From an uncultured Butyrivibrio sp. (GTDB taxonomy: Bacteria > Bacillota > Clostridia > Lachnospirales > Lachnospiraceae): a DNA stretch of 33,680 nt. The DNA lies in NCBI GenBank assembly GCA_947167765.1, contig CAMVJI010000011.1, positions 1-33,680 of the forward strand, read 5' to 3'. Below the pieces are notes generated by a model that saw nothing but the letters and a program-made list of their open reading frames with translations, ran no database searches and was not told the origin of the DNA. Shown here in pieces: positions 1 through 33,680 of this stretch (positions are counted from its first letter, which is position 1; every line of letters starts with the position of its first letter). The translations under genes and the position numbers were made by a program.

Positions 1-1
1 A

Positions 2-358
2 CTTGCCGTAATGGAAAAGAAAGCAACTGATATCGGAAATATGCAGATGAATCAGCTGTCAGAGATGAATAAGAACATGGATCAGGCATCAAAGGCTGAT
101 GCTGAAGAACAGAAGAGAGCAGAAAAATTAGAAGAGCAGCGTGATAAGAAGCGTGCTGAAAAGAGAGAACAGCTTGGGGAGCTTCAGGATAAGATTGCAG
201 AGAGTACAGTTTCTGTGGATGGTGCTGAAGTTACAGTTGTTTCAGCACCTGATACTAAGACAGGGGAAGTGCATTTGGATGAAGTTATTGCTCCAACCAG
301 TGCAGCTGAAGTAAAAACTTCAAGTGCTGGTTCAGAGACTGTTGATGTGAAAGTTTGA
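2..358 (+). CDS. Hypothetical charged coiled-coil protein, 5' end outside the window
   Basis: The frame is open to the left edge; an ATG at 11 is in frame but has no ribosome-binding site visible, so this is read as the C-terminal part of a longer gene. The visible 118 codons hold a Lys/Glu/Gln/Arg-rich helix (about residues 15-65 of the visible part) of coiled-coil character, then a Val/Ser/Thr/Ala-rich tail. There is no membrane segment or recognised domain. It ends 17 bp before the next gene and shares its strand, so it probably belongs to the same transcription unit and to the same set of polar, signal-less proteins that fills the first 9 kb. Function unknown. Confidence 0.6.
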   Translation, partial: LAVMEKKATDIGNMQMNQLSEMNKNMDQASKADAEEQKRAEKLEEQRDKKRAEKREQLGELQDKIAESTVSVDGAEVTVVSAPDTKTGEVHLDEVIAPTSAAEVKTSSAGSETVDVKV

Positions 359-375
359 TGATATGGAGGTTAATG

Positions 376-1056
376 ATGAGTATGAGTATTACAAGTAATT
401 ATGGAAACTATGGCTATTACAACAATTTTATAAAAGAAAATGAGAGCGGTTCGGTGCAAGCTGAATCGAAAAAACCGATTCAGGCACCTATCGCAGGGGC
501 ATTACCGACACAGAGCACAGAACGCTCTGTGGGTCCTGCTCCCCAGGCGGCTGTATATGAAAAAAAGTCTGATGATAGCAGTAATAAGGCTGCTTATGAA
601 ATCGCCAAGAAATCTCCTGCAGACAGAGCAGCTATTGTTCAGCAGATGAAAGCTGCAGAGGAGCAGCAGAGAAAACAGCTGATGGCTATAGTCCAGAAAA
701 CTCTACAGGGACAAGTAGGTGCCTATGGTAAGGCTACCGGAAACAACATGTGGCAACAGCTTGCAGGCGGTAATGTCAAGGTGGATGCAGCTACTAGAGC
801 ACAGGCACAGAAGGACATTTCGGAAGACGGATACTATGGTGTAAAGCAGACATCCCAGAGGTTATTTGACTTTGCTCAGGCTCTTGCCGGAGATGATGTA
901 GACAAGATGAAAGAGATGCAGAAAGCCATGGAAAAGGGATTCAAGCAGGCTACAAAGACCTGGGGACGTGAACTTCCAGCTATATGTAAAGAGACTATGA
1001 ATGCAGCAAATAAGCTTTTTGAGGATTACTATTCGTCTAAAGAACAAGTTGGTTGA
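376..1056 (+). CDS. Hypothetical protein with DUF5610-like C-terminal domain
   Basis: 226 residues from ATG 376, chosen because GGAGG at 365-369 lies 6 nt upstream; ATG 373 and 382 are alternatives. The N-terminus is rich in Ser, Asn, Gly and Tyr (SNYGNYGYYNNF), followed by a Gln/Lys helix and a C-terminal domain (about 130-220) containing DGYYGVKQTSQRLFDFA and KGFKQATKTWGRELP. From memory this resembles DUF5610, a domain of unknown function found in flagellated bacteria; that assignment was not tested. There is no signal peptide or membrane helix. It follows the first gene by 17 bp and is probably co-transcribed. Its N-terminus resembles those of the products at 5884 and 7085, hinting at a shared targeting signal (inference). 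Confidence 0.75.
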   Translation: MSMSITSNYGNYGYYNNFIKENESGSVQAESKKPIQAPIAGALPTQSTERSVGPAPQAAVYEKKSDDSSNKAAYEIAKKSPADRAAIVQQMKAAEEQQRKQLMAIVQKTLQGQVGAYGKATGNNMWQQLAGGNVKVDAATRAQAQKDISEDGYYGVKQTSQRLFDFAQALAGDDVDKMKEMQKAMEKGFKQATKTWGRELPAICKETMNAANKLFEDYYSSKEQVG

Positions 1057-1180
1057 TCAAGGAAGGGGCTGAGATTATGAAGATTAAGGTAAAGATCTTG
1101 AAGATTTGACAAAACAGTTTTCCAGAAAATTGTCAGAGAAAATGGTTGTGAATCCAAATGGCAGTTTTTGATGTCAGGGC

Positions 1181-1209
1181 TTGACTAAAAGTTATTTTTT
1201 GCCGATATA
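1181..1209 (+). promoter_or_regulatory. Candidate promoter for the 1277 gene
   Basis: TTGACT at 1181-1186 is followed after 17 bp by GATATA at 1204-1209. The overlapping GCCGATAT at 1201-1208 closely matches the -10 element of flagellar sigma-28/SigD promoters (GCCGATAA), but no properly spaced TAAA -35 is present. Either a sigma-A promoter or a sigma-28-like one is possible. The 1057-1276 gap contains no convincing gene. Confidence 0.4.
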
Positions 1210-1276
1210 CAAATAGAAAACCATAATTATGCATGATACATGATAGTGTCAGATTTATCGCAGGTGGAGGTGCTTT

Positions 1277-2320
1277 ATGAGGATACAAAAGAACACGGAT
1301 GTTCAAATAAATCCTTTTCAAAATCAGGATAATGTCAGGACTGCCGCAGGTGCGGGAAAAACCGCTCATAAGAGTGGTAATCTGTCCTCAGTATCCGGGG
1401 CTAATCTTAAGGGTGAAAGTCTTGTTCAGCAGAGGCAGGGCCTTGCAAGAAAGCAGGCACTTAAGGTTGTGTCAGATGCTTTTGGCGGCGAGAAGAAGCT
1501 GGATGCTCAGATGCAGGGCATTAAAGATGAAATAAAGCGTCTTCAGGATGTGATAAATGAAAAGACTGCTGATACGATAGAGAATGATGCCAGGTTAAAA
1601 GAACTTCAGGAACAATACGGAATTGATTCTGACGGTGAGGAGAGCAAGGAACTTTCAAAGCTTGCATTCAAAGCAAATCATTCCAAAGAAGGACTCTCGG
1701 ATGAGGAAAAGAGTCAGATGTCCGAGTACCAGCAGCAGGCGCTGTACTATGTTGCAAAGAATCAGCAGAATGCTCTCGATATTGATCAGGCAAAGGCTCA
1801 GCAGGCAGGTAATGTCCAGGGTTATGCCGACATGAAGAGGGAACGCGCTAAGTCTCAGGATATGCTTAAGGCACAGGATGCAGCTGAAGAGATTATGGAT
1901 GCAGCAAACGGTGAGGCGATAGCTCTTTTGACGCAGGAAGCAGTTGAGCATGTAGATGAAGAGCAGAAAGAGCGCGAGGAAGAGGCCAAAGAGGCAGCGG
2001 AAAAGAAGAAAGAGGAGAAGAAGGAAGAAGCAAAGAAGCTTGAAAAAGAGGCAATGCAGCAGGAAATGATAGAGAATATCAAACAGCACGCTGCAGAGAC
2101 CCAGCGAACCAGCGCTGATACTAAGCGGGCCGTTGCAAGAAGAGAACGAGCAGAAGCTGAAAGTATGGGAGCAGAGGATGCCCAGAAGACTATTATTTCC
2201 GAAGGTACATCCATGGAGGATACGCAGAATGCTGTTAATTCCGAAATCACAAATATCCTCAATAAGCTGAGCCTCCTTTCAAGTGATGTTAAAGGTAGTA
2301 CCGTAGATAGTCAGATATAA
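1277..2320 (+). CDS. Hypothetical long alpha-helical coiled-coil protein
   Basis: 347 residues; the ATG at 1277 is fixed by GGAGG at 1266-1270, 6 nt upstream. There is no signal peptide, transmembrane segment or Cys. The N-terminal 45 residues are Asn/Gln/Gly/Ser-rich and look disordered. Most of the rest is predicted helical, with a Glu/Lys tract at about 215-265 (KEREEEAKEAAEKKKEEKKE) and a terminal segment rich in Ala, Thr and Arg. No catalytic domain is recognisable. Composition and position place it with the other signal-less proteins of the locus. A structural, adaptor or chaperone-like role would fit, but nothing in the sequence decides this. Confidence 0.75.
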   Translation: MRIQKNTDVQINPFQNQDNVRTAAGAGKTAHKSGNLSSVSGANLKGESLVQQRQGLARKQALKVVSDAFGGEKKLDAQMQGIKDEIKRLQDVINEKTADTIENDARLKELQEQYGIDSDGEESKELSKLAFKANHSKEGLSDEEKSQMSEYQQQALYYVAKNQQNALDIDQAKAQQAGNVQGYADMKRERAKSQDMLKAQDAAEEIMDAANGEAIALLTQEAVEHVDEEQKEREEEAKEAAEKKKEEKKEEAKKLEKEAMQQEMIENIKQHAAETQRTSADTKRAVARRERAEAESMGAEDAQKTIISEGTSMEDTQNAVNSEITNILNKLSLLSSDVKGSTVDSQI

Positions 2321-2323
2321 AAA

Positions 2324-2391
2324 GTATTCATGACATAAATGATGCTATTGGTGACATTCCTGTTATCTGACAGAGGGATTGCGTCGATAAG
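2324..2391 (+). promoter_or_regulatory. LytTR-type direct-repeat promoter (site A)
   Basis: Half-sites GTATTCATGACA (2324-2335) and CTATTGGTGACA (2345-2356) are 21 bp apart, two turns of the helix on one face. A -10-like GATAAG lies at 2386-2391, 30 bp after the last base of the second repeat. No good -35 is visible, as expected for an activator-dependent promoter. The next gene starts at 2436. The same arrangement recurs at 3351 and 5692. Paired direct repeats of this spacing just upstream of the promoter are typical of VirR/AgrA-class LytTR regulators; one is encoded at 3509. Confidence 0.6.
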
Positions 2392-2435
2392 AGAGCAGAG
2401 GAGTCTTTAGATCATGTACACGGAGGTAAATGATT

Positions 2436-3344
2436 ATGACCGGAATAGAAATTACTTCAGTAAATAGGCAGGTAAAAGACATTAGCCAGGAAATATATGC
2501 TGCCAAGTTACAGCGTGACGAGCAGCAGGCAAAGTCTGTAAACGAAAATAAGAACAGTGGTTTACAAAACGCTATTGCCGGTAAGCTTAGTGACAAATCT
2601 GGTGTAAACACTGCGTTCTCGGATACAGCTGCAACCTTGTCCATTTCTGCTTTAGGTGCTGAAGAATTGGAAAAAGTGAGAGATTCCTGGAATAATCATC
2701 CTGTCAGCGCTTTGTATAAAGACATATCCGCAGCAAAAAACGCAGAGGGCTTATACAAAATTGGCGGTGCTTCTTTTAATGATGAGGAGTTATCTGCAGC
2801 ACGGGATCTGATAACAGGTGTCGGAAGTAAGCTAAAGAATGGATATCTCAGCTACAGAGATTACGCCAAGATGGAAGTGGCTCAGAAGGTCGTGGATGAT
2901 CTGGCATCCAAAAACTTTCGCGAAGACCAGGCAAAAGTAATCAGCCGGGCTATGAAAGACTTTAATGACAATCTGCTAAATACGCAGTATAGGATGCTGT
3001 CAAATAAGGAAATCAGGGCCAATGACGATACTTTATCAGGCAAGTATTTTGGCATTGAAGTTCATGTACCTGAAGAAGTAAGAAAATCAGTTAATGAGTA
3101 TGCAAGTACAGATATCGCAACAGATCGGGATCTTATTGCAAACCTCCGTGACAACATTAGAAATACAGATATTTCAAATAAAAACGCTGTGAAAAAGTTA
3201 ATGGCTTCTTATGAAGATATGATTAAGCCCGCTTATAATGCTCAGTACCCGGCTCAGCTAAAGTCAAATGTTGATGATGCTATTTCCAGAGATGAGAATG
3301 ATCTGATGAAACTGATTGACTTCTCGGATAAATGGAAGAGATAG
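2436..3344 (+). CDS. Hypothetical helical protein downstream of LytTR-type site A
   Basis: 302 residues from ATG 2436, 9 nt after GGAGG (2422-2426); ATG 2430 is only 3 nt away and less likely, but it would add just two residues. The protein is soluble, has no signal peptide or membrane helix, and is mostly helical. The N-terminal 40 residues are rich in Gln, Lys and Asn; a central part (about 75-190) carries sequences such as VSALYKDISAA and GYLSYRDYAKMEVAQKVVDD; the C-terminus has repeated Asp/Asn-Leu helices. No family is recognised. It is preceded by a 21-bp-period repeat pair shared with two other promoters of the locus, so it is probably a target of the LytTR regulator next door. Confidence 0.75.
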   Translation: MTGIEITSVNRQVKDISQEIYAAKLQRDEQQAKSVNENKNSGLQNAIAGKLSDKSGVNTAFSDTAATLSISALGAEELEKVRDSWNNHPVSALYKDISAAKNAEGLYKIGGASFNDEELSAARDLITGVGSKLKNGYLSYRDYAKMEVAQKVVDDLASKNFREDQAKVISRAMKDFNDNLLNTQYRMLSNKEIRANDDTLSGKYFGIEVHVPEEVRKSVNEYASTDIATDRDLIANLRDNIRNTDISNKNAVKKLMASYEDMIKPAYNAQYPAQLKSNVDDAISRDENDLMKLIDFSDKWKR

Positions 3345-3350
3345 TAATGT

Positions 3351-3419
3351 CCATTCGTTACAATAATCCGTCCATTCATGACATGAATATATAAAGAGTA
3401 TTATTCATGATGATATTAT
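3351..3419 (+). promoter_or_regulatory. LytTR-type direct-repeat promoter (site B), probable autoregulatory site
   Basis: CCATTCGTTACA (3351-3362) and CCATTCATGACA (3372-3383) form a 21-bp-period direct repeat starting 7 bp after the preceding stop codon. TATTAT at 3414-3419 sits where a -10 is expected (31 bp after the second repeat). A third, degenerate half-site TTATTCATGATG (3401-3412) lies just before the -10. The next gene is the LytTR regulator itself, so positive autoregulation is likely (inference). Confidence 0.62.
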
Positions 3420-3440
3420 AAATACATAGTTTAAAGGGAA

Positions 3441-3475
3441 AATGCTTACATGGATGTCCGTGCTAAGCATTTTTT
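3441..3475 (+). terminator. Intrinsic terminator in the leader of the two-component operon
   Basis: AATGCTTA (3441-3448) pairs with TAAGCATT (3464-3471), with an inner CATGG/CCGTG stem, ATGT loop and one bulged C, followed by a T run ending at 3475. It lies downstream of the predicted site B promoter and 33 bp before the regulator start codon. It could therefore attenuate the operon or end a short leader RNA, not only terminate the upstream gene. Confidence 0.75.
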
Positions 3476-3508
3476 CGTTATTGGCCAAGTGAGAATTGAG
3501 GGTAATGT

Positions 3509-4273
3509 ATGACAAGGTACAGGATAGCAATTTGCGATGATGAAGAGGATGTAAGGAGTCTTTTTCATGATTGGGTAAGCAAGGCAAAATATGATGTGGA
3601 TGTTAAAGAGTACTCAGGCGGAGATGAACTCATAAAGGATATAGATGCAGGCGCCGGGATAGATATTCTTTTTCTTGATATAGCTATGGGCAAAAATGAC
3701 GGAATAGAAACAGCAAAAGAACTTGGAAGACGCGTCGAGGCAAGTGGCAAAAGTATGAGAGCATCAAGACCACTTATCATTTTTGTTACAGGTATTCCGG
3801 ACAGGATGGGAGATGCATTTGGTGTTAAGGCATTTGATTATCTGCTTAAGCCGGTTTCACAGGCAGCATTTGAAAGTGAACTTCACAGAGCAATTGAGGA
3901 GCTTCAGAGATTGGATGCCCAGCTCATATGTGAGACAAAATATCAAAATGATGAAGACAAGTTCATATCTATACAATCAGGTAAAGGGACAATAAATATA
4001 AAGCTTCGGGATATTTTATATATTGAGAGTTCAGGACGAAAAGCAATTGTCCATTTACCGGGAATAAAGCATGAAGTGTACCGGCAGATGAATGACTTTG
4101 AGGATGAACTAGGGAACAGTTTTTTTAGGGTTCACAGAGGATATCTGGTTAATATGAAGCATATAAAAGGCTACTCCAGATCAGAGGTACAGGTTGATAA
4201 TGGGGATGCACTTATAATGTCAAAATACAAATACGCTGATTTTATAAGGGCTTACATGGAGTTTATATCCTGA
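3509..4273 (+). CDS. AgrA/VirR-like response regulator with LytTR DNA-binding domain
   Basis: 254 residues. The N-terminal receiver domain (about 4-125) has the acidic pair in ICDDEED, the phospho-acceptor Asp57 in LFLDIAMG and the conserved Lys in the KPVS motif. The C-terminal LytTR domain (about 150-250) contains ILYIESSGRKAIVHL, FFRVHRGYLVNMKHI and a final YKYADFIRAYMEF. LytTR proteins bind direct repeats as dimers, unlike winged-helix regulators. The ATG at 3509 follows a GAGGGTAA ribosome-binding site. It lies 17 bp upstream of its kinase gene and just downstream of a repeat pair that fits a LytTR binding site. Direct targets inferred here are its own operon and the genes at 2436 and 5884. 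Confidence 0.93.
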   Translation: MTRYRIAICDDEEDVRSLFHDWVSKAKYDVDVKEYSGGDELIKDIDAGAGIDILFLDIAMGKNDGIETAKELGRRVEASGKSMRASRPLIIFVTGIPDRMGDAFGVKAFDYLLKPVSQAAFESELHRAIEELQRLDAQLICETKYQNDEDKFISIQSGKGTINIKLRDILYIESSGRKAIVHLPGIKHEVYRQMNDFEDELGNSFFRVHRGYLVNMKHIKGYSRSEVQVDNGDALIMSKYKYADFIRAYMEFIS

Positions 4274-4290
4274 CGATTGTAGGAGGAAGT

Positions 4291-5691
4291 ATGACAGAGG
4301 AAAATATCAGAATTATGGAACAAATCTACGGAGTATCTATGATACTAATCCGTGGTCTGTTCTTTGGAGTATTTGCAGATCTTTTTATAAATAAAGAGTC
4401 ACTTAGCAGATCAAAAAATATTGTATTGTCAGTGATAATCACAATCGAAGGGATAGTGTTGTTTGCGATTCCATATTCTACAAAAGGTCTGTACAGTATA
4501 ATAAGCCTTCTGACTATAATTGCAGTGTTTTATTTTTATAATCAAAAGGTATTACCACATATCATTTTTGTATTCTTTCTGTGGCAAAACGTGTTTTACG
4601 TATGGCATTTGATAAACTTTGCCGTTTTTAACAGTGTTTCTGATTATGTTACCGCATCCATAGATTATTCCAGGGAAGGCGCCGTGGAATATCTATGGAA
4701 CTGGATGTTTATACTGATGATTTTGCAGGTTATGTTTTTTGCTGTTTTGCTATTTCTGGAATATTACGTTACCAGGAAAATATGTACAGTCAAGTATGAT
4801 ATGTCATGGACTGAAGCGTTATATTTATCTATATTTTCCGCGGTGTCATACATTATCTGTTACATAATTGTAGAAGTTATGGTTGTGCCGCTTGATAAAG
4901 AAGTTTTTGTATTGCTGGACGAGAAACAGGATCTTAGATTTACCCTGCCAATCCTGGCTGTGCTGATTTTTATCGGGGAGATGTCTGCAATTGCCACATG
5001 GCAGCGCTACAGAAAGCTTAAAGAGGAGGACCTGCAACTCCAGGAGCAGCTTCAGGAGCAGGAGTTTATCAGGAAAAAGATTGAATACACTGAAAAGTAC
5101 CATGAACGTATAAGGACACTTCGTCATGACATGGCAGGCAAACTCATGATCCTTAAGAGCTTTCTGGAAAAAGACAGGATAGGCGATGCGAAGGAATTCC
5201 TTGGGGAAATGGACATTGAGTTAAGCTCAGAAGCTATGCAGTATGCGACAAATAATCCGGTTACGGATGCTGTCATAAATGAGGCTGCGGCCCAGGCAGG
5301 TAGCATGAACTGCGATTTTAAGTCAGAATTTCTTTTCCCTGATGACAATGGTATCAGTGCTTTGGATATGGGGATTATTCTTAATAATCTTATAGATAAT
5401 GCTTTGGATGGAGTACTAACCGTGGCGGAGGATGATAGGTTTATCAGACTTATTGGGGAACAAAAGGATAACTTTTACTTGATAAAAATAGAGAATTCGT
5501 TTGATGGAAAATTGAAGCGTGCTTCTGATAATAGCATCATCAGTACAAAGAAAATGGATTCTGACGCAGATAAGCACGGGCTGGGGTTAAAGAGCGTCAT
5601 GGGAATCGCAGATAAATATCTTGGAGCTGTGGATATTAATTCAGAAAACAAGGTTTTTAAGGTTAAGGTAATGTTGCAGAAGAAAAACTGA
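4291..5691 (+). CDS. AgrC-like sensor histidine kinase (GHKL type)
   Basis: 466 residues. The first 230 or so form a polytopic membrane sensor with about six hydrophobic segments, then a coiled coil (LKEEDLQLQEQLQEQEF) and the cytoplasmic kinase. The phospho-acceptor His is in RTLRHDMAGKL (near residue 280), the N box is NNLIDNALDGV, and the G box is HGLGLKSV near the C-terminus. This is the AgrC/ComD/VirS architecture, in which the membrane domain usually senses a peptide. The start follows AGGAGG by a few bases and lies 17 bp after the regulator gene. No agrB or agrD gene is seen in the window, so the signal is either encoded elsewhere or is not an AgrD-type peptide. Confidence 0.92.
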   Translation: MTEENIRIMEQIYGVSMILIRGLFFGVFADLFINKESLSRSKNIVLSVIITIEGIVLFAIPYSTKGLYSIISLLTIIAVFYFYNQKVLPHIIFVFFLWQNVFYVWHLINFAVFNSVSDYVTASIDYSREGAVEYLWNWMFILMILQVMFFAVLLFLEYYVTRKICTVKYDMSWTEALYLSIFSAVSYIICYIIVEVMVVPLDKEVFVLLDEKQDLRFTLPILAVLIFIGEMSAIATWQRYRKLKEEDLQLQEQLQEQEFIRKKIEYTEKYHERIRTLRHDMAGKLMILKSFLEKDRIGDAKEFLGEMDIELSSEAMQYATNNPVTDAVINEAAAQAGSMNCDFKSEFLFPDDNGISALDMGIILNNLIDNALDGVLTVAEDDRFIRLIGEQKDNFYLIKIENSFDGKLKRASDNSIISTKKMDSDADKHGLGLKSVMGIADKYLGAVDINSENKVFKVKVMLQKKN

Positions 5692-5759
5692 CTATTCATT
5701 ACATAAAAAGGTCCGTTCGTGTCAAAGCTATTTAACTGCCTCCGGTCATAGACGATACT
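5692..5759 (+). promoter_or_regulatory. LytTR-type direct-repeat promoter (site C)
   Basis: CTATTCATTACA (5692-5703) and CCGTTCGTGTCA (5713-5724) are again 21 bp apart. A -10-like GATACT is at 5754-5759, 30 bp after the second repeat, with a weak TTTAAC at 5731-5736 as -35 (17-bp spacer). It begins immediately after the kinase stop codon and would drive the 5884 gene with a leader of roughly 115 nt containing two stem-loops. Confidence 0.6.
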
Positions 5760-5784
5760 TGATATGGAACAGAAACTACCTGCT

Positions 5785-5860
5785 GCACTAAACTCGACAG
5801 TACCTTGTTAAGTGCACAGGTATGGTTCGCACTAGACTCGGGAAGAACCTCGTCAAGTGC
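5785..5860 (+). repeat. Tandem stem-loop repeats in the leader of the 5884 gene
   Basis: Two related 31-32-nt units lie 44 bp apart (5785-5815 and 5829-5860). Each forms GCACT-A-RAC / GTY-A-AGTGC with an internal A.A mismatch and a 13-14-nt loop that begins TCG and contains ACCT. The inner three pairs differ between copies in a compensatory way: AAC/GTT in the first and GAC/GTC in the second. They end 7 bp before the ribosome-binding site AGGAGGTG (5868-5875). A structured RNA leader or protein-binding element is likely. Confidence 0.6.
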
Positions 5861-5883
5861 TCTACTCAGGAGGTGAACAGCAT

Positions 5884-6867
5884 ATGAAGATAGCAAGTAG
5901 TGATGTTTATTCTAATTCAAATTACAGCTATCAAAAGGATTTGAGCAGCGGCGGTGCAGGGACAGGCGGTTTTTTTGCCGGAATAGTAGAAAAACATGTA
6001 GAAAAGGAGAAAACTGATTATCAGGCAACAGGAAATATTAAAACTGTAGATGGAAGGGAGATAAATGTTGATGTGGATGTAAGTATGGCTCGAAAAAAGG
6101 AGCATGAAACATTTATCCCTATATCGTCACCATTGGATAATCTATTTGATCCTTTGATAATCAACACAGGAACTCAAACAGCTTCTCTAAGCGATAAGAA
6201 ATTTAAATTTGATCTTGATGCGGACGGCAAGCAGGATGAAATATCAATGACCAAGTCCGGGAGTGGATTCCTTGTTCTTGATAAGAATGGAGACGGCAAG
6301 GTAAATGACGGTACTGAATTGTTTGGAGTAAAGAGCGGTGATGGATTTAAGGATCTTGCCAATTACGACTCAGATGGTAATGGCTGGATTGATGAAAATG
6401 ATGAAGTCTTTGATAAGCTCAAAGTTTGGAGTAAATCTGATGATGGAAAAGATGATCTTAGGACGTTAAAGGAATCTGGTGTTGGAGCTATCTTCCTTGG
6501 ATCAGAAAACACAGAATTTACTCTTGATGGCGCTGATGGTGCTTTAGATGGGAAAGTGAGAAAGACAGGAATCTTTCTAAAGGAGGATGGGACTGCAGGG
6601 ACCATCCAGCACGTTGATCTAGCCATTAAAGGCCGTGAATCAGAACTTATGAGTGCTGCTGAAAAGCTGGATGAAGTCCTTGAGAAAATGCGCAGTGAGA
6701 GCTCTCAAAGGAGCAGGCGAAATAACAACAATGATAAAGCAAGACGCCGGGCTCAGAGAGCAGCGAGACAGAAGAAACAGCTTGAGGATTATCAGAAAAG
6801 GCAGGATCTTAATAAAGAGCTGACAGAAAAGGCTATCGAGCATAGAAAAATGTTGTATGGCACTTAA
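5884..6867 (+). CDS. Hypothetical protein with EF-hand-like calcium-binding (VCBS/ELFG-type) module
   Basis: 327 residues from ATG 5884, 8 nt after AGGAGGTG; an upstream in-frame start at 5857 lies before this site and is rejected. The N-terminus (SDVYSNSNYSYQKDLSSGG) is Ser/Asn/Tyr-rich without a hydrophobic signal. The central module (about 112-225) has Asp-rich loops DLDADGKQDE, DKNGDGKVNDGTELFG and DSDGNGWIDENDEVFDKLKVW, followed by ESGVGAIFLG. This order is familiar from calcium-binding domains of Gram-negative RTX-like and VCBS-annotated proteins. The C-terminus is an Arg/Lys/Gln coiled coil. The protein probably binds Ca2+, so it is likely to act outside the cell, yet the export route is not evident. 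It is preceded by LytTR-type site C and ends before a strong terminator. Confidence 0.8.
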   Translation: MKIASSDVYSNSNYSYQKDLSSGGAGTGGFFAGIVEKHVEKEKTDYQATGNIKTVDGREINVDVDVSMARKKEHETFIPISSPLDNLFDPLIINTGTQTASLSDKKFKFDLDADGKQDEISMTKSGSGFLVLDKNGDGKVNDGTELFGVKSGDGFKDLANYDSDGNGWIDENDEVFDKLKVWSKSDDGKDDLRTLKESGVGAIFLGSENTEFTLDGADGALDGKVRKTGIFLKEDGTAGTIQHVDLAIKGRESELMSAAEKLDEVLEKMRSESSQRSRRNNNNDKARRRAQRAARQKKQLEDYQKRQDLNKELTEKAIEHRKMLYGT

Positions 6868-6916
6868 GGAGCAAAACACTTTTTCCGATAATATATAGAA
6901 AGGTTAGGATGGAACT

Positions 6917-6962
6917 GCCGGATATCAATGGATTGATAAATCTAATGATATTCGGCTTTTTT
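6917..6962 (+). terminator. Intrinsic terminator after the 5884 gene
   Basis: GCCGGATATCA (6917-6927) pairs with TGATATTCGGC (6946-6956), one G.T pair included, followed by TTTTTT (6957-6962). It closes the transcription unit that starts at site C. Confidence 0.88.
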
Positions 6963-7005
6963 ATGTTAAGAAGGAAGGTGAAAGTAAAGAGCAAAGCGCG
7001 CAACT

Positions 7006-7070
7006 GATAATCAATTAACCACTCGGCCCTTTCCGGAGAGTGGAGCGGTTCTGACTGACAGATGAACCGC
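7006..7070 (+). promoter_or_regulatory. Candidate -10 and two leader stem-loops before the 7085 gene
   Basis: GATAAT at 7006-7011 is a possible -10. It is followed by CCACT-CGG/CCG-AGTGG (7019-7043, with GAG bulged on the 3' side) and a perfect 7-bp hairpin GCGGTTC/GAACCGC (7045-7051 with 7064-7070). The second hairpin ends just before the ribosome-binding site AAAGGA. Two tandem hairpins also precede the 5884 gene, although the sequences differ. No LytTR-type repeat was found here. Confidence 0.4.
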
Positions 7071-7084
7071 AGAAAGGAACACTT

Positions 7085-8833
7085 ATGTCAAATACAATAA
7101 CAAACGGAAACTATTATTACTCACAGAGTGCATTTGTACAGAGTGCCCACTATTATTCGAATCAGACTTTCGGAAACAATGATTTCCAGAGTACTGTCAT
7201 CAAAAAAGATGAAGATTCCTCTGAAGTAGTAGATGCCCTGGCAAAAGAAGAGCCTGCAAAGAAAGGATATACACGAGTTATAACAGCAAATGTGTGGAAC
7301 TCAGGAATGACATCAACGCAACTTGCTGATGGCAAAACCGCTTATTCATATCAGGGAGTAATGCAGAAGTTTGAGATAAGGATTGATGTGATGGGAGACA
7401 GCAGGAAATATACTGCAACCGGAACAGATGAAAACGGCAATGAGTTCTCAAAAGAGATCGATCCTTATAAAGTGAATCCGACAGATTCGGATTTTACAGA
7501 ATTTGCCGCATTGTGCTCGTATATCCGTGACACTGAGGGTATTGCTGATGAAGCTATGCAGGCAGTAGATGGAGTAGCCCCTTATGATATCTTTGAGAAA
7601 AAGAATTATCTGTCAGAGCTGAATGGCTCCATAAACAACTTTCAGATGGTGGGAGTAAGTACACTTGGAGCAGAGCAGCTTCTTTCTCACATAAACAGGC
7701 TTATGGAAGTAATGATGACTTCCGGCGTGGGGACAGGCATTTCTCCTGAGCCTGTAGAAAATGCAACAACATTTGCAGGTGCTAAGGTATGGGGAGATAC
7801 AGGCAGCTTTGGTATGTTTTCAGGGATAAGATTTCAGGCTGTCAGCTATCAGGGGGCACTTTCAATTGATGGGGCACAAAAACCAGTAGAAATAAGGGAT
7901 AATGAAGATTTAGATGAAGTTGTTACACCTCTTGGTGGAATGAGTTCCATACCTGTTGGTAATATGAGCTATGTCATGACTGCATCGGAAGTTTTTAAGC
8001 CGGGTCTGGATAATCCGATCGTCAGAGTACATGTAGGAGGCAAAGATATCGATGTTAACATAAATGAAGTGGATCCAAAGAATGCCTCAGCTGTTGAGAT
8101 GTTTGCATGCTGTCAGTATGCAGATGCTCATGATACAGGTACCGGATATACTTTTGGGAGCTACAGTGTGTTAAAAGGGGTCACTGATCCACTTGGGAAA
8201 TCAGAGTATACTTCACTTGATGAGGCTATTTCCAAAAAGAGCAATTGGAACGATGCAATTTCTGGTTCGAAGGCTTCCTTTACAAAAGAGCAGACTGGTG
8301 AAAAATATGATGCGTCAATCCTTTTGAAAATGCTGGAAGAGACTGCAGGCCTATTTGCTTCGCAGAGTGGCGATAAAGATCTTGGAGAGCTGACGGATGA
8401 AGAATGGGAAAAACTCCTTGCAGATACAGATAAAGCGATAGATGAGGCAAAGGAGACTGCTATAGATAATAAGCAGCAGGAAGAGACAAAAGCAGAACAC
8501 GTAAAGCGGCTCATAGCTGAGAACTATGAAAACGGTAAGATACAGAAAGCTATGGACGGATATGAGTTTATGAAGATGCAGGGTGAGTTAATTGAGAGTA
8601 ACGTTGAGAAGCTCAGGCAGAATCAGAAGACTACCCGTGAAAGACTTCTTGAACAGGATCCCAATGCTGCCAGCAAATGGTATATGTATGATGGTAGCAG
8701 TAAACGCTATTCCTTTGATGAGTTCTGTAAGTTCATGGACGCTAAGGACGCCGAGATGCGTGCCAATGCTCCAGAATGGAGAAATCCATATCTTGAGGTG
8801 GCAAACTATTACTTGAACAAAAGGAAGGTATGA
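7085..8833 (+). CDS. Large hypothetical protein with a duplicated internal motif
   Basis: 582 residues; ATG 7085 follows AAAGGA at a normal distance. The N-terminus (NGNYYYSQSAFVQSAHYYS) is Tyr/Ser/Asn-rich, like other products of this locus, and there is no signal peptide or membrane helix. Two parts of the protein look duplicated: EIDPYKVNPTDSDFTEFAAL (near 124) and NINEVDPKNASAVEMFAC (near 324) share an E-x-DP...F/EMFA-C-Y pattern and each ends a beta-rich stretch. From about 390 the protein becomes Glu/Lys/Asp-rich and helical, with a final segment containing NAASKWYMYDGSSKRYSF. No family is recognised with confidence. It lies in its own unit between two terminators, followed at once by the 8840 gene. 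Confidence 0.8.
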   Translation: MSNTITNGNYYYSQSAFVQSAHYYSNQTFGNNDFQSTVIKKDEDSSEVVDALAKEEPAKKGYTRVITANVWNSGMTSTQLADGKTAYSYQGVMQKFEIRIDVMGDSRKYTATGTDENGNEFSKEIDPYKVNPTDSDFTEFAALCSYIRDTEGIADEAMQAVDGVAPYDIFEKKNYLSELNGSINNFQMVGVSTLGAEQLLSHINRLMEVMMTSGVGTGISPEPVENATTFAGAKVWGDTGSFGMFSGIRFQAVSYQGALSIDGAQKPVEIRDNEDLDEVVTPLGGMSSIPVGNMSYVMTASEVFKPGLDNPIVRVHVGGKDIDVNINEVDPKNASAVEMFACCQYADAHDTGTGYTFGSYSVLKGVTDPLGKSEYTSLDEAISKKSNWNDAISGSKASFTKEQTGEKYDASILLKMLEETAGLFASQSGDKDLGELTDEEWEKLLADTDKAIDEAKETAIDNKQQEETKAEHVKRLIAENYENGKIQKAMDGYEFMKMQGELIESNVEKLRQNQKTTRERLLEQDPNAASKWYMYDGSSKRYSFDEFCKFMDAKDAEMRANAPEWRNPYLEVANYYLNKRKV

Positions 8834-8839
8834 TTCAAA

Positions 8840-9433
8840 GTGAAAAAGTACGCACTAAACAAGAAAACAATTATTATCTCTATTTGCTGTGGAGTGATAA
8901 TTGCAATTATAGGTCTTGTTATTAATGCATTTAATCGACAGTATAATCCAAATGGAATCAGCAGTCTGTTAAATATAACTATTGATAAGAATCAGCCACA
9001 AGAATATATTGGCGAACTTGATGGCTATGAAATATATGTCAAAAATCTTAAAACAGATTATTCTCAAGTTGAGGATATCAGAAAGAGGCATGAAGAAATT
9101 GGGAATTTGACTGGAGATGAGAAACTATCAGGTTTTTCAAAAGAAGATCATATTATTCCAATAATAACTCTTTGCATCTGTTTTGATAAGAAAAAATGGG
9201 TTGCACCAAGATCTCTTTTCGATATGTTTGGGAAAGTTCATCCAAGGATAGCGGAGTACGTTGATGACTATAGACTCAATCTGATATCTCCCGACGAAAT
9301 AGAAGGTTTTGAGAAGTTTTCATCAGAACTTGGCGCAATCATGGAGTTCATACACATTTCAGATGACAAGGAAAAGCTTCGTGATATAATTAAGGCAACA
9401 GGAAAAAACTCTACAAGAAATATGGCATTATAG
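8840..9433 (+). CDS. Membrane-anchored protein resembling the C-terminal part of Rpn-family nucleases/transposases
   Basis: 197 residues from GTG 8840, 6 bp after the preceding stop, with AAGGAAGG (8821-8828) as the likely ribosome-binding site. Residues 10-30 form one transmembrane helix (IIISICCGVIIAIIGLVINAF). From about residue 80 the sequence follows the post-nuclease part of Rpn/TIGR01784-type proteins in order: GDEKLSGFSKEDHIIPIITL, KKWVAPRSLFDMF, YVDDYRLNLISPDE and EFIHISDDKEKL. Such proteins are normally near 300 residues with an N-terminal PD-(D/E)XK nuclease domain; here that domain is absent and a membrane anchor replaces it. It may be a domesticated remnant. It is probably co-transcribed with the gene at 7085. 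Confidence 0.75.
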   Translation: MKKYALNKKTIIISICCGVIIAIIGLVINAFNRQYNPNGISSLLNITIDKNQPQEYIGELDGYEIYVKNLKTDYSQVEDIRKRHEEIGNLTGDEKLSGFSKEDHIIPIITLCICFDKKKWVAPRSLFDMFGKVHPRIAEYVDDYRLNLISPDEIEGFEKFSSELGAIMEFIHISDDKEKLRDIIKATGKNSTRNMAL

Positions 9434-9456
9434 ATTGATATGTAATTGCAACATCA

Positions 9457-9489
9457 ATCCGGACAGGAAATAATCCTGTCCGGATTTTT
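9457..9489 (+). terminator. Intrinsic terminator between the 8840 gene and bcp
   Basis: ATCCGGACAGGA (9457-9468) pairs perfectly with TCCTGTCCGGAT (9474-9485) around a 5-nt loop, and the following Ts run to 9489. It separates the locus of hypothetical proteins from the peroxide-defence operon. Confidence 0.92.
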
Positions 9490-9509
9490 AAAAAAGGAGA
9501 GAAACAGCT

Positions 9510-9962
9510 ATGTTGGAAGTTGGAACAAAGGCACCTGCATTTGAACTGCCTGATCAGAACGGAGTAATGCACTCTTTGGAAGAGTACAGGGGCAAGAAGG
9601 TAATACTGTACTTTTATCCAAAGGATAACACATCAGGATGTACCAAGCAGGCTTGCGGTTTTTCTGAGAGATATCCCCAATTTACAGAGAAGGGTGCAGT
9701 GGTACTTGGAGTAAGCAAAGATACTGTAGCTTCCCACAAGAAGTTTGAAGAAAAGTATGGTCTGGCATTTACCCTGCTTGCTGATCCGGAGCGCAAGGTA
9801 ATAGAGGCGTACGATGTTTGGAAAGAAAAGAAGAACTATGGGAAAGTATCCATGGGTGTTGTCAGGACAACATACCTTATTGATGAGGATGGTATTATCA
9901 TAAGAGCAAATGATAAGGTTAAGGCTGCTGAGGATCCAGAAAAGATGCTGGGAGAACTTTAA
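9510..9962 (+). CDS. bcp: Thioredoxin-dependent peroxiredoxin, Bcp/PrxQ type
   Basis: 150 residues, full family length. It reduces hydrogen peroxide and organic hydroperoxides with thioredoxin as electron donor, in the cytoplasm. The thioredoxin fold begins GTKAPAFELPDQNG. The peroxidatic Cys44 lies in TSGCT, and Cys49 is in the position of the resolving Cys of atypical two-Cys Bcp enzymes. The FYPKDNTSGCTKQACGF block is characteristic. The start follows AAGGAG. The TAA stop overlaps the ATG of yaaA (TAATG), which implies translational coupling and a joint role in peroxide defence. Confidence 0.96.
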   Translation: MLEVGTKAPAFELPDQNGVMHSLEEYRGKKVILYFYPKDNTSGCTKQACGFSERYPQFTEKGAVVLGVSKDTVASHKKFEEKYGLAFTLLADPERKVIEAYDVWKEKKNYGKVSMGVVRTTYLIDEDGIIIRANDKVKAAEDPEKMLGEL

Positions 9963-10708
9963 TGAGGATAATTCTTTCCCCTGCCAAAAAGATGAATGTT
10001 GATACTGATACGCTTGAGCACCAGGGACTTCCGATTTTTCTTGACCAGACACAGGAGATTCTTGACTGGCTAAGAAAACAGTCTGGTACTGATTTGCAGA
10101 AACTCTGGGGATGTAATGACAAGATTGCGGAGCAGAATATTAGGCGCATAAAAGAAATGGATCTACACAAGAGGCTGACTCCAGCGATACTGTCCTATGA
10201 AGGTATTGCATATCAGTACATGGCTCCGGCTGTTTTTGAAGACAGCTGTTTTGACTATGTTCAGGAACATTTGCGCATATTATCAGGCTTTTATGGCGTT
10301 CTTAAACCAATGGATGGAGTAACGCCTTACAGGCTTGAAATGCAGGCAAAAGCGGCTATTGGTGGATGCAGAGATCTTTATGAACTCTGGGGTTCAAAGC
10401 TATATGATGAAGTTAGAGATGCCTCAGGAGTGATCATTAATCTTGCTTCAAAGGAATATTCCAAATGCATTGAAAAGTACTTAAAATCAGATGACTGTTA
10501 CATAACAGTTACATTTGGAGAGATGGTAAATGGAAAACTGGTGACCAAGGGTACTTATGCTAAAATGGCAAGAGGAGAGATGGTAAGATTCATGGCTGAG
10601 AACAAGATCACTGAACCAAAAAAAATCAGTAGGTTTGACAGACTTGGCTATGTATACAGGGAAGATCTCTCAGGTGATACAGAAATTGTGTTTGAAAGAC
10701 GAGGATGA
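9962..10708 (+). CDS. yaaA: Peroxide stress protein YaaA (DUF328/UPF0246)
   Basis: 248 residues, typical length for the family. The sequence begins with the diagnostic MRIILSPAKKM and includes LTPAILSYEGIAYQYM, FYGVLKPMDGVTPYRLEM and a C-terminal RFDRLGYVY. In E. coli YaaA limits damage from hydrogen peroxide by lowering free intracellular iron; the biochemical mechanism is not settled. Its start overlaps the bcp stop by one base, so the pair forms an oxidative-stress operon, useful to a strict anaerobe exposed to oxygen. Confidence 0.95.
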   Translation: MRIILSPAKKMNVDTDTLEHQGLPIFLDQTQEILDWLRKQSGTDLQKLWGCNDKIAEQNIRRIKEMDLHKRLTPAILSYEGIAYQYMAPAVFEDSCFDYVQEHLRILSGFYGVLKPMDGVTPYRLEMQAKAAIGGCRDLYELWGSKLYDEVRDASGVIINLASKEYSKCIEKYLKSDDCYITVTFGEMVNGKLVTKGTYAKMARGEMVRFMAENKITEPKKISRFDRLGYVYREDLSGDTEIVFERRG

Positions 10709-10714
10709 GATGCA

Positions 10715-12211
10715 ATGAGTAAGTGGTTCGAGAAGATAATGCAGCGCCTTGGTAAAAGGGAGATGATAATCATTTCATCTGTCATTTTTGCCATTGCTTT
10801 TGCAATCATTCTGATAATGGCTTTCATAAAAGGATCCAATGGGGATGTAAGTGAGGAAACGGTTATTGGCGAAGAAGCGCAAAACGCAGCAGTGGGTGAG
10901 GAGGACCTGCCTGTCGTCGAGACAGCAACCGAAGGAACTAAGTCTGAATCGACTCCGGATACAACTGTACTTGCCAAAAAGGAAGGCGCAAAGGACGGAT
11001 ATCTTAATAGGTGTGTATTTCTCGGAGATTCAAGAACAGTTGCAATGGTCAACTACGGCTTTTTCAACGATGATGCCGCTTTAGCACAGATTGGCATATC
11101 GCATCCCTCATTTGCGTCTAATAAATTCATCAACAATGCTGGTAAAGAATATACTTTAAAAACTTATCTGGCATCTCACCAGGCTCCAGTCATTTATATT
11201 CTTTTGGGAGTAAATGGTATCAACGATCCCAGTGAAACGCATTATCGTGATACATTTGTTTCGCTTATAGACAAAGTGGCTGAGATGGCGCCTAATTCCA
11301 ATCTTGTACTTGTGGCAATAGGTCCCGTTGATGATAACGGAATCTATAAAAATAGTGTCCAGAATGCATGGATAGACAAATACAATGATTTTTTGCTTGA
11401 AACTGCAAAGGAGAAACATATTTTTTATCTCGATATTGCAGAAGTTCTCAAAGGATCTGATGGGCAGGTTAAGTCTGAGTATAACGGCGGGGACGGACTT
11501 CATTATTCCGGAAAAGGATGTGAGGCGATATTCAGGTACATAGTAGAGCATCCTGTACCTCAAATATCCGATGAGGGCGAATATGTAGTTAAGTATATCA
11601 AGCCTGATCCAAACAGGATCAAGGTTACCATGGGTGACGAATCGGGTATCGACGAAGGTAAACTTCAGGATCTTATGGACATGATGATTGGAACTCCAGA
11701 AAATCAGGCTGTCTCAGATTCAAGCACTGAATCAAGTGAGTTGACAGAAGAGGAACTGCGTCTACTAGAAGAGGAAGAAGAGAGAAAGAAAGCGGAAGAG
11801 GAAGCTAAAAAGAAGGCTGAGGAAGAGGAAGCCAAAAAGAAGGCTGAAGAAGAGGAAGCCAAAAAGAAGGCTGAGGAAGAGGAAGCTAAAAAGAAGGCTG
11901 AGGAAGAGGAAGCTAAAAAGAAGGCTGAGGAAGAGGAAGCCAAAAAGAAGGCTGAGGAAGAGGAAGCTAAAAAGAAGGCTGAGGAAGAGGAAGCTAAAAA
12001 GAAGGCTGAGGAAGAGGAAGCAAAAAGGAAGGCTGAAGAAGAGGAAAGAAAGAAGGCCGAAGAAGAGAAAGAAAAGTCCGAAGCAGAGGAAGATGAATCC
12101 AAAGAGGAAGACAAGGATAAAAGCGGACAGGGCAGCAGTGAGGAAACTGAAAAAGAAGAATCATCTGGTCAGTCTGAGGGCGATACCGGAAATCAGCCGG
12201 AAGGTGAATAA
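10715..12211 (+). CDS. Membrane-anchored SGNH/GDSL-like hydrolase with Lys/Glu repeat tail
   Basis: 498 residues, 6 bp after yaaA. A single transmembrane helix (about 17-38) acts as signal anchor; the rest is predicted extracellular. The SGNH domain (about 95-280) has the Ser block FLGDSRT (104-106 = GDS), the Asn block LLGVNGIND (near 166) and the Asp/His block GGDGLHYSG (near 260). This fits an O-acetyl esterase/deacetylase of cell-wall or capsular polymers, but the substrate is not determined. A C-terminal tail from about 345 consists of repeats of AKKKAEEEE, then an acidic Ser/Glu/Gly end. The tail is expected to be a long single alpha-helix or coiled coil. A terminator follows 29 bp after the stop. 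Confidence 0.85.
   Translation: MSKWFEKIMQRLGKREMIIISSVIFAIAFAIILIMAFIKGSNGDVSEETVIGEEAQNAAVGEEDLPVVETATEGTKSESTPDTTVLAKKEGAKDGYLNRCVFLGDSRTVAMVNYGFFNDDAALAQIGISHPSFASNKFINNAGKEYTLKTYLASHQAPVIYILLGVNGINDPSETHYRDTFVSLIDKVAEMAPNSNLVLVAIGPVDDNGIYKNSVQNAWIDKYNDFLLETAKEKHIFYLDIAEVLKGSDGQVKSEYNGGDGLHYSGKGCEAIFRYIVEHPVPQISDEGEYVVKYIKPDPNRIKVTMGDESGIDEGKLQDLMDMMIGTPENQAVSDSSTESSELTEEELRLLEEEEERKKAEEEAKKKAEEEEAKKKAEEEEAKKKAEEEEAKKKAEEEEAKKKAEEEEAKKKAEEEEAKKKAEEEEAKKKAEEEEAKRKAEEEERKKAEEEKEKSEAEEDESKEEDKDKSGQGSSEETEKEESSGQSEGDTGNQPEGE
11804..12046 (+). repeat. Nine 27-bp tandem repeats encoding AKKKAEEEE
   Basis: Units start at 11804 and every 27 bp to 12020. Eight encode AKKKAEEEE or a one-residue variant, and the ninth has AKRK. 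Differences are almost all synonymous third-base changes (GCT/GCC, GAA/GAG), and several adjacent units are identical. This suggests recent expansion by slippage or unequal recombination, so the copy number probably varies between strains. Confidence 0.92.
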
Positions 12212-12240
12212 GAAGATAACGAAGAGGAAAGCTCAAAAAA

Positions 12241-12269
12241 GGAAGCTAGAAAAATACTAGCTTCCTTTT
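12241..12269 (+). terminator. Intrinsic terminator after the SGNH gene
   Basis: GGAAGCTAG (12241-12249) pairs perfectly with CTAGCTTCC (12257-12265), 7-nt loop, then TTTT. It lies 3 bp outside the left end of the genomic island. Confidence 0.88.
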
Positions 12270-12272
12270 ATG

Positions 12273-12295
12273 TAGTAGCGAGAGGGGGACTTGAA
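12273..12295 (-). repeat. Distal attachment-site copy (tRNA-Met 3' fragment)
   Basis: All 23 bases match 18284-18306. Read on the minus strand it carries the T-loop TTCAAGT, the 3' half of the T stem, the 3' acceptor strand and A73 of tRNA-Met. The sequence beyond 12295 is unrelated to tRNA. Confidence 0.75.
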
Positions 12296-12653
12296 GCAAT
12301 TCTCCCTCTGTAAACCCAGTAAATAAGCGGGGTTGTGATGCCATCCTTTTGAAAAGTATTCAAAAAGTATTCAAATACAGCTCGTTATGTTCCGCATTAT
12401 ACTGGTGATTAAGATAGCCTTGTGCATCAAAATCGAGAGTTTGAAATTTTTTCTGTAAATATGGGTATTCTATGATAATTTAGATTTATGAGGGAGCAAT
12501 CAGACTGGTTGCTTCCTTTTTCTGACTATATATTTATTAAAGATATAAGTCAATATCAGTTTGTGATTGTACCAAGGATTGTAGTATGATTATTTGCAGA
12601 TGCAATCGATAAATCGGGATTTGATGCTGAAGCATCACCGACAAGGAGAAAAA
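12296..12653. other. Gene-free stretch inside the island edge
   Basis: No ORF with a ribosome-binding site was found. The stretch holds a short tandem direct repeat (AAAAGTATTC at 12353-12362 and AAAAAGTATTC just after) and the orphan terminator at 12492-12521. Its terminal part is AT-rich and carries the promoter region and AAGGAG of the glycosyltransferase. It is probably the remains of deleted island genes. Confidence 0.5.
12492..12521 (+). terminator. Orphan intrinsic terminator
   Basis: GGGAGCAATCA (12492-12502) pairs with TGGTTGCTTCC (12506-12516), with G.T pairs, around a 3-nt loop, then TTTTT. No plus-strand gene precedes it within the island, so it probably belonged to a lost gene. 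Confidence 0.75.
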
Positions 12654-13898
12654 ATGCGTGTTTGTATTATGACACTGGGTTCTCGCGGCGATGTGCAACC
12701 TTATGTAGCATTGGGAAAAGAATTGATTAAGCGCGGCCATACCGCCGTAATTTGCACTGGAGGAAGTTTCCGGCAATTCGTAGAAGAAAACGGTGTTGAG
12801 TTTAAGGAAACAACCAGTGATCTGATGGCAATCGCTGAAACGCCGGAAGGCAAAGCAATTTTGGAACATCCTGTAAGAAACATGGGACTTGCGCTTCGTT
12901 ATTCCAAAGAAGTTATCAATCCGGCCTTTCGGAAAACCCTGGATGATTTCTATACCGCAGCTAAGGGCTCGGATATGATTGTGTACCATCCAAAAGCGAT
13001 GGGTGCGGTAGATATGGCGATAAAGTTAGAGATTCCTTGCGTTAGTATGCCCCCAGTTCCTTTAATTTTTCCTGTCTACGAATTTGCCAATCTTGCGGTT
13101 ACACATAAAAACCTCGGTTCAGTGTTAAACAAGCTGTCGTATAAAGTGAATGAGAAAGCGGAAGCTTCCCAAATAAAGGAGATCAACGATTTTCGGGAGA
13201 AAACGCTGGGACTTAAAAAACGCAGGGTTGGAATCTACGCCTATACGAATGGAACGAATAACATTCCTATTATATACCCGATAAGCCCCAAACTATTTCC
13301 TGACGTCAAGAGCTGGGATGGACAGGTTTTCCTGCCCGGATTTCTGTATTTGGACACGGACGAAGAGCTTTCTAATGAGCTTACAAACTTCTTAAATGAG
13401 GGCGAGAAGCCTATCGTTGTGACTTTCAGCAGTATGCCTCTCTTAGAGCCTGTGAGATTTATGACCAAACTGTCGCAGGCTCTTGAAAAGGCCAATGAAA
13501 GGGCTATCATTCTGACCGGGAACAGTGGTATTACTGGAAAAAGCAGCAGAACTAACCTGTTTATTAAATCGGCACCCCACTCACTGCTGTTTCCCTATGC
13601 AAAAGGAGTGATACATCACGGCGGCGTGGGAACGATGGCTGCGGCATTGAAAGCAGGCGTACCCCAGCAGATCATTCCGTTTTCGGTAGATCAGCCCTTT
13701 TGGGCGGAACGGCTGTACAAATTGGGGTACGGACTCAAACCATTGAGGGAAAAAACACTTTCTTCTGATGATTTAGTTAATGCTTTTATCCAGATGGATG
13801 CTCGTGAGGTTCAGACAAAAGCTAAACAGCTTGCCTCAGAGCTTCATGTTGAAAATGGAAACGAAAGAGCTGTGGAATACCTAGAAGGATTGAAATAG
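12654..13898 (+). CDS. GT1-type UDP-sugar glycosyltransferase
   Basis: 414 residues from ATG 12654, fixed by AAGGAG at 12643-12648; an in-frame start at 12594 lacks such a site. The N-terminal Rossmann lobe starts MRVCIMTLGSRGDVQPYVAL, as in sterol, macrolide and vancomycin-type glucosyltransferases. The C-terminal lobe has HHGGVGTMAAALKAGVPQQ (near 323) followed by PFSVDQPFWAERL, the donor-binding signature. It probably transfers a sugar from a nucleotide donor to a small lipophilic acceptor; the acceptor is not predictable. Guanine/cytosine at third positions looks higher than in neighbours, consistent with transfer. The TAG stop straddles the presumed end of the adjacent IS, so a few C-terminal residues may be missing, although length is normal for the family. 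Confidence 0.88.
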   Translation: MRVCIMTLGSRGDVQPYVALGKELIKRGHTAVICTGGSFRQFVEENGVEFKETTSDLMAIAETPEGKAILEHPVRNMGLALRYSKEVINPAFRKTLDDFYTAAKGSDMIVYHPKAMGAVDMAIKLEIPCVSMPPVPLIFPVYEFANLAVTHKNLGSVLNKLSYKVNEKAEASQIKEINDFREKTLGLKKRRVGIYAYTNGTNNIPIIYPISPKLFPDVKSWDGQVFLPGFLYLDTDEELSNELTNFLNEGEKPIVVTFSSMPLLEPVRFMTKLSQALEKANERAIILTGNSGITGKSSRTNLFIKSAPHSLLFPYAKGVIHHGGVGTMAAALKAGVPQQIIPFSVDQPFWAERLYKLGYGLKPLREKTLSSDDLVNAFIQMDAREVQTKAKQLASELHVENGNERAVEYLEGLK

Positions 13899-13920
13899 AT
13901 AAATTCAAATTTGCACAAAC

Positions 13921-13948
13921 AACCTCTATCCCAAATGAGATAGAGGTT
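13921..13948. terminator. Bidirectional stem-loop between convergent genes
   Basis: AACCTCTATC (13921-13930) pairs perfectly with GATAGAGGTT (13939-13948), 8-nt loop. It sits between the stop of the glycosyltransferase and the stop of the IS transposase. The T-runs on either side are weak. Confidence 0.6.
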
Positions 13949-13955
13949 TAAATCA

Positions 13956-15200
13956 TTAATCTGAAAATCTGCCAGGATACATGATTGATAGCTCACCGCG
14001 AACTCTTCCCCAGTTTCTGATTGGCATTGTCCACTTCTTTGTAATCTCAAATGTAGCAAGATAAAGAGCCTTCATCAAAGCCTGTGAGCTTGGAAATACT
14101 GATCTTTGCTTGTTCAGCCTGCGATAGCATGAATTCAGACTTTCAATTGCATTGGTCGTGTAAAAAGCAGTTCTTACATCCATCGAGAACTTGAAAATCG
14201 GGGTGATTACATCCCAGTTGTCGTGCCAGCGATTCATTGCATGAGGGTAAAGAGGTTGCCATTTCTTAGTTACTTCATCTAATCGCTTAAGAGCGGCTTT
14301 TTCATCAGAAGCGGTATAAATTGTCTTAAGGTCTTTAGCAAAGGCTTTCATATCCTTATTGGCGACATACTTGAGAGTATTTCTTACCATGTGGACAATA
14401 CAGCGCTGATGCTCTGTGCTAGGAAAAGCAGCTTGAATAGCTTCTTTAAGCCCCGTGAGACCATCTGAACAAAGAATAAGGATATCCTGTACTCCGCGGT
14501 TTTTGAGGCTGTTTAAAACACTAAGCCAGTACTTGCTGCTTTCATTTTCTCCAATCTCGATGGAAAGAACCTCTTTCATTCCATCTTCGTTGATTCCTAA
14601 AACTATGTATGCAGCGAGTTTGCTGACAATCCCGTCATTACGAACAGAAAAATGAATAGCATCAATGAAAACGATGGGATAAACCGCTGATAATGGGCGA
14701 TTCTGCCAATCCTCAATCTGAGGCATCATCTTATCAGTGATGTCAGAGACCATGCCTTCACTTATCTCAAAACCATAGATTGATTCAATCATTTCAGAAA
14801 TCTGAGTAGTTGTCATTCCCTTGGCATACATTGCGATAACCTGATCTTCAATGCCAGAAATATCTTTCTGTCTCTTTTTTACTACAGTAGGCTCAAATGT
14901 ACTGTTTCGATCCTGTGGAACATCAACTTCGAACTCTCCATACTTGCTTCTTACAGTCTTTGGCTTGGTTCCGTTACGATAATTGGGCTCATCATCACGC
15001 TCATACTTTTCATAGCCCAGATGCTCATTCATTTCCGTTTCAAGCATCGATTGAATGGTTCCGGAAAGAAGATCCTTAAGTGCTTCCTGGATATCATCAG
15101 CTGTCTGGATATCATACTCATCAAGCAATCCTTGGATAACTGCCTTCTTTCCTTCTGTCATTGGTTTCGGTTTGTAAACATCTCTTTTCTTGTTTGCCAT
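13956..15200 (-). CDS. IS256-family (Mutator) transposase
   Basis: 414 residues, intact and of normal family length. It catalyses copy-out/paste-in transposition with a DDE triad. The catalytic residues are visible: Asp in IVFIDAIHFSVR, Asp in ILILCSDGLTGL, and Glu in TTNAIESLNS. The N-terminal part has the typical SMLETEMNEHLGYEKYERDD block and EDQVIAMYAKGMTTTQISE. The ATG lies 9 nt after GGGAGG on the minus strand. Only one copy is present in the window. Confidence 0.97.
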   Translation of the reverse strand: MANKKRDVYKPKPMTEGKKAVIQGLLDEYDIQTADDIQEALKDLLSGTIQSMLETEMNEHLGYEKYERDDEPNYRNGTKPKTVRSKYGEFEVDVPQDRNSTFEPTVVKKRQKDISGIEDQVIAMYAKGMTTTQISEMIESIYGFEISEGMVSDITDKMMPQIEDWQNRPLSAVYPIVFIDAIHFSVRNDGIVSKLAAYIVLGINEDGMKEVLSIEIGENESSKYWLSVLNSLKNRGVQDILILCSDGLTGLKEAIQAAFPSTEHQRCIVHMVRNTLKYVANKDMKAFAKDLKTIYTASDEKAALKRLDEVTKKWQPLYPHAMNRWHDNWDVITPIFKFSMDVRTAFYTTNAIESLNSCYRRLNKQRSVFPSSQALMKALYLATFEITKKWTMPIRNWGRVRGELSIMYPGRFSD

Positions 15201-15282
15201 TATAAAAGGCCTCCCTTGATAATAAAAATTTTATCATAGAAGACCTTTATAATTGCCTTATATTAAATTTACAGAGATTTTT

Positions 15283-15720
15283 TCAAACTCTCTCAAAATC
15301 GGTAATGATTATATCTTTGCTCTTTGTATGTGAATAATCGCAGTAATCTGTAAAATCGGTACCGAGCAAGGCAATGCTGAATATCCTGCCATTATTCTGA
15401 ACGACATCTCTGACAAGCAAAAACTTGAAATCAACTTTTCTTCCGATTATGGTAAAATTCTTGATCATCAGCGGAATTCCATATGACTCATTGGAAACTG
15501 AACTATAGGGTAATTTATTAGCGCCTGTCTTTACCAAATTGTCCAAGTATTTGTATAAATCAGAATCAGTATTCTTAATAATGGCACTTGGCGATAATGC
15601 TGAAAAAGAAGCTCCTAAATCAAAAACAAATGGAATCTCTCTGTCAAAGGTTGGTAATGTGTTTTCGTCACAGATATAATGATAACCATTACCAACTCTT
15701 ACTTTTATCAGTTTAATCAA
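15283..15720 (-). CDS. Retropepsin-like aspartyl protease domain protein
   Basis: 145 residues if translation starts at TTG 15720, whose bases overlap the TGA stop of the upstream gene (TTGA), with GGGGGA 8 nt before it; an ATG-based start farther upstream would overlap that gene by about 50 bp. The block FVFDLGASFSALSPSAI resembles the D-(T/S)-G-A-S active site of retroviral-type aspartic proteases, with Leu in place of Thr/Ser; ALLGTDF near the C-terminus resembles the second family motif (hydrophobic-LGxD). Such single-domain proteins act as dimers. The last stop-codon bases coincide with the presumed IS end, so the original C-terminus may be lost. Protease activity is uncertain because of the DLG variant. 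Confidence 0.6.
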   Translation of the reverse strand: MIKLIKVRVGNGYHYICDENTLPTFDREIPFVFDLGASFSALSPSAIIKNTDSDLYKYLDNLVKTGANKLPYSSVSNESYGIPLMIKNFTIIGRKVDFKFLLVRDVVQNNGRIFSIALLGTDFTDYCDYSHTKSKDIIITDFERV

Positions 15721-15992
15721 AGCAGAAATCCCCCATCTATATTTGATAATCCTCCAATCCAGGAGCAACCCATAGGTTTATACTTGGAATAAAATAAATC
15801 CTCAAATGATTTGTTATATCCGTAGCCTTCAACATAACAATAAACTGTATAGGTATCATTCCCTCTTGAGGCGATAAAGTCATGCTCCCCGTGCAGATTT
15901 AAGTATTCAGAGGTATCAACCGTCCATGGGGTATCATAGAATACAATTCCATTTTCAATATGAGATTTAGGCTCTGTTATTGATGCAACCAT
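15717..15992 (-). CDS. Small hypothetical protein coupled to the retropepsin-like gene
   Basis: 91 residues from ATG 15992, which follows GGAGG by 5 nt; an in-frame upstream start near 16034 has no such site. The sequence is soluble with several aromatic residues (YTVYCYVEGYGY, WTVDTSEYLNL). No family is recognised. It overlaps the next gene by 4 bp (TTGA), so both are translated from one mRNA and probably act together. It lies downstream of the flagellin gene on the same strand, but separated from it by a terminator-like hairpin. Confidence 0.6.
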   Translation of the reverse strand: MVASITEPKSHIENGIVFYDTPWTVDTSEYLNLHGEHDFIASRGNDTYTVYCYVEGYGYNKSFEDLFYSKYKPMGCSWIGGLSNIDGGFLL

Positions 15993-16090
15993 ATTGGCCT
16001 CCTCTCTTTTGCTTGTAGCAAAATTGTGATCCATCTACCTATAATATATCAAAATTGACCTTTGATTTCTATATAATCATTGCCCTTCAC

Positions 16091-16122
16091 AAAAATGTGG
16101 CCTGCCAGAAGGTAGACCACAT
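16091..16122 (-). terminator. Terminator-like hairpin downstream of the flagellin gene
   Basis: ATGTGGCCTGCC (16095-16106) and GGTAGACCACAT (16111-16122) form a 12-bp stem with one mismatch, one G.T pair and an AGAA loop. On the minus strand it is followed by a T5 run (16095-16091). It lies about 180 bp beyond the flagellin stop and may end that transcript. Confidence 0.55.
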
Positions 16123-16304
16123 ACACGTGAGCAATATTCTAAATTTTTACAACCACGTCACTCGCGGAGGTTAAACATACCAGGTTTGTTATAGCACTAA
16201 CAAAGGGCAAGCTCTTTGCTCACTTCGATTGTAAAATATTGCGAAGCAAATTCAATATAAAACAGAATAATTTCATTAAAGTTTCATGCATTATGAGTCA
16301 GCTG

Positions 16305-17930
16305 CTATTGCAAAAAATTCAAAACACCCTGGTTCGTCTGGTTTGCTTGCGCAAGGATAGATTGTCCTGCCTGAGCTAATATGTTTTCATTTGAAAAACG
16401 GACCATCTCAGTGGCCATATTAGTGTCACGAATTAAAGATTCGGCAGCTTGAGTATTCTCTACAGTGTTTCCTTCCCTTTTGACAGTATGTTCCAACCTG
16501 TTCTGCTGTGCACCAATATCGCTCCGCATTCTCGAAACAATATTCAAAGCTCCTTTGGCGGATTCTATGGTGTCACGGGCAAAATCACCAGTCAATACAC
16601 TAACACCTTTTATTCCAAGAACTTCCGTGTCCATATATTCAAATTCAAGCCACATCCCGTCATCAGGTTCTGCTCCAGACTGTATCCAGAATTTGTTTTT
16701 ATTTTTGATGTCATCTTCAGGTTCATCTTCAGGTTCATCATCAGGTTCTGGCTCGTTCTTTTCAAACAGGCTCATGTATGTATATACAATGTCTTCAGTG
16801 TTTATATAAGCAGCTGCAGTAATGGTATCACCATAATCTGGTTTCATTGACTTTATTAGATCATATGTCTTACTTCCAGTAATCCCTGAATCTATCAAAA
16901 TACTGTATGCTGAATTAAGAAACATACATGCACTATTCCTAACTCTATATGCATTCTGATCTCTGAATGCGTAACTAAAATACATCATTCCTGCTGCCGA
17001 ACCAACAGCTACATTATTGACACCATAGTCACCGTGCTCAGCTATCCATCTTTGATTTCCTGAAATGATACACGCTTGGTGATACTCGCTTAATGCATCA
17101 TAGGCATTATAGTAGGATATTTGAGAACTCCCCATAGTAAGATATCTTTTTCCTTCTTCCATGTATTGCTCGTAATCTGGATTTGGGCAGTATTCATAAA
17201 ATGCTTCGCAATTTTTTAGTATTGTTTCCCTATTGGAAAATAGATTGTTTTTTACATCATCATTCCAACTGTAAATTCTTACTCCGTCCCAATCGGATAA
17301 TTGAAAAGCGTTAAGCATTATAACCGAATTGCTCAAAGAAGTAATAAAAGTATTCGCGTCTTTTTGTGATAAGATTTGCCCATTGCTCAAAGTAATAGCG
17401 CTATCTACAGTTCTTAATGAGCCAGAAAGAAGTTCTTGTAAAGCAATATCGTATGTTATTTCTCCTGGCTCCGGCTCTGGCTCTGGTTCTGGTTCAGGCT
17501 CCGCTTCCTGGAGCTTATGTCCAAATATTAAATGCTCATTAAAAGTAGTTGTATCCGAAACTCTATCTATTTCTTTAAGAATTTGATTTATCTCAGCTTG
17601 AATAGCTTGCCTATCATTGATATCATTTGTATCATTTGAAGCCTTAACCGCTAATTCCGTGATTCTATGCAACATTCCGCTTACTTCGTCTAATGCTCCA
17701 TCGGCAACCTGAAGCAATGAAATTCCATCTTGAGTATTGGCAATGCCTTGATTAAGCCCTCTAATCTGTCTCCTCATCTTTTCTGATATCGCGAGACCGG
17801 CAGCATCATCGGCTGCTCTGTTAATTTTATAGCCGGATGATAGCTTCTCTGAGGATTTAGCAGTAATGCCAGTAGTAATATTTAGTTGACGATTGGCATT
17901 CCTTGCAGCCAGGTTGTGCGAAATAACCAT
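16305..17930 (-). CDS. Flagellin with a large unrecognised domain inserted between Glu/Pro hinges
   Basis: 541 residues from ATG 17930, 8 nt after AGG at 17941-17939. Residues 1-140 are a typical flagellin D0/D1 N-terminus (HNLAARNANRQLN, SSGYKINRAADDAAGLAISE). Residues 144-155 are six Glu-Pro pairs. Residues 157-392 match no flagellin region known to me and are rich in Tyr, Asn and Ser. Residues 393-407 form a second acidic Pro hinge (EPEPDDEPEDEPEDD). The D1/D0 C-terminus (408-541) is intact and ends QANQTNQGVLNFLQ. Both assembly ends are kept, so the insert should be displayed on the filament surface. No HExxH is present, which excludes the flagellinolysin type. A weak sigma-28-like promoter (CTAA at 17993-17990, TTTCGATA at 17974-17967) lies upstream. 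Confidence 0.93.
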   Translation of the reverse strand: MVISHNLAARNANRQLNITTGITAKSSEKLSSGYKINRAADDAAGLAISEKMRRQIRGLNQGIANTQDGISLLQVADGALDEVSGMLHRITELAVKASNDTNDINDRQAIQAEINQILKEIDRVSDTTTFNEHLIFGHKLQEAEPEPEPEPEPEPGEITYDIALQELLSGSLRTVDSAITLSNGQILSQKDANTFITSLSNSVIMLNAFQLSDWDGVRIYSWNDDVKNNLFSNRETILKNCEAFYEYCPNPDYEQYMEEGKRYLTMGSSQISYYNAYDALSEYHQACIISGNQRWIAEHGDYGVNNVAVGSAAGMMYFSYAFRDQNAYRVRNSACMFLNSAYSILIDSGITGSKTYDLIKSMKPDYGDTITAAAYINTEDIVYTYMSLFEKNEPEPDDEPEDEPEDDIKNKNKFWIQSGAEPDDGMWLEFEYMDTEVLGIKGVSVLTGDFARDTIESAKGALNIVSRMRSDIGAQQNRLEHTVKREGNTVENTQAAESLIRDTNMATEMVRFSNENILAQAGQSILAQANQTNQGVLNFLQ

Positions 17931-17986
17931 GCTCATCACCTATTTCAAATAATATCTCAATATGTATATCGAAAGAAAAAAGTAGA

Positions 17987-18006
17987 ATATTAGTTATAAC
18001 TAATAT
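17987..18006. promoter_or_regulatory. Perfect 20-bp palindrome upstream of the flagellin gene
   Basis: ATATTAGTTATAACTAATAT reads identically on both strands. It lies 56 bp upstream of the flagellin start and just before the integrase remnant, overlapping the possible -35 region of the flagellin promoter. It may be a binding site for a dimeric regulator. Confidence 0.5.
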
Positions 18007-18010
18007 ATCT

Positions 18011-18256
18011 GTGTTGGATTATTATTCTGATAGAAAACCATCTTTACAATTTAGAACATCTTCATTATTAAATCAGGTATTGCCACAGAAGGTTGTAGCT
18101 GAAATGATGGGACATTCTGGGAGAGTAAACGATATGAATTATAACTACTCAATAGCTGAAAGATCAGAAAAGAAGCGAGCTTTAGAAACAGTGTTCCCAA
18201 GTGTTCCCAATATTGAGGACTATAGATCAAGAATAAAAAAGACGAGAAACGCTTAA
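18011..18256 (+). pseudogene. C-terminal remnant of a tyrosine recombinase (integrase)
   Basis: About 81 residues remain. The sequence LPQKVVAEMMGHSGRVNDMN matches the C-terminal catalytic region of phage/ICE-type integrases: the GHS box supplies the second His, and a Tyr in NYNYS is in the position of the DNA-cleaving nucleophile. The earlier catalytic Arg, the HxxR box, the core-binding and arm-binding domains are all missing, and no ribosome-binding site precedes it. A normal protein is about 350-420 residues. Its position, 31 bp from the tRNA-Met 3' end, matches the usual place of the integrase in a tRNA-targeting element. Confidence 0.72.
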
Positions 18257-18273
18257 AAATAAGCATTTCTCGT
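18242..18273 (-). terminator. Terminator of tRNA-Met (bidirectional stem-loop)
   Basis: ACGAGAAACGCTT (18242-18254) pairs with AAGCATTTCTCGT (18261-18273) with one mismatch. On the minus strand it is followed by CTTTTTTATTC, a good T-run, so it most likely ends the tRNA transcript; the plus-strand tail is weaker. Confidence 0.78.
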
Positions 18274-18283
18274 TCTTTAAACC

Positions 18284-18306
18284 TAGTAGCGAGAGGGGGA
18301 CTTGAA
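18284..18306 (-). repeat. Attachment-site copy within the tRNA-Met 3' end
   Basis: These 23 bp are identical to 12273-12295. They cover the last 20 nt of the tRNA gene and the 3 bp beyond it. Integration here leaves the tRNA intact. Confidence 0.75.
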
Positions 18307-18360
18307 CCCTCGACACCGCGGGTATGAACCGCGTGCTCTAGCCAGCTGAGCTACCTCGCC
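18287..18360 (-). tRNA. tRNA-Met (anticodon CAU, elongator type)
   Basis: 74 nt fold into a full cloverleaf: acceptor GGCGAGG with TCTCGCT (G1.U72 wobble), D stem GCTC/GAGC, anticodon stem CGCGG/CCGCG around TTCATAC, T-loop TTCAAGT. The G1.U72 pair and absence of the initiator's three G-C anticodon pairs indicate the elongator form, as in Bacillus; an Ile2 (lysidine) tRNA is not excluded. CCA is not encoded (CTA follows A73). The T stem has one A50.C64 mismatch, possibly contributed by the integrated element. Confidence 0.95.
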
Positions 18361-18392
18361 ATATGTGCCTGCTCATTGGAGCCGACTAAGAT

Positions 18393-18422
18393 AATATAAC
18401 GCGAAACCACCCATATTGTCAA
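18393..18422 (-). promoter_or_regulatory. tRNA-Met promoter
   Basis: On the minus strand a consensus -35 TTGACA (18422-18417) is followed after 18 bp by TATATT (18398-18393). The predicted start is about 25 nt before the tRNA 5' end. Confidence 0.78.
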
Positions 18423-18474
18423 CAACTAATTTACGATTTTTATTCATTTTCATTTCGACAACATCCTGTGTTAG

Positions 18475-18480
18475 TATAAT
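18475..18480 (+). promoter_or_regulatory. -10 box of the methyltransferase gene
   Basis: A perfect TATAAT lies 28 bp before the ATG at 18508. The -35 is poor (TTTCGA with a 16-bp spacer). The 18361-18507 gap therefore holds divergent promoters for tRNA-Met and the methyltransferase. Confidence 0.5.
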
Positions 18481-18507
18481 CTATAGAATCATTGGTGGGA
18501 GCAGAGT

Positions 18508-20370
18508 ATGAAAGAGAAACTATTAACCTTGTCACAGCTATGCAAAGAGCTGTCCATATCTTATGCAACAGGCCGTAACTGGCTGAGACTTGGTAAGATC
18601 ATTCCCACTTCTAGCGACTCTGGAGTACCACAGTTTAGCATTTCATATGTAACTAATTTAAAAAAAGATTTAGGGGCCTGCAACAATTCATCACTTAAGA
18701 GCCGCAGGAACAAGAAATATAAATCCGGCTTTGGCTTATATGAATCCTACGTTTCCAAATCTTCTCCAAACATCGGGGCAGTATCAGAAATTGTAAATTA
18801 TATAAAAGATAATGAAATTGAAGTGACAGAAGAGATACTTTTAGCACTTCTTTTTGACTGTGCGGACAAACTTATAAAAGACAAGTACAAAGAAGAAAAC
18901 GGTATCTATTGCCAAATAAATTATCTTGATGTAGACAAAGACTGCTTTGCTAAACTTTCAAAGTCTCACCCAGATCTCTTTTCTTCAAACTATATTTACA
19001 TTCCCACAGAGGATACCCTTGGACTTCTCTACATCTCTTTACGTAATCTTAAGAACAGGAAAGAGAAAGGCGCATATTACACCCCAACTGAGGTTGTGAA
19101 CAGCCTTATCAGCAATCTCTTTTCCGAAAAAGACATCAAATCAAAAGAGATAATCGATCCCTGCTGCGGTACAGGAAATTTCATTCTGCAGCTTCCAGAG
19201 GATGTAAAAAGTGAAAATGTTTATGCCAATGATATCGACGATATAAGCGTAAAGCTGGCAAGGATCAACTACGCTCTTAAGTACGACTTAAGTGATAGAG
19301 ACATGGTCCTGCGTCATATTACTCAGTCTGATTTTCTCCTTGATAATGGCGAAAAGAAATACGACATTATCCTTGGTAATCCCCCCTGGGGGAGCGAAGA
19401 GCCCTACGACGATTTCGTTGAAAGAGCATTAAAAAACCTTAAGGAAAATGGACATCTGTCCTTTGTGCTTCCCGAGTCCATACTAAGCGTGAAATCTCAC
19501 AAAAAGATCAGGCAGTTCATGATGTCATCCTGCAGGCTAAGGTACGTGGAGTATCTTGGCGAAGCCTTCCATGGGGTGCAGTGTCCATCCATCATTCTGC
19601 ATGCGCAGGTTACTAAAGAAAGATTTACCACTAAAGGCCTTGTGGTAAATGATGGAATAAATACTTTTACCATAGACACTGACCGCGTCGTATCAGCTGA
19701 TTCTCTGAGCCTTAAGATAACTGATAAAGAGTACGCGCTGATCAAAAAGATAATGGATGCTAAAAACAAGGTTACACTTAAGAACAACGCTCTTTTTGGC
19801 CTTGGAATAGTAACCGGCAACAACAAGAGATTCATTTCAACAGAAAAAACTTTTGACAATGAGCCGGTACTAAAGGGAGCGGATATTGAGAAATTCAGAT
19901 ACAACGTTCCAAAGTACTATATCTCTTTTACACCGTCTAGCTTCCAGCAGGTGGCGCCAGAGCATATCTACAGGGCAAAAGAAAAACTTCTGTACAAATT
20001 TATTAGTAGTGACCTGGTATTTGCCTATGACGATACAGGGATATTGTCCTTAAATAGCTGTAATATCCTGATTCCGCAGATTCCGGGGCTTTCTATAAAG
20101 TACGTGTTAGCAGTCCTTAATTCCAGCGCTGCGCAGTTTGTCTATTCTAAGATGTTTGGCTCTGTTAAGGTGCTTCGTTCCCACCTTGAGCAGATTCCAA
20201 TCCCTGTTGTGGATGACAGAAAACAAAATGAGCTTATCGAACTTGTTGATGATATCATCAAAGGTACAGATCCTCATCAGAAAAAAATGAAAATGCTGGA
20301 TAAAAAGATATCAGATTTATATGGCCTTTCTGAAGCTGAATACCAGATGATAAAGACCGCTTTAAAGTGA
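18508..20370 (+). CDS. N6-adenine DNA methyltransferase with N-terminal helix-turn-helix and TaqI-like specificity domain
   Basis: 620 residues. An N-terminal helix-turn-helix of MerR/excisionase type (about 5-50, LTLSQLCKELSISYATGRNW) precedes a helical linker. The catalytic domain (about 190-370) has motif X-like KGAYYTPTEVV, the AdoMet-binding DPCCGTGNF (near 216) and the catalytic NPPW (near 290), as in gamma-class N6-adenine methyltransferases. The C-terminal half (about 430-600) resembles a TaqI-type target-recognition domain (LKGADIEKFRYNV, VLRSHLEQIPIPVV). It should methylate adenine in a specific double-stranded DNA sequence. No restriction endonuclease is adjacent and no nuclease motif is seen, so it is either an orphan epigenetic enzyme or a methylase without its partner. 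It lies just outside the island. Confidence 0.87.
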   Translation: MKEKLLTLSQLCKELSISYATGRNWLRLGKIIPTSSDSGVPQFSISYVTNLKKDLGACNNSSLKSRRNKKYKSGFGLYESYVSKSSPNIGAVSEIVNYIKDNEIEVTEEILLALLFDCADKLIKDKYKEENGIYCQINYLDVDKDCFAKLSKSHPDLFSSNYIYIPTEDTLGLLYISLRNLKNRKEKGAYYTPTEVVNSLISNLFSEKDIKSKEIIDPCCGTGNFILQLPEDVKSENVYANDIDDISVKLARINYALKYDLSDRDMVLRHITQSDFLLDNGEKKYDIILGNPPWGSEEPYDDFVERALKNLKENGHLSFVLPESILSVKSHKKIRQFMMSSCRLRYVEYLGEAFHGVQCPSIILHAQVTKERFTTKGLVVNDGINTFTIDTDRVVSADSLSLKITDKEYALIKKIMDAKNKVTLKNNALFGLGIVTGNNKRFISTEKTFDNEPVLKGADIEKFRYNVPKYYISFTPSSFQQVAPEHIYRAKEKLLYKFISSDLVFAYDDTGILSLNSCNILIPQIPGLSIKYVLAVLNSSAAQFVYSKMFGSVKVLRSHLEQIPIPVVDDRKQNELIELVDDIIKGTDPHQKKMKMLDKKISDLYGLSEAEYQMIKTALK

Positions 20371-20408
20371 GATGTTTTGTGCAATATCTAGGCAGAAACG
20401 CTTCGATG

Positions 20409-20448
20409 AATGAGATATAATCCATTAGTACAGGAATTTAATCTCATT
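20409..20448 (+). promoter_or_regulatory. Promoter region and inverted repeat before the xylosidase gene
   Basis: TATAAT at 20416-20421 is a good -10. It overlaps the left arm of the inverted repeat AATGAGAT (20409-20416) / ATCTCATT (20441-20448), which can be extended with two mismatches. An operator around the promoter and start site is plausible, as would be expected of a substrate-regulated glycosidase. The -35 is not obvious. Confidence 0.45.
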
Positions 20449-20465
20449 TATCGGAGTGTGTTTTT

Positions 20466-21968
20466 ATGAAGACAGATAAGATCACAGTAGATCAAAATAC
20501 AAACGTACCATTCAACAACAATGTAGATTACTGCGTGGGTACAGGGCGTCTTGGCCTTGCACTGACAGAGGAATATTTAAAAGAGCTTGAGTTTGTTCAG
20601 GACATGATCGGCTTTTCTTATATAAGAGGTCATGGCCTTTTTTGCGATGATGTTTCAATCTATCACGAGTATGAGGAAGATGGAGTAACAAAAGTAGAGT
20701 ACAACTACACTTACATTGACAGGATCATTGACAGCTTCCTGAGGCTCAATATCCGCCCATACTTAGAACTTGGCTTTATGCCAGAAGAGCTTGCAAGTGG
20801 CACCCAGACTGTATTTTACTGGAAGGGCAACACAACACCTCCCAAGGACTACAAAAAATGGACAGATATGGTGATAGCTCTTTTGAAACACCTTAAGGGC
20901 AGATACGGTGAAGAAGTGACCTCGTGGCCGATAGAAGTCTGGAATGAGCCAAATCTTCCAGGATTTTGGTATGAAGCTGACATGGAGGAGTACTTTAAGT
21001 TGTTTAAAGAGACCTTCACTGCCATAAAAGCCTATGACAGCCGTTTTAAGATCGGAGGACCTGCCATTTGCGGAGTAAAAGATGCTGAGTGGATCAAGGC
21101 GTTTCTTGATTTTTGCAAAAAAGAAGGCATCCGTCCCGACAGGATAACCAGGCACCACTACACGGTGGAATTCCCTGAAAGAGTAGGACACTGCGACTAT
21201 TCAAAGCTTCAGGACCCCAAAGAGCGCTTTGAAAATCTTAAGTCCACAAGGGACATCGTGGATTCCTTTGAAGAATTTAAGGATCTTCCGATCCATCTTA
21301 CTGAGTTCAGTACTTCTTACACTCCTAAGGGCGTCATCCACGATACCAATATAAATGCAGCTTACCTGGCGCAGCAACTTTCGAGGCTTGGTGATATGCA
21401 CGAGGCTTATTCCTACTGGACATTTGGAGATGTGTTTGAGGAGCAGGGCGTTCCTACATCTCTTTTCCATGGGGGCTTTGGCCTTGTGGCAGCAGGTAAT
21501 ATCCCTAAGCCAACATTCTGGACCTTTTACTTTTTTAAGCAGCTTAAGCTCTATGGCAGCGACTGTGTTTACAGAGATGACAATGCTGTGATAGTAAAGG
21601 GCGATTGCGGTTATGCGGGAATTCTATGGAATATAGATGGTGATGATACGGAAAAAGAAATCGCACTTCCTATAAAGGATGGGGAGGAGCAGTCACTTAT
21701 TGTTAAGACAGTAGATGAGGAGACAACCAATCCTCTAAAGCTTTGGCATGACTTAGGAGAGCCTGCTTATCCGACAAAAGAGGAAACAGAACTTATAAAA
21801 AGCGCTTCCTATCCTGCAGTATCAAGCAGTATAGTAGCGCCTTTAGATGGTTTGGCTGATATTAAGATCTCAGTTAAGAGAAACGGTGTAGTTTACTTTA
21901 CCCTCTCAAAAAGGAATTTTACGCCTGACAGGGGATACGACTACGACAGGGTTATTTCTTTTCACTGA
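20466..21968 (+). CDS. xynB: GH39 beta-xylosidase
   Basis: 500 residues, full length for family GH39. It releases xylose from the non-reducing ends of xylo-oligosaccharides by a retaining mechanism. There is no signal peptide, so it acts on imported oligosaccharides in the cytoplasm. The (beta/alpha)8 barrel carries the acid/base Glu in WPIEVWNEPN (near residue 160) and the nucleophile Glu in LTEFSTSY (near 279), in the same positions as in the Thermoanaerobacterium enzyme. A C-terminal beta-sandwich follows from about 390. ATG 20466 follows GGAG. It stands alone, with the kinase gene converging from the other strand 16 bp after its stop. Supports a xylan-degrading lifestyle. Confidence 0.95.
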   Translation: MKTDKITVDQNTNVPFNNNVDYCVGTGRLGLALTEEYLKELEFVQDMIGFSYIRGHGLFCDDVSIYHEYEEDGVTKVEYNYTYIDRIIDSFLRLNIRPYLELGFMPEELASGTQTVFYWKGNTTPPKDYKKWTDMVIALLKHLKGRYGEEVTSWPIEVWNEPNLPGFWYEADMEEYFKLFKETFTAIKAYDSRFKIGGPAICGVKDAEWIKAFLDFCKKEGIRPDRITRHHYTVEFPERVGHCDYSKLQDPKERFENLKSTRDIVDSFEEFKDLPIHLTEFSTSYTPKGVIHDTNINAAYLAQQLSRLGDMHEAYSYWTFGDVFEEQGVPTSLFHGGFGLVAAGNIPKPTFWTFYFFKQLKLYGSDCVYRDDNAVIVKGDCGYAGILWNIDGDDTEKEIALPIKDGEEQSLIVKTVDEETTNPLKLWHDLGEPAYPTKEETELIKSASYPAVSSSIVAPLDGLADIKISVKRNGVVYFTLSKRNFTPDRGYDYDRVISFH

Positions 21969-21984
21969 TCGCCTGGAGTAAAAA

Positions 21985-23289
21985 TCAGACCTTACGCAGT
22001 AGGAGTTCAACCACAAAACCGTTATCGTTGTAGTATTCCATTCCGCCGCCCTGTTTGTTCATATACATCTTGCATAGGAACAGGCCAAGGCCGTACCCGG
22101 ATTTACCTGCTGAGTTCTTGCCTCGGTAGTATTTTTCTGAGATAAGAGGAAGGTCGCTATCTGGAACACCCGGGCCTTCATCGCGGATCTTTATCTTGAT
22201 AAAGCTTCCTGCTTTGCCATTTTCCATGAGGATGTCTTTAGTCTGTGAAAAAGTTACTGTAATGTCTGTTCCGGCGTATTTGGCAGAATTACTGATAATG
22301 TTTTCAATAACCTGATCCATTCTCTGTCTGTCCATGTAAACCAGGCAGGGATGGATATGGTTTTCCATAATGATATTTCCAAAGGAAGAAAGGCTTTTTA
22401 TCCGATCCTCCAGGATCACGGTGCTCTCTTCACTGACTGTAACTTCGATTTTTTCTATATCTTCAAGACTTGCATGCATCACATCGCTCAAAAGGGAGCT
22501 TACGCTCCCTGCCTTGGCGTTAATGGTCCTGATCTTATCAAGAGTATCAGAGTATTCGGCAGTGTCTTGTTCATCCGCTTCTTTTATTTTCCTTGAATAC
22601 TTAAGATCTAAAACTTCGCAGGTTGCACCTATAACAGCAAGAGGAGTCTTTATGTCATGGCTAAGGCCCTGGATCAGCTCTTTTCTTGCAATCTCACCTT
22701 TTCGCTCCCTGTCGATAGATAGCTTTACCTGTTCCCTCATCATGTCGTAGCCTTCAACGAAGCTTCCGAACATGTTGGTCTTTCTGATGGGAAGAGGCTT
22801 ATCAAGATCGCCCTTTGCGATATCAGTGGCGAAATCCTTAAGCTCTTTTATTGGCTTTAAAAAGACTTTGTACATGTAGAACAATAGAAGATATCCGGCC
22901 AAAAGGACAGCGCCCCAAAGAATTGTTGCGGCAGTCATAAACTGACTTCTTGCACTTATGAAGTTTTCTTCCTTGTCATTGAAGGCAACTTTTCCAATGT
23001 ACTTACCGTCTACTTCAAGGTCAAGGATAAGAGCGCCACTTGAGTAAAGAGAAGCCAGTTCCGGGTCATTTATTTCTTTTGAGAGTATGATCTGACAGGA
23101 GTATTTTTCCTCAGCGAAAGTTTCGGGCATTCCATTTTCAATATCCTGCTCTACTTGGTAAAGAAGGTCATTATAATAAACGATATCTCTTTTGCCATAA
23201 GCAGTTTTGCGGCTTAAGTGGCAGAAGAATACCAAAATGATCAGCATGAATATTGAAAAAGAAATGAATATCCGTCTTAAACTTTTCAT
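21985..23289 (-). CDS. Sensor histidine kinase (HAMP, HisKA, HATPase)
   Basis: 434 residues. Two transmembrane helices (about 6-24 and 119-141) frame a short extracellular sensor of some 95 residues. They are followed by a HAMP-like linker, HisKA with His211 in GLSHDIKTPLAV, the N box in NIISNSAKYA, G1 in RDEGPGVP and G2 in GYGLGLFLCK. Its start overlaps the regulator stop by 4 bp (ATGA). With the transporter genes upstream on the same strand it probably senses a substrate of that transporter, such as an envelope-active peptide or stress signal (inference from comparable Vnc/Bce-like clusters). Confidence 0.93.
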   Translation of the reverse strand: MKSLRRIFISFSIFMLIILVFFCHLSRKTAYGKRDIVYYNDLLYQVEQDIENGMPETFAEEKYSCQIILSKEINDPELASLYSSGALILDLEVDGKYIGKVAFNDKEENFISARSQFMTAATILWGAVLLAGYLLLFYMYKVFLKPIKELKDFATDIAKGDLDKPLPIRKTNMFGSFVEGYDMMREQVKLSIDRERKGEIARKELIQGLSHDIKTPLAVIGATCEVLDLKYSRKIKEADEQDTAEYSDTLDKIRTINAKAGSVSSLLSDVMHASLEDIEKIEVTVSEESTVILEDRIKSLSSFGNIIMENHIHPCLVYMDRQRMDQVIENIISNSAKYAGTDITVTFSQTKDILMENGKAGSFIKIKIRDEGPGVPDSDLPLISEKYYRGKNSAGKSGYGLGLFLCKMYMNKQGGGMEYYNDNGFVVELLLRKV

Positions 23290-23999
23290 GATAGCTCTAA
23301 AATATATCCCGTTCCCCAGACAGTCTTAATAAGTTTTGGCTCGTTGGGATTTTCTTCAATCTTTTCCCTGAGTTTCCTGATATGTACGTTGAGAGTACTG
23401 TCACTAAAGAAAGTATCTCCCCACACTTCGTCAAAGAGAACTTCCTTTTTTACGATGGTGTCGTGGTGCTTGTAGAGACAGTCAAGAAGCGCATATTCCT
23501 TGGCTTTTAAGGAAATGCTATGGCCCTTTATGACCACGGACATTGTAGGATAGTCCATGTAAAAGCTATTATCCTCACCGCTATCAGAAGGCGCAGGATC
23601 AGAAACTCCGTTCTGGCCAGCTTCTTTCATCTGGGCAATGCGCTTTAGATTTACCTTGACCTTTGCAAGAAGGACAGACAGGCTATAGGGCTTTTTGACG
23701 TAGTCATCGCCGCCTATGGAAAGAGCTATAAGTATATCGTCGTCGCTTTGCCTGGCACTAATAAAGAGTATTGGAAGCTGCATGTCTTTCCTTAGCTTTT
23801 TACAGACATCAAAACCTGATCCATCTCCTAAATTGATATCAAGAAGGATCAGGTCAGCGGTGTTTCCATCTTCAAAGAAAGCAAGGCAGGATGCGGCGCT
23901 TTCTACATACTGCGTAGAAACGTCAAACATCCTGAAATACTCCGCCGTCATTTTTGCAAGTTCAATTTCATCATCCACAATAAGACAGTTGTAATGCAT
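23286..23999 (-). CDS. OmpR/PhoB-family response regulator
   Basis: 237 residues. The receiver domain (1-120) has the acidic pocket in IVDDE, phospho-acceptor Asp54 in LILLDINLG and the KPYS lysine. After a Gly/Ser/Asp linker, the winged-helix domain (about 150-235) has KEYALLDCLYKHHDTIVKKE and STLNVHIRKLREKIE. It overlaps its kinase gene by 4 bp and lies 37 bp after the permease gene. It most likely controls the transporter operon. Confidence 0.95.
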   Translation of the reverse strand: MHYNCLIVDDEIELAKMTAEYFRMFDVSTQYVESAASCLAFFEDGNTADLILLDINLGDGSGFDVCKKLRKDMQLPILFISARQSDDDILIALSIGGDDYVKKPYSLSVLLAKVKVNLKRIAQMKEAGQNGVSDPAPSDSGEDNSFYMDYPTMSVVIKGHSISLKAKEYALLDCLYKHHDTIVKKEVLFDEVWGDTFFSDSTLNVHIRKLREKIEENPNEPKLIKTVWGTGYILELS

Positions 24000-24036
24000 A
24001 ATTTATCTCCGTATGGATTATTGTAACATAATCATA

Positions 24037-26415
24037 CTATTCTTCGGTGATCATCTTCACAGGTTCAAGACCTTTTAACCTGCGGCCTATAAGAGCGGAG
24101 GTGATAAGGGCAACGCCAATGATAATGACTGCTGTGAAAAGATATGATACAGGAGCTATCTTAAAGTCTATCCTCTTAAATCCAAATATCATAAATGTGC
24201 CGACCATGAGCTTGCTTCCAAGGGAAGGAGACAGCACAAGACCTAAAGCTACACCAATAAGAATTGAAGGAATATTGGACAGCATGACCTGAAGGATCAG
24301 GTCTTTTGAGGTAAAGCCTAAAGCTTTGCTTACACCAAGGTTTCTCCACTGCTTATTGATATTTGTGCGAACGATCAGGGATTCTACAAAGGCCACGATC
24401 AGGATCGTAAGTAGGCTTACAAAGTAGGCAAAGAGCTTGATACCGATGGTGATAAGGCCCACAGTCTGGTGAGCTGCAACCTGATAATCAGTTACAGTAA
24501 CCTCTGGATAAACATCTTTAAATTCTTCTTCAAATTCAGCAAAAGAAACACCCTTTTTAAGCTGCACACAAACCTGCATTGACTCAGGAACAGTAGTGAC
24601 CTTAGTAAGGCCATCGATTGTCATAAAGGCCATCATCCCCATGTTGTTCATGGTCTGGCAGATACCGCATACAATGAAGGATTCATCAGCCATATCGTTT
24701 CTTACAGTCACAACGTCTCCAAGGGAAACACCAAGTCTTGATGCTGCATTTGTTGCCAGCATGACTTCGTTGGGGTGTTTTGGCCAGCGGCCCTCTATAA
24801 TGGATCCTCCAATGATGTTTGAGGTGTCTGAAAAGGACCTGGTTGTGATATTCTGCTTGTTCTTTTTATGAGAGTAGTTTACGCCCATCCAGATCTCTCG
24901 CCTGGTATTTTCAACGGTTTTCATGGCGCTTACAGTTTCTTCCATGCTCTCATCACCAGAGAAAAATGCATCATAAACATCAAAACCGCCAATGTTAAGA
25001 ACGCCTTCATCATTGCCAAAAGTGTCAGTCATTCCAAAGGCCACCACTGACGAAATGGAGAGGATCATCATGATGAAGATTATTCCAAGCTGGTTTTTAA
25101 ATCTTCCAAAAGTATCCTTAAGTGACAGTGTCACTGCGATGGGAAGATTAGTCTTATCGAAGGAAAAGAGATTCTTCTTGTAATTGTGGGTGTTAACGCC
25201 GCCTCTAAGCGCTGAAAGGACGCTGACCTTACTGTATTCCCGTCCGAGCAGGAGAGTAAGACATGCTACAACCAGGCAAAATCCCAGGAAGACTGAGAGT
25301 ACCACTATAGTGTTTACTGGTTGATTCCATGTAAGCCCAAGAGTGATAAGGATAAGTATCCCGATCTTATCAAGAAGAAGGACACCAACAAGGATTCCTA
25401 CTGCTGCGCCAAGCCCCGAGATCATAAGGAGCTGGAACAACAGGATAAGTACCAGTTCCCTGACTGTATAGCCGGAAGCTTCCATGATGGCTGTGTTTTT
25501 CATGTTGGTCATGATGAAGTTCTTTACGCTGAAGTTGATGATAACGATGGCTATAGCAAAGATGATCACAGCGAAAAGAAATATCAGTGCCACGAAAACA
25601 AATGGAAGTATCATGGAACCGGTCTTCATAAGTTCTGCAGGGAGGACATTAGTACCTGGCATCTCAAAATCCGGATTTGCTTTAGAATAGTCATTGTACC
25701 AGTTAAGGAGCTCATCACCTATGGTGTCTGAGAGCTTATTAGTATCGATATGTTTCTTTTTGGCAGTGTCAGTCAGCTGAGTCTTTATGTACCTGCTGTC
25801 ATATGCACCCTTTGGGTTTTCGAAGCGCAGGGTTTCGTACATCCTGTCAGATACATATATCTTGTAGGTTCCCATGTTCATTGGCGAGCAAAAGAGATTA
25901 TCCTCGTTGTAGCCTGCAACCTTAAAGTCATAGACGTTGTCGCCAATCTTCATCTGAAAGGTGGATCCTATTTTAAAAGCTGAGGATAGAGAGATTGGAA
26001 TAACTACGTCGTCTCCGGAAAAATCTGAAGCATCAATACTCATAGTCTGGATCTTTTGTGGCTTTTCATAGCTACTAATAAACAGGGGGTATTCAATCCA
26101 GTTTTTGCTCCCTTTTAGTCTGTACTTTGAGCTGCAGTCAAGATATTCCTCCACTTCATAGTTTTTTAAATATACATTACCTTTTATCAGTTCTTCTATC
26201 TTTTCGATGGCTGGCTCAGAGTATCCTGTGATAATAAAGATATCAGCGGCATTTATCTTTTCCATGTTGGTGTCGATGACTTTTCCGGTGTCAGCAAGAA
26301 ATGAAGCGCTGATAAAGATAAAGAGAGAGGAAAGGCCCGATAGTATAAAGAAAGTGATCATATCACTTTTTTGTTTTTTAATATTGTTTTTTGCTATAAA
26401 GAAAAATCTGTACAT
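24037..26415 (-). CDS. FtsX/MacB-type ABC transporter permease
   Basis: 792 residues. One N-terminal helix (about 17-40) precedes an extracellular domain. Three helices follow at about 270-400 (first FtsX domain), then a further helix near 440-460, a second extracellular domain (about 470-650), and a final group of helices to 785 (second FtsX domain). This duplicated layout is typical of Gram-positive type VII ABC permeases that work with an adaptor protein in export or mechanotransmission rather than uptake. It lies 33 bp after the ATPase gene, with a GGAAAG ribosome-binding site. Confidence 0.92.
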   Translation of the reverse strand: MYRFFFIAKNNIKKQKSDMITFFILSGLSSLFIFISASFLADTGKVIDTNMEKINAADIFIITGYSEPAIEKIEELIKGNVYLKNYEVEEYLDCSSKYRLKGSKNWIEYPLFISSYEKPQKIQTMSIDASDFSGDDVVIPISLSSAFKIGSTFQMKIGDNVYDFKVAGYNEDNLFCSPMNMGTYKIYVSDRMYETLRFENPKGAYDSRYIKTQLTDTAKKKHIDTNKLSDTIGDELLNWYNDYSKANPDFEMPGTNVLPAELMKTGSMILPFVFVALIFLFAVIIFAIAIVIINFSVKNFIMTNMKNTAIMEASGYTVRELVLILLFQLLMISGLGAAVGILVGVLLLDKIGILILITLGLTWNQPVNTIVVLSVFLGFCLVVACLTLLLGREYSKVSVLSALRGGVNTHNYKKNLFSFDKTNLPIAVTLSLKDTFGRFKNQLGIIFIMMILSISSVVAFGMTDTFGNDEGVLNIGGFDVYDAFFSGDESMEETVSAMKTVENTRREIWMGVNYSHKKNKQNITTRSFSDTSNIIGGSIIEGRWPKHPNEVMLATNAASRLGVSLGDVVTVRNDMADESFIVCGICQTMNNMGMMAFMTIDGLTKVTTVPESMQVCVQLKKGVSFAEFEEEFKDVYPEVTVTDYQVAAHQTVGLITIGIKLFAYFVSLLTILIVAFVESLIVRTNINKQWRNLGVSKALGFTSKDLILQVMLSNIPSILIGVALGLVLSPSLGSKLMVGTFMIFGFKRIDFKIAPVSYLFTAVIIIGVALITSALIGRRLKGLEPVKMITEE

Positions 26416-26448
26416 TTTTCTTTCCTTTCAAATCTATGGTAATGATGA

Positions 26449-27264
26449 TTACCAGCCCATATCCTGAAGGAAATTCTTCAGATTCTGGTGGCGCTTTTTT
26501 GCTATTTCCAGATTTGGGTTTGACTCATCTTTGTAGTCACCTGCGTAGGGACCAAGGTCAATCTCGTCACTTATGACGCCGTCGGACAAATAGATTATCC
26601 TGTTGCCGCGTTCAGCAGCTTTGATGGTGTGGGTTACCATGACAATGCTCTGGCCTTCGTTATTAAGGTTTGACAGGATGTTAAGGACGTTTTCAGTGTT
26701 CTGAGAGTTAAGGGCTCCAGTTGGCTCATCAGCGAAAAGAACTTCAGGAGAGTTGATAACACCTCTTACAACTGCCACACGCTGCTGTTGTCCGCCAGAC
26801 ATCTGGGTTGGGAATTTCCTAAAGTCATTTTCCTCGATCTCTACGCTTTGAAGGAGCTTCTTAGCCCTTTCTGCAAGTTCTTTCCTGTCAGTGGCCTTTA
26901 AAAGTCCGCAGACCATTACGTTATCAAGAGCACTCATGCTGTCATTTAAATAGTTTTGCTGAAAGACAAATCCCACGTGGCTACGCCTGAACAGGGCAAG
27001 TTTGTCGTTACTAAAAGTGGAGATTTCAGTTTCTTTTTCTCCATCTGCATGATATGTGATCGTGCCCATGCTGGGTCTGTCCATACCGGAAAGGGCGTAC
27101 AAAAGAGTGCTCTTACCAGAGCCTGAGTTACCCATTATTACAGTGAAATCTCCTTTATAGATGGAGAGATTTAAGTTCTTTAAAACATGCTGCTGTACAG
27201 TGCCATTAGAAAATGTCTTAGACAAATCTCTTGCAATTAGTATAGTTTCTTTTTGAAGACTCAT
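26449..27264 (-). CDS. ABC transporter ATPase, MacB/LolD type
   Basis: 271 residues. Walker A is GNSGSGKST (near 45), the signature is MSGGQQQRVAVVRG (a LSGGQ variant with Met), Walker B is VLFADEPTGAL and the switch His is in VMVTHTIKAAERG. ATP hydrolysis drives the FtsX-type permease encoded downstream. Its ATG overlaps the adaptor stop codon by one base (TAATG), so the two are translationally coupled. The C-terminal 35 residues, with a Lys/Asn-rich end, extend beyond the usual domain. Confidence 0.96.
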   Translation of the reverse strand: MSLQKETILIARDLSKTFSNGTVQQHVLKNLNLSIYKGDFTVIMGNSGSGKSTLLYALSGMDRPSMGTITYHADGEKETEISTFSNDKLALFRRSHVGFVFQQNYLNDSMSALDNVMVCGLLKATDRKELAERAKKLLQSVEIEENDFRKFPTQMSGGQQQRVAVVRGVINSPEVLFADEPTGALNSQNTENVLNILSNLNNEGQSIVMVTHTIKAAERGNRIIYLSDGVISDEIDLGPYAGDYKDESNPNLEIAKKRHQNLKNFLQDMGW

Positions 27265-28649
27265 TATTTGTTCACCTTTACGCCCATTCCGTCAGTTATT
27301 TCTTCGGAGTCTCTCCAAACTACAAGACTTCCCTCGGTAAGGCCATCTTTTATCTCTACCATGTCGTCATTTCTGATGCCGCACTCAACAAACTTTTTGG
27401 TGGCCTTTCCGTCATTAGCAACAAAAACATAGCTGCCTTCCTCATCCTCACTGAGAGCTTCAAGTGGGATTCGCAAAACTTCTGAAAGGCTTGCTGTATT
27501 TATTTTTGCTTTGGCTTCAAGTCCAAGGATAATGGAGTCATCTGGCTTATCCAATGTGATCTCAACACCGATACCTGTGCCGGTTCCTGAGTCCTTGGTC
27601 ATTCTCTCAATCCTTGAAACTTTGCCGGTGTAGTCCTTGTTTTTGATATTAACAGAGACCGTCTGGCCTTTTTCAATATTCACTATATCATACTTATTTA
27701 CACTGGCTTTAATAACAACATCAGATAATGACTTAAGTGTAAGAAGCTTGGCTCCGCAATAAACTTCGCTTCCCTCAGCTGCATCAATTTCAGTAACTAT
27801 TCCCTCAAAGTCAGCCCTGATGCCTTCTTTTGCAGCAGCATAATAGGAGAGCTTTTCACTATTTGTAAGTTCGTTTGCTTCCTTTATGGCTGTGAGTCTT
27901 TCTTTTTCGCCCTTGGTCATGATGCCGCCCACTGTGCTGGCTTTCTGACTTGTCATTTCGGATTTGTATTCCTTAAGGTCAGTGAGCGTAAGCTTTAAAG
28001 AATCAAGCTCTTCCTGCATCCTTACTATTTCAGGTGCATATTGCTGCTCGTAAGCATTGGTCTGAATGAGCTTCTGGAGGTTTTCATACTCGTCAGAGTC
28101 TGGTTCATCTGACCATTCAATGAGAGATACCTGAAGCTTTGCTCCAAAGTCTGCAAGAGATGCTTTCTTTTCCATAAGGCTGTTCTGAGTTTTTGTGATC
28201 TGAGCCTCGGTATCAGCTATCTGCTGATTTAAGACTTCAAGATTTGTCTTAGCTTCGTTATATAATCCGGCGGTTCTTCCAGATGACTGCATGGAGCCTT
28301 CGAAGCTACCAAGATCTGCCTTTGCAGTAAGGTTTGCCATTGTCTCAAGCTTTTCCAGATCTTCTTCGTCATAGGAGATCAAAAGATCTCCCTTTTTTAC
28401 GAAGTCGCCTTCCTTTATGTGGACCTTACCTATCTTAGCATCAATATCACTGTAGTAGAGCTTATCTGTGTCACTCTCAACAGTTCCGTTTACCTCTACG
28501 ATACTTTCAAGAGATCCCTTGTCAGCCTGATAAGCATTCACTGACATTGCAGCATTTGAACTGATCGATACACCTCCTATGGCAGCGGCTGCAACTAAAG
28601 CAGAAGATATCAATATTATTTTCTTTTTACCCTTTATCATTTCAATCAT
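27264..28649 (-). CDS. MacA/HlyD-type membrane-fusion adaptor
   Basis: 461 residues. An N-terminal transmembrane anchor (about 10-32) is followed by a lipoyl-like half (VEVNGTVESDTDKLYYSDID), a long coiled-coil hairpin (about 105-260), the second lipoyl half (FEGIVTEIDAAEGSEVYCGA), a beta-barrel and a membrane-proximal domain near the C-terminus. In Gram-positives such adaptors sit outside the membrane and link to MacB-like permeases. First gene of a five-gene set with the ATPase, permease, regulator and kinase. ATG 28649 follows AAAGGGG by about 6-7 nt. Confidence 0.93.
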   Translation of the reverse strand: MIEMIKGKKKIILISSALVAAAAIGGVSISSNAAMSVNAYQADKGSLESIVEVNGTVESDTDKLYYSDIDAKIGKVHIKEGDFVKKGDLLISYDEEDLEKLETMANLTAKADLGSFEGSMQSSGRTAGLYNEAKTNLEVLNQQIADTEAQITKTQNSLMEKKASLADFGAKLQVSLIEWSDEPDSDEYENLQKLIQTNAYEQQYAPEIVRMQEELDSLKLTLTDLKEYKSEMTSQKASTVGGIMTKGEKERLTAIKEANELTNSEKLSYYAAAKEGIRADFEGIVTEIDAAEGSEVYCGAKLLTLKSLSDVVIKASVNKYDIVNIEKGQTVSVNIKNKDYTGKVSRIERMTKDSGTGTGIGVEITLDKPDDSIILGLEAKAKINTASLSEVLRIPLEALSEDEEGSYVFVANDGKATKKFVECGIRNDDMVEIKDGLTEGSLVVWRDSEEITDGMGVKVNK

Positions 28650-28751
28650 GTTTTTTCCCCTTTACTTAATCGTTTACGTTTACTTCTGACCATACTTTAC
28701 TGCAACAGACTTTATAAGTCTTAAGTTGTCTCTTGTGTAATTATTAATTGA

Positions 28752-28771
28752 TTCTTAACTGCGGTTAAGAA
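28752..28771. promoter_or_regulatory. Inverted repeat between divergent operons
   Basis: TTCTTAAC-TGCG-GTTAAGAA is a perfect 8+8-bp inverted repeat. It ends 5 bp before the -35 of the queuosine operon and about 100 bp before the adaptor gene on the other strand, so it could be an operator for either operon. A minus-strand promoter for the adaptor is not clear. Confidence 0.5.
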
Positions 28772-28776
28772 AGAGG

Positions 28777-28805
28777 TTGAATTATTAAAAAAAGTATTGT
28801 ACAAT
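28777..28805 (+). promoter_or_regulatory. Promoter of the queuosine-salvage operon
   Basis: TTGAAT (28777-28782), a 17-bp spacer, then TACAAT (28800-28805). Transcription would start near 28812, some 10 nt before the riboswitch aptamer. Confidence 0.68.
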
Positions 28806-28821
28806 CCATAAGCGCATTAAA

Positions 28822-28863
28822 CGACAGTTCATTTGTACCTTCCTGTCGCTAAACAAAACCAGG
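28822..28863 (+). ncRNA. Probable preQ1-I riboswitch aptamer
   Basis: P1 is a perfect CGACAG (28822-28827) / CTGTCG (28843-28848). The loop begins TTC, as in known preQ1-I RNAs, and includes GTACCT. The tail CTAAACAAAACCAGG is nearly the tail of the Thermoanaerobacter tengcongensis preQ1 aptamer (UUAACAAAACAAGG). Loop CCT (28838-28840) can pair with tail AGG (28861-28863) to form the H-type pseudoknot. A stem-loop terminator follows, and the downstream genes fit queuosine salvage. Confidence 0.68.
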
Positions 28864-28895
28864 ACTACATGGAATACTTATGTCTTTTTATGTAG

Positions 28896-28919
28896 CTCTG
28901 CAACTCGCAGAGTTTTTTT
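28896..28919 (+). terminator. Leader terminator (riboswitch expression platform)
   Basis: CTCTGC (28896-28901) pairs with GCAGAG (28907-28912), followed by T7 (28913-28919), only 25 bp before the start codon of the next gene. An adjoining CTACAT/ATGTAG stem (28865-28870 with 28890-28895) links it to the aptamer tail. Premature termination when ligand binds is the likely mode of control. Confidence 0.8.
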
Positions 28920-28943
28920 GTTGCCTTTTTTGGAGATTAACTG

Positions 28944-29897
28944 ATGGAGAAGATCATTATCGACTGCGATCCGGGAATAGATGATTCCCTGGCCATAATG
29001 CTGGCACTTTCAAGTCCCGAGGTGGAAGTTATTGGCATCACCATTGTGGCAGGAAATTCACCTTCTGAGCTTGGATTTATGAACGCCAAAAGAGTTCTTA
29101 AATTCCTTGGAAGGCTGGACATTCCTGTATATGTGGGAGCTGATAGGCCAAGAGTAAGGAACTATGTAAACGCCCTTGATACCCACGGAGAAGATGGCCT
29201 TGGAGAGAGCTTTTTGCCAGAAGTTCCTGATCAGGCGATTCCTAAGGAGTCTGCTGTAGAGTTTATGAAAAAGTCCCTGAGAGGGGGAGATGTTTCAGTG
29301 ATAGCACTGGGACCACTTACGAACCTGGCAGAGCTTATTGATAGTGATATAGACTCTTTCCTATCCATTAAAAGGCTTGTGTCCATGGGCGGTAATTTTA
29401 GGAGCCATGGAAATTGCTCACCGGTTGCAGAGTACAACTATTGGGAAGACCCTGACAGCGCAAAAGTGGTATTTGATGCCATGTATGAAGCTGGGCGGGA
29501 GATTGAGATGGTTGGCCTTGATGTTACCAGGAAGATCGTGCTTACCCCAGAAAACCTTGATGACATGAAAAGAGAAAATCCCGTGGTTGGTGATTTCGTT
29601 GAAAGGATCACGAAGTTTTACTTTAAGTTCCACTGGGAATGGGAGCATATAAGAGGCTGTGTTATCAACGACCCTCTGGCAGTAGCCCAGTTTATAAAGC
29701 CTACGATCCTGTCAGGAATAGAAGCTTTTACGGAGGTTGATACCTTGGGAATATCCATGGGACAGACAGTCGTGGATTCCATGGGCTTTTATAGAAAGCA
29801 CAGCAATGCACTTGTATATACCACTGTAGATGAGAAAGCGTTTTGGGATTTGTTTTTGCCAAGAATTTTAGGAATTAAAGGAGAAAGAAATGAGTAA
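28944..29897 (+). CDS. Nucleoside hydrolase, probable queuosine hydrolase (QueK-like)
   Basis: 317 residues, normal for the inosine/uridine nucleoside hydrolase family. The calcium-binding DCDPGIDDSLAIML is at residues 6-19, with further family signatures VIALGPLTNLAEL and NDPLAVAQ. The enzyme cleaves the N-glycosidic bond of a nucleoside. The preQ1-type riboswitch upstream and the ECF S-component downstream suggest the queuosine-specific subgroup (QueK), first described in Clostridioides difficile, which releases the queuine base. A general purine or pyrimidine nucleosidase is the alternative. The queuine lyase gene queL is not seen in this window. ATG 28944 follows TTGGAG. Confidence 0.85.
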   Translation: MEKIIIDCDPGIDDSLAIMLALSSPEVEVIGITIVAGNSPSELGFMNAKRVLKFLGRLDIPVYVGADRPRVRNYVNALDTHGEDGLGESFLPEVPDQAIPKESAVEFMKKSLRGGDVSVIALGPLTNLAELIDSDIDSFLSIKRLVSMGGNFRSHGNCSPVAEYNYWEDPDSAKVVFDAMYEAGREIEMVGLDVTRKIVLTPENLDDMKRENPVVGDFVERITKFYFKFHWEWEHIRGCVINDPLAVAQFIKPTILSGIEAFTEVDTLGISMGQTVVDSMGFYRKHSNALVYTTVDEKAFWDLFLPRILGIKGERNE

Positions 29898-30474
29898 CAA
29901 CGTAAAGAAACTGACATTTATAGCTCTTTCTGTAACTATCAATATTGTAGGAAGCAAGATCGCACTGCTTCTTAGCCTTCCAATCTTTTTAGACAGCATA
30001 GGAACAATGCTTGCAGGAATAGTTCTTGGTCCTGTTGCAGGCGGCCTTACAGCACTTGTTGGCGGCCTTATAAACGGAGCACTTGGAGATATTTACGCCA
30101 TCTACTTTTCAATAAGCGGAGTTTTGATGGGAGTTATCGCAGGCCTTGTTTTCCATGATAAAAAGAATTCTATTCCTTCTCTTTTCTGGAAATGTCTTAT
30201 AGTTACACTGCCTGCGTCAGCTCTTTCAGCATGCATTGAGACCTTCCTCTTTGGAGGTATCACATCAGCAGTAGTGACAACCTTTATAATCCAGGCTCTT
30301 TCACAGACTGCGCTCAAGCTCTTTGGCGGAGCGTTCCTTACCCAGGCTATAACAGATTATGTGGATAAGCTTATTGCCATCATACTTGTAGTTGCAAGCA
30401 TGAGGAGCCTTCCTTATGAACTTACTCATTTTGAGGAAAAAGAAAAGCAGGAAACAGCAGAAGTTACCAGATAA
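29890..30474 (+). CDS. ECF transporter S-component, probable queuosine/queuine uptake
   Basis: 194 residues with five to six hydrophobic helices, typical of energy-coupling-factor substrate-binding subunits. The N-terminal helix region and the Gly/Ala-rich LAGIVLGPVAGGLTALVGGL block are characteristic. It would bind substrate and work with the shared EcfA-EcfA'-EcfT module encoded elsewhere. Its start overlaps the end of the hydrolase gene by 8 bp, so the two are coupled. The context of riboswitch and hydrolase suggests queuosine or queuine as substrate, analogous to QueT/QrtT proteins; the sequence does not look like classical COG4708 QueT, so the specificity is inferred from context. Its 3' end overlaps the convergent SDR gene by 11 bp. 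Confidence 0.83.
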   Translation: MSNNVKKLTFIALSVTINIVGSKIALLLSLPIFLDSIGTMLAGIVLGPVAGGLTALVGGLINGALGDIYAIYFSISGVLMGVIAGLVFHDKKNSIPSLFWKCLIVTLPASALSACIETFLFGGITSAVVTTFIIQALSQTALKLFGGAFLTQAITDYVDKLIAIILVVASMRSLPYELTHFEEKEKQETAEVTR

Positions 30475-31108
30475 AATTGGACTTAAGCTGCTCGCCGTTA
30501 TCAATAAGAAGGTCCTGACCGGTCATGCTCTTATTGATATTAGTAAGATAATAGGAAAGATCAGCAATTTCTTCTGCTAATGCCCACTTATTAAGCAGTG
30601 TCTCATCGTGGCACTTCTTCATAAGATCTGGATCATCCATGATATGGGCATTAAGGGGCGTATAAACACCACCGGCAGAAATGCTGTTAGAAGTAGCACC
30701 GTACTTAGCCAGCCTGAGTGCGGTGTTTTTCATATATGTAACAACTCCGCCTTTGCTGGCAGCGTATTCTGGAAATTCTGCGCCATTAGATGCACTTGAG
30801 GACGCCATAAAAAGAACGGAGCGGATCTGATCCTGAAATGCATACTTTTCCGTAACTCTGATAGTGGCCTTTAGATTTACATCGATGACATCTGGCCCCT
30901 CCTGGATTCCCGCATTATTGATAAGTACGTTTATCCCATCAATTTCTGGAAGATTTCCATTAATATCAGCGACAATATGCCTGTAGGAAGGCGCACTAAA
31001 TCCTGCCTCCTTAACATCAAAGCCAATGACTTCATGACCCATCTCTATGTATTTCTTTGCGCATGCAAGCCCAATACCCTGACTTGCTCCAGTGATCAAT
31101 ATTTTCAT
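30464..31108 (-). CDS. Short-chain dehydrogenase/reductase (SDR)
   Basis: 214 residues, slightly short for a classical SDR. The cofactor motif TGASQGIG (6-13), NNAG (near 65), a catalytic Ser in FMASSSASN and the YAASKGG catalytic Tyr/Lys pair are all present. It is an NAD(P)(H)-dependent oxidoreductase acting on an alcohol or carbonyl, probably of a sugar-derived or small hydroxy compound; the substrate cannot be predicted. The gene is alone on its strand and its 3' end overlaps the ECF gene by 11 bp. Confidence 0.93.
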   Translation of the reverse strand: MKILITGASQGIGLACAKKYIEMGHEVIGFDVKEAGFSAPSYRHIVADINGNLPEIDGINVLINNAGIQEGPDVIDVNLKATIRVTEKYAFQDQIRSVLFMASSSASNGAEFPEYAASKGGVVTYMKNTALRLAKYGATSNSISAGGVYTPLNAHIMDDPDLMKKCHDETLLNKWALAEEIADLSYYLTNINKSMTGQDLLIDNGEQLKSNFIW

Positions 31109-31220
31109 GCCTATAGTATAGCATAGTTTATTATCACTTACAGTTTACAAAACCTTTAGATATAGGTGCATAACATGTTGTAAAATAGATATATACGTTT
31201 TATTGATAGGAGGGAATGAT

Positions 31221-32528
31221 ATGTGGGCTTATGAGACAAGCTTTTATCAGATTTATACACTGGGCTTTTGCGGAGCACCCTTTGAAAATGATGGGAAGTT
31301 AGAGCACAGGATACTTAAGGTTATAGACTGGATACCACACCTTAAGAAGCTGGGAGTGGGAGCAGTTTTGTTTAATCCAGTATTTGAGTCAGATACCCAT
31401 GGGTATAACACCAGGGACTACAGGATGATCGACGTAAGACTTGGAACTAACGAGGATTTTAAGAAAGTCTGCAATGCTCTTCATAAAGAGGGAATAAAGA
31501 TTGTTCTTGACGGCGTATTTAATCATGCTGGAAGAGGGTTTTTTGGCTTCAAGGACGTCCTTGAGAAAAAGTGGGATTCTCCTTACAAGGACTGGTTCAA
31601 TATAAGCTTTGATGGAAACAGCAATTATAATGACGGTCTGTGGTATGAGGGCTGGGAAGGAAACTACGACCTGGTAAAACTTAATCTGCGAAATCCGGCT
31701 GTAACAGACTATCTTCTTGAGAGCGTTAAGTTCTGGATCGATGAGTTTGGAATTGACGGCCTTAGGCTTGATGTTGCTTACTGCGTGGATACTGACTTCC
31801 TTAAGAGATTAAGGTATGAGACAGGCAATTGGAAGGAAGATTTCTTCCTCATGGGAGAGATGATAGGCGGAGACTATAACAGGATCATGGGAGATGACAC
31901 CTGTCATTCTGCCACTAACTATGAGTGCTACAAGGGAATGTTCTCAGCCCTTAACAGCATGAACCTCTTTGAGATAATCCATTCTCTGCTCCGTCAGTTT
32001 GGACCTGAGAACTGGACTCTGTACAAAGGAAAGCACCTGTTATCTTTTGTGGACAACCATGATGTATCAAGGATCGCAAGCACTTTAAACAATCCTGCCC
32101 ATCTTAAGCTGATCTATACCCTTATGTTTGGTATGCCTGGCATTCCAACTATCTACTACGGAAGTGAGTGGGGAGAAAAAGCAGATAAGTCACAGGGTGA
32201 CCCTGCACTAAGACCATGCTTTGAAAAGCCACAGTGGAATGAGCTTACAGACCATGTAGCTGCCCTTTGCAAGGCTCAAGGTGGTGCAGAAGCACTTAAC
32301 TATGGAGGATTTAAGTCTTTGGTCCTTACCAACAGGCAGTGCATCTTTGAAAGAGAAAGCGCAAACGACAGGGTAATGGTTGTTGTTAATGCTGATGAAA
32401 ATCCATATCACGCGCATTTTGATGCCAGGGCAGGAAGGGCAAAAGACCTTATAACAGGAGCCGAGATTGACTTTGGAGGAGGCCTTGAGATACCAGGATA
32501 CACTTCATATATCCTAAGGCCATTCTAA
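31221..32528 (+). CDS. GH13 alpha-amylase family glycosidase
   Basis: 435 residues from ATG 31221, fixed by AGGAGGG (31208-31214); the in-frame start at 31203 lies before it. There is no signal peptide, so a cytoplasmic enzyme acting on malto-oligosaccharides or similar alpha-glucans is likely. The barrel carries region I DGVFNHAGRG, region II GLRLDVAY with the nucleophile Asp (near 183), region III LMGEMIGG with the acid/base Glu (near 213) and region IV FVDNHDVSR with the transition-state Asp (near 279). Closest in style to neopullulanase/cyclomaltodextrinase-like enzymes, but lacking their N-terminal domain. Single-gene unit. Confidence 0.93.
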   Translation: MWAYETSFYQIYTLGFCGAPFENDGKLEHRILKVIDWIPHLKKLGVGAVLFNPVFESDTHGYNTRDYRMIDVRLGTNEDFKKVCNALHKEGIKIVLDGVFNHAGRGFFGFKDVLEKKWDSPYKDWFNISFDGNSNYNDGLWYEGWEGNYDLVKLNLRNPAVTDYLLESVKFWIDEFGIDGLRLDVAYCVDTDFLKRLRYETGNWKEDFFLMGEMIGGDYNRIMGDDTCHSATNYECYKGMFSALNSMNLFEIIHSLLRQFGPENWTLYKGKHLLSFVDNHDVSRIASTLNNPAHLKLIYTLMFGMPGIPTIYYGSEWGEKADKSQGDPALRPCFEKPQWNELTDHVAALCKAQGGAEALNYGGFKSLVLTNRQCIFERESANDRVMVVVNADENPYHAHFDARAGRAKDLITGAEIDFGGGLEIPGYTSYILRPF

Positions 32529-32671
32529 AGCCTCCGATATAGACTTTTGGTACCTGACCTGTAGCTATAGCAAGAATTCATTGTTTTTATATGGGATACC
32601 GCATTATTCTATGAGTTTTTGATGACCTGATGACATAGAATATAGTTATTCAGATCATGGAGGGACATAGA

Positions 32672-33680
32672 GTGAAGATCTATTTTGACAAGCTTTACAA
32701 AGACGACAGAATAAAAGAATTATGTGGTATATGCGTTCCATTCAAGAAAGGAGCGCTTACAAAGGATGCCATAGACACCGTGACAATCCTTGATGTGGAC
32801 AGGAAAGTTCCTTCTCAGACACATATTACTTCCACATGGGAAGACGGATCAGTTCGCTATATCTATACGCACTTTCTGGCTGACCTGCCAGGCAATGCAA
32901 AAAAAGAGCTCCTTATGACTTTTAAGGGTGATGAGGATTACGCTCTGGCGATGGCGTCAGCTGATCATGAAGATATTGCAGTAATAAGTGAAAAAGAAGA
33001 TAGCGGCTGTATCTTTATTGACAACGGACCTCTTAAGCTGTCTGTGAAAAATGGATCTTGTGACCTTTTTGAGACCTTTGTTTATGGTGAAAAGACCTTT
33101 TCAAAAAATCAGTTTATCGGGCCATATGTGACCATAGGTGGAGAGAAGCTGACAACCTTTTTTGATGAATGGAAGCTGACAAAAAAAGGCCCTGTTTTGA
33201 CAATACTTCAGGGAAAAGGAAGATGCACAGGAAGTAAAAATACTTTTTCCGGAGAAGGAATAAAGTTTGAGATGCGTATCCTGATAACAGCAGGAAAGCC
33301 CTGGCTTGATATGGGATTTCGCTTTATCAATGCCACTGACGGTGATATAAAACCGGATGATATTGTATTTGCTGTTAAGGGATTTGGAAGCGACGACATC
33401 TCTTTGGAAAGCCCTGAGTATGTAAGTGAAGCAGTAGACTCTACTGGCTGCGGAGATACGAAAAAAACAGACGTTGCAGGTGATATTGTTAAGACAACAG
33501 GCACCAAAGATCTCAAAACTTATGACTTTTTGGAAGCTGAGGCAGGTAAGAGCCCACGAACAATTGTGGCTACTTCCAATTACAGAACCGACTTTACCAT
33601 TAGTAAAGCAGGCGGTATGCTGGATAGTACCATAACAGCTGAAATTTTGCAAAAGCAGGCCAATGAGCACTTTGCGGAGG
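32672..33680 (+). CDS. YetA/PcRGLX-like protein (exo-rhamnogalacturonan lyase family), 3' end outside the window
   Basis: The frame from GTG 32672 (7 nt after GGAGGG at 32659-32664) stays open for 336 codons to the right edge without a stop. The first 90 residues, with GICVPFKKGALT, VDRKVPSQTHITSTWEDGSV and a following Asp-Leu-Pro-Gly, look like the N-terminal domain of YetA/PcRGLX-type proteins, where a natural ligand-facing beta-domain precedes the catalytic domain. Such proteins act on pectic rhamnogalacturonan or related glycans. No signal peptide is visible. The catalytic part is not in the window, so activity is inferred from family resemblance only. Confidence 0.72.
   Translation, partial: MKIYFDKLYKDDRIKELCGICVPFKKGALTKDAIDTVTILDVDRKVPSQTHITSTWEDGSVRYIYTHFLADLPGNAKKELLMTFKGDEDYALAMASADHEDIAVISEKEDSGCIFIDNGPLKLSVKNGSCDLFETFVYGEKTFSKNQFIGPYVTIGGEKLTTFFDEWKLTKKGPVLTILQGKGRCTGSKNTFSGEGIKFEMRILITAGKPWLDMGFRFINATDGDIKPDDIVFAVKGFGSDDISLESPEYVSEAVDSTGCGDTKKTDVAGDIVKTTGTKDLKTYDFLEAEAGKSPRTIVATSNYRTDFTISKAGGMLDSTITAEILQKQANEHFAE

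Follow-up and report, generated by a model that had tools for sequence, protein, structure and literature searches.

The window analysed here is the whole stretch of 33,680 nucleotides from an uncultured Butyrivibrio sp. (contig CAMVJI010000011.1). Its left part holds a two-component operon, neighbouring genes and three paired direct repeats, A, B and C, all inside 3.4 kb. The features are as follows.

1277-2320, + strand: P2, a conserved protein with no known function (sequence)
2324-2356, + strand: site A, paired LytTR direct repeat (half-sites 2324-2335 and 2345-2356)
2383-2390, + strand: promoter A, sigma-28-type -10 GTCGATAA with a weak -35 (matrix score 8.9)
2430-3344, + strand: P3, putative target of A (profile search)
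3351-3383, + strand: site B, paired LytTR direct repeat (half-sites 3351-3362 and 3372-3383; kept in relatives)
3411-3419, + strand: promoter B, housekeeping extended -10 TG-A-TATTAT (sequence reading)
3438-3475, + strand: regulator operon leader, hairpin and T-run (folding, recurrence)
3509-4273, + strand: response regulator, receiver and LytTR domains (Pfam LytTR 1e-18, Response_reg 1.8e-13)
4291-5691, + strand: histidine kinase with a GHKL ATPase domain (HATPase_c_5 1.5e-22)
5692-5724, + strand: site C, paired LytTR direct repeat (half-sites 5692-5703 and 5713-5724; kept in relatives)
5732-5758, + strand: promoter C, sigma-28-type, TTAA at 5732-5735, 15 bp, GACGATAC at 5751-5758 (matrix score 10.4)
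5884-6867, + strand: EF4, putative target of C, FrpC-like self-processing module (PDB 6sjw, E 2.2e-9)
6864-6891, + strand: sigma-28-like promoter lacking LytTR repeats, located between EF4 and P5 (matrix score 17.1)
7085-8833, + strand: P5, next gene downstream of EF4 (profile search)

The stop codon of P2 is 3 bp upstream of site A, and site C lies directly 3' of the kinase stop codon. The LytTR domain predicted for the regulator was confirmed by Pfam matches above cut-off for both LytTR (67.8 bits) and Response_reg (51 bits), and the receiver residues D10, D11, D57 and T94 are invariant among 10 aligned sequences. A hydropathy scan placed about six membrane segments at the N-terminus of the kinase. 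No AgrB/AgrD signal genes were found among the window proteins scanned. The leader hairpin adopts a similar fold in 9 of 10 leaders and recurs in 14 of 79 genomes, at 15 places that all lie beside this regulator; it may be an attenuator or an operator. For P1, P2, P3, EF4 and P5, neither Pfam nor NCBIfam gave a family above cut-off, so within the tests run the description of an undescribed gene set holds. The structure model of P3 was unusable (mean pLDDT 43).

The original prediction of six half-sites arranged with a 21-bp period in all three pairs was borne out, with 1, 1, 0, 0, 0 and 1 mismatches to CYRTTCRTKACA. Allowing up to 3 mismatches, the pair pattern has just three matches in the window, against zero across 100 dinucleotide shuffles. 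A genome-wide scan of the source MAG (Butyrivibrio, 2.95 Mb, 79% complete) with a slightly shortened pattern returned 10 matches at ≤3 mismatches, and those at ≤1 mismatch were confined to A, B and C. A reversed control gave 8 matches at ≤3 mismatches; the weaker MAG matches are therefore background. Since the motif was derived from these same sites, the shuffle and MAG counts are partly circular. Conservation beside orthologous regulators and spacing specificity are less so. The repeats are kept beside orthologous regulators of 61-69% identity, and when half-site pairs were sorted by the gap between 11-mers, 25 distinct pairs had a gap of 10 bp, one each had gaps of 4, 18 and 28 bp, and none was found at the remaining gaps within 0-30 bp.

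The LytTR family is described as binding 9-bp repeats with a 12-bp spacer, i.e. a 21-bp period (PMC2766830, available excerpt), and its half-site consensus as WMMGTTNRK (PMC8826819, in the portion available). Measured against that excerpted consensus, the six half-sites differ in order at 3, 3, 1, 1, 2 and 0 positions, with one full match. In five of the six, the GTT core has A in place of G, which is the recurring departure. Given the same period and the few differences, the motif looks like a variant of the site typical of the family; the proposed distinct binding specificity was thus half right, in that the motif departs from the consensus while its period is ordinary.

The link between the repeats and the regulator was assessed across genomes. 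B- or C-type pairs, with site classes assigned by eye, occur in all 24 genomes with this LytTR regulator or a fragment of it, and in 2 of the 55 without, a figure that becomes 4 of 55 if divergent pairs before EF4-like genes (G015, G091) are counted as C-type. In the two genomes without this regulator the contigs are broken. Two further matches in G017 are neither B- nor C-type. Moreover, the repeat and promoter architecture recurs upstream of different genes and next to remote regulators. Culturable, non-pathogenic Butyrivibrio carry the locus too, among them B. proteoclasticus P18 (L012) and strain CB08 (L020). The three repeats are best read as a local LytTR regulon. Support for it is good at B and C and less firm at A, since A persists without the close regulator.

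Seven genomes without the close regulator have eight A-type sites, which lie beside P2 of 84-94% identity. They would fit a scheme in which B and C are under the local regulator, and A serves a different LytTR protein as its operator in a separate P2-A-P3 module. Against this, A-like repeats with GTCGATAA or GCCGATAT boxes also occur inside regulator loci (the window, L017, L019, L021), a P2 orthologue is served by a LytTR/sigma-28 promoter of its own in L018, and another regulator for A was not identified. We regard a separate module as unlikely, and keep A in the local regulon as its less secure member.

The original prediction also put a -10-like hexamer 30-31 bp past each second half-site. 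The distance proved correct, with GATAAG starting at 2386 (A), TATTAT at 3414 (B) and GATACT at 5754 (C), whereas the single promoter class did not hold: the boxes are of two kinds. In A and C, CGATA appears as in Butyrivibrio flagellin promoters and at one fixed distance from the repeats, a distance shared by further sites in relatives. Promoter C, whose repeats end 7 bp upstream of TTAA, fits TWAA, about 15 bp and NNCGATAN. The B. fibrisolvens sigma-28 consensus is given as TAAA-N16-17-MCGATAa in the accessible part of PMC3720852, and the MAG encodes sigma-28 (TIGR02479 above cut-off, G000:C220:2844-3509).

The training set for a sigma-28 matrix comprised 47 distinct Butyrivibrio promoters of flgM and flagellin genes, retained from 60 upstream sequences after duplicates and those failing the filter were removed; flagellins with GTCGATAA, and one with GACGATAC, are present among the 60. 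Among 76 distinct LytTR-like segments, which are not independent as many come from close relatives, 24 reached the threshold used (7.9), all with the -10 at offset 26 or 27 out of 19 offsets tried. By type, these were 12 of 13 C, 4 of 11 A and 0 of 17 B segments. The window scores of 8.9 (A) and 10.4 (C) are both under the lowest training promoter, 12.1. A combines a good -10 with a poor -35, and 7 of the 11 A-type segments are without a good box. Repeats followed by CGATA were found at 62 places in the 79 genomes, versus 3 for the reversed pattern. Two more regulator-locus pairs (after EF4 in L135/L136, and in L127) have no sigma-28 box at the offset.

Plain TWAA-N16-CCGATAW with ≤1 mismatch showed no excess in the MAG (236 places versus 217 for the reversed control); it is therefore the matrix, together with the fixed offset, that carries the sigma-28 assignment. 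Five of the 19 exact places precede genes that by eye look flgM-, flgL-, flaG- or flagellin-like; the others precede unrelated ORFs or no ORF. A sigma-70 scan of 2200-7200 listed 11 promoter-like sites against 15.1 expected, with A, B and C not among them; nor did it list the leader hairpin as a terminator, despite its terminator-like fold.

Several look-alike pairs were set aside: a CGTTCATGACAAAAATCGTACCGTTTRTGACA pair 3' of another LytTR operon, running into a terminator-like repeat (L132, L133); pairs of type CGTTCATGACAGAGTTTAATCTGTTCATGATA, which by eye have the appearance of coding sequence; and CGTTCATAACA pairs in G024 (L131), which may belong to a different system. None of these types reaches 7.9 on the sigma-28 matrix.

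In an ordinary LytTR regulon, all three promoters would be housekeeping, and the activator would compensate for CGATA boxes that are poor -10s (GATACT, GATAAG). There is precedent for LytTR activators working on housekeeping promoters whose elements are imperfect, as for the AgrA P2 and P3 spacers (excerpt of PMC4227749), and by eye C can be read as TTTAAC, a 17-bp spacer and GATACT, which has 4/6 of TATAAT. However, all 11 representative non-B promoters examined have retained the C and G before ATA, a sigma-28 trait. In G015 and G091, EF4-like genes carry CCGA (TCCGAAAC, GCCGAGAT) at the same offset and no TATAAT-like box, and promoter B shows how a housekeeping promoter looks in this system. 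Three housekeeping promoters are thus unlikely, and the regulator probably co-activates sigma-28 promoters. Finally, chance or common descent of a non-regulatory segment, to which the closeness of the three sites and the conservation of A together with its spacer might point, is extremely improbable given the empty shuffles, the spacing specificity, the persistence of the repeats beside diverged regulators and the recurrence of the same design before unrelated genes.

As for the target products, EF4 resembles the Ca2+-dependent self-processing module of FrpC. Its residues 109-234 match that module, and an Asp-Pro at residues 89-90, 19 residues before the matching region, is kept in 8 of 8 aligned homologues. 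Compared with the module as described in the available part of PMC7078468, two Ca2+ loops are clear, and the third loop and one of two tryptophans are not evident by eye. Unlike FrpC, EF4 was not seen in an RTX protein context. In relatives, the first gene downstream of C, which is absent from the window, matches Pfam FliD_C; set against the FliD flagellar cap, its product measures about 250 residues, of which about 140 form the core. The model of this protein was mediocre (mean pLDDT 55). Foldseek returned nothing at E≤0.001, with no FliD among the 50 matches listed. FliD structures came top in a second look with VIA-align, at Z values that helical bundles can reach by chance; the FliD-like assignment is therefore carried by the Pfam match. 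The products of the regulon look flagellar or exported.

The sites, their spacing and conservation, their co-occurrence with the regulator, the fixed offset of CGATA and the protein similarities are all read from sequence; binding, phosphorylation, activation, the sigma factor used and export are what we infer. The kinase would sense a signal and phosphorylate the response regulator, whose LytTR dimer would bind the paired repeats just 5' of the promoters. At B, the regulator would switch on its own operon from the housekeeping extended -10, a positive feedback to which the leader hairpin may add a further layer of control. The regulator would also help sigma-28 (FliA/SigD) RNA polymerase to initiate at the flagellar-class promoters, C and probably A, and the A and C targets would be made only if sigma-28 is free and the kinase signal present. 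We consider this model, with housekeeping autoactivation at B and sigma-28 co-activation at C and probably A, reasonably likely as a whole. A more tentative extension, for which our confidence is rather low, is a two-signal gate: the LytTR regulator would act directly on sigma-28 polymerase, and genus-specific exports of the flagellar channel (small FliD-like caps, Ca2+-triggered self-processing proteins) would need both completed flagella and an outside signal, with the operon under its own leader attenuator.

If the model is true, a flagellar sigma factor serves a signal-dependent gene set, maybe unrelated to swimming, through a compact promoter design of repeats, 7 bp, TTAA, 15 bp and CGATA box. 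The nature of the targets would then give a clue to what is exported via flagella by rumen Butyrivibrio. LytTR activators in the literature found, as far as its available portions go, act at housekeeping-type promoters. Among the open-access matches listed, no paper links LytTR control to a sigma-28 promoter, and the listed articles that cover both do not link the two.

The system shares with regulators of the AgrA, VirR, ComE and SilA type, as far as the available excerpts describe them, a receiver and LytTR domain and the 21-bp period, as well as repeats upstream of the -35 and a site before its own operon. It differs in the A-for-G core and in that two of its three promoters look sigma-28 dependent. 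Direct repeats near the promoter and autoregulation are also found in the LytTR Regulatory Systems HdrRM and BrsRM (PMC6193735, in the part available), which pair a regulator with a membrane inhibitor. Here, a receiver-bearing regulator is paired with a GHKL kinase, and identity with a LytTR Regulatory System (LRS) was therefore rejected. With the sigma-28 (FliA/SigD) late flagellar promoters of Butyrivibrio, the common elements are TTAA/TAAA, 15 bp and NNCGATAN, as in flgM, flagellin and the published consensus (seen in excerpt). What sets the present promoters apart is the LytTR repeats directly upstream, the weaker -35 at A and the uncharacterised targets.

Pair patterns with the predicted 21-bp period occur at three places in the window and at none in 100 shuffles, and scanning the source MAG (2.95 Mb in 310 contigs, 79% complete) recovered them with at most one mismatch only at A, B and C. 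The repeats are thus real.

Features of the locus
2430-3344, P3, the gene preceded by site A
3438-3475, hairpin and T-run in the regulator-operon leader, between promoter B and the regulator
3509-4273, LytTR response regulator
4291-5691, GHKL histidine kinase
5884-6867, EF4, the gene whose promoter is C

The best evidence for the repeats is comparative. Among 79 genus genomes, near full-length relatives of the regulator (at least 60% identity) were found at 24 places in 22 genomes, and fragments in 2 more. Its closest named relatives are from Butyrivibrio, and receiver residues D10, D11, D57 and T94 are invariant (10/10 aligned sequences). With pairs assigned to A, B or C types by eye, a B- or C-type pair (up to two mismatches) was present in 24/24 genomes with regulator or fragment and in 2 of the remaining 55. 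Both exceptions have a contig break exactly at the expected regulator position: G010 stops 75 bp past B, and G022 starts 56 bp ahead of C. In regulator-bearing loci, 25 distinct half-site pairs have the observed gap, against one each at gaps 4, 18 and 28 and none at other gaps within 0-30. The proposed local LytTR regulon is therefore supported for B and C, which very probably belong to it, and more weakly for A, which probably does. Site A was given less weight because it is also kept, in P2-A modules (P2 precedes A), in seven genomes without a close regulator, its boxes being mostly GCCGAAAG or GCTGAAAG; a likely reason is a different LytTR protein with much the same specificity.

A contig labelled Oribacterium (L019) also has the locus, with a regulator at 69% identity, near the Butyrivibrio L017 and L021 versions; it is either mislabelled or transferred. 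Some relatives carry a second regulator/kinase pair immediately 3' of EF4 (L018 12243-14227, L015 12288-14269, L129 5690-7671), whose regulators are 26-28% identical to the first.

The -10 spacing after the repeats, predicted to be fixed, does hold to within 1 bp, but the three promoters do not form one class. With the second half-site as alignment anchor, B promoters show an extended -10 (TG-n-TATRAT-like), whereas A and C look like sigma-28 promoters, carrying GTCGATAA and GACGATAC respectively in the window; individual genus flagellins show one or the other exactly. A sigma-28 matrix was trained on 47 distinct promoters, drawn from 60 sequences upstream of flgM and flagellin genes in the genus, where T[AT]AA, 15 bp and NNCGATAN recur; it agrees with the B. 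fibrisolvens consensus TAAA-N16-17-MCGATAa, as excerpted from PMC3720852. When 76 distinct LytTR-like segments, many from close relatives, were scored across 19 offsets, 24 reached the threshold of 7.9 (C 12/13, A 4/11, B 0/17, other 8/35), all with the -10 starting 26 or 27 bp past the repeats. In the background, 0.027% of 277,952 positions score 8 or above. The weakest training promoter scored 12.1, more than either window A (8.9) or window C (10.4). A sigma-28-type box was also missing from two pairs at regulator loci, one in L127 and one that follows EF4 (L135/L136). Searched for together at the observed spacing (up to three mismatches), the repeats and CGATA turned up at 62 places in the 79 genomes, whereas the reversed pattern gave 3; of the 62, 39 end in exact CGATA, the remainder including A-type GCCGAAA and look-alikes. 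The MAG has a sigma-28 gene (G000:C220), above cut-off in 74/79 genomes. Direct co-activation of sigma-28 promoters by the regulator appears quite probable.

The repeat and sigma-28-box architecture recurs ahead of P3 (window, L017) and of a P2 orthologue (L018:1921). As C, it precedes the FliD-like gene and EF4, and it also stands before three further short genes, one at L018:14888 and two in L129 (10837 and 12290). Its presence before different genes argues for a regulon rather than a single inherited segment. Promoters of distant regulators show it too (G030, 38% identity; G091, 35%), and a P5-like gene in G091 has a pair with three mismatches and TCCGATAT. In G091 and G015, genes resembling EF4 (49% and 52% identity over ~215 residues) are preceded by pairs with one and no mismatch respectively, with boxes GCCGAGAT and TCCGAAAC at the same offset. 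These boxes retain CCGA but have lost the likeness to TATAAT, a combination that points to sigma-28 more than to the housekeeping factor.

LytTR pairs ahead of EF4-like genes, no close regulator nearby, CCGA at the sigma-28 offset
L234 5136-5167, G091
L235 3665-3696 (locus reverse strand), G015

A recurrent look-alike pair lies 3' of another LytTR operon (L132 7537-7568, L133 6919-6950) and continues into a terminator-like inverted repeat.

The leader hairpin, which may be an attenuator or operator, has a like fold in 9/10 leaders. Its pattern was found at 15 places in 14/79 genomes, all adjoining this regulator (control matches, 0), and was not detected at the remaining regulator places, e.g. 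those of the L017 and 61-63% identity groups. Rfam gave no match in window 1-9600. The hairpin apex, ACATGGATGT, resembles a CsrA site; judged by eye, flagellar locus L134 includes genes resembling csrA and fliW. After site C, the leader (5786-5860) forms two consecutive stem-loops with similar arms (GCACT...AAGTGC), found in L012 (10380-10530) and missing from L024. The FliD-like gene that follows C in relatives is lost from the window (5857-5884), leaving EF4 directly after its leader. Between EF4 and P5, a strong sigma-28-like promoter (6864-6891, score 17.1) lacks LytTR repeats, although a LytTR pair is present in the matching region of relatives. A flagellin gene (16305-17939, minus strand) has a possible upstream sigma-28 promoter, TAAT-N15-TTCGATAT, read by eye.

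The suggested distinct binding specificity holds in part. As described in the available text of PMC2766830, LytTR sites are 9-bp repeats with a 12-bp spacer, the same 21-bp period as here. Against WMMGTTNRK, as excerpted from PMC8826819, the six half-sites have 3, 3, 1, 1, 2 and 0 differences, A recurrently replacing G in the GTT core. The site departs in part from the consensus, but its period is ordinary for the family. Judged by sequence, the regulator is a LytTR family member and its predicted site a variant of the family site.
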